Shown here: piece after piece, positions 1-64,000 of the stretch
Layout: the number at the start of each line of letters is the position of its first letter
Numbering within the stretch: the first letter of the stretch is position 1
NCBI GenBank assembly: GCA_029261715.1
Contig: JAJDAT010000037.1
Coordinates: 1 to 64,000, forward strand
Reading direction: 5' to 3'
Source: Nitrospinia bacterium
GTDB taxonomy: Bacteria > Nitrospinota > Nitrospinia > Nitrospinales > JAJDAT01
Length of the DNA: 64,000 nt
Translations under genes and position numbers: made by a program
Notes under the pieces: model-generated
Seen by the model: only the letters and a program-made list of their open reading frames with translations
Databases searched by the model: none
What the model was told of the DNA's origin: nothing

Positions 1-47
1 TTCTATTGTATTGAGGGGCCTTAATAAAATCAAGCCAATTAATTATA

Positions 48-76
48 TTGACATACAATCTTTCGTCTGATAGTTT
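48..76 (+). promoter_or_regulatory. Promoter of the tRNA-Lys/tRNA-Glu operon
   Basis: A consensus -35 TTGACA (48-53) is followed after 17 bp by TAGTTT (71-76). This puts the transcription start about 10 bases before the first tRNA. It is inferred from the sequence only. Confidence 0.6.
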
Positions 77-93
77 GGAACCCTTTTTAGCAA

Positions 94-166
94 GGGCCGC
101 TAGCTCAGTTGGTAGAGCAACGCCCTTTTAAGGCGTGGGTCGAAGGTTCGAATCCTTCGCGGCTCA
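94..166 (+). tRNA. tRNA-Lys (anticodon TTT)
   Basis: The acceptor stem GGGCCGC (94-100) pairs with GCGGCTC (159-165), with discriminator A166. The anticodon stem ACGCC/GGCGT encloses the loop CTTTTAA, which places TTT at 127-129. The T-arm GGTTCGAATCC is intact. No CCA is encoded. It is 17 bases upstream of tRNA-Glu and is probably cotranscribed with it. Confidence 0.95.
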
Positions 167-183
167 TCAATTTTAAGAAGCCA

Positions 184-274
<91 letters not shown>

Positions 275-281
275 TTACAGC

Positions 282-1442
282 TTAAATTTTTTTTGCGTTT
301 TTTATTTGGTCCTCTTTTGGTCCTTTATTAAAAATATCAATCGCATCTTCCTTCTTCTTATCGTAAGAACTTAAATACTTTTCAGTCGTGCTTAATCGAG
401 CATGCCCCATTATTTCTTTGATAGTATTTAAATCGGCCCCGCCTGCCGCAGCGTAACTTCCCCAAAAATGTCTGAACTGGTTAAAGGAATATCCTTTTAA
501 TCCTATATTTTCGAAAGCTCTTTCATAAGCTTTGGAAACAGCATTTGTTGAAGGGACACTAAAAAACGTTGCCTCTTGATCGAGGTTATGAGGTATTGCT
601 CCAATAATTTCGATAATAGCTTCAGCCATTTTAAATGAAACTAGTTTTGGTTGTCGCTGTATACCCATCGATTTGCGTAAGTTCTCAACTTTAGATTGAT
701 AAAAAGAAATTTTGTGATTTTTTCGATCAACATTTTTTTCACGAAGAAAAACAATATCTTTTAATCTCATAGAGCTATGCGCAGCTACAATTCCGATTTT
801 TAAATATTCTCTACCGTATTTAGCGGAAAATTTAACAACCTCGTCGCAAACTTTATAAACTTCTTCAAATTCTAAGGGCCTTTTGATTGTTTCATTCTGG
901 TTCTGAAGAATCATATCCTTAGTATCTCTCCAGCTTGGGTTTTGCCAATCCGGGTCAACACACTGGATAACTTCTTTCAGACATCTTAGTTCCTTAGATA
1001 ATGTAGAAGCTTTTGCTCCTTCAATTACTTTATCTCCAACTTGTTTAGGTCGTTCTCTCCAAAGTTTATACTTAACAACGGATATTGAAAAAGGATCGTT
1101 AGTAGGTTCTTTGGTAATCTGAGAAATTCTTTTACCTTTAAAAAACTTACTTAAATGCTTTTTGATTATGCCTTTGTTACGTTCGCTTGGAGAAGTTTCA
1201 AGATAAAGTTTTACCGCGTGTTCAAAATCTTTTGTATTTTTGTCGTACTCTCCTCTTTTAATGAATTCGTAAGCTTCGAAAAGTCTAGGAAGAGCTACAT
1301 CTTTATCAGAAGTATTAAGTGAAAAATGATAACGAATTATTTCTTTTTCACCGTCTTCCTTTATATGGGTGAAATAAAACCTAGCCCATAAAGTCTTTTT
1401 CTTTCCTCTTGGGTAGATGCTGTCGGATAAGTTCTTGGCCAT
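282..1442 (-). CDS. int: Tyrosine-recombinase phage integrase
   Basis: This site-specific recombinase should integrate and excise the prophage at tRNA-Glu. The start is set at 1442, because that ATG follows a good ribosome site (GAGAGGG, 5 bases away). An in-frame ATG at 1517 has none. The 386-residue product has an N-terminal arm/core-binding part with a typical sequence opening (SIYPRGKKKTLWARF) and a catalytic domain. Visible catalytic positions are Arg226 (in HSSMRLKDI), Arg324 (in NQFRHFWGS), His347 (MGHARLSTT) and the nucleophile Tyr356 (EKYLSSY). The usual His of the HxxR motif is Asn321. The gene reads towards attL and its 3' end contains part of a repeat also found beside attR. Confidence 0.95.
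   Translation of the reverse strand: MAKNLSDSIYPRGKKKTLWARFYFTHIKEDGEKEIIRYHFSLNTSDKDVALPRLFEAYEFIKRGEYDKNTKDFEHAVKLYLETSPSERNKGIIKKHLSKFFKGKRISQITKEPTNDPFSISVVKYKLWRERPKQVGDKVIEGAKASTLSKELRCLKEVIQCVDPDWQNPSWRDTKDMILQNQNETIKRPLEFEEVYKVCDEVVKFSAKYGREYLKIGIVAAHSSMRLKDIVFLREKNVDRKNHKISFYQSKVENLRKSMGIQRQPKLVSFKMAEAIIEIIGAIPHNLDQEATFFSVPSTNAVSKAYERAFENIGLKGYSFNQFRHFWGSYAAAGGADLNTIKEIMGHARLSTTEKYLSSYDKKKEDAIDIFNKGPKEDQIKNAKKI
304..329 (+). repeat. Candidate integrase arm-type sites, attL side
   Basis: This 26-bp stretch lies in the 3' end of int and matches 38097-38122 near attR with one mismatch. It contains two direct copies of TTTGGTCCT with 11-bp spacing. Similar repeats on both flanks of the att core suggest arm-type binding sites. 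The function is inferred. Confidence 0.5.
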
Positions 1443-1479
1443 GTTGTCCCTCTCAAACTGGAACAAACGACTCTTCCGA

Positions 1480-1496
1480 CCGCTTCTATAACTCAA
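1480..1496 (-). repeat. 17-bp repeat upstream of int, inverted copy beside attR
   Basis: Read on the minus strand this is TTGAGTTATAGAAGCGG. The same 17 bases occur on the plus strand at 38191-38207, and looser similarity continues for about 18 more bases (GGAAG and GTTTG blocks). It lies upstream of the integrase start chosen here, so it is probably regulatory or arm DNA and not coding. Confidence 0.55.
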
Positions 1497-1529
1497 TGAG
1501 GATTTTACAGCATTCATTTAATGATTTGG

Positions 1530-1598
1530 TATAATTAAAACGTTCTTAAGTAGGGAAAATTTTTAGGAGGTCGGGGAAACTCGGCCTCTTTTTTTTTA
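1530..1598 (+). ncRNA. Candidate short RNA: TATAAT box followed by a terminator
   Basis: A perfect TATAAT (1530-1535) is followed about 30 bases later by a hairpin (GAGGTCG 1567-1573 with CGGCCTC 1582-1588) and a ten-base T run (1589-1598). No ORF fits between them. A transcript starting near 1542 would be about 55 nt. No clear -35 is visible. It sits just upstream of the two small-peptide genes, so it could be a regulator of them or just a barrier terminator. The rest of 1443-1758 shows only the untranslated leader of the first peptide gene. Confidence 0.4.
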
Positions 1599-1716
1599 TA
1601 GACAAACTGGATTAGTGTTACAATAAGAAAGCGATTAAATAGACTAGCCGTACCCATCGGTTTTGGGGAAAATCCAAAATTGAGGTTTAAAGTTAAATAA
1701 ATATTACTGCTAAGGC

Positions 1717-1753
1717 GGTTTCTTTGATTTTGGATAAAAACCCGAAAGGAACC
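1717..1753 (+). promoter_or_regulatory. SD-sequestering hairpin of peptide gene 1
   Basis: GGTTTCTTT (1717-1725) can pair with AAAGGAACC (1745-1753): 9 bp with one G-U pair. The 3' arm contains the Shine-Dalgarno sequence AAAGGA of the 21-codon ORF at 1759. Translation would therefore be blocked unless the stem opens. The same principle is seen at the second copy. Confidence 0.6.
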
Positions 1754-1758
1754 ACCAC

Positions 1759-1824
1759 ATGGAATGGATTATGCTTTTATTAGCATTTGTTCAAACCATA
1801 GTAGCGTTATGGAATTTTTTCTAG
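1759..1824 (+). CDS. 21-residue hydrophobic peptide, copy 1 (type I toxin-like)
   Basis: The product MEWIMLLLAFVQTIVALWNF(F) is almost entirely one membrane-spanning helix with no charged C-terminus. It aligns without gaps to the 23-residue peptide at 2034-2105 and shares M5, L6, L8, A9, Q12, T13, I14 and A16. AAAGGA lies 8 bases upstream of the ATG, inside a hairpin, and a strong terminator starts 18 bases after the stop. Duplication, a single transmembrane segment, a buried ribosome site and an own terminator are the hallmarks of type I toxins. I do not recognise the family. The gene is opposite in strand to int and to the helicase gene. Confidence 0.7.
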   Translation: MEWIMLLLAFVQTIVALWNFF

Positions 1825-1841
1825 AGCGTTACAAAAATTAT

Positions 1842-1870
1842 GGGGTTGGAGAAATCCAGCCCCTTTTTTT
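1842..1870 (+). terminator. Rho-independent terminator of peptide gene 1
   Basis: GGGGTTGGA (1842-1850) pairs with TCCAGCCCC (1855-1863) around GAAA, with one G-U pair, followed by seven Ts. Confidence 0.85.
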
Positions 1871-1929
1871 AGGTCTGTTGTAAACCCCTAATTAAGTTGT
1901 TAAACTAACTGTACTTATCGCGAGAATAA

Positions 1930-1947
1930 CGCATGCAATAACATGCG
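1930..1947 (+). repeat. Inverted repeat in the leader of peptide gene 2
   Basis: CGCATG (1930-1935) and CATGCG (1942-1947) flank CAATAA. It could be a 5' stabilising RNA hairpin or an operator. It ends one base before the leader ORF start codon (1949). Confidence 0.45.
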
Positions 1948-1948
1948 A

Positions 1949-2020
1949 ATGGAAATAAATCTGATGAAAACACAAATTTTTAAAAAGGGGGGAACTCCCT
2001 CTCCTGTGGACCCTCCCTAG
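1949..2020 (+). CDS. 23-codon leader ORF upstream of peptide gene 2
   Basis: An ATG at 1949 opens a frame MEINLMKTQIFKKGGTPSPV-DPP-stop. It ends inside the region that sequesters the next ribosome site: its last codons GAC-CCT-CCC-TAG cover the 5' arm (2009-2014) and the loop. A ribosome reaching this stop would melt the stem, so translation of the peptide at 2034 could be coupled to it, as mok is to hok. The Pro-Pro-stop end is a known type of slow termination context. There is no clear Shine-Dalgarno sequence, so real translation is uncertain. Confidence 0.35.
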   Translation: MEINLMKTQIFKKGGTPSPVDPP

Positions 2021-2030
2021 TAAAGGGGTC
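2009..2030 (+). promoter_or_regulatory. SD-sequestering hairpin of peptide gene 2
   Basis: GACCCT (2009-2014) pairs with GGGGTC (2025-2030), including one G-U pair. This covers most of the Shine-Dalgarno sequence AAAGGGG (2022-2028) that lies 5 bases before the ATG at 2034. Confidence 0.6.
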
Positions 2031-2033
2031 GCA

Positions 2034-2105
2034 ATGAACTTTTTCATGCTGTTCTTAGCGGTTATTCAAACGATTACGGCAATACTAAGTTTAATACTAA
2101 GATGA
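2034..2105 (+). CDS. 23-residue hydrophobic peptide, copy 2 (type I toxin-like)
   Basis: The product MNFFMLFLAVIQTITAILSL-ILR is a single hydrophobic helix ending in Arg, and is paralogous to the peptide at 1759-1824. The best ribosome site in the neighbourhood (AAAGGGG) precedes it but is held in a stem. A perfect 9-bp terminator follows 8 bases after the stop. The conserved core M-L-x-L-A-x-x-Q-T-I-x-A in two diverged copies argues that both are translated and selected. Membrane toxicity, lysis support or superinfection exclusion are possible roles. None is proven by the sequence. Confidence 0.7.
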   Translation: MNFFMLFLAVIQTITAILSLILR

Positions 2106-2112
2106 ATAATTA

Positions 2113-2144
2113 GAGCTTGGTATGTCCAACCAAGCTCTTTTTTT
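2113..2144 (+). terminator. Rho-independent terminator of peptide gene 2
   Basis: GAGCTTGGT (2113-2121) pairs perfectly with ACCAAGCTC (2129-2137), followed by seven Ts. It also lies just past the 3' end of the minus-strand helicase gene. Confidence 0.88.
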
Positions 2145-2147
2145 ATA

Positions 2148-3563
2148 CTAAACCCTTCCTTTAATATCTCGCTTAACTGCATCTAACAGTTTCTGTTGAG
2201 TAATATCTTTTTGCTTCAAAGCTTCTGAAACTGTTTGTTCAATACTGTCTTTAATGACTAAGTGATGCACTATCACAGGTTCTTTTTGTCCTTGCCTGTG
2301 GAGTCTTTTGTTGAACTGTTGGTAAAGCTCAAGTGACCAATTAAGACCGAACCAAACAACAGTATTCCCTCCATCTTGAAAATTTAATCCATGCCCCACA
2401 CTTGCAGGATGGAGAAGAAAAATAGGTATTTCTTTTGTATTCCAAGAATCTATTTTTTCAAAACTCGCATCAGTGCAAATGTTACGTCGTTCTTTTTTTG
2501 GGTAAAAATTTACAATTCGTTCTTTATCGGAAATGAAATTGTAAGCTGCCAGTATCGACTGATTGGCGTTTTCCTCTACAAGATCGTGAAAAGCTTTTAA
2601 TTTTTCGTTATGCACTTCTTCCCATTGTTTTATTTTGCTGTCTATGTAAACAGCTCCATTACAAAACTGCAGAAGCTTATTAGATAGAGAAGCTTGGCTT
2701 AAAGCGACAATCGTTGAATCGTTTTCAAGTTCTAATAAAAAGTTTTTCTCTAGCTCTTTGTATTGAGCGCGTAATTTCAGAGGCAAATCAATTTCAATTG
2801 TGTTTTCAATGATTGGGGGAAGATCTAAATAATCTTTAGCGTCTAACCTCAAAACTAAATGAGAGATTCTGTTATGAATTTCTTCTTCAGCTCCCCCTTT
2901 TAAACTCCAATTGAAACCACTGTAATCAACGTCAAAGTATTTCTTTCTGTAATGAGTTATGAATTTTTCTAAACTTTCGCCCTGGTCTAATAAATATATT
3001 TGGCTCCATATGTCGAGCAAGCCGTTACTCGCAGGTGTTCCAGTTAATTCAATTAATCTTTCAATTTTATGAAGAACTTTTTTGAGTTTCTTAAACCTTT
3101 TCGAACTATGGCTTTTAAACTTTGAAGATTCGTCAATTACGACAATATCGTAATCCCAATTTTTACCTTTGTAATCGATTAACCAAGGAACTTTTTCAAC
3201 GTTTACGAAATGTAAAAGAGCATCTGAATTAGCTGATTTGATCCTTCTCTTTTCGTAACTATCAACTATTAAACTAAAATCCATGGGGAAGGGTAAAACC
3301 TTTTCCCATTTAGCAATCTCTTTTGGCCAAGTATGTTCAACAACTCGAAGAGGAGCGATAACCAAAACTTTTGAAATCTCGAAAGCGTCGAACAAATCTG
3401 AAAGAGCGCAAAGAGTAGTTACTGTCTTTCCTAAACCAGGGCAAGCCCAAAGAGCGTGGAATTTGTTTTCTATGAGTGTGTCGATTGCTCTTAACTGGTA
3501 GTCTCTTAATCCACAACGATTAATCAAACAATCGCTTGCCCTCTTCGATGTTGTCAATGACAT
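2148..3563 (-). CDS. Phage SNF2/DEAD-like helicase
   Basis: This superfamily 2 ATPase of phage replication/recombination modules has 471 residues. It shows Walker A GLGKT (43-47), a DESS box in place of DEAD (144-147), motif III LTGTPASN (173-180) and a motif VI resembling QxxxRxHRxGQ (about 415-425). The N-terminal GLRDYQ motif is typical of the SNF2 group. It overlaps the upstream VRR-NUC gene by 44 bp, a pairing common in phages. It probably remodels or unwinds DNA with that nuclease. It is the last gene of the early minus-strand operon. Confidence 0.88.
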   Translation of the reverse strand: MSLTTSKRASDCLINRCGLRDYQLRAIDTLIENKFHALWACPGLGKTVTTLCALSDLFDAFEISKVLVIAPLRVVEHTWPKEIAKWEKVLPFPMDFSLIVDSYEKRRIKSANSDALLHFVNVEKVPWLIDYKGKNWDYDIVVIDESSKFKSHSSKRFKKLKKVLHKIERLIELTGTPASNGLLDIWSQIYLLDQGESLEKFITHYRKKYFDVDYSGFNWSLKGGAEEEIHNRISHLVLRLDAKDYLDLPPIIENTIEIDLPLKLRAQYKELEKNFLLELENDSTIVALSQASLSNKLLQFCNGAVYIDSKIKQWEEVHNEKLKAFHDLVEENANQSILAAYNFISDKERIVNFYPKKERRNICTDASFEKIDSWNTKEIPIFLLHPASVGHGLNFQDGGNTVVWFGLNWSLELYQQFNKRLHRQGQKEPVIVHHLVIKDSIEQTVSEALKQKDITQQKLLDAVKRDIKGRV

Positions 3564-3783
3564 GAACTTTGAAACCTTGCTTTTTTAATCTCTTATGAAT
3601 GTAAATTTGTATGGGTTTAGGTTCTTCACCTTCTCTTTTAAATTCGACGATTTTTAGTTTTTTCTTTTTGAAAAAAAGCCTATCATTAACACCCTTGCAA
3701 CCAGGAGAAACCCATTTAAATTGGTCCCAACCCTTTGATTCTGCGTAATCGCAAACAGTTTTTTCTATCTTGGATTCTTTCAA
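3520..3783 (-). CDS. VRR-NUC domain nuclease
   Basis: The 87-residue protein is a stand-alone VRR-NUC fold, the nuclease type of FAN1 and many phages. The PD-(D/E)XK-like active site is visible as an N-terminal Glu (Glu6), GVNDRLFF with its Asp, and VEFKR. The likely role is structure-specific cleavage during phage replication or recombination together with the overlapping SNF2 helicase. It overlaps its upstream neighbour by 4 bp. Confidence 0.88.
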   Translation of the reverse strand: MKESKIEKTVCDYAESKGWDQFKWVSPGCKGVNDRLFFKKKKLKIVEFKREGEEPKPIQIYIHKRLKKQGFKVHVIDNIEEGKRLFD

Positions 3784-3980
3784 TCTGTAAAACCGTTTTT
3801 CTCTATGAATTTTTCGATTGCCATGCTTATAGATTCGGCTAAACGGTCACATGTTAATTCGTCGCAGGTCCACATGCCTTCATCTTTCAGTATGGTTTTA
3901 GTTATGTCTCCCGTATCATCCCCAATAGTTAGTAAGTAACTCCCTGAAGAACTTAAAGCTAACTTCACTGAAAATTTCAT
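3780..3980 (-). CDS. Small phage protein, unknown function
   Basis: I do not recognise this 66-residue acidic protein. It has a beta-rich beginning and a C-terminal amphipathic helix. It overlaps both neighbours by 4 bp (ATGA type), which supports real translation by coupling within the early operon. Confidence 0.65.
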   Translation of the reverse strand: MKFSVKLALSSSGSYLLTIGDDTGDITKTILKDEGMWTCDELTCDRLAESISMAIEKFIEKNGFTD

Positions 3981-4492
3981 CTCCTAGCCTCTTCAACAAT
4001 TTTGTTTGAAATGCGTTCTGCCATAACGTTAAAAATAACGTCTGCTAAATCGTCTTTCATACTGGTTATTTTGTCGCAAAGCTTCAGCATTAAATCGGCT
4101 CTTTCAAAATCAGCGATAACCGCAACCACTGGAACTCCTTTACCCGTAAACCATCCGGCTTCTATATGTGCAGAATTGCCGCAAGGGAGCAGAAGAACGC
4201 AAGCTTCAGCCGATTTCATTAAGTCTAAGTCGTGGTTAAAAGCATCTAAAGTTAGATCGTTTCTGTTTATCGCGTCTTCATATTCTTCAAAGCTCCAGCT
4301 TTCCCATTTAGGGTCAACGCTGGCAAAACTAAAACCATTTTTTCGCCAGTCAAGAATTTCAAAACCCGCATCAGTTAGTTTTTTACAAACTTCTTGGTAG
4401 TATTTATTTCTCCAAGAACTGGCGACATAAATTTTTATAGACTCACTTGTTTTAGAAAGCGAAGTTTGAACATTGAGCATTCCGTAATTCAT
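3977..4492 (-). CDS. Nucleoside 2-deoxyribosyltransferase-like protein
   Basis: The 171-residue protein begins its fold with IYVASSWRN and carries SAHIEAGW at the place of the catalytic Glu motif of nucleoside 2-deoxyribosyltransferases (PF05014/DUF4406-like). Such phage proteins may salvage or alter deoxynucleotides for DNA synthesis, in keeping with the nearby polymerase. The start at 4492 has an AAGG-type ribosome site overlapping the end of the HNH gene. The exact substrate cannot be read from the sequence. Confidence 0.72.
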   Translation of the reverse strand: MNYGMLNVQTSLSKTSESIKIYVASSWRNKYYQEVCKKLTDAGFEILDWRKNGFSFASVDPKWESWSFEEYEDAINRNDLTLDAFNHDLDLMKSAEACVLLLPCGNSAHIEAGWFTGKGVPVVAVIADFERADLMLKLCDKITSMKDDLADVIFNVMAERISNKIVEEARR

Positions 4493-4494
4493 TT

Positions 4495-4857
4495 TTAACC
4501 TACCTTTTCATATTCGAATAATGCCGGTTGGCTTTCATAACGTTTCTTTTTTCGGTCTAATCTATGATGCTCGTTATGGTCTTCTACGGTCATCAGTTTA
4601 AAATTTGATCCGTCTATAGGGTTATTGCTTGCATCATGATCTATGTGATGGATAACATGACCTTCTGGCAAAGGACCGTTCCGAAACTCCCAGATAGCAA
4701 CGTGTAAGCTCCAAGGTTTTCGCCTTCCTTCTCCTTTGTCGCTAGCGTTAGGCAGTCTTATGTAATGACCCGATTCTCTTTTTAAAAATCTCAGCCCATT
4801 AAATTCTATAGACTCATGGGGTCTTGAGACTCTGTTATAGTTTTTTCTATGTCCCAT
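4495..4857 (-). CDS. HNH endonuclease
   Basis: The 120-residue protein has an HNH core: HVIHHIDHDASNNPIDGSNF, then LMTVEDHNEHH. It belongs to the free-standing phage HNH endonucleases that often act as homing enzymes. A lone copy inside an early operon, next to another HNH-containing gene, suggests a selfish insertion. It abuts its neighbours with 1-bp overlap or less. Confidence 0.85.
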   Translation of the reverse strand: MGHRKNYNRVSRPHESIEFNGLRFLKRESGHYIRLPNASDKGEGRRKPWSLHVAIWEFRNGPLPEGHVIHHIDHDASNNPIDGSNFKLMTVEDHNEHHRLDRKKKRYESQPALFEYEKVG

Positions 4858-5405
4858 TAGAAAGGGGGTTCCTCTTCAATTTCTTCAATTGGAAACTTGA
4901 TTTTTTCTTGGTATTCTTCAGGAAAATTTAAGCATGCGTATTCATGGAATAACTCAAAGGCTTTTTTATCGTATGCTCTAGCGGCATCAGCTTCGATTTT
5001 AAAACTACCTAAATGAATACCTTCACCTCTAAAAGCAATTCTCGCTCTAAATCTATTTCCGCTGACACCTACACCTTTATATACAGAAGACCCTTTACCC
5101 GTAACCTTCTTATTAGCTCCATTTCCTAAAGCCCCGCAACGCCTTAAATTCTGTTTTCTGTTGTCGAGTTTGTTGTTATTTTTATGGTCAACCCAAAGAC
5201 CGGCAGGACAACCTATAACTTGTCGATGCATATAAATTAGAGTTGTTCCGTGGATGCTCTTTTGGCCCTTCCGAACTGCGTAACCCCCTGGAAGAAAACA
5301 CCACGAGTGTTTGTTCAGTTCCTCGAAATCTTCAGCGTCAACAATCGCGAATTTACCTTTTGTAAGCTTTATTTTTGCAACTTCAGGTTTTTTAGGCTTT
5401 GTCAT
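4857..5405 (-). CDS. HNH endonuclease with AP2 DNA-binding domain
   Basis: The N-terminal half has a HNH_3-type segment (MHRQVIGCPAGLWVDHKNN, then KLDNRKQNLRRC). The C-terminal half is an AP2/ERF domain (SSVYKGVGVSGNRFRARI to AARAYDKKAFELF). This is the classical AP2-HNH homing-endonuclease layout found in phages. The ATG at 5405 lies four bases after the upstream stop. A GTG at 5423 is the alternative and would overlap the previous gene. It is probably a second selfish element. Confidence 0.85.
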   Translation of the reverse strand: MTKPKKPEVAKIKLTKGKFAIVDAEDFEELNKHSWCFLPGGYAVRKGQKSIHGTTLIYMHRQVIGCPAGLWVDHKNNNKLDNRKQNLRRCGALGNGANKKVTGKGSSVYKGVGVSGNRFRARIAFRGEGIHLGSFKIEADAARAYDKKAFELFHEYACLNFPEEYQEKIKFPIEEIEEEPPF

Positions 5406-5409
5406 TTTT

Positions 5410-5649
5410 TTAAACAACCTCACCTTTCATAACTCTTTGCGCGTCTTCTCTAGATATCCGAATTGATCCAAAATTTTTGAACCCTATTATGTATCCGCAT
5501 TCAATAGCTCTATATATTCTTTTCTTTGCAGCATCAGTTTTTATATGCAGCTCAACGGCTAAAAACCTTGCAACTTCAGATACCGAGAAGCTTGGTTTTT
5601 CGGGCAATTTAGCTTTCGAATAATTTGGAGACATAACGGATAAATTCAT
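5410..5649 (-). CDS. Small helix-turn-helix protein
   Basis: The 79-residue protein has a MerR/excisionase-like winged-helix pattern (FSVSEVARFLAVE, AAKKRIYRAIECGYI, IRISREDAQRVM). It could be an excisionase or an early regulator. Its site within the replication operon favours a regulator or accessory DNA-binding protein. It overlaps the next gene by 4 bp. Confidence 0.65.
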   Translation of the reverse strand: MNLSVMSPNYSKAKLPEKPSFSVSEVARFLAVELHIKTDAAKKRIYRAIECGYIIGFKNFGSIRISREDAQRVMKGEVV

Positions 5650-5942
5650 TTCTTAAAAACTTGTTCTTCTAAAAGAGTTACGTAATTTCTTAAGTCTTGA
5701 TAACTGTCTTTGTGCTTAACATTCGTCACTAACCTGATAATCTTTAGCGCAACCATATCCAACAAACCTCTACAAGCTTCTGAAACGTCTTCTTCTTTAT
5801 TCAACTCACAGTAAAAGCTATCCAACATTATGGATAAAACTTTATAACGTTCATACATAACCCCCGCGTCTCCATAGTTGTCAGACCTGTCTTTTAAAAT
5901 TTCTTCATCAGTTTTGATTTCTTCAGGTTCTTTCGGTATCAT
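5646..5942 (-). CDS. DUF6378-like phage protein
   Basis: The 98-residue protein carries the RSDNYGD motif and the later GLLDMVALKIIRL segment typical of the DUF6378 family that accompanies phage polymerases. Function is unknown. It is translationally coupled to the polymerase gene by a 4-bp overlap. Confidence 0.7.
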   Translation of the reverse strand: MIPKEPEEIKTDEEILKDRSDNYGDAGVMYERYKVLSIMLDSFYCELNKEEDVSEACRGLLDMVALKIIRLVTNVKHKDSYQDLRNYVTLLEEQVFKK

Positions 5943-7882
5943 TTTCTAAACCTCTTCTTCTCGTATCCTTTAGCGTCAATAGGCAAGCCTTCAGCCCAAT
6001 TCGGTAATTCGCACATCAGTTTTATGTATTCGTCTAAGCTCCCAAAATTTTCAGGAACCAAAGCTAGAATTTCGTCGTGAACAGTTAAAATTATCTGGTA
6101 GTTTTCTTTTTCAACATTCATCATTCCGTGAACCATCAAATCACGGCATAACGCTTGAATAATGTTTTCAACCCATTTCCCTCCATACGACTGTTGACGC
6201 TCCCATTTTTTACTTAGAGAGTTCACGCCCATGTAGGTCACTTGGGGATATCCATAAATACTGTTTTCTAACTCAGGACCGTAGTACGCCAGTAACCGAC
6301 CTGAAGGGAGGCGACAAAAAAGAAAATTTTCTTTTTCGATATAGCAAAACTTAATGGATTTTACGCTGAATGTTGTACCTGGATTTTGAACAGCTTTAAC
6401 AGCGCATTGGTTTATCAACTTCCACAGGTTTACAATTTGGAAATTAGATCCACGCCAATCGTTTTTAATCTTATCTGCAAAACTATCTTTGACATGAAGC
6501 CCATAATTAGGAGCCATTGTTTGAAAAGCTCCAATACCCCCGCCATAACCTAAAGCTAGTGTTGCAACTTTACCTATCAATCTTTCTTTGCTGTCTTCCT
6601 CGATTGAATCAAAAGGTTTTCCATAAATTTTTGAAGCTGTATGTTCATAAATTTTACCGTGGCCCCTAAAAACTTTTAGAATGTCCTTCTGGTCAGCTAA
6701 CCAAGCTAAAGCTCTAGCCTCAATAGATGAGAAATCCGCGACCATTAACTTCATTCCTTCAGGAGCGCAAATCATTCCACGGATGCATGAAGAAAGAGCT
6801 TCCATAGGATCGCCATAAAACAACTCAAGTATTTCTTGGTCTCTGTATCTGAAAAGCTCTATGCACTCGTCAGTGTCTTTAAATGATGGTCTTGGTAGAT
6901 TATGAGGTTGGAATAAATTACCGCTCCATCTGCCCGTAGAGGCTCCGTGATATCGAAGTAATCCTCTTGCGCGTTCGTCAGAATCAACTATTAGTTTTAG
7001 CTTTGCGTACTTAGCGTTTGAAGTTTTTCCTGTTTGCTGTCTTATTTGGAGTAGTCGTTTGACTAACTTAGGAGGGTTTTCTTTTTTCAGTACTTGTTTC
7101 AGATATTCTTCTTGGTAGTTATCTAAATGGAATCCTTGTTTAGCGCAATAAGGTATGACTTGCTTCCAAGAATTTACATCTAACAGTTCACCATCTGTAA
7201 TACCAAAAACTTCTTTGTTTAAACTGTCTGCTTGCTTTGAGATTATTTCTATAGCATGCCCAACTGATTCAGTATCAATTGGAACTCCTCTAAGGTTTAT
7301 CTCTTGATCTAACTCCCAAACTTTTCTTTCTGCTTCGTTTAAAGGTCTTATTATCTTCTTTATTTCGCGTTCTGCTATTACATCTTGTTTGCAGTATTCG
7401 TAAAGCTCCTCTAATAGTTCAGGATCTTCACAACGCGTTTTAGTTCCTTTCCAATTGCGAGGTTTGCACAGTTTTTGAACCAAATAAACACCGCGTTTAT
7501 TTTTCAATTGGTCTTGAGGCAATCCTAATGCGGTACCGCAATCTATAAGCTTACGAGGTAAAGCAAGGACTGATGCTTGTGCTGCTGTATCATGCCAATT
7601 AGAAATGGGGGGAAGTTCCGATTTGACCGAACGTTTTAAAACGTTTAGCCAAATCGAATATTCAAAAAACGAATTCCAAGCATGGAAAGAATTATGAGGC
7701 CAAAAAATTTCAAAAGGAAATTTCATTCCTGGTTTCCATAATTCAGGTTTCCCATCATCTAGCGCGTACGCCATACAAAGAATTTCCGTTGTAGGGTGTT
7801 TAGAATACTGCCAAGCTCCTATTTTTCTAATATCGGCTTCGCTGTAGGTTTCAAAATCTATGTGGTAATCGCAATTAGCCAT
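5939..7882 (-). CDS. Phage family A DNA polymerase with 3'-5' exonuclease
   Basis: This replicative polymerase of 647 residues has an N-terminal DnaQ-like exonuclease (Asp9/Glu11 in DFETYSEAD; YCKQD at 164-168). The palm motif A is VADFSSIEAR (Asp383). The O-helix region is KVATLALGYGG (Lys438, Tyr446), and motif C is VHDE (His602, Asp603, Glu604). Both proofreading and polymerase sites look intact. No 5' nuclease domain is present. Together with the primase-helicase at 35543 and the DUF2815 protein it forms a largely self-sufficient replisome. Confidence 0.95.
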   Translation of the reverse strand: MANCDYHIDFETYSEADIRKIGAWQYSKHPTTEILCMAYALDDGKPELWKPGMKFPFEIFWPHNSFHAWNSFFEYSIWLNVLKRSVKSELPPISNWHDTAAQASVLALPRKLIDCGTALGLPQDQLKNKRGVYLVQKLCKPRNWKGTKTRCEDPELLEELYEYCKQDVIAEREIKKIIRPLNEAERKVWELDQEINLRGVPIDTESVGHAIEIISKQADSLNKEVFGITDGELLDVNSWKQVIPYCAKQGFHLDNYQEEYLKQVLKKENPPKLVKRLLQIRQQTGKTSNAKYAKLKLIVDSDERARGLLRYHGASTGRWSGNLFQPHNLPRPSFKDTDECIELFRYRDQEILELFYGDPMEALSSCIRGMICAPEGMKLMVADFSSIEARALAWLADQKDILKVFRGHGKIYEHTASKIYGKPFDSIEEDSKERLIGKVATLALGYGGGIGAFQTMAPNYGLHVKDSFADKIKNDWRGSNFQIVNLWKLINQCAVKAVQNPGTTFSVKSIKFCYIEKENFLFCRLPSGRLLAYYGPELENSIYGYPQVTYMGVNSLSKKWERQQSYGGKWVENIIQALCRDLMVHGMMNVEKENYQIILTVHDEILALVPENFGSLDEYIKLMCELPNWAEGLPIDAKGYEKKRFRK

Positions 7883-8427
7883 TAAAGAAAATCGTCTTCA
7901 TCATCTTCAACTGCTACAGCTTCGAATTCATCCGCAGCTCTTGGGTTACCTCCCAGAGATTCGCCTTGTCTAAGAAACTGAAAATTGTTTAACCCAAAAG
8001 AGATTCCTTTTTTACCTTTTTTTTCGTAACCAAAAGCCCTCATTGAAACTCTGCAATAATCTCCTGATTTAAAAGCGGAAGGGTCTGTTATATCTACAGT
8101 GTTAGAAGCGTCTCGAATTCCGGGTTTTTGGTCGGATTTGATATTCATGAAGTAATGACCTTCGTAATGCTCACCTTCTAAGTCTTCCTCATCTCCATCT
8201 TTTAGAATGTAATTTAATTTTTTAGGTTCTTTCCCTTTAAAAAACTCTTCAATCACAGCTTCTTTTGCTTTTTTGATTTTGGATAAAGTCTTTTCATCAC
8301 TCTTAGGGATTAGAATCATTGTGGAATATTTCAAATCTCCGTTATCGTCTGCTCTTGGTTCAAAAGCATTTAAAAATGAAGTTCTAACTTCACCCGTGAT
8401 TACATATTTTTCACTCTTTTCAGCCAT
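7882..8427 (-). CDS. DUF2815 protein (probable ssDNA-binding protein)
   Basis: The 181-residue protein shows the DUF2815 pattern: VRTSFLNAFEP near the start, YSTMILIPK, a central HYFMNIKS, then GDYCRVSMRAFGYE. The acidic tail ends in EDDEDDFL, like the tails of ssDNA-binding proteins that recruit partners. DUF2815 is regularly found between phage PolA and DUF2800. A single-strand-binding role is inferred from fold and context. It shares 1 bp with the polymerase gene. Confidence 0.85.
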   Translation of the reverse strand: MAEKSEKYVITGEVRTSFLNAFEPRADDNGDLKYSTMILIPKSDEKTLSKIKKAKEAVIEEFFKGKEPKKLNYILKDGDEEDLEGEHYEGHYFMNIKSDQKPGIRDASNTVDITDPSAFKSGDYCRVSMRAFGYEKKGKKGISFGLNNFQFLRQGESLGGNPRAADEFEAVAVEDDEDDFL

Positions 8428-9568
8428 TAGTTTCTCCTTGATTTATGGGTTCTTGGAAATCGAGTTTTGCAGGATTCCAAGGTTCTCTTTTATCGTCTGC
8501 AAGAACTAACGCTGGCGAGCCTCTAGGCTTTATTACGTGCTCATCAATTATCTTGTGACCTTTGCCAAGAGCCTTTTCTGCTTGAGCTGGAGAAAGCATA
8601 GTCTTCTTATACATTTCAGAAGCTTTGAGATAATTTTTTAAAGCTTTTTCAGCTATCCCAATCTTTTTCCAAGTGCGGTTTGATCGCCCTTCTACAACTT
8701 TGAAACCTTTAATAGTTTCGCCTCTTAAGGCTATTTTTAAAGCGTAGTCAGCGATTGAACTTGTCCAGCTTTTAATCAAATCTAGTTTGGTTAAAATGTC
8801 AGAAATTTCATTAATACTTAGTAACTCTTTATCCTTTGTGGAGATTGGGGTTTCAAAATCTTTGAATTCTTCAGCAGCGGTTTTGAAATTTTGTTCTGCT
8901 AATGCCCTACAAATTGGTTTAGCCCTACACCACTGGCATTGTTTTTGACCTGGATTAAGAGGAGCATTTTCACTTTTAGCAATATCGGCTTTTTCTCTAA
9001 CAACTTCGCCAAACTCTAATAAATCAGCTTTTGATATTTCCCATTCTGAAATGTTGTTTGTACGGGGTTGAACAATCACCAATTTAAAAGTTTCAAACTC
9101 TTCAAAAATTTCGTAGTCGTTTAGAACTCCCAAAGCGTAAATCATTAGCTGAGGATTGTTTTTAACGTCTACTTCAATGCCTTTGCCGTGCTTATAATCG
9201 ATAACCGTTACGTGCTTTTTATCAATTACAATCGCGTCAGATGTTCCAAAACCTCCTTTTACCCAAGGGGAATATGAAACTCTTTGTTCAAAAAACTTAA
9301 TACCTGGAAGGTTGTTTATGTAGTCCAGGTGGACCTGAACCGCTTCAGCCATTTCTTCATCGACTTCGAACTCATCAAACATTTCACCTAAGTACGCATC
9401 AGCTGATAAACCTTTTTCGAGACATTCAGCCGCTAAACTATGCGCTGCAGTTCCTTCTTCTGCGAACTCGCTAGTAGTTTCTGGGATACCTTTTTCAAGT
9501 CGAATTGCACCGGGGCAATTCATCCACTTTTCAGCTCCTGACGCACTTAAAATAAAATGTTTAGTCAT
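8420..9568 (-). CDS. DUF2800 RecB-like nuclease
   Basis: The start at 9568 (MTKHFILSASGAEKW) is chosen because it overlaps the stop of the preceding small gene (TAATG). A longer frame begins at 9592 inside that gene. The 382-residue product matches DUF2800, a PD-(D/E)XK exonuclease of the RecB/Cas4 type. Visible parts are EEGTAAHSLA, SDAIVID, VIDYKHGKG and a C-terminal CQWCRAKPIC cysteine cluster that may bind a metal or Fe-S centre. It is likely part of the phage recombination machinery. Confidence 0.85.
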   Translation of the reverse strand: MTKHFILSASGAEKWMNCPGAIRLEKGIPETTSEFAEEGTAAHSLAAECLEKGLSADAYLGEMFDEFEVDEEMAEAVQVHLDYINNLPGIKFFEQRVSYSPWVKGGFGTSDAIVIDKKHVTVIDYKHGKGIEVDVKNNPQLMIYALGVLNDYEIFEEFETFKLVIVQPRTNNISEWEISKADLLEFGEVVREKADIAKSENAPLNPGQKQCQWCRAKPICRALAEQNFKTAAEEFKDFETPISTKDKELLSINEISDILTKLDLIKSWTSSIADYALKIALRGETIKGFKVVEGRSNRTWKKIGIAEKALKNYLKASEMYKKTMLSPAQAEKALGKGHKIIDEHVIKPRGSPALVLADDKREPWNPAKLDFQEPINQGETNG

Positions 9569-9732
9569 TAGACAATGTTTCCTTTTGGCCATTCAGGGTT
9601 AACATTTAATTCTTTTAAAACTGCATCAGCTTGTTCAATAGCCTTTTTAGCTACTTCTTCAGGAGTTAAATCTTTGTAGATAAAAGCGTGCATTGCTGAC
9701 GATATGAGGTCATTTCTTAGTTTAGGGTCCAT
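9568..9732 (-). CDS. Small phage protein (54 residues)
   Basis: The product begins MDPKLRNDLISSAMHAFIYK and ends in NVNPEWPKGNIV. It is helical and I do not recognise it. It is joined to both neighbours by TAATG stop/start overlaps (at 9732 and at 9568), which strongly supports translation and also corrects the start of the DUF2800 gene. Confidence 0.7.
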   Translation of the reverse strand: MDPKLRNDLISSAMHAFIYKDLTPEEVAKKAIEQADAVLKELNVNPEWPKGNIV

Positions 9733-10076
9733 TACGCAGCCTTCGCTTTCTCCAAAGCCTTTAAAGCTTTGTCATACGCCGATTTATAATCTCTTTCGTT
9801 AAGTTCAGAAAGTTTTTTGCACTTGAATTCAGCCATGATTTTCTTAGGAGCTTGATTACCTTCGGCTTTCATAAGTGCTACAAGCTTTGTTTTAAGCTTG
9901 TCGTAATCCACTTCTTCAGAATCTTCTAAGCCCACGAGGTCATCAATTCCTGAATCATCAACTTCATCAGAATGTTGGGCATTAACTAAAGGTGCTCTAC
10001 TCAGTGCGTCTCTAATTAGTTCCATTAATTTATTAACTGCTTCAGTGTTTTTTTCTAACGCTTTTTCAAGTGCCAT
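9732..10076 (-). CDS. Phage protein of unknown function, helical
   Basis: The 114-residue protein has an N-terminal helix, an acidic linker (EVDDSGIDDLVGLEDSEEVD) and a C-terminal helical part rich in Lys and Ala. I see no catalytic motif. A clear ribosome site (AAAGGAGA) precedes the ATG at 10076. It may be an adaptor of the nuclease encoded next. Confidence 0.65.
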   Translation of the reverse strand: MALEKALEKNTEAVNKLMELIRDALSRAPLVNAQHSDEVDDSGIDDLVGLEDSEEVDYDKLKTKLVALMKAEGNQAPKKIMAEFKCKKLSELNERDYKSAYDKALKALEKAKAA

Positions 10077-10100
10077 TGAGATATCTCCTTTATTTATTTT

Positions 10101-10295
10101 TTAGGGCTTCTTTTCTAATCGATTTAAAATTTCAGTAGTTTTTTCATTAAGGCGACTTATTTTTTCGATTAAATATCGTTCTGAACCTTTATTCATATTC
10201 TTCGCGTAGTACTCCTCGAAAGCATATTTAACTTGATCTCCCATCTTTTCGTACAATTTCAAATAAAAATCTAAACTCTCTTCGGGGAGTTTCAT
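10101..10295 (-). CDS. Small helical phage protein
   Basis: The 64-residue protein is predicted to be a coiled coil in its second half (LIEKISRLNEKTTEILNRLE). It overlaps the upstream HTH-membrane gene by 4 bp. Function is unknown. Confidence 0.6.
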   Translation of the reverse strand: MKLPEESLDFYLKLYEKMGDQVKYAFEEYYAKNMNKGSERYLIEKISRLNEKTTEILNRLEKKP

Positions 10296-10828
10296 TGGTG
10301 TTCGCCTCCACTTTTTGGAATGTAGTTATCCCACTCGTTACAGAAAAAATTTGAATCTATAAAAACGTATCTAGTTTTTTTAGGTGCGAAATTATTTTTA
10401 TAATTAACTAAAGCTTTTTTGAAATTTGGTTTTTGAGATGAGGAGAGTTCCCCAAAGCAACGCGCAGAACTCATTTGTCTTTCCTTGCGGGGGTATTTGG
10501 AGTATATTTTTGTGAATTCAGAAGTGATTGGACTTTGTAGATTAGGCTTGAAAAAACCGAACCCTAAAACGATAATTAAGGCTGCAGCTAAACCTGTAAG
10601 ATTTCGGAGATTAAAAAAGTTCAACGCCACGGGGCTACATGGCGCCGAACTTTTCTCAGGTGGGAGGGGCTTGGGTGATATGGTCGAGTCAATATCTATA
10701 TCGTATTTCTTAGTGTAGTAATACAGTGTAGATTGCTTAATCTTTGGGTATTGCTCAAGCGCGTGTTGAACGCTATGACTTTTTCTAAGAATTTCTAATA
10801 TCTGTTCTCTGGAATACTTCGAGGCCAT
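10292..10828 (-). CDS. HTH-transmembrane-YPRK domain protein, first gene of early operon
   Basis: The 178-residue protein has three parts. An N-terminal helix-turn-helix-like segment comes first (SREQILEILRKSHSVQHALE). A single transmembrane stretch follows (about 75-93, LTGLAAALIIVLGFGFF). The C-terminal part (IYSKYPRKERQMSSARCF, then YVFIDSNFFCNEWDNY) resembles the YPRK...W domain at the C-terminus of several phage replication initiators. Two Cys could form a disulfide. Its place as first gene after the repressor switch suggests an early regulatory or replication role. A membrane anchor in such a protein is unusual. Confidence 0.65.
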   Translation of the reverse strand: MASKYSREQILEILRKSHSVQHALEQYPKIKQSTLYYYTKKYDIDIDSTISPKPLPPEKSSAPCSPVALNFFNLRNLTGLAAALIIVLGFGFFKPNLQSPITSEFTKIYSKYPRKERQMSSARCFGELSSSQKPNFKKALVNYKNNFAPKKTRYVFIDSNFFCNEWDNYIPKSGGEHQ

Positions 10829-10849
10829 GATTTATTCCTTATATTTGAA

Positions 10850-10920
10850 TCGAAACCCAAGCTTAAAAGCGGTTCATGCATGGCCCCATGTACGACTTTA
10901 TTGGAAAGCTTGAGTTTCGA
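10850..10920. promoter_or_regulatory. Operator region: 15-bp inverted repeat and inner palindrome
   Basis: TCGAAACCCAAGCTT (10850-10864) has an inverted partner AAGCTTGAGTTTCGA (10906-10920), 14 of 15 positions matching. Between them lies the palindrome CATGGCCCCATG (10879-10890), and its half ATGGCCCC recurs inverted as GGGGCCAT near 10946. These lie between the divergent early operon and repressor gene, so they are the natural repressor/Cro binding sites. Confidence 0.65.
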
Positions 10921-10953
10921 CAGATTGATTTTGAAATTATTTGTAGGGGCCAT

Positions 10954-10982
10954 TTGGAAATTATTAGAACTTTTTGTTTAAT
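10954..10982 (+). promoter_or_regulatory. Probable promoter of the repressor gene
   Basis: TTGGAA (10954-10959), 17 bp, TTTAAT (10977-10982), about 70 bases before the repressor start. A weaker divergent candidate on the minus strand is AGTCAA/TTTATA read backwards (11021-10995), with a short 15-bp spacer. Confidence 0.45.
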
Positions 10983-11050
10983 CTTAAAATAAAATTTATA
11001 CCTTTTAATTTAACTAGTCAACCTTTTTATTTATAAATTATTGTAATCAT

Positions 11051-11431
11051 ATGGACTCCGTAGGAGAAAGAATAAAAGAAGCTCGAATAAACAAAAGGTT
11101 AACTCAAGCTGAACTCGCTAAACTGATAGGGTTGAAAAGCTCGCAGGAAATAAGCAATTGGGAAAGAAGTAAAAAAGGCCCTAGAAAAAACCTGGCTCTT
11201 TTAGCTGAAAAACTAGAAGTGTCTGTAGATTGGATTTTAAAAGGCGAGATACCAAAAAACTCAAAACATATTAAATTAGATCTTAGTGAAACAATCGCGG
11301 TAGGGCACACACGTATAAACACTAAGTCAGTATCTATAACTGAAAACCTAAAAGATGAACTTCTCGAAGCTCAAAGACTAATTATCCAACTTCAAGAAGA
11401 AAATAAACAATTACGTGAACGTTTAAAATAA
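11051..11431 (+). CDS. Phage repressor, Xre/Cro type with C-terminal coiled coil
   Basis: The 126-residue protein has an N-terminal HTH_3 domain (GERIKEARINKRLTQAELAK, LKSSQEISNWERSKKGPRKN). It ends in a leucine-zipper-like coil (about 95-126). There is no S24/LexA peptidase domain, so RecA-stimulated self-cleavage of the CI type is not expected. Induction would need an antirepressor or another signal. It is the only plus-strand gene in this part and faces the early operon across the operator region. Confidence 0.88.
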   Translation: MDSVGERIKEARINKRLTQAELAKLIGLKSSQEISNWERSKKGPRKNLALLAEKLEVSVDWILKGEIPKNSKHIKLDLSETIAVGHTRINTKSVSITENLKDELLEAQRLIIQLQEENKQLRERLK

Positions 11432-11435
11432 AAAC

Positions 11436-11948
11436 TTAATAAAAACTCAACTGATACAATTTTTTATACCCTTCTTCGCTAAAGATGTATTTTATTTTTT
11501 TATCTCTATCTAATTTATACGCATCTGCTACCATTATATCTCTTATATCCCCTCCTTCAGCCAAGTAATCACCCGCAGGAACATCGCCGGGAACTACCAC
11601 TATGCTAACGCCGCCGTCAGAATTCTCTAGTTGCTGTACAACGCCCAAAGCTACCACGAGTCTAACCCAAGTCATTTGAGGTTTAACTTCTGAACTAACG
11701 TTGTATTGTATGAACCATTGGCCTAAGCGATTAAAAAGCCCTATCTTTTTCGCTGCTTCAATAGGGTCTTTTTCAGGCGATACATTTTCAGGAGAACAAA
11801 CAGTAGTCAATTTTGGAACCTTTAGAGTTGTAATAATATCTCTGCAAGAAGGAACAAAAAAGACTTTTGTGAGCTTGCCAGTAAAATCTGCATACGCAGT
11901 CAAACTTGAACAAAAAACAAACATTAAAATAAAAATTAGTTTTTGCAT
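11436..11948 (-). CDS. Secreted protein of unknown function
   Basis: The 170-residue precursor has a clear Sec signal peptide (MQKLIFILMFVFCSSLTAYA, cleavage after AYA). The mature part has two Cys (near residues 35 and 51) and no motif I know. It is last in a minus-strand set of five accessory genes and converges with the repressor gene with only 4 bases between the two ends. Export to the periplasm makes it a possible lysogenic-conversion product. Confidence 0.7.
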   Translation of the reverse strand: MQKLIFILMFVFCSSLTAYADFTGKLTKVFFVPSCRDIITTLKVPKLTTVCSPENVSPEKDPIEAAKKIGLFNRLGQWFIQYNVSSEVKPQMTWVRLVVALGVVQQLENSDGGVSIVVVPGDVPAGDYLAEGGDIRDIMVADAYKLDRDKKIKYIFSEEGYKKLYQLSFY

Positions 11949-11963
11949 TAATTTATCCTCTTT

Positions 11964-12341
11964 TTAGCATCCCCGACTTTGCGCGAGTATCCCAAACCGT
12001 ATTTCAGGCTCAAAGTTTCCAGTGAAAAAAGCCGAAAACCTTTGCCACCCCGCATAACCTCCGAATCTGTTTTTAGAATTGACAGAACCGCAAGAAAGCC
12101 ACCCATGAGTATATCCACCTCCCCTGAGTATCCCGTTAAAAACTGATTTTTTTACTATAGGATTTATTTTATAAATCGGCGAAGTTGGATCTATTAGGCT
12201 TGTTATCATTGCATTCTTAATTTTTTCTTCATAGTTTTCAGGTTTCATCCCAAAATCAGCTTTTAAAAGCTCTTCTTTAGAAGGACCTGAAACACAAGAA
12301 CTTAAAAACACAAACATTAAAACCAGAATAAATTTTTTCAT
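11964..12341 (-). CDS. Lipoprotein
   Basis: The lipobox LSSC at residues 13-16 follows a short hydrophobic signal. The 125-residue protein has the pattern DPTSPIYKI ... GWLSCGSVNSKNRFGGYAGWQRF. This resembles a family of small lipoproteins with a CGxVNxKNxxGGY motif. Lipid anchoring in the envelope and phage location suggest superinfection exclusion or host-surface change, but that is inference. It overlaps the membrane-protein gene by 4 bp. Confidence 0.72.
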   Translation of the reverse strand: MKKFILVLMFVFLSSCVSGPSKEELLKADFGMKPENYEEKIKNAMITSLIDPTSPIYKINPIVKKSVFNGILRGGGYTHGWLSCGSVNSKNRFGGYAGWQRFSAFFTGNFEPEIRFGILAQSRGC

Positions 12342-13150
12342 TTCGAAACCTCTAATTTAGGTTTAACCATGTATCTGATGTTGTCATTGGGTATGTTTAC
12401 AATTTCTTCCGATTCGTTTACAAAAATAGAATTCGTTGATGTTTTTATTATTAGTTTTAGATCTTTAAAATCTTTGGCATCAGTTGACCCCATAAAAGCC
12501 TTTTTCAAGTATACACGTTGGGTTTTGATATGCCTGGTTGCATCAAAGCCATTAAAATAGAACGTCATAAATGGTAAAAGCATAAAACTTAAGGCAATGA
12601 TATACGTAAAAACTCTGGCTGTTGTAATACCCGATCTCACCGCTACCAATCCCGCAATGAACGATATAGGGGTAAATGAAATGTAAACTATCATTAAATA
12701 TCCCTCTACCCCGATAAGCTTAAAACTAACTGCAGCCGCTCCGCCTATAGTACTTATACCAGCCATAAAAACACCAGTTGTCATAATTACAGCCGAGTAA
12801 TGCTTATCCTTGTAAAATTGGCTTAATCTATTCCCGCACAAAACTCCAATACAAGCTGCCAAAGGAATAAAAAAACAAGAAGTTGTTACGACTGATAAAT
12901 AAAAATCTTTAAGCCATAAAACAAAAAAATCTTCTAAATTAATAAAAGAAAAGAAGTTGTAGTGATTAGCTTTAGAAACCCCCGCAACATAAACTAACCC
13001 GTTCAAAGAACCAAATAAGAAAAAAATCGATATAAACAAAGTGGGATTTGATTTTAAAAACTTAGTTAAAGAAATTATAAATTGAATATCGATTTTATCT
13101 TCTGCTTCAGTATTTGGTTCTCCATCCTTTTCCTTTATCTTTTCCGCCAT
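12338..13150 (-). CDS. Polytopic membrane protein
   Basis: The 270-residue protein has about six transmembrane segments between residues 35 and 195, and a soluble C-terminal tail of about 75 residues. I do not recognise it. It sits in a tightly packed set with a secreted nuclease and a lipoprotein (1-bp and 4-bp overlaps), so the three may work together in the envelope. Confidence 0.7.
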   Translation of the reverse strand: MAEKIKEKDGEPNTEAEDKIDIQFIISLTKFLKSNPTLFISIFFLFGSLNGLVYVAGVSKANHYNFFSFINLEDFFVLWLKDFYLSVVTTSCFFIPLAACIGVLCGNRLSQFYKDKHYSAVIMTTGVFMAGISTIGGAAAVSFKLIGVEGYLMIVYISFTPISFIAGLVAVRSGITTARVFTYIIALSFMLLPFMTFYFNGFDATRHIKTQRVYLKKAFMGSTDAKDFKDLKLIIKTSTNSIFVNESEEIVNIPNDNIRYMVKPKLEVSK

Positions 13151-13731
13151 CAGTGCCTACCCTCAAAACTGTCTCCATTTTTATACTTCCCACAAATCTT
13201 TAATCCTTCAACGATAGCGTCATACTCCGCTTGATCCATTGAAAGGCCCCAAATAACTTTTACTTCTACCCAGTTGTTTAAGTATTCACACCAATACGAC
13301 CTATTGGGAGGCATCCATTTTGCCGGATCTTTACGACCTTTTGATCTATTTGAACCTTTTGCAACAGCTATTAAATGATTAGGATTAGATAAATCATTCG
13401 CGTATCTTCTACGCTTCTCCTCCCTCCAATTAAAACCGCCTGAAACGTGAGCTTCTTTCAATGGGACCATATGATCAACGTCTAAATCAGTAGGGTTTGA
13501 AGTTACGAGTCCGGTATAAGGCCCAACCCAAAAACCTTTGAGAGTTTCTTCATTCAAAACTTCCCTACGTGTTTTTTCACCGTCTCCATCAGCGTCAACC
13601 CAATGCTTGTAGTACATTCGATCGTAGGTTTCTCCACTCGTTTCGGGTTCAATAATTATATTGTCAATCGGATCAGCGAACGACAAAAAAGGAATAAACG
13701 AGAAAATTAATACTGCAGTTAAAGTTTTCAT
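13150..13731 (-). CDS. Secreted HNH-family nuclease (DUF1524-like)
   Basis: The start at 13731 gives a proper signal peptide (MKTLTAVLIFSFIPFLSFA). A longer frame from 13782 would overlap the upstream gene and bury the signal. The mature domain has the pattern of secreted HNH nucleases: LDVDHMVPLKEAHVSG, YANDLSNPNHLIAV, NRSKGRKDPAKWMPP, YCEYL-like WCEYLNNWVEVK. It should cut DNA in the periplasm or outside the cell. In a prophage, destroying incoming DNA is one possible use. Nutrient or host DNA degradation is another. Confidence 0.85.
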   Translation of the reverse strand: MKTLTAVLIFSFIPFLSFADPIDNIIIEPETSGETYDRMYYKHWVDADGDGEKTRREVLNEETLKGFWVGPYTGLVTSNPTDLDVDHMVPLKEAHVSGGFNWREEKRRRYANDLSNPNHLIAVAKGSNRSKGRKDPAKWMPPNRSYWCEYLNNWVEVKVIWGLSMDQAEYDAIVEGLKICGKYKNGDSFEGRH

Positions 13732-13765
13732 TTTTTGACCACTTTCAGAAATGGATATAAACAAA

Positions 13766-14824
13766 TTAAACATTTTCTTCAAAAGGAATTTCTTTTGTAC
13801 TTTTATATTTAGGCAAAGATTTATTTAAAAAAACTTTAAACTCTCCCCAACTTGAAGCAAGTCTCATTAAAGCTATGACAGCAGAAAAATGTTCCCTTAG
13901 TTTTGGGTATCCTATCTCTTCTGTCAAATATTGAAAATGCTTATTTTTTCTCCTACCTTTTTGGTTCAACGGGTTTTGCTTTTTCAATTCGTCTAAAACC
14001 CCTGGAGCCAGCCTTTCATATATAATATCGTTCGTCATTTTACCTATGACAGGTGGGCGACTGTTACTTTTCTTAGGTGGGAAAGGCCACTTATTGAGCC
14101 TGAAAATGTGTTCATAATAATCATTCGGAAATGTTTTCATCCAAGGTCGTAATTCTTTGGCTATGAACTGCTCTAATATTTTTTCTAACGCATTTCTAGC
14201 TCTTGAATTCTGATACCCCGTCGCTTCATCGACGAGCGCGATTATTCCAACTTGAGCAAGCCCCCGTATTAATATATCGGCCTTTTCAGCAACTCTATTT
14301 TGCGGCTCACCTTTTAAAGCGCCTTTATCCCTCGCAATAAGCCATATATTACATATTTTTGGTAGCAAACTAGCTTCGAGCCCTTTAGAAACCATTCCTC
14401 CTTTTGATATATATCCTATTGGATTTAAAAGGCTTTCTTTTGTTTCTGTGTCTATAAAAGGCTCTAAATTTTTCAAAGCCAAGTACTCTGGGATTAAAGC
14501 GCCTTTTTCACCTGACTTTTTTCTTTGATAATGCGCGCCGCTACCTCTTCTCCCTAATGCCAAAGCAATACTTCTTTCGCTCAAAACTCGTTTGCCGTCC
14601 TCAAGAACCGCACAACTAATCCTAGTATCCCCGATTTTTAGCTCCCCCGTGTGGTTTGCTTTGGAAATATTCTTCAGAGATTTTGACCATCTTGCATTAG
14701 CAGCCTTTTTAGCAATCGCGCTTCTTTCCTGCGACGATAAAGTCTTTGTTCTGGCATCTCCTCCCTTTTTCGCCATCTCGCTTTTATAAATCTTCAACTG
14801 TTTTTCGATTTCTTTTTCGGACAT
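13766..14824 (-). CDS. P63C domain protein
   Basis: The 352-residue protein begins with a basic segment (AKKGGDARTKTLSSQERSAI) and then matches the P63C domain: GDTRISCAVLEDGKRVLSER at about 60-80, a central IRGLAQVGIIALVDEATGYQ, and a C-terminal conserved stretch (FPNDYYEHIFRLNKWPF). P63C proteins are frequent in phages and mobile elements and have no assigned activity. It is the first gene of the accessory operon and has its own promoter candidate upstream. Confidence 0.85.
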   Translation of the reverse strand: MSEKEIEKQLKIYKSEMAKKGGDARTKTLSSQERSAIAKKAANARWSKSLKNISKANHTGELKIGDTRISCAVLEDGKRVLSERSIALALGRRGSGAHYQRKKSGEKGALIPEYLALKNLEPFIDTETKESLLNPIGYISKGGMVSKGLEASLLPKICNIWLIARDKGALKGEPQNRVAEKADILIRGLAQVGIIALVDEATGYQNSRARNALEKILEQFIAKELRPWMKTFPNDYYEHIFRLNKWPFPPKKSNSRPPVIGKMTNDIIYERLAPGVLDELKKQNPLNQKGRRKNKHFQYLTEEIGYPKLREHFSAVIALMRLASSWGEFKVFLNKSLPKYKSTKEIPFEENV

Positions 14825-14865
14825 TCCAAGCCTCTATTGATTTATACTTACCAGCAAGCATAACA

Positions 14866-14910
14866 CCCTTATACTAACTAAGCAAGCATACGCTCAATTA
14901 AAAACTTTTA
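14866..14910 (-). promoter_or_regulatory. Promoter candidate of the accessory operon
   Basis: On the minus strand two overlapping arrangements occur: TTGAGC-18-TATAAG and TTGCTT-17-TATGCT, about 40-80 bases before the P63C gene. A direct repeat AGCAAGCATA (plus strand) spans them. Confidence 0.4.
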
Positions 14911-14939
14911 ATTATGCAAAAGACTAATGGAGGGATTTT

Positions 14940-15206
14940 TTAGGGAGAGGTTTTATCTTGTTTATTCTTAAGCTCTTTATAAATATCTTCTAAAATTTTT
15001 GTCTGATGTGACGCGTTTTTCTCGTATTCTTCTAATCTGTGTTCGCTCAATCTTTTGTATTCGTCGAACCCTTTTTTAAATTCTTCAAAAACATCCTTAG
15101 ATAACTTGCTATCTGATACTTTGTTGATTCTCATATGGAGCCACATAAGAAGCATTGAACAAAGCCCTAAAGCAAAACCAAGAACTCCAGGTAGTAAACT
15201 AGTCAT
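14940..15206 (-). CDS. Small membrane protein, holin-like position
   Basis: The 88-residue protein has one N-terminal transmembrane segment (about 5-24) followed by a long charged helix. It is last in the late operon and overlaps the tail-tip gene by 4 bp. Position and shape fit a holin or spanin partner, but no family is recognised. Confidence 0.5.
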   Translation of the reverse strand: MTSLLPGVLGFALGLCSMLLMWLHMRINKVSDSKLSKDVFEEFKKGFDEYKRLSEHRLEEYEKNASHQTKILEDIYKELKNKQDKTSP

Positions 15207-16846
15207 TGAATCGCCTCAACTCTATCACCTGATATTCTAAGAATTTTCCAATAACTACCATATCCTGTTGGGACATCTCCAAAATTAATTGTTTGAGAAA
15301 CATATTGGGATAGGGGTTTTAACTGAGTTTTAAATGAAGTTTTAATAATCGGTTTTTCAATGAACACTTTCCACTCTAAAAGCATTGATTCAGCATCAGC
15401 TTTAGAAGTTAAAAGAGTATTAAAAGTTATAGGTTTAATAATCAGGTAATCAACCCCAGCTCCCACACCTTCAACATATTTGTATTCTGGATCTTTTGAA
15501 AAATCTCTTGAATGACCTAAAAAAATAACTGAAGCTAACAACTCGTCCAATTCTTCAAACTCAGGTTCGCTAGTTAAACTCGAATAGCTGGAATATATTT
15601 GTTGGTTAGGGTCTGCAGAACTTGGTTTAGCTAAAACACTTGTAGTAATCTGCCCGTTTCGGCTCGTGTTATCTTCAGCTAAAACCGAAATATTTATTTC
15701 CTGAAAAATTTCTCCTATTTTTTTCCTCGAGGGGATAGAAACCCCAAGAGGGTAAGGGCGATTTGTATCGAGAGTGGAGAAAGAAGTGGTATCAATATTG
15801 TCTGAATCAATGTTTAAAACATTCTCCAAAATCTCTTTCTTCAAACTCCCAGCGTAATTAGATCCAATATTCTTGGTATAGTTACAATACACTCGCTTAG
15901 AAGTTTGAGCATTTAAAACAAACTCAGCTTTTGAAATATCTGTTGAAGATGTAGGCAACACCGTTCCATCTTCATCGAAAATGGAATCGAATGAAGTAAT
16001 GGCTTGGTCGTCTACTTTATATTTAAAACTCGTAGTATCAACCTGAACGGCTTTTATTCCTTTTAGTACCCCGTACCCTCTATGGATAGGATTTCCTCCT
16101 TCATTCGCGTCTAGATTAGGAAACGAGGTTGTTTCATAAGAAACCAATGGAAAATTTAAACTAAACAAAGAAATGAAATCGGTAACTTTAAAAGTTACTT
16201 TTTGAGCTGTATATTTTTGCTTTGTAACAAGACCTTTTAGTATTGTCTGCGATTCCGAAAAAGGTAGCCAATCTTCAAAACTCGAAAAAGGTTTATTTTT
16301 AAAACCTGTCAGTGATATCTCTATTTCAGAAGCTGAAATAAAATATTTACTCCAAATGTCGTTAAAATAACCCGTAACGTTTGATATCTCTAAATTCCCA
16401 TAAGTTACCGTCGTATTCGAAATTAAACTCGTTCTTCCTCTATTCGAGGTAGGAATTTTTAATACAATATCCTTCCAATCGTTTAAACCATCAAAATAAT
16501 TTTTAGGTGATGAGGTACAAAAATGAAGCCAAAAAGTTGAATATAAACTTTCGTTATTCGGGTCTGCTCCAGCGGTTAGCCAAACATAAATATTTTTATT
16601 GGAGCTATCATAGAACCAACTATTTTCAACCATATCTCCTAAAGAATCTGATTCATTAAGATTGACTAACCCATGTCTAACACTCAAAGGGTCTGATTGG
16701 TTTAGATTATCTTTTACAAATCCAACTTTATAAATCGAACCTGAATGCAGCGACCATGACGAAAGTTTTATATAAGCTTTAATCTTTACTAAATAAACTT
16801 TATAGCTTGTCGAATTAGATATAAATTCTTGAAAAGTTTGAGCCAT
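15203..16846 (-). CDS. Tail-tip/baseplate protein
   Basis: The 547-residue protein is encoded two genes after the tape measure. It is beta-rich and polar, as expected of a siphophage tail hub or distal tail protein. I see no enzyme motif. It abuts the preceding gene with no gap, so it belongs to the same late transcript. The function comes from gene order. Confidence 0.65.
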   Translation of the reverse strand: MAQTFQEFISNSTSYKVYLVKIKAYIKLSSWSLHSGSIYKVGFVKDNLNQSDPLSVRHGLVNLNESDSLGDMVENSWFYDSSNKNIYVWLTAGADPNNESLYSTFWLHFCTSSPKNYFDGLNDWKDIVLKIPTSNRGRTSLISNTTVTYGNLEISNVTGYFNDIWSKYFISASEIEISLTGFKNKPFSSFEDWLPFSESQTILKGLVTKQKYTAQKVTFKVTDFISLFSLNFPLVSYETTSFPNLDANEGGNPIHRGYGVLKGIKAVQVDTTSFKYKVDDQAITSFDSIFDEDGTVLPTSSTDISKAEFVLNAQTSKRVYCNYTKNIGSNYAGSLKKEILENVLNIDSDNIDTTSFSTLDTNRPYPLGVSIPSRKKIGEIFQEINISVLAEDNTSRNGQITTSVLAKPSSADPNQQIYSSYSSLTSEPEFEELDELLASVIFLGHSRDFSKDPEYKYVEGVGAGVDYLIIKPITFNTLLTSKADAESMLLEWKVFIEKPIIKTSFKTQLKPLSQYVSQTINFGDVPTGYGSYWKILRISGDRVEAIQ

Positions 16847-17728
16847 TTATATCAACTCTCTAAAAGTCATATCTATTGCATTGACATCGAAATTTACATC
16901 TTTTATTTCAGAATACTTGATTATCTTTCCATAAAAAGTTTCGAAATACACCCCCACTTTCTCCGAATCTGGGAGAAAGGAAATCACCATATTCCCATCA
17001 ATCCCATTATTTTTTAGAGTGTTGTATACATCGAAAAATTTCTCTGAATCCGTTAAGTTAGAAAGCTTAAACTTTTTTTGGCGATAAGGTATTTTTATGT
17101 CTGTTAAAACCCCTCCAGCGGGTGTTTCAGTGACTTTGCTTCTGGAGACTAGTGAAAACCCTGACCCGTATGAAAAGTTGATTTCTGGCGACCATGACCA
17201 CCCTAAAAAAAGCCTCCCTAATTCAATATACCCATCAGTATTTGTTGGGTCTGAAAATTTAAAATACCAATACCTATAGCGTACAGTGTCGAATGTACCG
17301 AACCTCGTTCTGTGATAGAGAGGTAAATCATCAGTGTCTAACGTTCCACCTGCTCCACCGAATCCTGCAAAAGCTTCTCCAGCTCCAAACATTGCTGGAA
17401 AAATATTTGAATCTTCTGTCTTGAATGACGCGTTAGCAAAATCAGAAGGAAAAATATTTGAATCGTGCCCGTACAAACTAAACGTTGCTGCCACTGAAAA
17501 ATTATGACGAATTAAACAATACGCGTTTATTGGAGGAGCGTCTTCACCCATATCAACAATCATGTCAGTGTGAGTTAAATCGGGGCTTCTCCAAGTATCT
17601 CTAGGAGGTTCGGTTTTTAAATTGGAAAATGGGTTTATCGCGGGAGGATCGCCTTCGGGGGATGTTCCAGGTGAAACAACAGCGTTATCTGCATGATTCT
17701 TTGAAAAAAAAATAATGTTTTTATGCAT
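16847..17728 (-). CDS. Distal tail protein
   Basis: The 293-residue protein comes directly after the tape-measure gene (1-bp overlap), the usual place of the distal tail protein. It shows aromatic beta strands (YRYWYFKFSD, LFLGWSWSPE). Function is inferred from synteny; no enzymatic motif is visible. Confidence 0.6.
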   Translation of the reverse strand: MHKNIIFFSKNHADNAVVSPGTSPEGDPPAINPFSNLKTEPPRDTWRSPDLTHTDMIVDMGEDAPPINAYCLIRHNFSVAATFSLYGHDSNIFPSDFANASFKTEDSNIFPAMFGAGEAFAGFGGAGGTLDTDDLPLYHRTRFGTFDTVRYRYWYFKFSDPTNTDGYIELGRLFLGWSWSPEINFSYGSGFSLVSRSKVTETPAGGVLTDIKIPYRQKKFKLSNLTDSEKFFDVYNTLKNNGIDGNMVISFLPDSEKVGVYFETFYGKIIKYSEIKDVNFDVNAIDMTFRELI

Positions 17729-20700
17729 TAGGCTAAACTCTCAATCCCGTTAGGACTAATAGCTTCAATACCGTTTCTTGTCATCTCCAGTAAACTCGAC
17801 CTGATGAACTCTGCAATGACTTGATCGTTTAGAATCACTTTTCCATCTTCTTGAGAATCAACACTATCTGCAATTCTTTCTAGCACACTTCTTAATGCAG
17901 ATATCTCTCTAGTCTGATTCTGAATTTCGGTTTTAATGCCTTCTGATGAATTGTCTGATGAATTGCTTGAATACCTAGAATTCTCTTGAGCCGTTAAAAT
18001 TCGTTCCCCCTGATGTATGTTGGCCAAACCATCATAAGGAACATACCCTAAACCTTGTTCAAAGGAACCTAGATAGGGCTTTTGATGTTCTGGAATTTGA
18101 AACCTAGTATGATGGGGGAAAAATTCCGTTAAAATATTATCGTTCCCCGTAGCAATATTTTGTCCTTTATCGTCGAGTACAGGTAAATCAGTTGCAAATG
18201 TAGGGACCCAATCCAGAAAACCGGGAATTGGTGTTTTAGAAGGTTTTGGAAATTCAAATGCTTCTATCTCAGGTTTATACTGCGCTATATCGTGAGTCAT
18301 ACGACTTAGAACATCTTCTTTAGTTGCGTAGCCTTCAGAAATTAGTTCTTTTAATCCGACAATAGTGGCGGTATCTATTCCATGATGTTCAATTGACACT
18401 ATTCTACCAAGCGCATCCTGACGGCTACCAGTCCCTTCGTTAGGGTATCTCAGACTTGTATAAGCTAACTGTTTTTGAAACGCCGATGGGCCGTTATTAG
18501 GTAATATCCGATCATTACGATTTAAATCGTTTATAAAGTTTCTAAAGTTTAATTCTCCCTGATGCCTTTTATTTCCTCTTGTAGTCGCTAAAATTCCGCC
18601 AGCAATAGCGGCAATAGCCACGCCAGCCAACCCAGAACCCGCCAGTCCTGCTGCAAATTGAGAAACACCACTAGCCCCGACTCCAAGGGCACCTACTGCA
18701 GAAGCACCTCCAATACCAGCGGCTATCGAACTTACTGCACCAACAAGCTTATTATTAGTAAATTGACCTACGATATAACTCGATAGAAAACTACCAACTG
18801 CAGTACCTGCAGCCCCTGCAAATGAATTGGCTCCTGCGTTAGCATCCACAAACGCTTGTTGAGTTTGCGTTAACGGTCCCTGAGCATTTACAGGCCCTCC
18901 AATAACTAAATTATTCGATCCTGTCAGCGGGTCTCTAAAAACATTTGCAAATGGATTAGGGTCAATGGGCAATCCTGTTGCTTGCAGAAAGTTTGGGGTT
19001 GTAACACCCAATAATGAAGGTTGACCTCTGTTGATAGCGTGTATAAACCCTTCACCTAACAACTTTGTTCCCGCTCTACTAACAATTGCTTCACCTGCTT
19101 GAACAGCAATAATACCGTCTTCACCTTCAGGTATGATTCCACCTGTTGAAGCACCTAGTAAACTAATAGTTTCAATCAGAAGAAATTGCGCTGTTATTTG
19201 GGTTACAGTAGAAATTACAGCATTCAAGACGGAACTTAAAACATTCTTGAATCCTTGCTCAAAAGTTTGAACTCCTTGAATTCCTTTAGTAACAGCATTA
19301 CCCATACTTGAAGAAAACGTATTAGTAAAACTTGTCATACCGCCACGCATAATGTCAAAAGTATTACCAGACTTTAACGCTAAATCTGCAAAACCAGCTT
19401 TAACCCCCGCTAGACCTTGTGTTACTGAACTATTAGCATTCCTATTAACTTCTACAAAACCGTCTAAAGCTAGTCTCCTATTAGATAACGATTCATTCGC
19501 GTTAAAAATAATTTGGTCTTTTTGCTCATCGTCCATTAAAAGGACTTCATCAGCAGTAACCCTTGCAGCCTCTTTGTAAGAATTAAGCGTATCTGTTTGA
19601 GCTTTTAATCTAAGTACCTGGCTTATTTCCTCTCTTTCTTCAGCAGAATCAGTAAGCCTAAAAAGTTCTTTCTCTGTTTTTGTTCTTATGCGGCTTTTTT
19701 CGTCTTGTATATTTTTAAACTTTGCAAAAGATGTATCTCGTCTTTCGGATGCAAGCTTTATAAAATTATTCTGTTCAGCTTGAAATTTTTTAAAATCGAA
19801 AGTGTTTTTTTTCGGATTCGCTATAGTTGTTAAATGTGAATTTGTGTTTAGGAAATCGTTTTTAGGTCCTCGCCTTTCAATTAACTCTTCATCCAAACTT
19901 CTTTGGCTCAATTCTTCGACTTGTTTTACTAAACCTTCATCAGCTCCTAAACCTAAGCTGACAGCAGATTGCTCTCTAATCTTTTGGTTTTTAAAATTAC
20001 CGAAAGAAGTAATGCTATCTTCAGATTGATTCTCGAATATAGTGTTTACAAGACTCTGTTCTTCAAGAGCTTTATCTCTACTAGCGTTACCTCTTTCTAA
20101 CTGTCCTTCGGGAAACGGAAACAATACAGGGTTAATCGGGTCTGCTCTTACTGAGATTTCTTCCAAAACTTCAGGACCACTTTTTTTATCTGCGGCAGGT
20201 AAAGCCCCTGCTTTACGGCTCCCCCCGCTTGAGTTCGAAATCCCCTCAGCTAATTCTCTTACATCTTTAAAACCCTGTTTAAGCTGTTGAGCATACCCAT
20301 TCGTTTTAGTACTTAAAGCATCCAAGTCTCTGCTAAACTCAACTGTTTCTAGCTTTAGAGTTAGCTTTTTACTTGCAGGGAAAAATTCATTCATCATATC
20401 CCTTACAGGTTTTGTTGCTTCTGCCATTTCGCCAAACTCTTCTTTATACTTATTCTTCAGCCCCGTTATCATTTCTTCAAGCTTAGAAAAAACAAAACCT
20501 ATCGTGGCTAGAAGCGTAACAACTCGCTTCCCCCCAAGTATCAAACCTATGATTCCTATGTCTCTTGCTTCTGGAGGCAACCCATTAAATAACTTAATCA
20601 AACCTAGAAAAAGTTTTCCGATTGCAGTTAAACCTGGCATAACAGCATCAAAAATACTAGCCGCTCCAAGTGCTATAGCCTCCATAAAATTGAAAGATTT

Positions 20701-21981
20701 TTTAATCATCTTTTCAATGAACAAAATCGAATCGTTGACAAAGCTCGTAACCGTTACATGATTCTGTTCAAAATAAATCCCGATATTATCGGCAACACTT
20801 TTAGTTTTAGTCAGTAAATTTTGAAACGCTTTAGAATCTAATATTGCAAAACCAAGCCTCTCTAAATCCACTTGAAAACTCTGAAAAATAGCTTTGAACT
20901 GAAAAGAAGCTTCACTAGCCATTGTTGCAAAACCTTTTTCAGTGGCTCCAGTCGATTTAGAAATATCTTCAATGTTTTCTTTTAACGTTTCTATTTTATC
21001 GACCAACACAGAAACACCTTTTAAGGCCCTCACATTGGGAAATATCCTTGCTATCGTTTCAGGGGGTAATCCTCTAAACTGCTCCAAGATTTCCACAAGA
21101 GGCAACATCTTACCGCTTGAATCTTGAGTTCTGATTGCTAACTCATTCATGGCTTTCTGCGAATCGTCAGCCGGTTTAATCAACCCAGTCAACGCAGCGT
21201 TAATTGAAGTCACCGTTTCAGCCGTTGAAATACCTCCAACAGTGATAGTTGCAACAGCTGCTCCAACTGTTTCAAGTCCTTGGTTAGCTAATTTAGCGGT
21301 AGGTAAAACATTACCAAGATTTGCAGCCAATTCAGAAATCGTTGTTTTACCTTTTTTCTGAGTAGCAAAGAAAATGTCAGATACTCTTGTTGATTGAGTC
21401 GCTTGAAGATCGTAAGCGTTTAATGCGGAAGTGAGTAAATCAGAAGTTTGAGCAACGGACGATACGCCAGCTACAGCAAGTTTTGAAGAGGTTTCTAATA
21501 CTTGCATTCCTTCAGCACCTTGAAACCCTGCCGAAGTGATATCAAATAACGCTTTTGTCGCCGTTTCTCCAGTCTGTGCGTAATCCGTCCGCATTTGCTG
21601 AACTTGCAAAGACATTTCTTTTATTTGGTTATCTGTAACATCATCCATCAAAGTGGCAACTTCACCCATTTGGGATCTGAAATCAGAAGCCATTTTAGCT
21701 GACACAATACCAATACCTGATACTGCTAAACCTAAATTTCGCGTAGCTCTAAAAGCTGAAGTAGAAAAACCTGACAGTTGTCTAGAAGTTGTATTTAATC
21801 GTCTGCTTGTAGAAGCAAGGGCAAGGTTAGCAGTTCGACCAAAACTACTAAAACTGGAAGATGAAGCTCTTAGAGATTGTTTTGTTTCTCTTCTAAAATC
21901 CCTTACACGCTTTACTGAACCATCGATCTTTCGATCAAATGGAACCATGTTAGCGTCCATTGTAAGAGCTGTAAGATTCAT
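17728..21981 (-). CDS. Tail tape-measure protein, TP901 type
   Basis: The 1417-residue protein scaffolds tail length. An N-terminal TP901 core domain is visible at about 85-330 (DFRSQMGEVATLMDD, AGFQGAEGMQVLETSSKLAV). Hydrophobic helices follow near 430-500 and a Gly/Ala-rich membrane-like stretch near 1100-1190. By the common rule of about 0.15 nm per residue a tail near 210 nm would result. Its ATG overlaps the stop of the chaperone extension (ATGA). It is the longest gene in the window. Confidence 0.92.
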   Translation of the reverse strand: MNLTALTMDANMVPFDRKIDGSVKRVRDFRRETKQSLRASSSSFSSFGRTANLALASTSRRLNTTSRQLSGFSTSAFRATRNLGLAVSGIGIVSAKMASDFRSQMGEVATLMDDVTDNQIKEMSLQVQQMRTDYAQTGETATKALFDITSAGFQGAEGMQVLETSSKLAVAGVSSVAQTSDLLTSALNAYDLQATQSTRVSDIFFATQKKGKTTISELAANLGNVLPTAKLANQGLETVGAAVATITVGGISTAETVTSINAALTGLIKPADDSQKAMNELAIRTQDSSGKMLPLVEILEQFRGLPPETIARIFPNVRALKGVSVLVDKIETLKENIEDISKSTGATEKGFATMASEASFQFKAIFQSFQVDLERLGFAILDSKAFQNLLTKTKSVADNIGIYFEQNHVTVTSFVNDSILFIEKMIKKSFNFMEAIALGAASIFDAVMPGLTAIGKLFLGLIKLFNGLPPEARDIGIIGLILGGKRVVTLLATIGFVFSKLEEMITGLKNKYKEEFGEMAEATKPVRDMMNEFFPASKKLTLKLETVEFSRDLDALSTKTNGYAQQLKQGFKDVRELAEGISNSSGGSRKAGALPAADKKSGPEVLEEISVRADPINPVLFPFPEGQLERGNASRDKALEEQSLVNTIFENQSEDSITSFGNFKNQKIREQSAVSLGLGADEGLVKQVEELSQRSLDEELIERRGPKNDFLNTNSHLTTIANPKKNTFDFKKFQAEQNNFIKLASERRDTSFAKFKNIQDEKSRIRTKTEKELFRLTDSAEEREEISQVLRLKAQTDTLNSYKEAARVTADEVLLMDDEQKDQIIFNANESLSNRRLALDGFVEVNRNANSSVTQGLAGVKAGFADLALKSGNTFDIMRGGMTSFTNTFSSSMGNAVTKGIQGVQTFEQGFKNVLSSVLNAVISTVTQITAQFLLIETISLLGASTGGIIPEGEDGIIAVQAGEAIVSRAGTKLLGEGFIHAINRGQPSLLGVTTPNFLQATGLPIDPNPFANVFRDPLTGSNNLVIGGPVNAQGPLTQTQQAFVDANAGANSFAGAAGTAVGSFLSSYIVGQFTNNKLVGAVSSIAAGIGGASAVGALGVGASGVSQFAAGLAGSGLAGVAIAAIAGGILATTRGNKRHQGELNFRNFINDLNRNDRILPNNGPSAFQKQLAYTSLRYPNEGTGSRQDALGRIVSIEHHGIDTATIVGLKELISEGYATKEDVLSRMTHDIAQYKPEIEAFEFPKPSKTPIPGFLDWVPTFATDLPVLDDKGQNIATGNDNILTEFFPHHTRFQIPEHQKPYLGSFEQGLGYVPYDGLANIHQGERILTAQENSRYSSNSSDNSSEGIKTEIQNQTREISALRSVLERIADSVDSQEDGKVILNDQVIAEFIRSSLLEMTRNGIEAISPNGIESLA

Positions 21982-22304
21982 TTCTTTTTCTTCTCGTTTT
22001 TAGTTTTTTTATCTACGTGGTCTAAATAAACTGAGTCAGCCGCTTGTAATCTTGAAATAAACGAATCGATATCTTCTATTTCAAACGTTTCAATGTACGC
22101 GGCAATATCTGAAAACGGGACTGATGAAGGGCCAAAACCAACAGGTCTAGATTGATGCAGAATGCAAAAAGCTTTGTAAGCTTCCTCATTTTCAAGAAGC
22201 AGTTTAGGTTTATCTTTTAAAGCTTTGGGGAGGTGTCCATTTTTCTTTGCAAGAGATTTTAAGAATGTTAAGGAATCACCCCATTTTAATTCCCAAGCTA
22301 TGAC
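21978..22304 (-). CDS. Tail-chaperone T extension, made by -1 frameshift
   Basis: Directly after the slippery site, the -1 frame continues open for 108 codons (VIAWELKWGDSLTFLKSLAK ... KTKNEKKKK) to a TGA overlapping the tape-measure start. It has no start codon of its own near the beginning. Slippage in the upstream chaperone gene would yield a fusion of about 240 residues, exactly like lambda gpG-T. A downstream start cannot be excluded but would break the conserved layout. Confidence 0.85.
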   Translation of the reverse strand, partial: VIAWELKWGDSLTFLKSLAKKNGHLPKALKDKPKLLLENEEAYKAFCILHQSRPVGFGPSSVPFSDIAAYIETFEIEDIDSFISRLQAADSVYLDHVDKKTKNEKKKK

Positions 22305-22699
22305 TTTTTTATGTTCTCAATAGCCTCTTTTTTAACCTTGTACTGCTTCGATTCTAATTTTTGAGCAAATGCAACAACCTCTTTTTTGATGTGCTGATTT
22401 TTTAAAACTTCTAGTCCAATTTCGTCTGTAAATGGAATGGGTTCCCCATCGTCATCAGTTAAATTCTCCATATCAATCAGAACAACTCCAACCAAAACTT
22501 CAGAAGAGAGATTATCTAATTCAGCAGCATCTACTTCATCATTGTTGAGCTCATCCTGAATAGGCTTCAAAAGTCTTTTAGACTTTTTAACGTGTTCCGG
22601 GTTATTCAATGGAGCAATGCGGTATCTTAAGTCACCAAAATCGACCGAACCAAAAACTTCAGATTCAATAATTTTAGGTTTAACTTGGGAAAGCTTCAT
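22298..22699 (-). CDS. Tail assembly chaperone (gpG-like)
   Basis: The 133-residue protein lies between tail tube and tape measure, where siphophages encode the G chaperone that coats the tape measure during assembly. It ends ENIKKS, and the last codons ATA-AAA-AAG-TCA-TAG contain the heptamer A AAA AAG. A ribosome slipping there continues into the T extension. The level of slippage would set the G:GT ratio. Confidence 0.85.
   Translation of the reverse strand: MKLSQVKPKIIESEVFGSVDFGDLRYRIAPLNNPEHVKKSKRLLKPIQDELNNDEVDAAELDNLSSEVLVGVVLIDMENLTDDDGEPIPFTDEIGLEVLKNQHIKKEVVAFAQKLESKQYKVKKEAIENIKKS
22304..22310 (-). promoter_or_regulatory. Programmed -1 frameshift site A AAA AAG
   Basis: The zero-frame codons AAA-AAG preceded by A form a canonical X XXY YYZ slippery heptamer, the same as in E. 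coli dnaX. The zero-frame stop follows 3 bases later, and the -1 frame is open for 108 codons. Confidence 0.88.
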
Positions 22700-22727
22700 A
22701 ATTTTTTCCTTTTTGTTTTATTCAAAA

Positions 22728-23906
22728 TTAACTGGCAGATATTTTATCTATTTGAATCGTGTAGCCTGTTACGGGGTCTTTATATGCTTGGCAGCTAACA
22801 TCTTGCATTACGTCACCCTCAGAAACAGGTATATCTACATCTTTAACCCCTACGTTATACATTGAAATGATGTATCTGTTTGAACTTGAATCAACGAGAA
22901 AAAAATTAAAACTTGAAGCTGTGTTTTGCAGCAGCTTTGTATACAAAGAAACATCCTCAAAATAAGCATTGCCGCTAATTTCAACTGTACAGTCTCCGAC
23001 ACTGACCCCTATTAAATCCTTTACTCCCACTCCCGTTTGTTTTGTAGGGTTGTTATTTAAAGATATTGAGAACCTTTTGAATGTCCCTGGAAATTCTGTA
23101 TTAGCTTCCTTCACTAATTCTACATTCCCTGCTGCGTTCATTACGGGGGTTACTGTAGGAGGCGAAACTGTTCCTGAATTATCAATTGTTACATTCGATA
23201 ACGTCACCAATTTTCCCATAACTTCAAAAGACACTGAAATTTCTGATTCCTCGTTCATTTCAATAGTCATTGAATTGGTTCTGATGCCTGAGTATTGAAA
23301 ATACTCGTTTACATCTGTCAATCCGCGTTCTAAAGTCATAGCTTTCTTAGTCGTGCCGTTACGCAGTAATGCGGAAGAGCTATAACTTAAAGCTGCGTTC
23401 GCAGAATCAGCAGTAAATGAAGCAACAGTTCCGTCTTGTTTTTCTAAAGTCAAAGCGTTCGCAGCGAATCCCGTTATTTTAAAAATTCCATTATTAGAAG
23501 CTGGAACAGAATCTTTAATTTTTAAATGCTGTCCTATCGCATTTTTAGCTGCTTCAAAAGCAGAAGCCGCACTCAATAATTGAGCTCCTGATAAAGATAA
23601 ATCAGGCCCTGTTATCGTCTGAGGAACAGTGAACGAATTCATGAACACATGCTCAAAACTCGTATCATACGTTTCAAAGGAAAGTTCGCCTGATATATTC
23701 CCTGTTGTATCTCCACCTACGATATATTGGCCTGAAACTTGCCTATCTGAATTTTTCTCTTTACTCACTCCTATTTTAGGAACTGACTTAAGGTTTTCAT
23801 CAACCTTTCTAAGTTTCTTCAACGTCGGAGTTGATGGAGTCTCACCTGGAATTGTTTCTTCAATGAATGCCAAATAACTCTGTGCTGCTTCAGCAGTAGT
23901 AGCCAT
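22728..23906 (-). CDS. Major tail tube protein
   Basis: The 392-residue protein lies between the tail terminator and the chaperone genes. It shows the tail-tube pattern of siphophages (VGGDTTGNISGELSFETYDT, then repeated FxIxxNNNxxxQxGVG-like beta hairpins). It is longer than the usual 150-300 residues, so an extra Ig-like or insertion domain is likely. Role assigned by position and beta-rich composition. Confidence 0.75.
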   Translation of the reverse strand: MATTAEAAQSYLAFIEETIPGETPSTPTLKKLRKVDENLKSVPKIGVSKEKNSDRQVSGQYIVGGDTTGNISGELSFETYDTSFEHVFMNSFTVPQTITGPDLSLSGAQLLSAASAFEAAKNAIGQHLKIKDSVPASNNGIFKITGFAANALTLEKQDGTVASFTADSANAALSYSSSALLRNGTTKKAMTLERGLTDVNEYFQYSGIRTNSMTIEMNEESEISVSFEVMGKLVTLSNVTIDNSGTVSPPTVTPVMNAAGNVELVKEANTEFPGTFKRFSISLNNNPTKQTGVGVKDLIGVSVGDCTVEISGNAYFEDVSLYTKLLQNTASSFNFFLVDSSSNRYIISMYNVGVKDVDIPVSEGDVMQDVSCQAYKDPVTGYTIQIDKISAS

Positions 23907-23918
23907 ACCTTTATCCTT

Positions 23919-24365
23919 TTATTTAATAACGCCCGGTTGTTGTTCCAAGTTTTGAATTTTTATTTGCCAAGTCATTTTTGCAACAACAACATCTTTTTCT
24001 TCTTCACCGGACAGTTCAAAAATTGTGTTAGTTAAAACCATGTCCTTAGCTAAACCGCCTAAAGTAATATCGTTTTGAAAAACGGTTTCTACTTCAGAAC
24101 AAATCTGATCTAAAGAATCTTGAGAAGTTTCATTCTCTTTTACGTATGCTTCAACCGACAGATTCAAAGCCCTTTTAACTATCCTAGGTTGAGATACCCC
24201 ACTTACTTCAGACCCTTCAGCCAAACTAAAAACAGCCAATGCAGGTAAATCATCTTCTTTGAAACTGTCTACTCGGTTTTGATAAACGTTAGTTCCAGTA
24301 GTATCTAAACCTGTTAGCTTTAAAACTAAAGCGTCTCTAATCTGTTTTCTTACGTGGTCTGGCAT
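23919..24365 (-). CDS. Tail terminator protein (gpU-like)
   Basis: The 148-residue protein starts VRKQIRDALVLKLTGL with TTGTNVYQNRV and LPALAVF, the pattern of phage minor tail protein U/tail terminators that cap the tail and join it to the head. It sits before the tail-tube gene and overlaps the head-completion gene by 1 bp. Confidence 0.78.
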   Translation of the reverse strand: MPDHVRKQIRDALVLKLTGLDTTGTNVYQNRVDSFKEDDLPALAVFSLAEGSEVSGVSQPRIVKRALNLSVEAYVKENETSQDSLDQICSEVETVFQNDITLGGLAKDMVLTNTIFELSGEEEKDVVVAKMTWQIKIQNLEQQPGVIK

Positions 24366-24667
24366 TAAACTTTTCTAAGTTTCATCAACAAAAAACCGTT
24401 TCCCATTGGAGTAGGAGTTTTTAATAAATACGAAACTGAAGCCAATACTAACGAATCATCTTTTTTAGCGTTTGGAGCTTCCGATTCAGCGCAAACGAAA
24501 AAAGGTTCGTTTCCCACAACTTCAACATGCCCTAACTCAACCCCCGTTGATTCAGCTGAAAAAATACCTTTGGCATCTTTCGCGCTTCCTCCTTGGGGAG
24601 TATAAACAGCAGTCTCTGCAAAATGATTAGTATTGAAAATCTTTGAAATATCACTGTTCAGGTTCAT
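24365..24667 (-). CDS. Head-tail joining protein (gpFII-like)
   Basis: The 100-residue protein is in the place of lambda gpFII between capsid and tail terminator. Its small beta-rich sequence (ETAVYTPQGG, VEVVGNEPFFVC) fits the phage attachment/head completion fold. Assigned mainly by order. It overlaps its upstream neighbour by 17 bp. Confidence 0.6.
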   Translation of the reverse strand: MNLNSDISKIFNTNHFAETAVYTPQGGSAKDAKGIFSAESTGVELGHVEVVGNEPFFVCAESEAPNAKKDDSLVLASVSYLLKTPTPMGNGFLLMKLRKV

Positions 24668-24920
24668 ATTCTTCTGCTGTTGAAACTTCAGTTTCGTTTT
24701 CTACAAGAGAACCCATCGATACAAATTCTTCAGGCTCCGTTACTTCCATCTCAAAAACTTCGCCATGTAAAAAATTCAAAGGTTGTTCAGATATAAACTC
24801 ATTAGGTTCTTCACAGACCTTAACTTTAAGTTTTAACCTTCGGTATTGTTCGTCTCTAAGCTTGACGCGTGTACCAACCGGAATGATAAGGTTTGGGCCT
24901 TCAACGATTTTTTCAATCAT
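24651..24920 (-). CDS. Small late protein, head-completion region
   Basis: The 89-residue acidic protein has a beta-rich start and an acidic disordered tail. Unknown function. It lies in the connector block between capsid and tail genes and overlaps both neighbours, which supports translation. Confidence 0.55.
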   Translation of the reverse strand: MIEKIVEGPNLIIPVGTRVKLRDEQYRRLKLKVKVCEEPNEFISEQPLNFLHGEVFEMEVTEPEEFVSMGSLVENETEVSTAEEYEPEQ

Positions 24921-25126
24921 TTTTCAACCTCTTCAGGCTCTTTTGCTTTTTCAGCCGCTTTGATTAACTTGTCATGCTTTTTAGGCTCGTAGAGTTCAGC
25001 TTTTTTAAACTTAATAAGTGTTTCAGCATCTTTTTTATTTAAATCGATAACGTCTCCTACAGCGCAATGTTTGCTACCTTCTTCTGTGTTTAAAACACAT
25101 GACGCAATGATGTAATGTTTAGCCAT
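24917..25126 (-). CDS. Small late protein
   Basis: The 69-residue protein has a short SH3-like beta region (YIIASCVLN, VGDVIDLNKKDAETLI) and a Lys/Glu-rich tail. It is the first gene after the capsid and is preceded by AAAGGA. It may be a head-decoration or connector component; unknown. Confidence 0.55.
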   Translation of the reverse strand: MAKHYIIASCVLNTEEGSKHCAVGDVIDLNKKDAETLIKFKKAELYEPKKHDKLIKAAEKAKEPEEVEK

Positions 25127-25147
25127 TTCTTTATCCTTTATTTAAAA

Positions 25148-25165
25148 CCAGGGGTTTCCCCCTGG
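25148..25165 (-). terminator. Hairpin between capsid and connector genes
   Basis: CCAGGGG (25148-25154) and CCCCTGG (25159-25165) form a perfect 7-bp stem, followed on the minus strand by only four Ts. It could act as a partial terminator or processing site that raises capsid expression over the downstream genes. Confidence 0.5.
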
Positions 25166-25186
25166 ATTATTTTAGATTTACTCTCA

Positions 25187-27088
25187 TCAGGTAGTTAGAA
25201 TGTCGTCACAAGTTGAAAAGTATTCAACATGCTCCAAAGCTGTATCAACAATCGAATGAATAACAACTCTTAACGCGCCCGTTGCGCTATGGGTATAAGG
25301 GTCTTTCATAATCTCAACGCCACCCCATTCGCCAATGTACAATCCAGGCCAATACCCGTGAACCATTGAAGAACAAACCCCAGACGATGTTCCTTTAGTT
25401 AAATTGCTCGGCATTTGGTTTGTAACTCCGACTTTATAACCGTTGAGTTCTCCACCTTTTCCCCAAACTTTTTCAGGGTGTCCTGCTTCAACTGCCGTTT
25501 TCTTTAACTTGCCACGGGTTTTAGTATTCGCCATATAAGCCAACAAGCCGACATCCCCATTATTCGCAGCCACTTCCGTTTCAAGGTCGACCAACATGTC
25601 GTGCGTGGGGGCACCACCATTTGTGCCTAAAGCAACAGAACCAACCCCCGTTGTATTTCGTATGCCTAAAGGTTGATTACTCGTTCCAGTTCCACTCACA
25701 GAAACTCTATCTAGTTCTAGAGCAACTGATAACGCAAGTTTAGCTCTAATCAACATTTCGATTGCTATCGCGCTTTGAGCAAGAAGAAGCCTAGAAATTT
25801 CAAGTATTCCACTGACTTGTTTTGGGCTCATTGGGACTTGATCAAAAACAGCAGCTGATTCAGTAGGAGAACCGTTTTCAGCTATCCAGTACGCAGTAGG
25901 CCCTGAAACAATTCTTGGTATTGCCATGTTTCCAACTAAACCCGGCAAAACAGTTGCTCCCATTGCTTTCACTAAAGTTTTATTAAACAAATACTCAATA
26001 AAACTTGTCGCTACTAAATCAGTCGCAACTGTGTAACCCCCATCTGCAGGAGTTCCAACAGTTAAATCTTTTTGACTCATTCCAGCGTTTTCAAGTCCTT
26101 TTGAAGTAATCATTGAATCTCTTTGAACTTCAAAAGGTACTAAAAAACCTTCTGTAACTTTTCCGGTTCTTTCAGAGACAGCTTTTGAACACTCTCTTTC
26201 AAAACCCGCTTCGAAAGAAGGATTAGCTATAGCATTGAGACAATTCATAAAACTAAACTGACGAGTTTCTTTTTCAGTCAATCCAATCTGCGTAGGGGCA
26301 TCAACGGTAGCATCCCCGCTAGAAAGACTAGCTAAAATTGCTTGTCTGAATTTGTCCGCTCCATCTCCTGTCTCTAAATACTTTTGCGCTAACTCTCTGC
26401 AACCGTGTCTTTCGCCTAGTGCAATAATCTCTTGAGCTTCCTTAACTGCTTTCTGCGCTTGTTCCGCTATGTATTGTTCGTTCTCTTTAGTAATTGTTAC
26501 TTCTGTTTTTTTCTCTTCTATAGCTACTTCAGGCATTTTCGCTTTCTCCTGTTCTTCTTCTGGTTGTTTGTCGCGTCCTACTCCAACTGTTGCATCTGCA
26601 GGAATAGGAACAAGGCTACCTTCGAAAGGTGTCCATTTCGTAGCCCTATAAATAGGTGTTTCGTGTTCTTCCGCGTCGGGGTTATCTTGCACATATTTAT
26701 CAACTTCATAACCAACCGAAGCACTTTTTCTAATTCCATCTACTACATCTTGAAAAATCTCTTCAGCAAACGCGCTCTTTCCAAAACGCGCAACAGCCCG
26801 TAACTTACGGTCTCCACCGATTTCAACTTTTTCAATGACTCCTACTACTTTATTTCGATCATGATTAACCAACAAATTGGCCCCGGTGTTCATCCTGACA
26901 AGATTCACACTCTCGGAGTTATGATCGAGTATTTCAATTCCAAACCATCTTTCATAAGGCTCTTCAGAAGAAATGGAAAGTTCCACAGTTCTGTCTTCTG
27001 TGTTTACCGAAGAACGATCTAAAATAAAATCTCTGTGTTGTTCTTCCTTAGTAGGAAGTTCCTTTTCACTAATCTTTTTCGTTGTCAT
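25187..27088 (-). CDS. HK97-type prohead protease fused to major capsid protein
   Basis: The 633-residue protein has an N-terminal HK97-type protease domain (about 15-175; NLLVNHDRNKVVGVIEKV, SVGYEVDKY). A Lys/Glu-rich linker with coiled coil follows. The C-terminal half is an HK97-fold capsid (PADGGYTVATDLV, VLPGLVGNMAIPRI, LDRVSVSGTGTSNQPLGI). In most phages these are two genes. Here one polyprotein would supply scaffold, protease and shell. The 20-bp overlap with the portal gene shows it is an intact operon member. Confidence 0.9.
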   Translation of the reverse strand: MTTKKISEKELPTKEEQHRDFILDRSSVNTEDRTVELSISSEEPYERWFGIEILDHNSESVNLVRMNTGANLLVNHDRNKVVGVIEKVEIGGDRKLRAVARFGKSAFAEEIFQDVVDGIRKSASVGYEVDKYVQDNPDAEEHETPIYRATKWTPFEGSLVPIPADATVGVGRDKQPEEEQEKAKMPEVAIEEKKTEVTITKENEQYIAEQAQKAVKEAQEIIALGERHGCRELAQKYLETGDGADKFRQAILASLSSGDATVDAPTQIGLTEKETRQFSFMNCLNAIANPSFEAGFERECSKAVSERTGKVTEGFLVPFEVQRDSMITSKGLENAGMSQKDLTVGTPADGGYTVATDLVATSFIEYLFNKTLVKAMGATVLPGLVGNMAIPRIVSGPTAYWIAENGSPTESAAVFDQVPMSPKQVSGILEISRLLLAQSAIAIEMLIRAKLALSVALELDRVSVSGTGTSNQPLGIRNTTGVGSVALGTNGGAPTHDMLVDLETEVAANNGDVGLLAYMANTKTRGKLKKTAVEAGHPEKVWGKGGELNGYKVGVTNQMPSNLTKGTSSGVCSSMVHGYWPGLYIGEWGGVEIMKDPYTHSATGALRVVIHSIVDTALEHVEYFSTCDDILTT

Positions 27089-28577
27089 CCGCTTTACTCT
27101 CTTTAGACTTCGAGTTTTGAAAAATGTGGTCCAAACCTAATTTTTCAGCTTTCGCCTTTTCAACCGCTTGTTGATCCAAATCGTCTTCCCAATCTCTACC
27201 TTGTTCTGCTGCGATTTCTTGAAGAGTCTTCCCTGCTTTAATTGCTTCGCTATTTGCTTCAGCATCTTTTTTAGGATCTACCCAAGACCACCCTCTAGTT
27301 CTCCATTTTGGTTTATTGAACTTCTCAAACTTTGAAACTGGTAAAGGAGCCACTTCACCCGTTAAGAATTGACGGTCTAACCAATCTTGGAACACGTCGT
27401 TACAAAGATGGTCGACTATGAACGCTTGGATAAATTTGTAATAATCTCTATCGTCAAGTCGGGCTTGTCTTAAACTTGAATAATTAATATCTGTGTAGTC
27501 AGATGCAAAAGTGTTATAGCTAACACCAAGGCCTGCAGAAGCTCCTCTAAGCATTATTTTCATAAACTCTGGAACTTGGCTTGTAGGATGTTGAGGGTCA
27601 AATGGAATGAATTTAACTCCGTGAGGAAGTTTTTCAAACGCTCCAGGTTCTACTTCAGTAATAGAATTCCCATCCGCGTCAACCCCGTCTCCTTTGTACC
27701 CTTCACCGTCTTCTGAAGAGAAAAAACCCATTTTCCCAGAAGCAACTCTTGAAGCTATTAATTCATTTTCTTCATACCCTTGAGCGTTATTTAAACGATT
27801 CATGGAAGCATGGGCCCAAGGAACTCCTCTATTTTGAGTCCCTCGTTTTTTTATTCTCAGGTGATATATTTGATTAGCTGAAATTCTTATATGCTTTTCG
27901 CTTCTTGAATAATCGCCTTCAATAATGTCTCCAGGGTGTTTTCTTAAAAACCAATAAGCGATAGGTTTATTCCACTGGTCCATTTCTATACCCAACCTGA
28001 TAACATTACCGTTACTCAGTCTTTTATTTAGCTCAATATCTAAATAGTCAGATTCAATTGGGTGCAGAGAAAAATGAAATTTAGAACTGGTATTAACGAC
28101 TTTTTGAAAAAACGCTTCTCCATCTCTCGCTAGGGACTCAACAGCTAAACAACATAAATCTCTAAAAGACTCTTTCCCTGACATACTGGAGTGTTCTTTT
28201 TTGTTCCACTCTTTCCAAGCTTTTTCAATTATTTGGTTGGCTCCAGTATCTTTATCTCCGTTGTCCTCCACCACATTCATCTGCAGTAAAATTCCGGTTG
28301 AACCAACTACATTTATTTTCAGCTTTTCAAAATATCCTTTTACATAATCGTTGTTGTGGTCTAATTCTCTAGACCTTCTAACCATTGCAGCTAAAGAACC
28401 TCTTAACTCTGCATCCTCAGTTAAACCTGAAGCTCCCCAATTTCCTGTTAGTCGATTAGTTTTTCCAGCGTTATAAGATTTTTTTGATAATGGTCTAGGC
28501 CCAAATACATACTTGCCCTCAATGAGTCCTCTATATTCCCAACCGAATGTATTTAAAACTTTATTGAGAAGACCCAT
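27069..28577 (-). CDS. Portal protein, lambda family
   Basis: The 502-residue protein matches the lambda gpB-type portals (VRRSRELDHNNDYVKGYFEK, LCCLAVESLARDGEAF, HLRIKKRGTQNRGVPW, SYNTFASDYTDINYSSLRQA). It forms the dodecameric DNA channel. It overlaps the capsid polyprotein gene and directly follows the gpW-like gene. Confidence 0.92.
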   Translation of the reverse strand: MGLLNKVLNTFGWEYRGLIEGKYVFGPRPLSKKSYNAGKTNRLTGNWGASGLTEDAELRGSLAAMVRRSRELDHNNDYVKGYFEKLKINVVGSTGILLQMNVVEDNGDKDTGANQIIEKAWKEWNKKEHSSMSGKESFRDLCCLAVESLARDGEAFFQKVVNTSSKFHFSLHPIESDYLDIELNKRLSNGNVIRLGIEMDQWNKPIAYWFLRKHPGDIIEGDYSRSEKHIRISANQIYHLRIKKRGTQNRGVPWAHASMNRLNNAQGYEENELIASRVASGKMGFFSSEDGEGYKGDGVDADGNSITEVEPGAFEKLPHGVKFIPFDPQHPTSQVPEFMKIMLRGASAGLGVSYNTFASDYTDINYSSLRQARLDDRDYYKFIQAFIVDHLCNDVFQDWLDRQFLTGEVAPLPVSKFEKFNKPKWRTRGWSWVDPKKDAEANSEAIKAGKTLQEIAAEQGRDWEDDLDQQAVEKAKAEKLGLDHIFQNSKSKESKADDNEKD

Positions 28578-29155
28578 TAATTGAACCTTACGAAAACTTT
28601 ATTACCAGTGGGCAAACCTTTTTTAATCTTTTCCGCGTCATCTTGATTTTTCTTCATTCCTTGATACTGCTGGTAAACTTTTAAAAGCTCTTCAATTGGA
28701 ACAGACTTTAAACGTCTTCCTAAAACTCCCTCAATTGCATACTCCAAATAGTCTTGTAAAGCTCTACCTTCAATAACTTCTTCAAGTGCAGCTAATACCT
28801 TTTCAACATGGTTTCTATCATCAAAAGGCCCTGTTTTAGCTGCTATATCAGGCAGTATTTCCCAGCTTCCGCAAGCAACTTGGTAACGCTCATCCACTTT
28901 TGATACATGCGCAACATACGAATATTTACCCGCTACATAAGCCGCTGTATCTGTGGAAGACTTATCAATTAAAAAATTTTCACTAGTACCGTCTTGAACA
29001 GCAATAATTTCGATCTTGGAACTTCCTACAGCATTACTCACTGCTGAATAAGTCAGAGTCCATTGGCTAGCTGGATAATCGATTAAATCAACACGCTTCC
29101 ATTTAAGAGTGTCGCCAGCGTTTATTTTTTCAGGCTCAATTTCAGGAATTGCCAT
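28577..29155 (-). CDS. gpW-like head protein with beta-domain
   Basis: The 192-residue protein sits between terminase and portal, where lambda encodes gpW. The C-terminal part (DYLEYAIEGVLGRRLKSVPI, EELLKVYQQYQ) resembles gpW-like head-completion proteins. The first 110 residues are a beta-rich domain (WTLTYSAVSN, YVAGKYSYVAHV). It overlaps the terminase by 14 bp and touches the portal gene. Confidence 0.6.
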   Translation of the reverse strand: MAIPEIEPEKINAGDTLKWKRVDLIDYPASQWTLTYSAVSNAVGSSKIEIIAVQDGTSENFLIDKSSTDTAAYVAGKYSYVAHVSKVDERYQVACGSWEILPDIAAKTGPFDDRNHVEKVLAALEEVIEGRALQDYLEYAIEGVLGRRLKSVPIEELLKVYQQYQGMKKNQDDAEKIKKGLPTGNKVFVRFN

Positions 29156-31013
29156 TTAAAAAACCCCAATTCTTTACAAAACTTTTTCTTCTTCGAGCGA
29201 CGGGTTGAGAAACTTCTTTTTCTTTTTTCGACTCATCCACAACTTGAGAATTCAAATTATCTTCCAATTGGCCCCAAGCTATCTTTAGATTTTCCATAGC
29301 CGCTAATGCATAAACCCAACAATCCAAAACTTCATTTCTTGCTCTATCAGACCTTTTGACCCAAACATTTTTCCCTTTTCGCCTAACTAGTTTTTCAGCC
29401 GTCATACTTTGAAAGTAATCTTCGTTAGGTCCGTCTGGGTTTGTTGGGAACTGAAGTGGGAAATGAATGTACCCAGAACCAACTCTTTCGTTTTTCAATC
29501 CTGAATAAATTTGTTCTTTGGCTTGTTCTGTACCAACTGAATAAAGTATTGCTCCCGCGTTATTGTTCGTTGAAGGTTTGCCCGTTATAGGCTTGCCTGG
29601 AGTGGAAGCGCCTTTACATGAATAAACTCTTCTTAATTCACGCGGCTTAGTAAATTTATATACTTCCGTCGACCAGTTTCCAGAATCCACAAAAGTTGAA
29701 GCTATTCTTAAAGAAACTCCATCTTTTCTTATGAAAGTTCTTTTTAGATGATTGTCTAAATCATCCCATGTTGATTTCTGTGTTGGGTTTCCAGGTATAA
29801 CGACATGATCCAAAGCCCAAGATTCAAATTCACGCGCCCATCCTGTAATCTGAACCTCTATTCGATTTTTCTGAACGTCAACGCCAGCAGTTACAACTAA
29901 GATTCTATTAGGCAACTCAGGTCCAAATTTTTCACACCTGTCAACGAGAGTTTGTTCGTCGACTGTTTCTCCCTGTTCTTCCCAAGTTTCAGCAAGGTAT
30001 GTATTTGTCCAGGTTTTTAACTTCTTCAAATCTTTTCTTTTAGTGGCTACTACAAACTCTTTGACTCCCTCATCCCAAGATTTCCAAGGAGAATACAAAC
30101 CATTGATATGGAAACCCGCTGCTTTCCCTTCTCCTGGTTTTTGGGCTGCCCATTCTCCTTTTTCCAACATCTTTAATTTAAAACGCTGGTCAATCAAAAC
30201 CCCGCAGTCAATGCAGATATACATAGCGGGTTTTGTTAGATCGTCTTTATCAAAACTGAGTTGAGCCCAAACTAAAACTTGTAAAAAACCGCAATCAGGA
30301 CAAGGAACAAAATATTTTCTTTGGTCTGAGTTTTCATATCCCTCTTCAATTCTGCTTTCATCTCTGATTAAAGGGGTTGAGATATGAAATCGTTTGGAGT
30401 TATTCGGGAAAGCGTCTGTTCTTTTTTTAGCCACTTCAACAGGGTCACCTTCCCCACCTACATCTTGTGGGTATGCATCTTCCTCGTCATAAACCTGTTT
30501 TCTAGCCGACATAAAACGCAAACCTGGACCACTATTAGCTCCAACAAAAACAGCAACCCCACCCGGAAAAATCTTTTCAGTTAGATTATTATTTGAATCT
30601 CTTGAACGTTTTTCACCAACCAATTCTTTTAAACCTGGAGTCGTTTCAAGTAATGGGTCTACTCTTTGTTTTGAAAACTTTTTCACTAAATCGCAAGTAG
30701 GTAAAATATACATAAAAGGACAAGGATCAATTGCTATTGAGAACCCCAAAAAGATTGTTCCTACAGTAGTTGCTCCTACTTGGGTGGGCTTCATGTAATA
30801 AACATCTGCAATAGGAGAATCAGGGCCTAAAACCTCAAAGATTTCTTTATTAAAAGGAGTTCTATCAATGTCATATCTACCAGGTTCTGCTGAAGTTGAA
30901 GAAGGCAGTTCAACATTTTCATTCGCCCATTCCCATATTTTCATATCAGGCAAAGGTTTAACTCCCCTTTGCCACCCTAAGTAATACGGTGTTCTTTCGG
31001 CTTCAACTATCAT
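29142..31013 (-). CDS. Terminase large subunit, GpA family
   Basis: The packaging motor has 623 residues and belongs to the lambda gpA family. It shows the ATPase P-loop-like MKPTQVGATT, the Walker B-like VYDEEDAYP, zinc-type Cys pairs (PCPDCG, CIDCG) and the nuclease domain start VTAGVDVQKNRIEVQITGW. GpA-type enzymes cut at cos sites with cohesive ends, which fits the cos-like sequence upstream at 31632. Confidence 0.93.
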   Translation of the reverse strand: MIVEAERTPYYLGWQRGVKPLPDMKIWEWANENVELPSSTSAEPGRYDIDRTPFNKEIFEVLGPDSPIADVYYMKPTQVGATTVGTIFLGFSIAIDPCPFMYILPTCDLVKKFSKQRVDPLLETTPGLKELVGEKRSRDSNNNLTEKIFPGGVAVFVGANSGPGLRFMSARKQVYDEEDAYPQDVGGEGDPVEVAKKRTDAFPNNSKRFHISTPLIRDESRIEEGYENSDQRKYFVPCPDCGFLQVLVWAQLSFDKDDLTKPAMYICIDCGVLIDQRFKLKMLEKGEWAAQKPGEGKAAGFHINGLYSPWKSWDEGVKEFVVATKRKDLKKLKTWTNTYLAETWEEQGETVDEQTLVDRCEKFGPELPNRILVVTAGVDVQKNRIEVQITGWAREFESWALDHVVIPGNPTQKSTWDDLDNHLKRTFIRKDGVSLRIASTFVDSGNWSTEVYKFTKPRELRRVYSCKGASTPGKPITGKPSTNNNAGAILYSVGTEQAKEQIYSGLKNERVGSGYIHFPLQFPTNPDGPNEDYFQSMTAEKLVRRKGKNVWVKRSDRARNEVLDCWVYALAAMENLKIAWGQLEDNLNSQVVDESKKEKEVSQPVARRRKSFVKNWGFLNGNS

Positions 31014-31542
31014 TCGACAATTTATTCAATATTTTTTTAATCACTGATTCGATATGCTTTTTATTCTCAAACTCGTTATCTTCTACCGTCACTCGTGGAG
31101 CAAGAAGAGCGGGGATTTTTTCCAATTCAGCTCTAACTCTTTGGCCTAACTCAACTCCTTCTCTTTCGACTAAAGCTTTTTCTACTAAATTTCCTCGTTT
31201 CTGCTCCAGTTCGATTTTCTTGATTTCAAGTTTGACTTCTTCGTGTTCTCGCTGAACATCGTAGATAGTTCTTTCTTCAGATTCTTTAGCGGGTGATTTC
31301 GAAGGTTCTACATTTTCAAAAACTTCAAAAGCTTTTTTTAAAACTGTTTTCTTAGGTTTTTCAGTTTTTGTTGGTTTCGGTTTTTCTTCTTTTGTATATT
31401 TTTTATCGAAAAGTTTGTCAGCCTCTTCAACTGGAACTCTTCCGTCCTTTAAAACAATCTTTCCATGTTTGACTAACTTTGAGATGTAAGGCCTTGAAAC
31501 ATTATGCCTTCTCGCAAAATCGGCACACTTGAGTAACTCCAC
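31003..31542 (-). CDS. Terminase small subunit (Nu1-like)
   Basis: The 179-residue protein has an N-terminal winged helix-turn-helix (CADFARRHNVSRPYISKLVK, DGRVPVEEADKLF), a Lys/Pro-rich linker and a C-terminal helical oligomerisation segment. This is the Nu1 organisation that recognises cos DNA. It overlaps the large subunit gene by 11 bp. Confidence 0.85.
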   Translation of the reverse strand: MELLKCADFARRHNVSRPYISKLVKHGKIVLKDGRVPVEEADKLFDKKYTKEEKPKPTKTEKPKKTVLKKAFEVFENVEPSKSPAKESEERTIYDVQREHEEVKLEIKKIELEQKRGNLVEKALVEREGVELGQRVRAELEKIPALLAPRVTVEDNEFENKKHIESVIKKILNKLSNDS

Positions 31543-31569
31543 GTTTTTTATATTTTTACGCCGTTAACC

Positions 31570-31680
31570 CCAGCTTAAATAATCCTCGTAAATGGTTAAC
31601 CTTTTTTCGGGTCTGTAACTAGCTGTTTTTTGGGGCGGTGCGGACCCCCAATATCGGAGTCCAGGGAGTACCTTTTTAAA
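31570..31680. other. Candidate cos packaging site
   Basis: GC-rich GGGGCGGTGCGGACCCCC (31632-31649) stands out in AT-rich DNA just upstream of the small terminase gene, and its first bases recall the lambda cohesive-end sequence GGGCGG. It is partly self-complementary (GGGG/CCCC). Nearby GGTTAAC repeats (31574-31600) could be binding sites. Assigned from position, composition and the GpA-type terminase; not proven. Confidence 0.45.
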
Positions 31681-31698
31681 AATATCAGTAATTCGATA

Positions 31699-32289
31699 TT
31701 AGTTAACAAAAGATCCGTCTTTCGTAATCCCGAAAATATCCAGCTTCACCAACCTGCTAATTTCTTTCTTAAGTTTTTCAACCCAGAAATTTATTACTTT
31801 ATTTTTTATTTCTTCTTTATCAAATGAAGCAGCGAACCCTGGACCGAATGCACCTCTAATTTTTCTGTTCCCCTTGCTAGTTTTTCCTTCTACTTTCTTG
31901 AACACTGCTGGCTTATTACTTCCGAATTGGCTTATGAAAGCTCGATCAGTTGTGTTGCCTGATCCCCATTTAACCGCGTAACGACCTCCTAGAAGCTCTT
32001 TTGCTCCGAGACGCATTAGATTAACTCTCCCACCTTTCGCCGTTATTTCAGCCGATAAGCTTCCCTTAAAAGCCTTCTTGGTTATCTTCAGCCCAAACCC
32101 TTTTCCCTTGGCTTCAACCATCTTCTTGGGGATCTTCATATCTTCAGCTAATTCTTTCTTAGCTAAAGTTTTTGCATTGCCCACTGTTTTATTTAAAGCT
32201 TTCTGAATAACTCCAGGCATCTTCTTTTTCTGAATACTAGTGAGGTATCTTTCAATCTCATGAATGTTTTCTGTAAAAGCTAAATTCAT
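31699..32289 (-). CDS. Minor tail protein Z-like
   Basis: The 196-residue basic protein matches prophage minor tail protein Z (PF06763): VIQKALNKTVGNAKTLAKKE near the start, GRVNLMRLGAKE in the middle and GPGFAASFDKEEI towards the end. It is encoded across the putative cos site from the terminase, so it would be at the far end of the packaged genome. It overlaps the fibre gene by 4 bp. Confidence 0.8.
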   Translation of the reverse strand: MNLAFTENIHEIERYLTSIQKKKMPGVIQKALNKTVGNAKTLAKKELAEDMKIPKKMVEAKGKGFGLKITKKAFKGSLSAEITAKGGRVNLMRLGAKELLGGRYAVKWGSGNTTDRAFISQFGSNKPAVFKKVEGKTSKGNRKIRGAFGPGFAASFDKEEIKNKVINFWVEKLKKEISRLVKLDIFGITKDGSFVN

Positions 32290-34613
32290 AACTCTTTACC
32301 TCTTATGCCCCAAGAAAGAATCGATTGGTCTTTGCCTTGAACAGTTACATAACGACACCGCAAGTCTTGACCTGATGATTCCAGAGACAAATCAATACTT
32401 CCATCCGACACAACCATTACTCTTATATCGCCTGCTATAGTTGGGCCTTCTTGTGACAACGTAGCCGCCAACCAATCGGTACCGCCATTCCTTGAAACAT
32501 AAAAATTCCCTGGCCCATCAGAGTCAGAATGTTGAACCTTCGCCCAAAGATACGCGCTAACAGGAACAAAGCCTGGATCATATGATTTAGAACGCAAATC
32601 CATTGCACCACGTTCAGAATCATAATTAATTCGATATTGAGAAACGGAAGGGTTTTGTGATGAGTTATCCGAATAAAGAGTTAAACCTCGAATAATCGAA
32701 TTCGTAGAGGTTGACCAACCTCCTGTTTCCTCCCATTGAGTATCTGTAATGGCTGCTAGGTTTGTACCTGTCATACGGTTGGAGGTTTGGCTTGATACTG
32801 CTTGTGAAACTGCGTGAAGCATATCGTTAACGGCAGAGGCTACCCAAGTTTCGACGGCTGTGTTTGTCGCGTCGTTGTTATATTCCCAAGTTCCTGAATT
32901 GTTTCGAGCTATTTTTCTCCAAACCGCTCCAGTGGTATTAAATATTTTAATTTCCGTTCCGTCGCCAAAACTAGAGACAGAATCAAACGACAACCAATAA
33001 TAGGCAACTTGGGAGTCTAACGTTTCGGCTACTGAAGCAAAATTAATATCGCTCCAAGGGGTAGTGTCAGTTTTGCTTGCCTCTATATCGCAAACCGAAA
33101 TCCTTTCACTAACAGGAACACCTTCACCATCCTCCATCATTTCAATTTCATAAGTAGTCGGTAAGCTGCTCCCATGGCTAGAAGCGGTCCATTCAATCCT
33201 GTAATAAAGGTAAGAAGTTGTATTGGTAAAAGTAAAAGTATCTGAACTTCCATTTGTTAAAGTAAAATTTTTGCCCGTGGTTGAATAAATTGCAGATGAC
33301 CAGCTGCTATCGTCATTACTACCTTTAAGATTAAAGGAAACGACTTTCGCTCTCCCTTCACTACCATTTACGTTTATCACCAATTTAGTAATAGTTTTTG
33401 CTAATGAAAATTGAACTTTATAATGCCTTGGGTATGTGTCAGTAGTCCCAAAATCTATACTAGTCCCAGTGTCATCATCTATGGCCTTTCCTATTGGGCC
33501 ACTGCTAACCGTTGCATTTGTCGTGATTGATTCCCCGCTAGTTACGTCTGAACCATAGCCCACACCGCCAGTTAAATTTAATTGAACTGAACCTGAATCA
33601 AATTGACTCATTCGTATAATAAAATCATACGTTCCGTTTGTTGCGACTGTTGATAGCGTTAATTGTGTATCTGAATCACGAGTGTCAATATTGAACCAAG
33701 TAGAACCGCTATCAAAACTAACCCGTGCCTTTGAACAGTTAATTGGCCAAACGCCGGATGAAATAGTTACTGTTGTACCTGTTGCAACAGTCGCTTGCGA
33801 CGTGCTTTGATTCGCATTTGTCCATTCCTGCTGCAGATAATTAGACTCGGCGGTGTAATCTTTATCTGAATTTAAGCCTGTTCCAGGGTCTGCACCCTTA
33901 TAAAGCTTATTGGTAGAATCGTGAACAGCTCCTGTTGAATTAGCTTCATCCGCTCCTTGCTCATTTGCGACCACAAACGAATCAAACCAACCTTTAATAA
34001 ATCCGAGCGCAATTGAAGTTGCATTAGCCGTATAATCTGCCAATGTAAAAATCAAATTGAAAAGTTCATTGATTTCTGGGATATCTGGAGCCGATTCAGC
34101 ATCAATAATGCTGTAGCTGATTGCGCTTATCGTAGAGTCAATATTTGATTCTTTTAAAACTATAGCGGTGTCGGGAGAGGAATAACTTGAACTTGCTATT
34201 GTGGAAACAACAGTACCTCCAGTAAGTTGGATAAGTAATTTTCTGTTTTTTGAATATACAGATGCTAAATCACCGGCGACCTTAAAAGACGAAGCTGAAA
34301 TATAGGTTGGAGTATGCCCACTATCTTTAAACTTTTCACCTGCTACTGTGATTGGTACTTTGGGTGTCCCATCTGGATTCAATGAAACATCCATTCTAGA
34401 ATCTTGCGCTTGGTTCTTAGCGAGCAATGAAGACCCACCATCTCTCGCATCTATAACTTCATTTTCAACGGTGGAAATCCCAGCGCCTAAAGAAGCATGG
34501 CCCCCTTTGCTACCTAAAAACGTCTGTAGGGCTGCCAACATAGAGTTATATAATACTTCCCAACTCCTTTTCCCATACGTCCACAAATGTGGATCAACAT
34601 CGAATAACGCCAT
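32286..34613 (-). CDS. Tail fibre/receptor-binding protein with discoidin-like domain
   Basis: The 775-residue protein has a conserved N-terminal attachment part, long Ser/Thr/Asn-rich stretches and, at about 380-490, an F5/8 type C (discoidin)-like module (YPRHYKVQFSLAKTITKLVI, GSNDDSSWSS, YLYYRIEW). Such modules bind sugars, so it probably contacts the host surface. It has no enzyme motif that I can see. It lies outside the tail-tip block, next to the gpZ-like gene. Confidence 0.72.
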   Translation of the reverse strand: MALFDVDPHLWTYGKRSWEVLYNSMLAALQTFLGSKGGHASLGAGISTVENEVIDARDGGSSLLAKNQAQDSRMDVSLNPDGTPKVPITVAGEKFKDSGHTPTYISASSFKVAGDLASVYSKNRKLLIQLTGGTVVSTIASSSYSSPDTAIVLKESNIDSTISAISYSIIDAESAPDIPEINELFNLIFTLADYTANATSIALGFIKGWFDSFVVANEQGADEANSTGAVHDSTNKLYKGADPGTGLNSDKDYTAESNYLQQEWTNANQSTSQATVATGTTVTISSGVWPINCSKARVSFDSGSTWFNIDTRDSDTQLTLSTVATNGTYDFIIRMSQFDSGSVQLNLTGGVGYGSDVTSGESITTNATVSSGPIGKAIDDDTGTSIDFGTTDTYPRHYKVQFSLAKTITKLVINVNGSEGRAKVVSFNLKGSNDDSSWSSAIYSTTGKNFTLTNGSSDTFTFTNTTSYLYYRIEWTASSHGSSLPTTYEIEMMEDGEGVPVSERISVCDIEASKTDTTPWSDINFASVAETLDSQVAYYWLSFDSVSSFGDGTEIKIFNTTGAVWRKIARNNSGTWEYNNDATNTAVETWVASAVNDMLHAVSQAVSSQTSNRMTGTNLAAITDTQWEETGGWSTSTNSIIRGLTLYSDNSSQNPSVSQYRINYDSERGAMDLRSKSYDPGFVPVSAYLWAKVQHSDSDGPGNFYVSRNGGTDWLAATLSQEGPTIAGDIRVMVVSDGSIDLSLESSGQDLRCRYVTVQGKDQSILSWGIRGKEL

Positions 34614-34739
34614 CTAATTTTTAACGCTTTTTAGATTATTAGGTAACGAGTAACTAATTATTTCTTCTCCAAACTCATATGGCTTGAAGGAAAAATAACC
34701 AAGCGCAAAAATAACCAGCCAAACAAGAAATAACCGCAT
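34614..34739 (-). CDS. Small membrane protein (41 residues)
   Basis: MRLFLVWLVIFALGYFSFKP starts with a transmembrane segment, followed by a polar tail ending NLKSVKN. Its stop is directly followed by the fibre gene start (TAGATG), so the two are coupled. It could be a holin-, antiholin- or exclusion-type peptide; unknown. Confidence 0.55.
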   Translation of the reverse strand: MRLFLVWLVIFALGYFSFKPYEFGEEIISYSLPNNLKSVKN

Positions 34740-34890
34740 AGCCTAGATCTTAATTTTGGATGAATCAAAGCGTCACAACGTCAGTCTTAAAAACGAAAAT
34801 AGGCATGAAAAAGCCCTGAAACGGATTTAGACAAAAACGCAAAACGCGCAATGAAAAATATAAAAATGTTTTGGAATTTATTAGTTTTTT

Positions 34891-35040
34891 CAGACTCTTT
34901 CGGTCTGGGAAGATCCTTTTATAGACTTTCGAGCTTGGCTCCAGCCGTGGCCCATGGTCTTTTAGATTTGAGACTCTTTCGGTCTTTGCCAAGTTTAAGA
35001 GCTTTGATCGTAAGGCTTGGCTACCCCCCATCTCTTGGCT
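34891..35040 (-). ncRNA. Candidate structured RNA: tandem GNRA hairpin units
   Basis: On the minus strand, AGACCGAAAGAGTCT occurs twice (34892-34906 and 34971-34985). Each folds as AGACC-GAAA-G(A)GTCT with a GNRA loop and one bulged A. AGCCAAGC occurs 41-44 bases 5' of each on that strand (34933-34940 and 35015-35022). In the second unit GCCAAG also pairs with CTTGGC (34988-34993/35016-35021). The DNA to 35140 is clearly GC-richer than its surroundings. Frames that cross it on both strands have no recognisable domain. The RNA could extend from about 34870 to 35150. Confidence 0.4.
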
Positions 35041-35288
35041 TTTGCCGAAGCGTGGGCGACTTCTTGAAGGGTGTTAGTTTAACGACTCGCAATATGCGTT
35101 CCAGGTCGCGTAGTTTTACGGCGTTGCAGCCTTGTAGATTTCAGGATAAAGTTTTTAGAACATTTGTCAACAAAATATTTTAAAAGTTTCTAAAAAATTT
35201 TCCAATGGTATCCGAATTCCAAATATTAATTCTTCACTGAGTTTCTTAAACAACTCCAAAAATGTCTGGCGATTCACTGTCGCTCGTG

Positions 35289-35304
35289 CCCCCCTATAGG
35301 GGGG
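35289..35304. repeat. Perfect palindrome C6-TATA-G6 in the origin region
   Basis: Six Cs, TATA and six Gs form a 16-bp perfect palindrome just before the first iteron. It could extrude as a cruciform or act as an initiation or stop structure. Confidence 0.7.
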
Positions 35305-35422
35305 TCACAAAAGCGACACCTCAGAATTCGAGGGAGCGACAGGGGCGACACAAAAGCGACACTGAAGCGACACCTAAAAAATGGAATAACTCATTTTAGT
35401 ATATGCGTTTACGCCAAACACG

Positions 35423-35454
35423 TATCCGAGTTACTTATTATTGTCACTCGGATA
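35423..35454. repeat. Stem-loop between the two iteron clusters
   Basis: TATCCGAGT (35423-35431) pairs perfectly with ACTCGGATA (35446-35454) around a 14-base AT-rich loop. It is centred between the iteron clusters and so may be part of the origin. Confidence 0.65.
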
Positions 35455-35542
35455 ACGCGACAACGAAATATCGGCATAAGATGCGAAAAAACCTAAAAGC
35501 GACAAAAGGCGACGCAAAAGCGACACTAAAAAGACACCAAAA

Positions 35543-37447
35543 TTAGAAAAAATCGACTTTTTCAACGAATCCATCATTTTCTACCACTGAATTATTTTTC
35601 TTTAATTTATAAAAAAGCTTTCTAAAATTTTCCAAATTACATATTTCTGTATCTAAAGACCGATCTTTTAGAGCTTCAATTTGTATTCCTTTTTCTGGAA
35701 TTAGGTCAAAAATTAGCTTCTGTTTTCCCTTCAAAGGTTCTTCTTTTTGAATTGGAGCATCTGACAAATTAAACACCAAACTGGAAATTTCTTCATCCTC
35801 ATCAATCCCTAACTGAATACTTTCTCCTTGGAAAAATACAGATTGAGGTTCAATTGCATCCTTCATCTTTGTACAAGTCATTTGGGCTATTAGATTGTTA
35901 GGTTTTTCAATCCTGTATTCAAAATCTACAGCTCCTTTTAGAGCCATTGCCCCCCTCGCACGTTCTTTATTTTTATGACCCGTATGATGTACTAAGAGAA
36001 CAACACAATTAAATTTTGCCCTTAATAGTTGATCTACATGGGCGATAAACACGTTCATATCTGATGTTGAATTTTCATCTCCAGACCCAAAGTTCTTGGC
36101 TAAAGTATCGATTACAATCAGTTTAGGAGTATCACCATCTAATGTAGCTTCAATAGCTTTTGAAGTTTCAATTGCAGATTCTTTGTCGTAAATGTCAACT
36201 GCATGTTGGCTAAAATAAAAAGGATGGTCTTCTAAGTTTTCATCATATTTTTTGGTCCATGCCGCTAATCTTCTAGCTAAACCGCCATGACCCTCACCCG
36301 CTAAATAAACCACTGAGCCCTGTTTAATTGCGTTTCCATGCCATTCTCTACCTGTGACGCAATGAAGAGCAATATCCATAGCTAAAAAGCTCTTATATGA
36401 ACCAGGATCGCCAAAAAGTATTCCGGTTGTGTCGGACTCAATGAAGTTTTTTACGAGCCAATTAATGGAGCCTAACTTATCTATTAATTTAGACGCGTGG
36501 ATAAGTTCTAATGAGGTGTGTTTTTCCTTTTTTCTTGAGTCATAGACTTCTCTAGCCCATCTAATTACAGAAGCAAACGTAATAGGATTGGTTGTATTGA
36601 GATTTTCTTTAAAAGTCTTCCACTTGTTCTTAGTTTCTCCGTTTTGGTATGAATCGCCTTGTGAGCTCCATTCATCCCAGATTTCGAAACCTAGTTCGCT
36701 TCCTTTGTATTGATGGTATAGAGCCATGCCTATTTTGACCCATTGGTCATAGCTGCAATCAGGATCTAGATAATTAATGGCTTTTATAACTTTTTCAGTT
36801 GAGATATCTGCAGGGTTTTTAAAGTTTTCGAATGAATCAAAGTCTTCAGATTTAGCTTCTACCTTTGAAGATCTAACTTGGATCCAATCATCTGGAATGA
36901 TAGTAGAAAAATAATCTAATAACTTTTCTGCTCGAGCACGAGAAAGTGAAGGAAGATCTTCTTTCTTTATTTTAGTGATATCTATGTCATCAACCCATTT
37001 GTAGGGCTTACCCGTTTCAGGATGGACATGAAAAGAAACGAACTGTTGGCCTTCTCCGAGTATCTCGAGTTTATGTTTAGTATCTAAAGCATCTTCATAA
37101 GTCGGGCTTGATAGTTTGGTGAAAGGAGAATCTGTTTTGTATACGAGGAGGGTTTTGGGGGCTTTTCCAACTCTTATTGGAGCGAGACCAAATTCTTTTT
37201 GGCAGAATAAAGTAAGTTTTCTTACTATTTCAGGATCGTGGACATCAATATCAATGGCAGGAGTGTTTTTAGCTAAAACACCGATTCCAGTAAATCCTCT
37301 TTCAGACCATTCTTTTATCTTCTGAGGGTCTGCTTTAACGTTCTTCCAATCGGCAAGACCTTTAGGAAATTTGCACCCTTCAGCTATTGGGATTACGTCG
37401 TAATTATTAGCTAATAGTTTCGAACCGAGCGTATCTAAAAATGACAT
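35543..37447 (-). CDS. Primase-helicase: prim-pol, PriCT and RepA-like ATPase
   Basis: The 634-residue replication protein has an N-terminal bifunctional primase-polymerase domain (about 5-175; acidic pair Asp66/Asp68 in AIDIDVHD). A PriCT-2-like helical domain follows (215-300, LDPDCSYDQWVKIGMALYHQ). The C-terminal part is a RecA-fold hexameric helicase of RepA/AAA_25 type (Walker A GDPGSYKS at 346-353, Walker B LIVIDTLA, VLLVHHTGHKN). It is probably the origin-acting primase and helicase, since the iteron region starts directly after its stop. It is transcribed away from attR. Confidence 0.92.
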   Translation of the reverse strand: MSFLDTLGSKLLANNYDVIPIAEGCKFPKGLADWKNVKADPQKIKEWSERGFTGIGVLAKNTPAIDIDVHDPEIVRKLTLFCQKEFGLAPIRVGKAPKTLLVYKTDSPFTKLSSPTYEDALDTKHKLEILGEGQQFVSFHVHPETGKPYKWVDDIDITKIKKEDLPSLSRARAEKLLDYFSTIIPDDWIQVRSSKVEAKSEDFDSFENFKNPADISTEKVIKAINYLDPDCSYDQWVKIGMALYHQYKGSELGFEIWDEWSSQGDSYQNGETKNKWKTFKENLNTTNPITFASVIRWAREVYDSRKKEKHTSLELIHASKLIDKLGSINWLVKNFIESDTTGILFGDPGSYKSFLAMDIALHCVTGREWHGNAIKQGSVVYLAGEGHGGLARRLAAWTKKYDENLEDHPFYFSQHAVDIYDKESAIETSKAIEATLDGDTPKLIVIDTLAKNFGSGDENSTSDMNVFIAHVDQLLRAKFNCVVLLVHHTGHKNKERARGAMALKGAVDFEYRIEKPNNLIAQMTCTKMKDAIEPQSVFFQGESIQLGIDEDEEISSLVFNLSDAPIQKEEPLKGKQKLIFDLIPEKGIQIEALKDRSLDTEICNLENFRKLFYKLKKNNSVVENDGFVEKVDFF

Positions 37448-37523
37448 AAAACCAGACGGAAGAGGAGAATATTATTAATTAACAGTGTTTGCTATTTCGA
37501 TTTCCCTTTAAATAAAAGCTTTG

Positions 37524-37562
37524 GCATGTAAAAATTGTTTCTTAAAATGACAGCATGTAAAA
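37524..37562. promoter_or_regulatory. Direct repeat in the divergent promoter region
   Basis: GCATGTAAAA occurs at 37524-37533 and 37553-37562, between the divergent primase gene and the membrane-protein gene. A regulatory role is possible. No strong promoter is evident. Confidence 0.35.
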
Positions 37563-37575
37563 CCGCGAGAATCCT

Positions 37576-38046
37576 ATGGCCGTATTCGAAATAGACCAAG
37601 AAAGTTTCAGAAAGACAAGAAGAAATTTATTGGTTGTTAGTGTTTTTGAGGCATTCATTATTTTAGCAGGGGTTCAAATTAAAAAAATTAATCTATTGGG
37701 TGTTACAGCTACAGTAGATCGTCCGAGTACTATTTATCTTTTTATTTTTATAGTTTGGCTTTACTACTTAACTTCATACCTTCAAAATCTTTATTTGCAT
37801 AAAATTAATGTTGTAGAAGAGTTTACGGATGCCATTGATGAACATGGGAAGGCCAAAAGTTTAATATCAATTTTTTTCATATATAGTTCTATTTTTTCCT
37901 ATTACTTTTTCCCTATTTTTATAGGAATTTCTCCAGTTATTTGTTTATTTTGGTTCTGTGAAGAACACACAATTTTTTCAGGCTTAATGCTGATGGTTTT
38001 AGTATGTTTTAAATCTTTTGAGGAGCTTTTAAGTTGGAAGAGTTAA
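37576..38046 (+). CDS. Membrane protein beside attR (probable moron)
   Basis: The 156-residue protein has about four transmembrane segments (near 18-36, 53-72, 96-120 and 122-145). I do not recognise it. It is the terminal gene of the prophage, faces opposite to the phage operons and has its own leader, all typical of lysogenic-conversion genes expressed from the prophage. Superinfection exclusion is a reasonable but unproven guess. Confidence 0.65.
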   Translation: MAVFEIDQESFRKTRRNLLVVSVFEAFIILAGVQIKKINLLGVTATVDRPSTIYLFIFIVWLYYLTSYLQNLYLHKINVVEEFTDAIDEHGKAKSLISIFFIYSSIFSYYFFPIFIGISPVICLFWFCEEHTIFSGLMLMVLVCFKSFEELLSWKS

Positions 38047-38096
38047 AAATCTCCACAGCAACCAAAATAAAAAAAGCCATGTTTTAACTTCTTAGA

Positions 38097-38132
38097 ATTT
38101 GGTCCTCTTTTGGGCCTTTATTCAGGACCAAT
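38097..38132. repeat. Candidate integrase arm-type sites, attR side
   Basis: ATTTGGTCCT (38097-38106), TTTGGGCCTT (38108-38117) and the inverted AGGACCAAT (38124-38132) repeat the motif found at 304-329 in int. The first 26 bp match that stretch with one mismatch. The stretch 38047-38248 holds no gene, only these repeats, the 17-bp int-leader repeat (38191-38207) and the hairpin next to attR. Confidence 0.5.
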
Positions 38133-38202
38133 ATCGGAACACATTTTCGCTAAGAAAATAGAAGCTTATTTTATAAAATATTGAAAAGTTTTGAGTTATA
38201 GA

Positions 38203-38250
38203 AGCGGAAGGAAGGACGTTTGATCATTTTTAGGGTTACGTCATTCCGCT
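38203..38250. repeat. Long imperfect hairpin touching attR
   Basis: AGCGGAA (38203-38209) and GACGT (38215-38219) pair with ACGTC (38238-38242) and TTCCGCT (38244-38250), giving 12 bp with an internal loop. Its outer 3' arm ends inside the att core start. It overlaps the inverted copy of the int-leader repeat. Confidence 0.55.
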
Positions 38251-38304
38251 TTCACGCCGGCGACGCGGGTTCGAATCCCGCTGGGGACGCTTTTTAACAA
38301 TGCC
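38249..38304 (+). repeat. attR: core 38249-38293 plus extension
   Basis: This is an exact copy of 218-262, and TTAACAATGCC (38294-38304) matches 264-274 after a one-base gap. It represents the 3' half of tRNA-Glu only, so it is not a tRNA gene. Confidence 0.93.
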
Positions 38305-38346
38305 CTTTTCACCTGATTATTACGTAATCGATTAGGGCGTTTTTTT
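38302..38346 (+). terminator. Original tRNA-operon terminator, now beyond the prophage
   Basis: GCCCT (38302-38306) pairs with AGGGC (38334-38338), with an inner GATTA/TAATC stem, followed by seven Ts (38340-38346). Before integration it would have followed tRNA-Glu by about 44 bases. Confidence 0.6.
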
Positions 38347-38353
38347 AGCTAGA

Positions 38354-39141
38354 TCAATACCTTCCACTGACACGCTCACGTTCTTGAGCCAAACCTGTCT
38401 TCGAATACTTTAATTCATCTTCGGCAGACGTCAGCTTATTCTTTTTCTCTTCAAGCTCCTTGTGAAACTTATCAACCCCCCATTGCGCTTTCTGGATGTC
38501 CGCTCCTCTATCTGCTAAACAAGCTTGATAATCGCTTCTAGACTCTACACAAGGCCTGGATTTTTTAGAGTTCAAATTATGTTGCGCTTTTTGAAGTTTC
38601 GCTTCTAAATCCCTGACTCTTCTTTTCATTTTCGAAATATTAAATTTCTCTTTAAAAACTTCTATCTCTTTTCTTTCTACCGACAAACTATTTAATCGTT
38701 CACTCCACTTTGCCTGAGATATTTGAGATCTATTCTCTCTATAAAATTTTTCCTTAAAGCCAATAAACGACTCCAAGATTTTAGCCAACTCTAACTTAGC
38801 GTCTTCAGAGCTACTCTCAGCCGAATCAAGGCCTTCCAAAGCGCTATCCACCCCCCATGAGCCTTTTGGATATCGGCTCCACGATCGCCCAAACAAGCTT
38901 GATAATCGCTTCTAGATTCAAAACATTGCCTAGCTTTTTTTCTATCTACTTCTCTGACAGCCTCTCTATAATCCTTTTCTTTTTTCTCCACTTCTCTATC
39001 TTTATCGTAAATAGAATCTTCATACTCATAAATTTTGTTTTGCATTTCAGCTAGCGGGACATCCTCCGCATAAGCACTTACAGATAAACTAAAAACGCAA
39101 ACGATAATAAAGCTCCAATTCATTAAAACGTTCATATCCAA
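38354..39141 (-). pseudogene. Secreted coiled-coil repeat protein, frameshifted
   Basis: Two frames, 39141-38791 and 38896-38354, together form one gene of about 260 codons. The first has a signal peptide (IIVCVFSLSVSAYA). Both halves carry the same segment ESRSDYQACLxDRGADIQKA. The second copy continues QWGVD, whereas the first breaks at CATGGGGGG (around 38850-38858). One missing base there restores WGVD. So either the gene is mutated or the base call in the G run is wrong. The protein is charged and coiled-coil; function unknown. Confidence 0.65.
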
Positions 39142-39235
39142 TATCCTTAAAACAGCTAGGTTCCCACTTTAGTAAATCTATCTCATCAAAAACAAAAGAG
39201 TCCAACTTAAAAAAATTCGGTCACAAATTAAAAGC

Positions 39236-40033
39236 TTAGCGATAAATAATTTGAATTGGATTCTTTTTATTCCTTTTAAAAACAGCTTTAACGGTGTTTT
39301 TTCCCAAACCATTTAAAGAAAGATCCAATAGTTCTAACTTAGGAAACTGGGAAGACTCTATCATCAAAATTGATCCTACATCGGTAATAGAATTTTGTCC
39401 CATATGAAGAGTTTTTAAATTGGGTAAATTATTAGCGACCGATAGTTTAAGAGCTCCATCATCTCCAATTTTATTTCGAAATAGACCTAATGTCTCTAAA
39501 CTGGATAGGTCGACTTTAACAAGATACCCTGTTCCTCTTTCTGTAATAAAATTATCGTTTAATAAAAGAGTCTTTAAGCTTTTAAATTTTTTGGAATTAA
39601 TCATCAACTCTAAACCATCATCGCCAATTTCATTTTTCCAAAGCTTCAAAACTTCCAAATCATTAAAGTTTGCAGAATCAATTAACGCCTTAAGCCCTAA
39701 ATCGCCTAAATAATTCCCCCACAAATCTAGTTGTCTTATATTCTTCACAAAGGGAGATTTTGCTAAGGCCTTCATCCCTTTGTATTGAATCTTATTCCCC
39801 TGTAACAACAAAACCTCGACATTTGATAATACTTCCATTTTCGCAAGTTTTTTTGCTCCAGAAATTCCGATTTTTAAACCTCCTAAATCCAGAACAGTTC
39901 CACTTTTGCTAAGACGTTTTTCAACTAAAGAAGCTAAATCTTCAGAACCTTCCGCTATGCAAAAAAACAAAAAACTGCATAAGAAGAAAGAAAGTCCAAT
40001 AGCTGTTTTACTAAATTTTATTTTTTTAGACAT
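39236..40033 (-). CDS. Secreted leucine-rich-repeat protein (RNI type)
   Basis: The 265-residue precursor has a signal peptide (AIGLSFFLCSFLFFCIAEG) followed by about seven repeats of 24-28 residues of the ribonuclease-inhibitor type (LEVLKLWKNEIGDDGLELMI, LKTLLLNDNFITERG). It should form a protein-binding solenoid outside the cytoplasm. A cytoplasm-type relative without signal is at 46715-47623. Confidence 0.85.
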   Translation of the reverse strand: MSKKIKFSKTAIGLSFFLCSFLFFCIAEGSEDLASLVEKRLSKSGTVLDLGGLKIGISGAKKLAKMEVLSNVEVLLLQGNKIQYKGMKALAKSPFVKNIRQLDLWGNYLGDLGLKALIDSANFNDLEVLKLWKNEIGDDGLELMINSKKFKSLKTLLLNDNFITERGTGYLVKVDLSSLETLGLFRNKIGDDGALKLSVANNLPNLKTLHMGQNSITDVGSILMIESSQFPKLELLDLSLNGLGKNTVKAVFKRNKKNPIQIIYR

Positions 40034-40155
40034 CTATTTAGATCTATAAATATTATAAGTTTTGGTAAATTTTATTTTCATCCAAAAATAAAAAACGAGC
40101 GACCTGCAACAAAACTAAAACGCTAATCAACGTTACTTGAAATTATTTTTTCGCA

Positions 40156-41025
40156 TTAATCAAAACTCTGGAGCCCTTCCTCCAAAGTTCTTGGGTTATA
40201 ATTTAATAGCCTTTGGGAATTTTTATTATCTCCCTTTTTTTCAGACATTAATCTTGCTACTTGATCTTTTGTCAGCAGGTTAATTCCAAGCGTGACTGAG
40301 ATATTTACCGCCATTTTCATCAAACTGGCAGGAATAAATAGTTTAATCGGTCGAACCTTCAAAACCTTGGACAAACGCTCGACCAATTTTCGGAACGTAA
40401 TCTCTTCTGGACCACAAAACGTAAAAACTTCCCTTGTAATATTCGGTTTCAAAATAACTTCAACAAAAGCAGGAATCACATCATCAATAAATACAGGGGA
40501 TAACTTATATTGGCCATCTCCTACAATCGGGACAAATTTAAAGTTTTTTATCCACCGAATAAGTTGATTAATGGCATCAGGGGAACCAGGTCCATAAACC
40601 TCAGAAGGGCGTAAAATAACCCACGGGATATCCCCCTGCATAACAAACTCTTCTGCCTTTTGCTTACTTATTGAATAAGGACCGCCGAATAGACCTGCCG
40701 CCCGCGAGCTCATAAAAATAAAACGTTGAACGCCGTTTCGAACGCAAGCACCATGGAGATTACGGCATCCTTCCCAGTTTATATTTAAATAATCGCTTTC
40801 GCAATTGGAATGAGTAACAGCCGCCAAATGGACAACAGTATCAATTCCTTGAGTTGCCAAATGCAAAACTTCTCGATCGTTTAAATCGCCCTTTACAGTT
40901 TCAACACCTTCTATCGCTAATGGAGTTTTATGAATCAAAGCTCTAAACGTAATGCCACTAGCTTGAAGAACCCTAAGTAATCGAGTTCCCAGAATCCCAG
41001 AAGCGCCTGTTAAAAGAATTTTCAT
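40156..41025 (-). CDS. NAD-dependent epimerase/dehydratase family protein
   Basis: The 289-residue extended SDR has the Rossmann motif TGASGILGTRLLRVL (GxxGxxG) at residues 6-20, VVHLAAVTHS, and YSISKQKAE with the catalytic Tyr-Lys pair. Ser of the triad is in FMSSRAAG. It likely modifies a sugar nucleotide or a lipid-linked sugar. It lies 12 bases from a GT2 gene in a glycosylation cluster. Confidence 0.88.
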   Translation of the reverse strand: MKILLTGASGILGTRLLRVLQASGITFRALIHKTPLAIEGVETVKGDLNDREVLHLATQGIDTVVHLAAVTHSNCESDYLNINWEGCRNLHGACVRNGVQRFIFMSSRAAGLFGGPYSISKQKAEEFVMQGDIPWVILRPSEVYGPGSPDAINQLIRWIKNFKFVPIVGDGQYKLSPVFIDDVIPAFVEVILKPNITREVFTFCGPEEITFRKLVERLSKVLKVRPIKLFIPASLMKMAVNISVTLGINLLTKDQVARLMSEKKGDNKNSQRLLNYNPRTLEEGLQSFD

Positions 41026-41037
41026 TTTCTAATTAGA

Positions 41038-41763
41038 TTAGTTTTTAAATCTATTGCGAACAAACTCTCTAACTCTATAGGAGATCAAATTAATCAAAAA
41101 TTCAAAAACCGCCCATGGCTTCACAAAAGAAGGACGAGTTAAGATTTCATTGAACGTTGTGGGCAATTCCAAAATCTTCATTTTTAGCCTTAGAGCGATA
41201 ATCATGATTTCAGCGTCAACAAACCAATCATCAGACTTCAAATCCATTTTATTCAAATATTCGCGTTTCAAAATTTTAGGCTTGGCATTGACGTCTCGCA
41301 AATTAGCTCCAGGAAATAAGACACTAAAAAGGATGTTATAAAAATAAGAAAGAAGTTTTCTATAAATTCCGTCATTACGTTCAACACGATAAGTTTTAAC
41401 CATATCATAATCGCCTTCGATCAGATTTTTATATACTCGCGCAACGTCTTCAAGCGGCATCTGTCCGTCCCCATCAATCACCGCAACATATTTACCTTTA
41501 GCCGCATACAACCCGCTTCTCATATCCCATCCCATCATTCCTTCTTTTTCTCGAACCACTGATCGGATTTGTGGATGATTATCAGCTATGTCTCTAACAA
41601 CATCCGGCGTAGGATCGTCTGTACCAGGGAAATAATTTCCCACTAAAACAATTTCCCAGTTTTTTTCAAAACTCTCGAGGGAGTCTTTTACACGTTCTAC
41701 AAAGCCTCGAACTTCCTCGCCGCTGCGATAGCATAATAAAACTACTGATATATTAGGTTCCAA
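41038..41763 (-). CDS. Family 2 glycosyltransferase, polyprenyl-phosphate type
   Basis: The 241-residue GT-A enzyme starts ISVVLLCYRSGEEV and has the metal-binding DGDGQM motif and later a NAKPKILKREYL stretch typical of dolichol-phosphate-mannose-synthase-like enzymes. It probably loads a sugar onto a polyprenyl carrier for the GT39 enzyme encoded upstream. Confidence 0.86.
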   Translation of the reverse strand: MEPNISVVLLCYRSGEEVRGFVERVKDSLESFEKNWEIVLVGNYFPGTDDPTPDVVRDIADNHPQIRSVVREKEGMMGWDMRSGLYAAKGKYVAVIDGDGQMPLEDVARVYKNLIEGDYDMVKTYRVERNDGIYRKLLSYFYNILFSVLFPGANLRDVNAKPKILKREYLNKMDLKSDDWFVDAEIMIIALRLKMKILELPTTFNEILTRPSFVKPWAVFEFLINLISYRVREFVRNRFKN

Positions 41764-42015
41764 ATTGATAGCGATAAAAAGAGTTTAATTAAAAGTTCAA
41801 TAGTAAATTGAACTTTATCGTGGCGAGCAACCTATCGACGGTATTATATATTCCTCGTAGAAACATTCTAACCTATGACCGTGAGCTTATGGGTTAGGAT
41901 TTATGGGAATATTATCTTTCCGTCAAATTTAATTTTAGGCTTGATTGGTTTTAGATATTTCTACAGCGTTGGAAGTATTTAGCGAAGGTCGGTAAAAAAT
42001 AAAATAAGCTGCACT
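41764..42015 (-). terminator. Intergenic stretch with a weak terminator-like hairpin
   Basis: A perfect 8-bp stem AGTTCAAT/ATTGAACT (41794-41814) is followed on the minus strand by TTTTAATT. A second imperfect stem lies near 41871-41899. No gene is seen here. The hairpin is about 200 bases past the GT39 gene end. Confidence 0.4.
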
Positions 42016-44088
42016 TCATCCATTTTTTTTGGATGATGAATCTTGGGTGATCTCTTTAGATTTTTCGACAAAAAACAAACGAATTCCGTCGTAGTGAATC
42101 ATTTGTCCTTTAGGACAAAAAAATTCAATCTTAGCGCGATATCGGCCAGGAGGAATTTTACCAATTACAGCGCGAATAGCCCACTCAGGCTGGGGAACTT
42201 TTTTGTCATTCAATAATAGCTCCATTCCTATACCGTTATTGATAAGCCCTGTTCTCAACTGATACTCAGAGTTCTGAAGAATAAAAGGCTTTATAGCCTT
42301 GAAAGAAACTGGAGTCTCTTGATTCAAATCAACTTCGGAAAAATTAACTCTTAGTAAAGGAAAACCAAATTCTCGATTTGCAAATTTCTCTCCCCAAACC
42401 AAGACAGCTAAACTTTCCTCACTAATATCTATCATTTGAGTAATTGGTTTTTCAAAAACCATATCCCCATTTGAATCGGCGACAATACCTAATGAACTAC
42501 TTCCAGACAGCGTCCTATCCTTGTCAAAAACAATTCTACCGGTTCCAAGTTTTCCGACAAAGTTGCCATTCACTTCAAAATCTTCGCTCAAAACCGAAAG
42601 TTTTTTCTCTCCCGTCAAAGAGTAAAGTTGTTTTTGATGCGGCATATTCACACTTTTCAATCTTTGCTTAAAAAAATCTCGAAACACAGGGAACCTGGGT
42701 TCGTTATCGGCTCTACCTGGAAGCGTCATATCGTCAAACTCTTGAATATTGGACGCAATAAATTTAATACCTTCGATTTCTCCTTTAAAAAAAATATTCT
42801 TTAAGTTTTCTTTATATCTATACCTCGAATATAAATAGTTCATTGGACTTCCAATAACAATTAAATCCAATGGATGAGTTCTGGCGCTAACAAATTCCAA
42901 ATATTTTTTACCGCTCTCCAAATTATTCGAAAGATAATAATTTGGCAATAACCATTTAAAAGACAAAAGAATATAAACAATAATAATTCCTCCAAAATAT
43001 TTACTCGAATTTGAAAAATTCGGGAAAAATTTTATTGCTAATTCAACGCTAAAAACCAGGCCAGCAGAAAGAAAAATAACCAAAAGCGGCAAGGTAAATA
43101 GGTAGCTCCTGGGAAACCAAACAACAAAGCTAATTACCGAAATTAAGTAGATTGTCAATACGACAAAAATCGGCAACAACCGATATCCCTTAAGCACAGG
43201 CTTGGCCTTAAATAAACCTATTGCTATGAATGGAGTAAAAAAGATTAAAGATCCTGGGAAAAAAAACTTTATAAGATTAGGAAAAAAATGAATTATCAAA
43301 TCGATTCGAGATGAATAATTATGCATTTTTAAATAGCGGTTTCCTGCAATTTCCAACATATCCTTCAATAAAGGCGAATAAGCGAGCAAAGACAACAAAG
43401 CCATGCCGACAAAAACACAAAGTATGTATAAAAAACGCTTACGCTTTAAATTTGGGTCAAAATCGAATCCTTTTCCATAACGTGAGTTTGTAGTCACAAA
43501 CGCCGCCCATATGCCTAAAGCAATAACAAATAGCGCATTCAATGGAATTGTATAGGTAATTAAGAACCCACAAATCGCTAGTAAGAATGCCCAAGCGACA
43601 GACAATCCTGATTCAAAAAAACGAATCAAGGCATAAATCATAAGAATAGAAATGAATATACTTAAACTATACCCACGGGCAGTTTGCGAATAATAAATGT
43701 GAATTGGCGACAGCGCCATTATAAGAAGGGATAATCGTGCAACCCATAGAGAAGCAAACATTTTTTGTGATACTTTGTAAACGAGCCAAAGCGTCGCTAT
43801 CCCTGATAAAAAAGCTGGAGCGCGAATGGCATATTCGTTTAATTCGCCAAACCATTGCGCCATAAAATGAAGCAGTATTGTGTGAAAAACGTGATGGTAA
43901 TTATATATGAAGGAACTAACGATAAAGGAAATAGGCTTATAAACATAATACATCAGCACTTCATTTTCATCCCCACCTCCCAAGATATGGTTTAACCCGT
44001 AGAAACGTAAACCAATTCCCAAGAACATTAAGGAGAATAAAATAAGCAAAGATGAGGTCGGGTTTGAATTTTCAGTCTTTATTTCCAT
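42016..44088 (-). CDS. GT39-type membrane glycosyltransferase (PMT/ArnT-like)
   Basis: The 690-residue protein has about ten transmembrane helices in the first 390 residues and a soluble C-terminal beta-rich domain. The acidic GGDENEVLMYY lies in the first outer loop, where PMT/ArnT enzymes have their catalytic acid pair. The HHVFHTILLHFM region fits PMT_2. It should transfer a sugar from a polyprenyl phosphate to a protein or lipid on the outer face of the inner membrane. Confidence 0.85.
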   Translation of the reverse strand: MEIKTENSNPTSSLLILFSLMFLGIGLRFYGLNHILGGGDENEVLMYYVYKPISFIVSSFIYNYHHVFHTILLHFMAQWFGELNEYAIRAPAFLSGIATLWLVYKVSQKMFASLWVARLSLLIMALSPIHIYYSQTARGYSLSIFISILMIYALIRFFESGLSVAWAFLLAICGFLITYTIPLNALFVIALGIWAAFVTTNSRYGKGFDFDPNLKRKRFLYILCVFVGMALLSLLAYSPLLKDMLEIAGNRYLKMHNYSSRIDLIIHFFPNLIKFFFPGSLIFFTPFIAIGLFKAKPVLKGYRLLPIFVVLTIYLISVISFVVWFPRSYLFTLPLLVIFLSAGLVFSVELAIKFFPNFSNSSKYFGGIIIVYILLSFKWLLPNYYLSNNLESGKKYLEFVSARTHPLDLIVIGSPMNYLYSRYRYKENLKNIFFKGEIEGIKFIASNIQEFDDMTLPGRADNEPRFPVFRDFFKQRLKSVNMPHQKQLYSLTGEKKLSVLSEDFEVNGNFVGKLGTGRIVFDKDRTLSGSSSLGIVADSNGDMVFEKPITQMIDISEESLAVLVWGEKFANREFGFPLLRVNFSEVDLNQETPVSFKAIKPFILQNSEYQLRTGLINNGIGMELLLNDKKVPQPEWAIRAVIGKIPPGRYRAKIEFFCPKGQMIHYDGIRLFFVEKSKEITQDSSSKKNG

Positions 44089-44240
44089 TCCGGAGTATTT
44101 CGGGACTCAAATTGACCGATTTTTTAATTAGAAAAAACACTAAAAAAACTTTTCTAAAATTAGGAGAACCTCTAAATACTAAAACGTTCAAAAAGCAAGC
44201 GACAACCAATCAGTAACGACTCAAATTATTAAACGTTCTC

Positions 44241-44927
44241 TTAAGCTAGGAAATATTTAAAAATTGTGTAGATAATTTTTGTCCCAGCTTTAAAAGTGCC
44301 AGATATTGTCCCGGTGATTTTTGAAACGCCAACTCTCATTCGATATTTAACTGGAACCTCTAAAATTCTGAGATTATTTTTGAGGGCTTTGATTTGCATT
44401 TCAACTGTCCAGCCAAAATTTGTGTCCTGCATTTTTATTTGTTGGAGAGCTTTATAACTAATGGCTCGAAACGGACCTAAATCGGTAAATGAATACCCGC
44501 CAAAAAAAAGAGACATTAAAAAAACTGCCAATTGGTTTCCATATCGCGATTGAGGCAAAAGAGCTTTCCTACTTATCGGCAATATCATTCGACTGCCTAG
44601 TACAAAATCTTTTTCGCCTTTTATAATAGGATCAATTAAGAGATTAATTTCTTCAGGATAGTCGCTATAGTCACCATCAAGGAATACAACTATATCAGGG
44701 TCATTTAAATCGGAAATACCTTTAAGACAAGCGGAGCCATAACCTCTAAGAGGTTCAGCCACTACACGAGCCCCATTTTCTAAAGCGACTGTAGCGGTTT
44801 GGTCCGTAGATCTATTGTCTACAACTATTATTTCGTGAAGTTTTTCTTGAGGTAGGTCTTTTAAAACTAGACCAATAGATAGTTCTTCATTATAGGCGGG
44901 AATAATTACGGAAATTTTTGGATCCAT
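44241..44927 (-). CDS. Family 2 glycosyltransferase
   Basis: The start at 44927 is chosen because it opens directly with ISVIIPAYNEELSIG. A longer frame to 45002 would overlap the propeller gene. The 228-residue enzyme has VVDNRSTDQT, the FLDGDYSDYP metal site and a C-terminal hydrophobic helix. It belongs to the polyprenyl-phosphate glycosyltransferases and may supply the same pathway as the genes at 40156-44088. Confidence 0.88.
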   Translation of the reverse strand: MDPKISVIIPAYNEELSIGLVLKDLPQEKLHEIIVVDNRSTDQTATVALENGARVVAEPLRGYGSACLKGISDLNDPDIVVFLDGDYSDYPEEINLLIDPIIKGEKDFVLGSRMILPISRKALLPQSRYGNQLAVFLMSLFFGGYSFTDLGPFRAISYKALQQIKMQDTNFGWTVEMQIKALKNNLRILEVPVKYRMRVGVSKITGTISGTFKAGTKIIYTIFKYFLA

Positions 44928-44937
44928 AACGGGAGTC

Positions 44938-45765
44938 TCAGTCCACCAACTTCCAATCCTCTCCATTCCAATGGATGATAACGCCGTTATCTCCAACGGC
45001 ATAAATATTATCTTCGGAAGTTCCCCAGATAGCGGTCAAATATTCCTCGGTATTGGATTCAATTCTTGTCCATTGATCGCCATCCAGATACATGATCATA
45101 CCTTCATCGCCAACGGCAAAAACCATCTCATTATTTGGGCCCCAGACATCCAGGAAAAAATTCATGGTGCCAGAAGGTATTTCAGTGAAATCCGACCCAT
45201 TAAATTTATAAGTAGCGCCATCAGATCCAACAATATACATATCGGTCGGTCCAAACCCATAAATCCCATAAAGCTCGGAACCTGAAATTAAAGTCAATCG
45301 AGACCAGCGGTCTCCATCAAGTTTTAGCGTTAAACCGTCATAACCAACCGCATACATCCCGCCTTCTTTACATCCCCAAAGGCGGGTAATATCAACATCT
45401 GTTCCAGTTATCATAAACTGCCATTCAGAACCGTCGTATTTTAAAATTTTACCTATACGGCTACAGGCATAAATTTCATCGGCGGCAAGCCCCCAAATTC
45501 CAGTCATCGGAGGTAAGTTTTCTGTATCTTCTGTATTCCACTCCGATCCGTCGTATTTTAAAATTTTGCCATCGGTGCAAACTGCATATAGATTATCCGA
45601 CCCCGTCCCCCACATGTTTTTGATAGCCCAACGCCCTTTGGTATCCATCTTTGACCACTCGGAACCGTTAAAATGGAGCATAGTTCCATCCGCGCCGCCA
45701 ATAAAGATGTCATTTTCACCAAAGCCTTTAATGCAAATCAAATGGCTTTCTGTCAGGCTTCCCAT
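44938..45765 (-). CDS. Tandem-repeat beta-propeller protein, copy 2
   Basis: The 275-residue protein consists of about six repeats of roughly 44 residues with the pattern IWGxxxDNxYAVGxxGxIxxxDGxxW. The fold should be a beta-propeller of YCF48/kelch-like type. There is no signal peptide. The paralogue at 45805 is upstream with 39 bases between, so they form an operon that continues into a GT2 gene. Confidence 0.78.
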   Translation of the reverse strand: MGSLTESHLICIKGFGENDIFIGGADGTMLHFNGSEWSKMDTKGRWAIKNMWGTGSDNLYAVCTDGKILKYDGSEWNTEDTENLPPMTGIWGLAADEIYACSRIGKILKYDGSEWQFMITGTDVDITRLWGCKEGGMYAVGYDGLTLKLDGDRWSRLTLISGSELYGIYGFGPTDMYIVGSDGATYKFNGSDFTEIPSGTMNFFLDVWGPNNEMVFAVGDEGMIMYLDGDQWTRIESNTEEYLTAIWGTSEDNIYAVGDNGVIIHWNGEDWKLVD

Positions 45766-45804
45766 ATAATTATCCTCGGGGGTTTTTCAAAAAAATAAAT
45801 CGGG

Positions 45805-46641
45805 CTATAAGGACATATCTGTCCATTGCTTTCCATCATATTTTATTACGCAACCATCGTCGCCAACGGCGTATACACAGTTGGGCCCTAATCCTCTTAC
45901 TTTAGTCAGATAACTTTCTGAACAGGATTGTTGCTTATTCCACTTATTTCCATCGTAATGCAAAATAGTTGCATTATCCCCTACGGCAAAGATATTGTCG
46001 TCGGAAGTTCCCCAAATACTGAGTAGATACTCTTCAGTCCCTGATTCCATAGGAGTCCATTCCTCACCGTTAAAGCGCAAGATAACCCCTTCAGTTCCTA
46101 CTGTATATACATTTTCATTGGAAGTGCCCCAAACTCCATAAAGCGACTTAGTTTCATCGGTCAAGTCTTCTTTGCGTAAAAACTCTTTACCGTTATAAAA
46201 CCGATAAATTCCTTCGCCTCCAACGGCATGAATCCGATCCTTATCTTCTCCCCAAAGACAAAACAAATCATGAATAGTATTGGGTTCTCTGTATTCCCAA
46301 GTTCTGCCATTCCAGAACAAAACCATTCCGCCAGTCCCGAAAATAAAAAGGAAATCTGGGCCAAACCCATAAACAGAATTCAAAGAATCCATATTACCCG
46401 TTTCAACTTGCTTCCACTCTTTTCCGTCGTACCTTAATACAACACCACCAATTCCTACTGCATACAAGTTATCTTCGCTTGACCCCCAAATGCCCATTAG
46501 AGGATTCGTATTATCAGTTCGTACAGGAATCCATTCTTCTCCATCGAAATGCTGTGGAATCCCATCTTTACCGCAAACATAAATACTATTTTCGCTAAAT
46601 GGCCAAATATCGTTTAAATCCGGTTTTTCGCCAATAAACAT
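45805..46641 (-). CDS. Tandem-repeat beta-propeller protein, copy 1
   Basis: The 278-residue protein has the same repeat as its downstream paralogue (IWGSSEDNLYAVGIGGVVLR, VWGTSNENVYTVGTEGVILR). The blades are regular along the whole length and no other domain is present. It lacks a signal peptide and so is probably cytoplasmic. Binding of a partner protein is the likely role. Confidence 0.78.
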   Translation of the reverse strand: MFIGEKPDLNDIWPFSENSIYVCGKDGIPQHFDGEEWIPVRTDNTNPLMGIWGSSEDNLYAVGIGGVVLRYDGKEWKQVETGNMDSLNSVYGFGPDFLFIFGTGGMVLFWNGRTWEYREPNTIHDLFCLWGEDKDRIHAVGGEGIYRFYNGKEFLRKEDLTDETKSLYGVWGTSNENVYTVGTEGVILRFNGEEWTPMESGTEEYLLSIWGTSDDNIFAVGDNATILHYDGNKWNKQQSCSESYLTKVRGLGPNCVYAVGDDGCVIKYDGKQWTDMSL

Positions 46642-46714
46642 TTTAAGTTTTCAAATATAAAATTTCAGGGTCTGAGAAAAAATGCGCCGGTAATGGCAAT
46701 AAAACGTCAGAAAA

Positions 46715-47623
46715 CTACTGTCGGAAAACTACTTTGGAAAGCTTTTTAAAGTTTTTGGAATCTTTAAAAATTTCCTGAGTTTCATTTTTAACGTCATTGT
46801 GGATCAAAATTAGAGTTTCCAGGTTTGGCAACTTATCCGACTCAGCAATTGCTCGAGCTCCAGCATCTCCAACTTCCGCCTCAAATAAATCTAAAAGGGT
46901 CAAATTACTTAAACTATGAGCATTAGCAATTGCTTTTGCTCCACCCAAACCGATAGGGTTATATGTCAGCGTCAATTGAGTTAAGTTCTGTAAAACTTTT
47001 GAATTAGCAATAGACCTGACTCCATCTTCCTCAATAAAATTCCAATTTAAATTTAATTCAGACAATTTAGAAAGGTTTTCAGAGTTTGCCAAAGCTTCTG
47101 CGCCTTCGTCGCCTATATTATTCCGATACAAGGAAAGAAGATTTAAGCGAGTTAGAGTTTTAGATTCCGCAATAGCTATCGCTCCTTCATCACCTAATGA
47201 ATCGCCTATCCACAATGAAACCAAATTGCCTAATATTTTAGAAGACGCTATAGCTCGCGCTCCCTCGGCAGTGACTTTATTGTCGCTCATTATTAGTTCA
47301 GAAAGATTCAAAAAGTTTTTAGAACTCGCAATACTTTTTACACCTTCATCCGTCACTTCGTTCTTAAACAAATTTAAAACAGTGACGTGCTTACAATTAT
47401 CAGATTCCGCTACTGCAATTATCCCTTTGTCGCTGATCTCATTAAACTCCAGAAACATGGCGGTTACAGTTTTAATCTTTTCTGACTTAACGATTTGTAC
47501 TAAATCATCATCGTTAAGCTCTTTCTCTCGTAAATCTAATTCATTATTTTCAATATTGAGACTTTCGTCGATCAATTGATCGATATTTTTGTCCGCCATT
47601 CTTAAATCTCCCCTACAATCCAA
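46715..47623 (-). CDS. Leucine-rich-repeat protein (RNI type), no signal peptide
   Basis: The 302-residue protein has about eight repeats of the type LNLFKNEVTDEGVKSIASSK, each of 24-28 residues. The N-terminus is acidic and hydrophilic (MDCRGDLRMADKNIDQLIDE), and a later ATG (codon 9) is possible. Such solenoids bind proteins. It stands next to the propeller genes, so the three form a block of repeat scaffolds. Confidence 0.82.
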   Translation of the reverse strand: MDCRGDLRMADKNIDQLIDESLNIENNELDLREKELNDDDLVQIVKSEKIKTVTAMFLEFNEISDKGIIAVAESDNCKHVTVLNLFKNEVTDEGVKSIASSKNFLNLSELIMSDNKVTAEGARAIASSKILGNLVSLWIGDSLGDEGAIAIAESKTLTRLNLLSLYRNNIGDEGAEALANSENLSKLSELNLNWNFIEEDGVRSIANSKVLQNLTQLTLTYNPIGLGGAKAIANAHSLSNLTLLDLFEAEVGDAGARAIAESDKLPNLETLILIHNDVKNETQEIFKDSKNFKKLSKVVFRQ

Positions 47624-48018
47624 TCAAAGGGTTTTCAATGCTTTTGAAATTAAACCAAGTATTCTAAAGCAGAAATCTTATTAATGTCAAAATTAAAAAA
47701 TTGAAAAGATTTTTTCTAACTTACAACATACTATGGACAAAAGTTCTGTAAAATTCTAAAACTCATTCCTGAAAGTTAAGTTCGGAAATTTTATTAATAT
47801 TTTTTAATTATTTTTGGGGTTGGAATTCCACCAAAAATCTTTTAAAAAATATAGAATAAGGAATGTTTAAAATTTTAGAGAGCTGAGTTATAGCCTATAT
47901 AAAACATAAAACAAGTTCATTAAAATAAGTTTCAACCAAATATTACGTTTTAATAAAACGTTGTGAAACCGAATAGAAAAGCTTCTCAACATCCCAAAAT
48001 CCTTACAAATCAATCATA
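47624..48018 (+). promoter_or_regulatory. Intergenic region upstream of moxR, with palindrome
   Basis: A perfect inverted repeat ACGTTTT-AAT-AAAACGT (47945-47961) lies 57 bases before the moxR start and is a good operator candidate. A second structure, TTTTTGG...CCAAAAA around TGGAATTCCA (about 47811-47838), lies further upstream. No ORF or RNA gene is evident in this 395-base stretch. Confidence 0.45.
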
Positions 48019-49011
48019 ATGTCTAGAAACATTGAAGAAATTAGTCAACTTGTAAAAGCAGCCAACGAACCTATCCGACAAATTTTAGACGAAATCGGCA
48101 AAGTCATTATTGGACAAAAATATCTTATCCAAGGGCTAACCCTGGGCTTAATCTCTGGAGAACATATTTTAGTTGAAGGACTTCCTGGATTGGCGAAAAC
48201 AACGGCTGTGAAAACTCTTTCCGAATCAATCCACGGAAAATTTAAACGAATTCAATTCACTCCAGATTTATTACCCGCAGATATATTGGGCACCCAAGTT
48301 TACCAGCCTAAAACAGGTGAATTTACGGTCAAAAAAGGCCCTCTTTTTGCCAATATCGTTTTAGCGGACGAAATAAATAGAGCCCCCGCAAAAGTACAAA
48401 GCGCTCTTTTGGAGTCAATGCAAGAACGGCAAATTACTATTGCTAACGAAAGTTTTCAGCTAGAACAACCATTTTTGGTCATGGCAACTCAAAATCCAAT
48501 TGAACAGGAAGGCACATATCCATTACCAGAAGCTCAACTCGATCGCTTTATGTTTAAATTAAAAGTAGAGTATCCAAGTCCCGAAGAAGAGAGACTTATC
48601 GTTAAACAAATGGCTTCTCCGTCTTCTAAAAAAGAAATTAAAGTTGTGGCCAGTCAAGAAGACATACTTAACGCGCGAAAAACCGCCGAATTAATTTATA
48701 TTGACGAGAACTTAGAGAGCTATATTGTCGATGTTACCTCAGCGACTAGATACCCAGAAAAGTTTAAATTGCCCGCCTTAAGAAAACTAATCCATTATGG
48801 AGCCTCGCCGAGAGCTTCAATATTTCTTGCTAAAGCCGCAAAAGCATACGCATTTTTAAATGGCAGAGGTTATGTCATGCCACAAGATATTAAGACAATT
48901 GGATGCGATGTTTTGAGACATCGAATCCTTCTTACTTATGAAGCGGAAGCGGAAAATACTTCCACCGACGAAATCATCAAACAAATTTTTGACGCAATTG
49001 AGGTTCCTTAG
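48019..49011 (+). CDS. moxR: MoxR-type AAA+ ATPase
   Basis: The 330-residue chaperone-like ATPase has Walker A GLPGLAKT (54-61), Walker B VLADEINRAP and the sensor region MATQNPIEQEGTYPLPEAQL. MoxR proteins work with VWA-domain partners, here the DUF58, BatA and BatB products. It is first in a nine-gene operon. Confidence 0.95.
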   Translation: MSRNIEEISQLVKAANEPIRQILDEIGKVIIGQKYLIQGLTLGLISGEHILVEGLPGLAKTTAVKTLSESIHGKFKRIQFTPDLLPADILGTQVYQPKTGEFTVKKGPLFANIVLADEINRAPAKVQSALLESMQERQITIANESFQLEQPFLVMATQNPIEQEGTYPLPEAQLDRFMFKLKVEYPSPEEERLIVKQMASPSSKKEIKVVASQEDILNARKTAELIYIDENLESYIVDVTSATRYPEKFKLPALRKLIHYGASPRASIFLAKAAKAYAFLNGRGYVMPQDIKTIGCDVLRHRILLTYEAEAENTSTDEIIKQIFDAIEVP

Positions 49012-49026
49012 ACATCGAAAAAATTT

Positions 49027-49980
49027 ATGTTTGCTTCCCTAATTGAAAACTTTTTTAACAGGTTTCGAGACACTCCACCGCCAGCGACAGAGAAAACAAA
49101 AGAACTTTCTCCAGAGCTATTAAAAAAAATTAGAAAAATACAAATTAAAACTAATTATTTGGTAAACGATATAATGGTGGGAGAATATGTGTCTGCTTTT
49201 AAAGGCTCCGGGATGGAGTTTTCAGAAGTTAGAGAATATATTCCAGGCGACGATGTCCGTTTAATCGATTGGAACGTCACTGCCAGAATGGATCGACCAT
49301 TCATTAAGGGATTTCAAGAAGAACGCGAACTAACAGTAATGCTCTTAGTTGATATAAGCTCTTCAGGGAAATTTGGTTCCGCTATAGAAACTAAAGGAGA
49401 AGTCTCTGCCGAAATCGCTTCAATTCTCGCTTTTTCGGCAATAAAAAATAACGACAAAGTTGGTTTAATTCTCTTTTCCGATCGTATTGAAAGCTATATA
49501 CCGCCTAAAAAAGGAAGAGCGCACATTTGGAATGTAATTCGCGCCATACTCAGTTACTCTCCAAAAGGGAAAAGAACTGATTTAAACTTACCTCTTGAGT
49601 TTCTTCTTCAAGTTCATAAAAGAAAAACATCGGCTTTTTTTATTTCTGATTTCCAAGCAACTGGTTATGAAAAATCAATGCGACTCGCTCGACAAAAACA
49701 CGATCTTGCCGCTATGGTAATTATTGACCCAAGAGAACAGAGCCTCCCATTAAATTCAGGAATTCTTCATTTAGAAGATGCAGAAACAGGAGAATCAACG
49801 CTCGTCGATACTCACAATAAAGATACTATTAAACAATTCGAAAAAATTAAAGCGGATGAGAAAAAACGCCTCTTAAATTTTTTAAAGCTGAATGGAATAG
49901 ACTCTGTTGAAATTTTCACAGATCAACCTTTAGCCGATCCAATAATCCGCTATTTTAAATTTAGAGAAAAAAAACGATAA
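49027..49980 (+). CDS. DUF58 protein
   Basis: The 317-residue protein shows the DUF58 signature (YVSAFKGSGMEFSEVREY, GDDVRLIDWNVTARMDRPF) and a VWA-like fold with DISSS, a complete DxSxS metal-site motif. No transmembrane segment is visible. It follows moxR by 15 bases, the standard pairing. Confidence 0.92.
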   Translation: MFASLIENFFNRFRDTPPPATEKTKELSPELLKKIRKIQIKTNYLVNDIMVGEYVSAFKGSGMEFSEVREYIPGDDVRLIDWNVTARMDRPFIKGFQEERELTVMLLVDISSSGKFGSAIETKGEVSAEIASILAFSAIKNNDKVGLILFSDRIESYIPPKKGRAHIWNVIRAILSYSPKGKRTDLNLPLEFLLQVHKRKTSAFFISDFQATGYEKSMRLARQKHDLAAMVIIDPREQSLPLNSGILHLEDAETGESTLVDTHNKDTIKQFEKIKADEKKRLLNFLKLNGIDSVEIFTDQPLADPIIRYFKFREKKR

Positions 49981-49981
49981 C

Positions 49982-50404
49982 ATGGAAGAAAATACTCCCC
50001 CATCTAATGAAGGTTTTTCGGGAAGACTTAAAACACTCGTTATATCTTTCGTATTATTTACATTTCTTCTATTTGGAGTTTTTTTTGCCGTTCTGATAAA
50101 AAAGGTTTTCGACTCAAGCGAGGAAAAGCAATGGGAAGCTCGCTTTGAAAAATTAGGAGACCGCTTAAAAGAAAATGGACTCCATAAGCAAGCCATTAAA
50201 CAATACGAAAAATTTCTAAATCAGCCTCAAGTCGACATGAGAAAACGAGCTGGAGTTTCTTTTACTATTGGAGAGCTTTATATGAAGTCTGAGAACTGTC
50301 CAGACGCTTTAGTTTGGTTTTTTCAAACTGATATGGCCGATTCAAACTTTCCGCAAAAAGAAAAGTTAAACTCAAATATAAAAACTTGTTTAGAAAAAAA
50401 ATAA
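49982..50404 (+). CDS. Membrane-anchored TPR-like protein
   Basis: The 140-residue protein has an N-terminal transmembrane segment (about 18-38) and a helical TPR-like remainder (LKENGLHKQAIKQYEKFL). It starts 1 base after the DUF58 stop. Probably a scaffold of the Bat complex. Confidence 0.75.
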   Translation: MEENTPPSNEGFSGRLKTLVISFVLFTFLLFGVFFAVLIKKVFDSSEEKQWEARFEKLGDRLKENGLHKQAIKQYEKFLNQPQVDMRKRAGVSFTIGELYMKSENCPDALVWFFQTDMADSNFPQKEKLNSNIKTCLEKK

Positions 50405-50424
50405 GAGAGCTAAAAAAATTCCTT

Positions 50425-51450
50425 ATGAACACTGGGAATATTTCAAAATATTTTTTTAAGATTCTTATTTGGACAACTTTCTTAAGCGTTTTAGCTGTAT
50501 CTAAAAACCTAAACGCCCAAGAGAATCAATCATTGCCACCCGTCGAAATTCAAGCGTCTGTTGATAAGCCTGTGGCGACAGTTGGAGATTTAATCCGATT
50601 CAAAATCGAACTACGAACTGAAAAGGATATTCGCCCTCAAGAACCAACTCCATTAAAACCCAAAGAAGGCTTAATTTACATCAAACGAGAGATACCGGAA
50701 ATTCGTTTCGAAAATGATCGAAATATAGCTATTTTCTATTATATTTTTCGCGCCGATCTAGTGGGTCGCTTTGCCATCCCTTCAATAAAAATCAAATTTT
50801 TAGCTCCTTATTCAAAAACACCAGGAACCCCTATTGAAGGTTCCATCACTTCCCCTGAAACGTTCGTCGAAGTGCGTTCTGTATTACAAACTAAAGAAGG
50901 ACCTCCTACTCTCCAAGATATCAAACCTCTAATCGAAATTGAACGATCCTGGGTTCGTTACTGGCCATACGCGTTGGCTATCATATTATTCGTTCTTCTA
51001 ATTTATTACTTCGTAAAAAAACGACAAAGAATACTTATTAAGCCTCAGTTTAAACCAATAAAACTAATACCTTGTCACGTTTTAGCTTTACAAGAATTGG
51101 AAACGCTAAAAAAGAAAAATCTACTAACCCAAGGCGAAGTTCGAGAATATCATTTTGAGCTTTCAGATATTTTTAGAAAATATCTGGGAACAAGGTATTC
51201 ATTTCCAGCCTTAGATAGAACGCGACAAGAAATATTTGACTGTCTGGGAAAAAACGTTGAAATGAACGGTTATTTAAAAAGCGCAATCGAATCCATTTTA
51301 GAAGAAACCGACAAAGTTAAGTTTGCTAAAGTCGCCCCTTCTATCCAAGAATCAAACGAAACGCTAGAATCGGTCGTTGAGTTTGTAAAATCTACTATTC
51401 CTATCGCACAAAACAAACAAGAAACCGTCGCAGACCCTGTATTAAAATGA
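50425..51450 (+). CDS. BatD-like protein with DUF4381-like C-terminus
   Basis: The start at 50425 gives a signal-anchor (ISKYFFKILIWTTFLSVLAV). A longer frame from 50386 overlaps the previous gene. The exported part is beta-rich (VEIQASVDKPVATVGDLIRF), as in BatD. After a transmembrane helix (about 180-197) the C-terminal cytoplasmic domain (EVREYHFELSDIFRKYLG) resembles DUF4381/BatD tails. It is shorter than the true BatD at 54418 and overlaps batA by 4 bp. Confidence 0.75.
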   Translation: MNTGNISKYFFKILIWTTFLSVLAVSKNLNAQENQSLPPVEIQASVDKPVATVGDLIRFKIELRTEKDIRPQEPTPLKPKEGLIYIKREIPEIRFENDRNIAIFYYIFRADLVGRFAIPSIKIKFLAPYSKTPGTPIEGSITSPETFVEVRSVLQTKEGPPTLQDIKPLIEIERSWVRYWPYALAIILFVLLIYYFVKKRQRILIKPQFKPIKLIPCHVLALQELETLKKKNLLTQGEVREYHFELSDIFRKYLGTRYSFPALDRTRQEIFDCLGKNVEMNGYLKSAIESILEETDKVKFAKVAPSIQESNETLESVVEFVKSTIPIAQNKQETVADPVLK

Positions 51451-52448
51451 TAACCCAATTCCGATTTGAAGAACCTTTGGCTCTTTTTTTAATATTAATT
51501 ATTCCCTTGTGGATATCTTGGAATCGCCTCCATAAAAAATCGACAATTTTATACTCATCTATAGGGCAATTAAAAAGTTTACGACCAAAAGGACTCTCGG
51601 CAGATTTCTACCTTTCTCCCACTCTAAGATGTCTAGCTATACTTTTTATTATTTTATCTCTAGCAAGACCTCAACAAGGACAAACAACACGCGAGGTATC
51701 GACCAAGGGAGTTGATATTGTTTTAGCTGTTGATGCATCGGGGAGTATGCGGGCTTTAGACTTTAAAAAAGACGAACAAAGAATAACAAGACTAGAAGCT
51801 TTAAAAGACGTCGCTTCGGAGTTCATTCAAAAAAGACAACGAGATCGAATTGGGCTAGTCGCCTTTGGCCAAGAAGCATTTACTCAATGCCCACTTACAT
51901 TAGATCAAAACATTCTACTTTCATTTCTATCTCAACTGACTGTTGGAATCGCCGGAGACTCAACAGCAATTGGCTCAGCATTGGGAATAGCGATAAAACG
52001 CCTTAAAGATTTGGAGTCAAAGTCTAAAGTAATAATTCTATTAACAGATGGAAGAAGCAATGCTGGAACGCTCGCTCCAATTCAGGGCGCCGAGATCGCT
52101 AAAGCTCTCGGAATCAAAGTATATACGATTGGCGTTGGATCAAGAGGAAAAGCTCCCTTTCTTGTAAACACGCTTTTTGGTCAAAGATACGTCTACCAAA
52201 ATGTTGACTTAGACGAAAACACACTCAAAGAAATAGCAAAAATAACAGGAGCGGCATACTTTAGAGCAACTGACTTAGAATCGTTAAAAAATATTTATGA
52301 CCAAATTGACGAGTTAGAAAAAACAGAAATAAAAACATTGGAATATAGTCGATACTTTGAATTATTTCCATATTTCCTGATTCCAGGATTATTTTTATTT
52401 GTCCTTGAAACGATAACAAGTCAAACTCGTTACCAACAAATCCCTTAA
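51447..52448 (+). CDS. batA: BatA: VWA membrane protein
   Basis: The 333-residue protein has two N-terminal helices (about 10-24 and 58-75), a VWA domain with an intact metal site (VDASGSMRALD, TDGRSNAG) and one C-terminal helix. This matches BatA of aerotolerance operons. The VWA domain faces the periplasm. Confidence 0.9.
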   Translation: MITQFRFEEPLALFLILIIPLWISWNRLHKKSTILYSSIGQLKSLRPKGLSADFYLSPTLRCLAILFIILSLARPQQGQTTREVSTKGVDIVLAVDASGSMRALDFKKDEQRITRLEALKDVASEFIQKRQRDRIGLVAFGQEAFTQCPLTLDQNILLSFLSQLTVGIAGDSTAIGSALGIAIKRLKDLESKSKVIILLTDGRSNAGTLAPIQGAEIAKALGIKVYTIGVGSRGKAPFLVNTLFGQRYVYQNVDLDENTLKEIAKITGAAYFRATDLESLKNIYDQIDELEKTEIKTLEYSRYFELFPYFLIPGLFLFVLETITSQTRYQQIP

Positions 52449-52450
52449 AT

Positions 52451-53455
52451 ATGCGCTTTGAACAACCTGAATATCTTTATTTATTTTGGCTATTACCGCT
52501 CTATATAATCTTTATAGTTTCGGCAAACCGGCGGCGTCAAAACAAACTGGACAATTTTTCATCGCCAGAAATACAAACGTCTATAATCAATCCAATTATT
52601 AAGCAAAAAAGAAAACGTAAATCTTTTTTGTTTTTTTTAGTTTTAGCTTGTCTTATTTTTGCCCTTTGCAGACCTCAATGGGGGTTCCAATGGGAAGACT
52701 TAAAACAAAAAGGTCTCGATATAGTCGTTGCAATGGACGTATCTTCGAGTATGCTCGCCGAAGATATAAAACCAAATAGATTAGAACGCGCCAAAAGAAA
52801 AGTTTCAGATCTTATACAAATGCTTATGGGAGATAGAATCGGTTTAGTCGCTTTTGCAGGAGTTAGCTTTATTCAATGTCCACTTACTCTAGACTATTCA
52901 GCCGCAAATATTTTCTTAGATATTTTAGACGCCGACCTTATTCCAATTCCTGGCACTGATCTCGGAGAAGCTATCATTAAGTCTTTGCAAGCGTTCAAAG
53001 AAGAAGATAATACATCTAAAGTAATTATTGTTATCACCGATGGCGAAGACCATGGCGGAAAACTGAACAAAGCGTCGCAAAAAGCAAAAGAAATGGGCGT
53101 TAAAATATTTGCCATAGGAATTGGCGGAGATATTGGAGCGCCTATTCCAAAGCGTGGAGAATCTGGCTTTAAAATCGACAAACAAGGAGAAGTAGCGCTT
53201 ACTAAGTTAGATGAAAACGCCCTACAAACCGTCGCAATAGAAACTGGAGGCGCGTATGTCAGGTCTGTTACTGGAGATATGGATTTAAAAAAGATCTACT
53301 TAGAAAATATTAAAGAACAATTAAACGATAGCGAATTAAAAAGTGGGCGAAAAAAAATTTGGCAAGATCGATTTCAATGGTTCTTAGTTGTGGCATTAGC
53401 TTTACTAACTTTAGAATCTTATCAAAGAAACCGAATAAACCATCGCCCCTCTTAA
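52451..53455 (+). CDS. batB: BatB: VWA membrane protein
   Basis: The 334-residue paralogue of BatA starts two bases after its stop. It has the same helix-VWA-helix layout, with MDVSSSMLAED and TDGEDHGG. An extra loop before the last strands (KRGESGFKIDKQGE) is typical of BatB. It likely pairs with BatA. Confidence 0.9.
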   Translation: MRFEQPEYLYLFWLLPLYIIFIVSANRRRQNKLDNFSSPEIQTSIINPIIKQKRKRKSFLFFLVLACLIFALCRPQWGFQWEDLKQKGLDIVVAMDVSSSMLAEDIKPNRLERAKRKVSDLIQMLMGDRIGLVAFAGVSFIQCPLTLDYSAANIFLDILDADLIPIPGTDLGEAIIKSLQAFKEEDNTSKVIIVITDGEDHGGKLNKASQKAKEMGVKIFAIGIGGDIGAPIPKRGESGFKIDKQGEVALTKLDENALQTVAIETGGAYVRSVTGDMDLKKIYLENIKEQLNDSELKSGRKKIWQDRFQWFLVVALALLTLESYQRNRINHRPS

Positions 53456-53552
53456 GGACCGTCAAACTTTGGACAGATTTAGATCTTTTTTTAATAACGC
53501 TTCAATTGTATTTAAATCTACCTAGGTAATTTTTTTTAAAAAAAACACACTG

Positions 53553-54410
53553 ATGAGCCGCTTTAATTTTCAAATGAAAACCATTTTCTATATTTTTTTA
53601 TTTTCTTTTTTTTGCATAGAGTTTGCGATAGCGCAAATTGCTAAACCTTTAGCCGAAGTTGGCCAATCCAATTATTTGGACGGAAATTTTCAAGAAGCCG
53701 CAAAAAACTTTAATTCTGCTTTCGATCAATCTCCAAACAAGGCTTCTTTAGCTTACAATTTAGCAAATAGTCAATACCGACTTGGACAGTTTGATCAAGC
53801 TCTTCAATCTTTCAATCAAGCGGCTGTCATAACTCAAGATTCGGAGTTAAAACAAAAAGCTTATTATAATGCAGGCAATGCGTCATTTAACCTTGGAAAG
53901 CTTGAACAAGCTGTAGATTCTTACAAAAAAGCTTTAGAACTAAATCCAGACGATTTAGAGGCAAAATACAATTTAGAGTTTTCTAGAGATCAATTAAAAA
54001 AGCGCCAACAAAACGAAAAACAAAAAAAACCTTCAGATAAAGATAACAAAGATTCTGAAAAACAAGATCCTAACAAATCTAAATCCCAAAAGGACCAAGA
54101 AAATGACAAAGACTCCAAAGAAAACCAGGAAACAAATTCTCAACCAAAGAACAATGAAGAAAACCCAAATTCAAAAACTTCTGAAGATGAACCTATAAAA
54201 GATTCTCAAAAAAAGTCTGCGGACAACCAAGAAACAGAGGATAAAGAACACGGCAATCAAACCGTTGGAGAAACTACTCAACAAGATGAACTTTCTAAAG
54301 AACAAGCCGAACAATGGCTATTGTCCATTAATGAAAACCGTAAGAAATTTGGGCAAATGCAGGCAAAAAAGCTAAAACCCAACTCAGAATATCGAGGTAA
54401 AGACTGGTAA
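53553..54410 (+). CDS. batC: BatC: TPR protein
   Basis: The 285-residue precursor has a signal sequence (IFYIFLFSFFCIEFAIAQ) and three TPR units up to about residue 145 (YYNAGNASFNLGKLEQAVDS). A long Lys/Asp/Gln/Glu-rich low-complexity segment follows, and then a short conserved C-terminal end. The 97-base gap before it (53456-53552) could hold an internal promoter. Confidence 0.85.
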   Translation: MSRFNFQMKTIFYIFLFSFFCIEFAIAQIAKPLAEVGQSNYLDGNFQEAAKNFNSAFDQSPNKASLAYNLANSQYRLGQFDQALQSFNQAAVITQDSELKQKAYYNAGNASFNLGKLEQAVDSYKKALELNPDDLEAKYNLEFSRDQLKKRQQNEKQKKPSDKDNKDSEKQDPNKSKSQKDQENDKDSKENQETNSQPKNNEENPNSKTSEDEPIKDSQKKSADNQETEDKEHGNQTVGETTQQDELSKEQAEQWLLSINENRKKFGQMQAKKLKPNSEYRGKDW

Positions 54411-54417
54411 AGAACAC

Positions 54418-56217
54418 ATGACTTTTCGAACAAATCACTTAATTAAAAAAACTATCAGAGTTTTTTTATTCACATATTTTTTACATCTTTGCGTTAGCTC
54501 CGCTTTTGCTGATCAAGTCTCAATCTTAGCTACTGTTGATAAAAACCAGGGAACCCTAGAAGATGTGTTTAATCTGACAATAACCGTAAAAGGAGTTCGC
54601 AATTCTCCAAAACCTATCTTGCCTTCAATTCCAAACTTTTCTGTAAGACAATCAGGAACCCAATCTTCTGTACAAATAGTGAATGGGACGATGACATCTT
54701 CAACCAAACACAACTTTTTATTAACTCCTCAAAAAACGGGGAAATTTACTATAGATTCTGCAAAGCTTGAATATGAAGGGCAAGAATATTTATCAAATGC
54801 GGTTCAAGTGGAAATTAGCGACGCCCCAAAACAAACGGCAAATAACCAAGCCCCAGTATTTGCTGAAACTTTTGCATCAACAACAACGCCATATGTGAAT
54901 GAACAACTTATTTTCACTTTTAAACTATATAGAAGAGTAGAAACAAAGAATATTCAATTAAACCTTCCATTTGATAGTTTCAGAGAAGAACAACTAAAAA
55001 AACCAACAGACTACTCTCAGGTTTTGAATGGATTGCAATATCAAATCAGCGAATTTTCAACCGCTCTATTCCCCACGAAAACAGGGAGCATAGAAATTCC
55101 TGGAGCCGCTGTAAATTTAGATTTAGTTATAAGAAATCGTAGATCTCAATCACAAGATCCTTTCAATTTATTTTTTAACGATCCATTTTTTGGTCACTCT
55201 GGCCGGTTACAACATAAGGTTATCCGCACAAAACCCATTTCAATTAATGTCAAACCTTTGCCCAAAAAGGGAAAACCTTCTAATTTCTCCAATCTTGTAG
55301 GTAAATTCAAAATTTCTGCAAGTATGGGAAAAGTAAAAATTAAAGCGGGAGATACCTCAACCTTAACCATAAAAATTTCAGGAGTAGGAAATATTCAAGA
55401 TGCCATTTTTACTCTTCCTGACCTTACTGAAAATTTCAAAACATATTCAGATGAACCTAAATTAGAAAAAAGCGCGAGAAACCAAAAGTTCTACGGGGAA
55501 AAAACATTTAAATTCGCTCTTGTCCCTCTGAAAGAAGGAAACTTTCAAATACCATCACTAACATTGTCTTATTTTGATGTAGAAGAAGAACGCTATATAA
55601 CAGCTAAAACAGAACCTATTCTATTAGAAACTCTACCTAGTGAAAACGACGAAAAATTAAATGTCGTTGATTCAAAAAATTTAACCCAAGGTAAAATCAA
55701 AGTTTTGGGAACAGATATTTTTCCAAATCACACTAATTTAATAGATTTCTCAAATCAAAAACCAACAGAGGCAGATAAGTCGATTTATTACGCTGGTGGG
55801 GTTATTCCCATTTTTAGTTATCTGGTAATTGCTGCGCTTGCTCGCCAAAAAAGAAAATTTCAACATAATTCAGCTTTTGCTCGTAACAAAAAAGCTTATA
55901 AATTAGCAAAAACAAAACTAGACTCTCTTTCATCAAAAAATCACAATTCAAAAACTTTCATTCAAGAACTTTCCCAAATTCTAAGAGAATACATTGGCGA
56001 CAAATTAAATCTAAATGGGGCCGCTTTTACCTCTGATGAAGCGATAAACAAATTAAAGGAAAAAAGTTTTCCAGAAGAACAAATTATTACGATACAAAAC
56101 CTATTAGAAAAACTTGAAAAATTTCAATATGGAGGAATCGAAATAACTACAGACTTTCAAAGTAATCTAATAGATCAATCTTTAGAAACATTAAAAAAAC
56201 TGGAAAAACTGTCGTGA
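54418..56217 (+). CDS. batD: BatD: oxygen-tolerance family membrane protein
   Basis: The 599-residue protein has a signal peptide (VFLFTYFLHLCVSSAFA), several beta-sandwich domains typical of the BatD/oxygen tolerance family (VSILATVDKNQGTLEDVFNL, TPYVNEQLIFTFKLYRRVE), a transmembrane helix near 455-470 and a helical cytoplasmic tail. It follows batC by 7 bases. Confidence 0.9.
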   Translation: MTFRTNHLIKKTIRVFLFTYFLHLCVSSAFADQVSILATVDKNQGTLEDVFNLTITVKGVRNSPKPILPSIPNFSVRQSGTQSSVQIVNGTMTSSTKHNFLLTPQKTGKFTIDSAKLEYEGQEYLSNAVQVEISDAPKQTANNQAPVFAETFASTTTPYVNEQLIFTFKLYRRVETKNIQLNLPFDSFREEQLKKPTDYSQVLNGLQYQISEFSTALFPTKTGSIEIPGAAVNLDLVIRNRRSQSQDPFNLFFNDPFFGHSGRLQHKVIRTKPISINVKPLPKKGKPSNFSNLVGKFKISASMGKVKIKAGDTSTLTIKISGVGNIQDAIFTLPDLTENFKTYSDEPKLEKSARNQKFYGEKTFKFALVPLKEGNFQIPSLTLSYFDVEEERYITAKTEPILLETLPSENDEKLNVVDSKNLTQGKIKVLGTDIFPNHTNLIDFSNQKPTEADKSIYYAGGVIPIFSYLVIAALARQKRKFQHNSAFARNKKAYKLAKTKLDSLSSKNHNSKTFIQELSQILREYIGDKLNLNGAAFTSDEAINKLKEKSFPEEQIITIQNLLEKLEKFQYGGIEITTDFQSNLIDQSLETLKKLEKLS

Positions 56218-56972
56218 AACAAAAGATTTTTATATCGACAATTATATTATGTCTACATCTATTGGCCTTACCATGCTTAGCCGAGGAAAATGATACATTA
56301 TCTAAAGTAGCCTTAGCCAATGATTTATCATTAAAATCAAAGTACCGAGAAGCGCTTTCAATCTACGATAAACTCATTGATTCAAACCACGAGAATGCGT
56401 ATGTATATTACAACATGGCCAACATTTATTACCGGCTTGGGGAAATTGAAAACTCAATATTATTTTACAGTCGAGCCAAGCGTTTAGCCCCTCGCGATCA
56501 AAATATTGAAGCAAATTTTCGCTATGTTATATCTAAAACCGAAGATAAAATTTATGAAGCCCCTGCACCATTTTTAAATAAAACTCTAGTTTGGTTAGAC
56601 GATTTCGAGTTTTGGGAACTTGTAAAAGGGCTCATTCTAATCAATATTTTGTTTTGGGTTTCTATGACACTAAACATTTGGTTTAAAACCGAATTAATTA
56701 ACAATTTAAAAAAAGGAACAGCGGTTTTATTAATTGTTATGATAACTTCTGTTAGCGCAAAACTTTACTATCAAAAAAGTTACCAAACGGGAGTAGCAAT
56801 GGCAGAGCGCATCGAAATAAAATCAGGACAAGGCAATAAAAACATTACTTTATTCCAACTTCACAAAGGAGCTATTGTCAGAATATTAGGGGAGGAAAAT
56901 GGCTGGTATAAAATCCAGTTATCCGATAAGAAAAGCGGATGGGCTCCTCAAAAAACTATATCAAAAGTTTGA
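56214..56972 (+). CDS. batE: BatE: TPR plus SH3 protein
   Basis: It starts with GTG in a 4-base overlap with the batD stop (GTGA). The 252-residue protein has a signal peptide, two TPR units (YVYYNMANIYYRLGEIENSI), two central helices and a C-terminal bacterial SH3 domain (ERIEIKSG, GAIVRILGEENGWYKIQL). SH3 domains of this kind may bind cell wall or peptides. Last gene of the operon. Confidence 0.87.
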   Translation: MKQKIFISTIILCLHLLALPCLAEENDTLSKVALANDLSLKSKYREALSIYDKLIDSNHENAYVYYNMANIYYRLGEIENSILFYSRAKRLAPRDQNIEANFRYVISKTEDKIYEAPAPFLNKTLVWLDDFEFWELVKGLILINILFWVSMTLNIWFKTELINNLKKGTAVLLIVMITSVSAKLYYQKSYQTGVAMAERIEIKSGQGNKNITLFQLHKGAIVRILGEENGWYKIQLSDKKSGWAPQKTISKV

Positions 56973-56986
56973 TATAAGTCGAACAA

Positions 56987-57826
56987 CTAACTCTCAGAAA
57001 GAAACATACCTACCGCAGAATCAAACTCTTCTTTAACAAACTCTTTTACTTCATTCCATTTTTTTTCGGAAAGACCAACCATATCCCAGGCATCTAACTT
57101 TACCAGAGGAATCACCGACGACCCACTTCCCCCCAGTGTTAATTCATATGCCATAATATCTCCTAAATGTAGTATAGAAGCCTCGGTGGGGAAGTTCTTT
57201 GATTTTCCAGGGTCGTGATGAAAAGCAATAGGTTCAATCAATCTATCTGGCAACTCCCAAGCCTTTAATAAAGCCTCGGCTACCACTGAATGATCAAAGC
57301 CAAAAGATTCTCTTTCTAAAACAAATAAAGGCTCATTCCGTTTACCGGATTCTTCAACTATTTTTATTGATCGGTTTGGCATTTTATTAAAAACAATCAA
57401 ACTACCCAAGTCATGCAACATCCCCATTGCATAAAACCGATCCGGATCCTCTTCTCCTTTTTGCGAAGCTAGAGATTTTGCCGCAAGTCCACAACCTAGA
57501 CTGTGTTTCCAAAAAGCGTCCATTGCAACGCATTTTTGATTTCCACCTTTAAACTGGCTGACTACTGAAGCGGCTAGAACCAAATCCGTTAGCTGTTGTG
57601 TTCCAATAACATTCAGAGCATGCTCAACTGTTTCAATTTTGGCGGAAAACCCATAATACGAACTATTAACAATACGTAATAAACGCGTAGTTAAATTGGG
57701 ATCGCCTTTAATTATGCTGGCAATTTCCTCAAAAGAAGAGTCTGGATTTTGAATGGTTTTTTGAATCTTAAAATAAATTACAGGAAGAGTGGCTATCCAA
57801 TCGTCGCCGAGCAAATTCGCGTCCAC
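56987..57826 (-). CDS. HDOD-domain signalling protein
   Basis: The 279-residue protein matches the HDOD domain (LTTRLLRIVNSSYYGFSAKI, AMGMLHDLGSLIVF, ALLKAWELPDRLIEPIAFHH). HDOD proteins act in signal transduction, often with cyclic-di-GMP pathways or chemotaxis. The first residues PVIYFKIQKTIQNPDSSFEE are usual. It converges with the bat operon. Confidence 0.9.
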   Translation of the reverse strand: MDANLLGDDWIATLPVIYFKIQKTIQNPDSSFEEIASIIKGDPNLTTRLLRIVNSSYYGFSAKIETVEHALNVIGTQQLTDLVLAASVVSQFKGGNQKCVAMDAFWKHSLGCGLAAKSLASQKGEEDPDRFYAMGMLHDLGSLIVFNKMPNRSIKIVEESGKRNEPLFVLERESFGFDHSVVAEALLKAWELPDRLIEPIAFHHDPGKSKNFPTEASILHLGDIMAYELTLGGSGSSVIPLVKLDAWDMVGLSEKKWNEVKEFVKEEFDSAVGMFLSES

Positions 57827-58114
57827 AGACTATTTTCCTCAAAATCATTTAAAGACCTAAATTCCTCAAGCCGGAAAGAATGATAAATCCAAACCTGACA
57901 AGGAAAATTAATTCCTATGAAAATGGCCCTCAAAATTACGGAGATTAAAACCCCTTGAGTTTAAACTAAGCTATGAACTCGTTTCAATCGATTTCCTTAA
58001 TCAATTTTTATCTATATGGGATATTTCTAATAAAGTAACCTAAATAAAGCTCTATTTCTTATTTAAATATGACAACGCCAAAATCAATATTTTTTCCCCT
58101 CATACAAAAGTAAT
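57827..58114. other. Intergenic stretch, no feature seen
   Basis: This AT-rich stretch lies between the HDOD gene and the Xre regulator gene. I found no ORF with a ribosome site, no RNA gene and no clear hairpin. Confidence 0.5.
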
Positions 58115-58504
58115 TCAGTTTTGAGGATCTGCTCCCTCCAAAAAACCTCTCAATAAAGCCGACTTTTCTTGGTTGCCATTATAAACTCTTATAAACTTTT
58201 TAAGCAGTTCTCTCAATCTTTCGTCTTTTTTTTGAGGCAGAATATCTTCATAAAAATCAGTTCCAACATTATCGTCTTTTCCCTGCCTAAACATCCTACC
58301 GTTACCAGTTAATAGCCAGATAATATCTAAATCGGTCTCGTTATATAATTTCACTAAGGTCTCTGAGGAAGGAAGCGATTTATCATTTTCTAACTCTGAC
58401 AAAGAGCTCGCCGCAACATTAATCTTCTCAGACAAACCAATTAGCTTAAGTTTCGAGGTCGATCGCCATTTCCTCAACCTCTTTCCTATTGAATCATTTT
58501 CCAT
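58115..58504 (-). CDS. Xre-family transcriptional regulator
   Basis: The 129-residue protein has an N-terminal HTH_3 domain (GKRLRKWRSTSKLKLIGLSE, NVAASSLSELENDKSLPS) with the DIIWLLTGNG sequence common in CI-type repressors, and a short C-terminal helical part. It could be a host regulator or a relic of another phage; no phage genes are next to it. Confidence 0.85.
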   Translation of the reverse strand: MENDSIGKRLRKWRSTSKLKLIGLSEKINVAASSLSELENDKSLPSSETLVKLYNETDLDIIWLLTGNGRMFRQGKDDNVGTDFYEDILPQKKDERLRELLKKFIRVYNGNQEKSALLRGFLEGADPQN

Positions 58505-59156
58505 AACTTATAACTCACCTTTTCTTTAACCATCCAACAAATTCGATTTTATTTTTTTGAGATATTAACTCTGTTAAAATTGTTCGACTCATCAAGTATG
58601 CTTTTTAAACAATTAAAACCAATGCCTAAAATATTTTTAGGCTATCAAAAAAATTTTCCGATTACCATTTAGTTTTTGCATTTTTACGAGCAACTGTCTT
58701 TAGGGTAGATCTATTCTATAATATTACTTGAACAACATTACAAGCAATAAATCATTATATTATCAATCTTTTTGAAGAAAAGTCATTATTTTACGTTTTT
58801 TTAAAAAAAGTCCTAACATCGCAAATATTTTTGCCTGCAAAAACAAATCAAAGGAAGACTAACATTACCTCTTACCTTTGAAACACCTCTTATTCGTTTT
58901 TGTTAAAACTGCTTTAAGTTTATTTCAAGATTTTAGTTTTTTGCTTTAAAAACACTTCAACGTTCAGTCCTATTTATTCTATTCAAACCTTATAAGGGCT
59001 TCCGAATTTAAAAAGAGAAATTTTCTTTACCCACAATTCGAATTCTGGAAAAGCATTTTTTTAGGAAGGTTTTTTTATAAAAGAGCGGACATTTTAACTT
59101 AGTTAAAAAAAGAAGTGGTTTGAATTAAGGGTGGGTATTGCTAGTGATGTTAAAAA
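58505..59156. other. Long non-coding region with palindromes
   Basis: No ORF with a ribosome site is apparent in 652 bases. Two perfect inverted repeats occur: GCCTAAAA-TAT-TTTTAGGC (58623-58641) and TTTTAACT-T-AGTTAAAA (59092-59108). Neither has a typical terminator T run on the useful side, so operators or stem-loops of an untranslated RNA are possible. Confidence 0.45.
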
Positions 59157-59855
59157 CTATGGATAAACTTTTTCTTCAAAACGGTAACCAACGCCTCGAA
59201 CTGTTTCAATATGATTACCAGCAGTCTTTAGTTTTGTTCGCAGCCTCTGAATGTGAGTATCAACCGTGCGAGAAAATATCTTCTCGTTATACCCCCAAAT
59301 ACGTTCAAGCAAATAGTCTCTAGATTTTACCTGACCCGGTTTTTCCATTAAATTTGATAACAACTTAAATTCTGTTGAAGTTAGTCGAACAGCTTCGCCA
59401 TTAACCGTCACTTCATGGTTTTCTATATCTACAGTTAAATCGGGCCATTCATATTTTTTTCTTTCTCTTGAGGTTCCATCTCCTCGCTTCAAAACATTCT
59501 TTATCCGCAAAATCAATTCACGATAGTTAAATGGCTTCGTAATATAATCGTCAGCTCCAAACTCCAAGCCAAGTATTCTATCTATCGTTTCTCCTTTTGC
59601 CGTTAACATAATAATTGGAGTATGCTTCAAAGTTTCATTTAACTTAATTTTTTTACAAAGCTCTAAACCATTCATCTTTGGCATATTAATATCTAATAAA
59701 ATCAAAGACGGCCTTATTTCTTGCAATTTAGAAAACCCAGATTCTCCATCAGTAGCCCGATAAATTTTGAAATTTTCTTTATTTAATTTCAACGCTAAGA
59801 AATCAATCAGCTCAGTATCGTCGTCAACAATTAATATAGTTTTTTCATTACTCAT
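59157..59855 (-). CDS. OmpR/PhoB-type response regulator
   Basis: The start at 59855 has the ribosome site GGAGG 6 bases upstream. A longer frame begins at 59870. The 232-residue protein has a receiver domain (acidic triad VDDD, phospho-acceptor Asp55 in LILLDINMP, TAKGE, Lys in TKPF) and a C-terminal winged helix (LTSTEFKLLSNLM, SRTVDTHIQRLRTKL). No histidine kinase gene is adjacent within the window. Confidence 0.93.
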   Translation of the reverse strand: MSNEKTILIVDDDTELIDFLALKLNKENFKIYRATDGESGFSKLQEIRPSLILLDINMPKMNGLELCKKIKLNETLKHTPIIMLTAKGETIDRILGLEFGADDYITKPFNYRELILRIKNVLKRGDGTSRERKKYEWPDLTVDIENHEVTVNGEAVRLTSTEFKLLSNLMEKPGQVKSRDYLLERIWGYNEKIFSRTVDTHIQRLRTKLKTAGNHIETVRGVGYRFEEKVYP

Positions 59856-60051
59856 GAAACCTCCAAACAAAATTGGAAAATCATTATTATTCTAAATAAC
59901 CAGTTAATCTATCTTCCAACTTGTTGGCCTTATTTTATACTAAATTAAATAACGAAAAAATAAATTCGTTTAATTATGGTAAAAAAAACTACATTTTTCG
60001 AAAAATCTAACAAATAAAGGTCAAACTTAAGGCTCTCTTCCTAAAAACGTT

Positions 60052-60702
60052 CTATATCAACTTCAAATTCCGAAAAAAGCTTATACAATCATCAGCAAGC
60101 CATTTGGCATGGGAACCTAAACCGTGGTCAGAATCTAATTCTTCAAGGACCGCCCAAGGATAAGACGAAACAAATCTTCTTGAAACTTCAATCGGCACTG
60201 AATCATCATGTAATCCATGAGCTATGCGAATTGGTAATCTACGCAAAAAATGAATTTCTTCCCATTTTTTTGCATCTTCAAATATTTTAGTTTGGAAGGT
60301 TACTTCTTTATTGTGGCGGTAATGAAAAACTTCAATTGTCTCTGGAATATTATTTTTTCCATATTGTTCTTCTATTCTCAAACTCCAACGGGTAAGAAAT
60401 TCAAAAGCTGGAGCCATTAAATATATCGCTTCTACTTCTTTTCTCAATTGGCTGACCAATGCCGAGAGGTAACCTCCCATACTACTTCCAATCAAAGCAT
60501 AACGACAGCTCTCAAGTTTACTTAAACAACTTTCTATAATCTTTATCTGGCTAGAAAGAGTCATGGATTCAAAATTATTACCTTCTAAATCTGGAATCTC
60601 CAAACTCAATCCTCTTTCTTCAAAAGCCGCTTTAAAAACTTGCGCTTTATTTGAGTATGGACTGGACGCAAAACCGTGTAGATAAATAAATTGAACGGTC
60701 AC
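60052..60702 (-). CDS. YqiA-like alpha/beta-hydrolase esterase
   Basis: The 216-residue enzyme has the start FIYLHGFASSPYSNKAQVF, the nucleophile elbow GSSMGGYL (Ser), a later Asp (HGLHDDSVP) and His in LDSDHGLGS. This fits the UPF0227/YqiA esterase family. Substrate unknown. Confidence 0.85.
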   Translation of the reverse strand: MTVQFIYLHGFASSPYSNKAQVFKAAFEERGLSLEIPDLEGNNFESMTLSSQIKIIESCLSKLESCRYALIGSSMGGYLSALVSQLRKEVEAIYLMAPAFEFLTRWSLRIEEQYGKNNIPETIEVFHYRHNKEVTFQTKIFEDAKKWEEIHFLRRLPIRIAHGLHDDSVPIEVSRRFVSSYPWAVLEELDSDHGLGSHAKWLADDCISFFRNLKLI

Positions 60703-60778
60703 AATTCACTCAAAAGTTAAATATAAAAAAGGTTTCAAATCTCAATGACATCGCAAATCACAAATTTAGCTATTAACG

Positions 60779-62017
60779 TTATATCCCTTTTTCTTCCAAA
60801 TCTTTAACGTTTTGACGCATCACCCATAATAAAATCAAGCCCGGAATGGCTGCAAAAAAGGTTATACAAAAAAACAAAACCCACCCTACTTGTTCCGCGA
60901 TTATACCGGAAGGGGGTCCTACGAAAACTCTACCTAAAGACGCAAAAGCGGACAAAAGAGCAAACTGAGTAGCAGTGTATCTGGAATCGCACAATGCCAT
61001 CAAAAAAGCCACAAACGCGGCAGTGCCCATTCCTCCAGATAAGTTCTCAATCCCAACAGCCAAAGCCATCAAAACATAGCTCTTTTCAAACATTGCTACT
61101 GCCATAAACGATAAATTAGAAACAGCTTGTAAAATTCCATAATATAGAAGGGATCTGAATAGTCCCAACTTTGCCATTAAAGCTCCACCTAAAAGAGCTC
61201 CAATTAAAGTAGCCGCCAGCCCCATTCCCTTATTTATTACGCCTACTTCAGCTGGAGAAAACGTTTTAGCTCTAATCAAAAATGCAGTTGTTAAGCTTCC
61301 TGCAAACGCATCTCCTAATTTATATAAAATAATCATGGCTAAAAACATCAATGCGGCTGGCCTGCTAATAAAGTTTTTAAAAGGTCCAGAAACCGCTTCC
61401 GCTAAACTTTTAGGGGCTGTTGCCAATCTTTCAGGTTCAGGCCCCCAAAAAGTGCCACACATGCCAATGGTCATTAAAAAAGCCATTAAGATGTATGTGT
61501 TTTCCCAACCAAAGGGTTCCGAAAGAATCATAGCAACAGCTCCCGAAACCAGCATAGCAACTCTGTAACCCATTACAGAAACCGCCACAGCTAATCCTCT
61601 CTCTTCATTACGAGTTACGTCAGTCCTATAAGCGTCGATCACAACATCTTGAGAAGCCGAAAAAAAAGCGACAAAAAACGCTAGAAAAGCCATAACCCAC
61701 GGTGTCTGTTTAGGCGAAGTAATTCCCATCAAAAAAATAAAAACCAAAAGCAAAACCTGACACACTAATACCCATCCTCGCCGTCGGCCTAAAATAGGAG
61801 GAACAAACCTATCCATTAAAGGAGACCATAAAAACTTGAGTGTATAAGGCAATCCCACTAATGAAAAAATACCAATGGTCTTTAAGTCAACACCTTCAAC
61901 AGTCATCCAAGCCTGTAAAGAGCTTCCAGATAAAGCCAATGGCAATCCAGACGAGAAACCTAAAATGGTCAAAGCGCCAACTCGCCTGTTTATCAATTTT
62001 TTAAAGGATCCGTTCAT
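60779..62017 (-). CDS. AmpG-like MFS permease
   Basis: The ATG at 62017 is preferred over an upstream TTG at 62041. The 412-residue transporter has twelve hydrophobic segments and AmpG-type sequence: LTILGFSSGLPLALSGSSLQ, LVGLPYTLKFLWSPLMDRF, VVIDAYRTDV. AmpG imports muropeptides for cell-wall recycling in Gram-negative bacteria. Other substrates are possible. Confidence 0.87.
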   Translation of the reverse strand: MNGSFKKLINRRVGALTILGFSSGLPLALSGSSLQAWMTVEGVDLKTIGIFSLVGLPYTLKFLWSPLMDRFVPPILGRRRGWVLVCQVLLLVFIFLMGITSPKQTPWVMAFLAFFVAFFSASQDVVIDAYRTDVTRNEERGLAVAVSVMGYRVAMLVSGAVAMILSEPFGWENTYILMAFLMTIGMCGTFWGPEPERLATAPKSLAEAVSGPFKNFISRPAALMFLAMIILYKLGDAFAGSLTTAFLIRAKTFSPAEVGVINKGMGLAATLIGALLGGALMAKLGLFRSLLYYGILQAVSNLSFMAVAMFEKSYVLMALAVGIENLSGGMGTAAFVAFLMALCDSRYTATQFALLSAFASLGRVFVGPPSGIIAEQVGWVLFFCITFFAAIPGLILLWVMRQNVKDLEEKGI

Positions 62018-62228
62018 TAAATTTTTCCAAACTCTGGTCAAAGAGTTAGTATCATAGATGAAAACAGCTAAAATCTATTCGAAACTGTCTAAAAAAACTA
62101 AAACTCAATAAAATCAAAGGTTTTTCCGATAAAGTAGAATAGTTAAAACAAAACTACTAAAACAGTTAGAATGCTCCTAAAATATAATTATTGTAAGCAA
62201 TTCGATTATTTTAAAAATTGAACTAAAC

Positions 62229-62263
62229 CCGGTTTGACATTAAACCGGAATGATCAATAAAAT
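62229..62263 (+). promoter_or_regulatory. Promoter of the MotB-like gene with overlapping palindrome
   Basis: TTGACA (62234-62239), 18 bp, TAAAAT (62258-62263) lies about 80 bases before the start. The perfect inverted repeat CCGGTTT-GACATT-AAACCGG (62229-62248) covers the -35 box, the place for a repressor. The rest of 62018-62343 shows no gene. Confidence 0.6.
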
Positions 62264-62343
62264 CAATTGAAGTTTTAGTTCTCTCAAAGATATAAATGTA
62301 TTCTCTATTTTCATAAAAGTCTAAACGCTAGGAAACTATCAAC

Positions 62344-64000
62344 ATGCAAAATATGGAAACTCTGCAATTAGTTAAAGAGCAATTAAAGCTTAAGTCAGCA
62401 GAGGTAAAAAAGCATGAAGTAGAAAAAGAGAAAATTAGCGAGAAAATTAAAAGTGTTCTAGCGTTAAACGACAAAAAAATAAAAGAATTAAAAAATCTCG
62501 TTAAAGAAAAAGAAGACGCTGTACTGGCCGCTCAATCGAGCGCAAATATGTCTTACTCAGCAGAATCGAGTTCAAAGAAAGGTGAAGGTTCTGGAGACAG
62601 CGGAGAAGGTGAAGGTGGAAGCGGTTCTGGAAGCGGACCAAATGTCGTTAAAGAAGTAGTAGTTCAAGATCCTAAGCTTTTAGAAGAACTTGAAGCGCTT
62701 AGGAAGAAAGATCAAGCTTTAGGCGAGCAAATCAAAGCTGAAACAGTAGAAAAAGAGAAATTTAATAGAGAAAAAAATATTCTTCTCAAAGAAATGCGTC
62801 GTTTAAGGAAAGATCCAGAAACAGTAAATAATTTAAAAGAACAAATTGATAGCTTAAACGAAGAAGTAAAAAAAATGAAAGACCGGTCTCTGGATACTAC
62901 CAATAATTTGGAAGAATTATTGATGGAAAAAGACGAAGTAATTGCTTCATATGAAAAAATGCTTTATGGAGAAACCGAGGCAGGACAAGAGGGGATGCTT
63001 CCTTCTGAAATTATTGAAGATTTAAAAGAAGAACTCAAAGAAAGATTAGAAGAAAAAAAAGCGATTGTTACGGAACTCGAGGAAATCAAAGAAATAAACG
63101 CTGAACTTGAGCTTAAGATTAGCTTAACAGAAGAATCTTCCACTTCTGATAGATTAGACGCTGGAGCTCGTCAGGATAGTCGCGCCGCCCAATCAGCGGA
63201 ATTTTCAGGTAGTTTAGAAGGCTTCCTTGTTACCTACAGCGATATGATCACCCTTCTTCTTGTTATTTTTGTCCTCATGTATACGGTTTCAAAACTTGAT
63301 GAAGAAAAGTTTGCAGAAGCGCTTTCTTCCTTCCAAGAAAAGAAAGTACGTGTCGAAACAATGAATATGCGCCTAACCAAAGACGAACTATTAATGCTCG
63401 CGCGAGTTAAAGAATTGGTAAAGGATAACGTAGATCCTGATAGCATCGTCCGTAGCGACACTCGAACTATTTTAAAAAGACTTCCAACATCCGAGCTCTT
63501 TGGACCAGGTAGCGCCGAATTAGTAGAGGGCGCCGAAAAACTGATCGAAGATGCAATTAAAGAAGATATGATAGATGGGGTAAAACAAGTCGTTATTGAT
63601 GGGCATACAGATGACATCCCAATTAAATCGGCAAAATTCCCATCAAACTGGGAATTGTCTACCGCTAGAGCTTCTCGCGTGGCACGGCATATTGTTGATA
63701 AAATGCGTTTCCCTGCTGAATTTGTCGCAGTCTCTGGCTATGGACCTCATCGCCCAATAAAACCCAATACCAATGACTTTAACCGTGCTTTAAACCGGCG
63801 AGTTGAAGTAAAAATTCTAAAAGATAAAGACGTCATTAAAGAAGACCAAAAAGACTTGGTCCCAGAAGAAAAGAAAACAAAAGATGACAAACAGGGCAAA
63901 AACAAAAAAACCGATTCCCAAAATAAGAACCAAAAAGGAAAAGGCCTTACTGGATTAGCTAAATCCTCCAGGGATGCTTCCGAAAAAAATAAAAAAGAAG
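62344..64000 (+). CDS. MotB-like stator protein with long N-terminal coiled coil (partial)
   Basis: The frame is open to the window end (552 codons visible). Residues 1-75 and about 100-285 are charged coiled coil, split by a Gly/Ser-rich linker (about 80-100). The MotB membrane segment is at 294-316 (FLVTYSDMITLLLVIFVLMY), with Asp300 at the place of the proton-binding Asp32 of E. coli MotB. An OmpA-like peptidoglycan-binding domain follows (VVIDGHTDDIPI, ELSTARASRVARHI, NRRVEVKIL) and then a Lys-rich tail. In normal MotB the helix begins near residue 28, so about 265 extra cytoplasmic residues precede it here. No motA is in view. Confidence 0.88.
   Translation, partial: MQNMETLQLVKEQLKLKSAEVKKHEVEKEKISEKIKSVLALNDKKIKELKNLVKEKEDAVLAAQSSANMSYSAESSSKKGEGSGDSGEGEGGSGSGSGPNVVKEVVVQDPKLLEELEALRKKDQALGEQIKAETVEKEKFNREKNILLKEMRRLRKDPETVNNLKEQIDSLNEEVKKMKDRSLDTTNNLEELLMEKDEVIASYEKMLYGETEAGQEGMLPSEIIEDLKEELKERLEEKKAIVTELEEIKEINAELELKISLTEESSTSDRLDAGARQDSRAAQSAEFSGSLEGFLVTYSDMITLLLVIFVLMYTVSKLDEEKFAEALSSFQEKKVRVETMNMRLTKDELLMLARVKELVKDNVDPDSIVRSDTRTILKRLPTSELFGPGSAELVEGAEKLIEDAIKEDMIDGVKQVVIDGHTDDIPIKSAKFPSNWELSTARASRVARHIVDKMRFPAEFVAVSGYGPHRPIKPNTNDFNRALNRRVEVKILKDKDVIKEDQKDLVPEEKKTKDDKQGKNKKTDSQNKNQKGKGLTGLAKSSRDASEKNKKE

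What the first reader, a model, noticed from the sequence alone, without database searches (positions are those of the whole stretch)
1759..2105. Tandem pair of paralogous 21/23-residue membrane peptides with buried ribosome sites
Two tiny plus-strand genes lie in a prophage gap between integrase and helicase. Their products align without gaps over 21 residues (shared M5, L6, L8, A9, Q12, T13, I14, A16). Each has a Shine-Dalgarno sequence in the 3' arm of a hairpin (1717-1753; 2009-2030) and its own rho-independent terminator. Conserved peptide plus conserved translation block in two diverged copies is hard to explain by chance and fits type I toxins. I do not know this peptide family.
Basis: partly seen in the sequence, partly recalled or inferred. 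Interest (0 to 1): 0.9.

Follow-up and report, generated by a model that had tools for sequence, protein, structure and literature searches.

The report
Tiny membrane peptides in a prophage
A 38-kb prophage carries two tiny, related membrane-peptide genes of 21 and 23 residues beside its integrase, the same genome has a third copy outside this prophage, and no relative was found elsewhere; they look like self-poisoning (type I toxin-like) genes, but no matching antitoxin could be shown.

Summary
ORF1 (1759-1824) and ORF2 (2034-2105) are paralogous hydrophobic peptide genes, each with a Shine-Dalgarno (SD) and an intrinsic terminator, 275 bp apart, inside a 38-kb prophage (att repeats 237-258 and 38268-38289). 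A profile of the two found a third copy elsewhere in the genome (MGWIMLFLTLIQTLATLWEYF, E=1.3e-4) with the same anatomy. Codon-column shuffles (0 of 20,000) and dN/dS 0.22-0.30 say they are coding. A search by anatomy alone of 1.66 Mb gives six candidates; three are this family. No relative was found in 387 genomes, GTDB contigs, IMG/VR, phages or plasmids; no protein-library family passes its cut-off.

The "buried ribosome site" is strong only for ORF1 (top 2.7% of 75 genes), ordinary for copy 3. ORF1's leader has a predicted 5'-end-dependent switch (closed full-length, open near +33 to +39; 0 of 200 shuffles), recalling TisB and DinQ. Its pairing to the peptide mRNAs does not beat shuffles; it is perfectly antisense to the integrase leader.

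Best reading: a new lineage-restricted family of type I-like toxins; antitoxin and toxicity unproven.

The parts
1759..1824 (+). ORF1, 21-aa membrane peptide MEWIMLLLAFVQTIVALWNFF
   Evidence: coding test; dN/dS
2034..2105 (+). ORF2, 23-aa membrane peptide MNFFMLFLAVIQTITAILSLILR
   Evidence: coding test; dN/dS
1616..1624 (+). Candidate promoter of ORF1: extended -10 TGTTACAAT; inferred transcript start about 1631, leader about 128 nt
   Evidence: 9 of 12 consensus match with TG before the -10; count not above shuffles; inference
1657..1683 (+). Leader hairpin of ORF1, arm 1 (1657-1667) with arm 2 (1673-1683); present in the predicted closed state
   Evidence: folds of 1631-1870
1672..1735 (+). 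Alternative pairing, arm 2 (1672-1685) with anti-SD arm (1722-1735); frees the SD when the 5' end is near 1664-1670
   Evidence: folds and opening energies
1714..1756 (+). Hairpin holding the ORF1 SD (AAAGGA 1745-1750; stem 1717-1724 with 1746-1753)
   Evidence: opening energy against 75 genes
1842..1870 (+). Intrinsic terminator of ORF1
1879..1907 (+). Candidate promoter of ORF2: TTGTAA, 17 nt, extended -10 TGTTAAACT; inferred leader about 120 nt
   Evidence: read by eye; weak consensus, not found by the scan
2009..2030 (+). Hairpin holding the ORF2 SD (AAAGGGG 2022-2028)
   Evidence: opening energy not unusual
2112..2145 (+). Intrinsic terminator of ORF2
1527..1535 (+). Perfect extended -10 promoter element TGGTATAAT of the small-RNA candidate
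   Evidence: only one of 34 such sites in 1.656 Mb that is followed by a terminator within 12-60 nt
1542..1597 (+). Candidate 54-nt small RNA ending in a terminator (stem 1565-1590) that resembles those of ORF1 and copy 3
   Evidence: pairing tests
282..1443 (-). Prophage integrase (start probably at 1443, behind SD GAGAGGG, rather than 1517)
   Evidence: Pfam Phage_integrase E 2.8e-12; start inferred
237..258 (+). att repeat at the 3' end of tRNA-Glu
38268..38289 (+). Second att repeat: far end of the 38-kb prophage

Best explanation
ORF1, ORF2 and the third copy are genes for 21-23-residue single-helix inner-membrane peptides of one family. I think they work like type I toxins: each mRNA is monocistronic, with a leader that keeps translation low and its own terminator; when translation is let through, the peptides insert into the inner membrane and associate through the conserved stripe M5-A9-Q12-A16 (central Gln), disturbing membrane potential. 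For ORF1 the predicted gate is a 5'-end-dependent switch: in the full transcript arm 1 ties up arm 2, so the anti-SD holds the SD; loss of about 33-39 nt from the 5' end lets arm 2 capture the anti-SD and frees the SD. An RNA antitoxin is expected; the 54-nt RNA at 1542-1597 is the only candidate. Shown: genes, family, third copy, coding constraint, terminators, prophage setting. Predicted by computation: RNA switch, small-RNA gene. Inferred: membrane insertion, oligomerisation, toxicity, antitoxin.
For: Peptide family with a third copy. Coding constraint: 0 of 20,000 column shuffles reach the in-frame score; variable columns 12, 6, 16 of 20 at codon positions 1, 2, 3; dN/dS 0.22-0.30. Hydrophobic ORF with SD and close terminator is rare: 6 in 1.656 Mb, 3 of them these. 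ORF1 SD opening costs 7.0 kcal/mol, top 2.7% of genes, and the switch amplitude of 3.96 kcal/mol is reached by 0 of 200 leader shuffles on the full transcript. TisB and DinQ likewise are translated only from +42 and +44 processed mRNAs (PMC8309996; PMC3567139), and duplicated small toxin genes with a nearby sRNA are known in zorO-orzO/zorP-orzP (PMC3919570). Small-RNA candidate: the only one of 34 perfect extended -10 sites followed closely by a terminator.
Against: No antisense antitoxin shown: tail pairing to the ORF1, ORF2 and copy-3 mRNAs is not better than shuffles (p 0.40, 0.29, 0.99; ORF2 ribosome site alone 0.08-0.11). The peptides have almost no charge, unlike TisB, DinQ and ZorO. SD occlusion is ordinary in copy 3. 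The switch was weaker with a shorter 3' end (p 0.075), and the 5' ends tested were chosen after seeing the optimum. Transcript starts are inferred.
Confidence: 0.52

Rival explanations
1. The peptides are real but not toxins: small membrane regulators that bind a partner membrane protein, for example prophage superinfection exclusion, or tuning of a host transporter or respiratory complex.
For: Almost uncharged helix with a conserved polar-small stripe suits partner binding; copy 3 lies between a 76-aa gene and an aldo/keto-reductase-like gene, not in an obvious mobile element; no antitoxin pairing.
Against: No shared neighbouring gene between the two loci that could be the partner; the ORF1 SD is unusually closed and its leader switch beats shuffles, more than a housekeeping peptide needs.
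Confidence: 0.28
2. The 54-nt RNA is not an antitoxin but an antisense RNA against the integrase mRNA leader, and the peptide genes are a separate cargo.
For: It is perfectly complementary to the minus strand upstream of the integrase; the next best pairings in the prophage are -18 kcal/mol against -36 for its own complement. A minus-strand promoter TTGTAA, 17 nt, TATAAA (1623-1595) would start the integrase mRNA inside the RNA's region (read).
Against: The integrase promoter is a by-eye match that the scan did not report; the RNA's terminator resembles that of copy 3, far from any integrase, which ties it to the peptide family.
Confidence: 0.35
3. The units are regulatory RNAs and the short ORFs are incidental.
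For: Very strong folds (ORF1 unit z -6.2; ORF2 unit z -3.1); short units with a terminator.
Against: Conservation follows the codon frame; dN/dS 0.22-0.30; the alignment has no gap over 63 nt of ORF but gaps in the flanks; three SDs.
Confidence: 0.06

Closest known systems
TisB / IstR-1 (E. coli type I toxin-antitoxin)
   Same: Very short single-helix inner-membrane peptide, structured leader that blocks translation in the full transcript, 5' processing (+42) activates, central Gln, small RNA gene nearby (PMC8309996)
   Different: TisB is 29 aa with a charged strip D5, K12, D22, K26; these peptides are almost uncharged. No antisense stretch between the candidate RNA and the mRNAs above shuffles. 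No Pfam match.
DinQ / AgrB (E. coli)
   Same: Single transmembrane peptide, only the 5'-processed +44 mRNA is translated, polar patch with a Gln, small RNAs in the same intergenic region (PMC3567139)
   Different: DinQ has a charged patch (Glu17, Arg20) and AgrB has a 31-nt antisense region; neither is seen here.
ZorO-OrzO / ZorP-OrzP (E. coli O157:H7)
   Same: Two homologous tiny hydrophobic toxin genes in tandem (PMC3919570)
   Different: Each zor gene has its own divergent sRNA with enough pairing (17 or more nt); here one candidate RNA on the same strand and no such pairing.
Ibs / Sib and ShoB / OhsC (E. coli)
   Same: Toxins of similar size, hydrophobic and almost without charge in the helix (PMC8309996, and general knowledge)
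   Different: Ibs has a cis antisense RNA over the ORF; no minus-strand promoter-like site was found across 1400-2300.
NCBIfam NF033853 (KPN_two_small)
   Same: Small membrane protein; weak profile match to ORF1 (E 0.025, 14.2 bits)
   Different: Far below its cut-off of 33 bits, and the same model gives equally weak hits in 10 of 14 control genomes: chance.

Membership tests
Type I toxin-antitoxin system | Small hydrophobic peptide that is translated | tested here: met
   21-23 aa, Kyte-Doolittle mean 1.3-1.9; coding constraint. Translation itself not observed.
Type I toxin-antitoxin system | Antisense RNA that pairs with the toxin mRNA | tested here: not met
   The candidate 54-nt RNA pairs no better than shuffles; no minus-strand promoter-like site found over the genes. 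An RNA encoded elsewhere was not excluded.
Type I toxin-antitoxin system | Toxicity on overexpression, relieved by the RNA | not testable with these tools
   needs expression assays
TisB/DinQ-like 5'-processed toxin mRNA | Full-length leader blocks ribosome access, shortened leader opens it | tested here: inconclusive
   Predicted for ORF1 only (0 of 200 shuffles; p 0.075 with shorter 3' end); not seen for ORF2 or copy 3.
TisB, Ibs, ShoB, Ldr, Hok and other curated small toxins | Match to a curated family model | tested here: not met
   No Pfam match up to E=10; PHROGs and NCBIfam only chance-level.

The most novel reading that the evidence does not exclude
A new family of uncharged 21-23-residue membrane toxins, restricted to one bacterial lineage, in which a 54-nt RNA between integrase and toxin genes controls both: antisense to the integrase leader and trans-acting on the toxin mRNAs, coupling prophage excision to toxin release through a 5'-end-dependent leader switch.
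Probability: 0.12. Interest if true: 0.75.

Novelty: new member of a known kind. Interest (0 to 1): 0.5.

Why it matters
Genes this short escape annotation; here an entire family with three copies is invisible to Pfam, PHROGs and NCBIfam. If toxic, it extends type I-like systems to an unnamed lineage (PMC12390103 counts only three phyla for type I systems before its own cyanobacterial report) and gives a nearly uncharged helix, useful for asking which features of such peptides make them toxic. The predicted leader switch and the RNA antisense to the integrase leader are directly testable.

Tried and rejected
Small-RNA antitoxin by complementarity: tested by duplex and cofold energies against shuffles, not significant. 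Scan of the 38-kb prophage for another target of the RNA: only its own antisense strand stands out. Homologues: peptide profile in 148, 64, 77 and 387 genomes (the weak extra hits L028 and L023 lie inside other reading frames and were dismissed as chance), peptide patterns in IMG/VR and GTDB contigs, degenerate DNA patterns (103 loci; those in frames under 90 aa listed, none a start-to-stop relative), tblastn in phages and plasmids (weak test at this length). Integrase relatives in IMG/VR: none. NF033853: chance. Vestigial third ORF before the terminator at 1565: the 12-codon frame there does not resemble the family. Peptide structure prediction: below the 30-aa limit. Covariance model: only three members, not informative.

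Full report
Observation. ORFs and terminators recur at 274-275 bp, so the pair is a tandem duplication. The prophage setting is firm: the integrase carries a phage integrase domain, the 22-nt repeat GGTTCGAATCCCGCTGGGGACG at the tRNA-Glu end (237-258) recurs once in the genome, at 38268-38289, and between them lie major head, portal, tape measure and tail genes and DUF2800, Enc34-like ssDNA-binding and PolA-like genes.

A third copy. A profile from the two peptides, run over the whole genome, gave a third hit at E=1.3e-4 on another contig: MGWIMLFLTLIQTLATLWEYF, with SD AGAAAGGA, a hairpin before the start and a terminator after it, between a 76-aa gene and an aldo/keto-reductase-like gene near yidC- and mnmE-like genes (gene names by eye). 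The family is therefore not tied to this prophage.

Are they genes? In-frame similarity of the three ORFs exceeded all 20,000 column shuffles; variable columns by codon position are 12, 6 and 16 of 20. dN/dS is 0.22-0.30. A weaker substitution-replacement test on pairs did not reach significance (P 0.08-0.52), as expected at this length. A scan by anatomy alone (ATG ORF of 15-45 aa, SD, mean hydropathy at least 1.0, terminator within 50 nt) of 1.656 Mb, 31% of the genome, gave six ORFs: these three and three unrelated.

Translation block. The SD hairpins exist in both window units. Against 75 genes of the same genome, opening the SD is costly for ORF1 (7.0 kcal/mol, 2.7% of genes as high) but not for ORF2 (3.4, 28%) or copy 3 (1.5, 67%). 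In the ORF1 leader two repeats (1661-1675 and 1728-1742) compete for the stretch between them. Folding from the inferred start 1631 closes the SD; 5' ends at 1664-1670 open it; shorter leaders close it again. On the full transcript the amplitude, 3.96 kcal/mol, was not reached in 200 leader shuffles (mean 0.51); with the 3' end at 1790 the test was weaker (p 0.075). The 5' ends were chosen with the optimum known. TisB and DinQ mRNAs are active only after 5' processing at +42 and +44, so the logic has precedent.

A small RNA gene. Upstream, TGGTATAAT (1527-1535) is followed by a terminator at 1565-1590. Of 34 perfect extended -10 sites in 1.656 Mb this is the only one with a terminator 12-60 nt on, and its terminator has one close match in that sequence, behind copy 3. 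The predicted RNA is about 54 nt. It is the natural antitoxin candidate, but its 5' tail pairs with the mRNAs no better than shuffles (best -12.9 kcal/mol over the ORF2 SD, p 0.08-0.11 for that site, 0.26-0.29 for the whole mRNA). Within the prophage its one outstanding complement is the opposite strand, the probable integrase leader.

Distribution. No relative in the class (77 genomes) or 387 relatives, in GTDB contigs, IMG/VR, phages or plasmids. Short queries make each search weak on its own, but the profile scored members at 42-46 bits against 21 or less for everything else. No library family fits.

Mechanism. I favour type I-like toxins: tiny helix, tandem copies in a prophage, leader control, own terminators. 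Conserved M5, A9, Q12, A16 fall on one side of a helix (angles 140, 180, 120, 160 degrees), which suits helix association through a central Gln; this is inference. Against it: almost no charge and no antisense pairing. A non-toxic regulatory peptide is the main rival. Membership in the type I class is not claimed, because the antisense criterion was tested and not met.

Noticed in passing
1527-1597: Likely 54-nt RNA gene (perfect extended -10, then terminator), on the opposite strand to the integrase leader; a possible antisense control of integrase.
   Followed up: partly
1595-1623, minus strand: Promoter-like TTGTAA, 17 nt, TATAAA that would drive the integrase; overlaps the ORF1 promoter on the other strand.
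   Followed up: no
1443: Integrase start is more likely the ATG at 1443 (SD GAGAGGG) than the longer frame from 1517.
   Followed up: no
237-38289: 38-kb tailed prophage bounded by a 22-nt repeat of the tRNA-Glu end; early genes DUF2800, Enc34 ssDNA-binding, PolA-like.
   Followed up: partly
1931-1948: Perfect palindrome CGCATG-CAATAA-CATGCG in the leader of ORF2; could be an operator or an RNA hairpin.
   Followed up: no
L218 16561 (+): Unrelated 26-aa hydrophobic ORF with strong SD and nearby terminator (MDMNLLLWIVAVVGGTYGIGLFVWYI) in an intergenic gap.
   Followed up: no
4495-5423, minus strand: Two adjacent frames that look like HNH-type endonuclease genes in the early region (by eye; not searched).
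   Followed up: no
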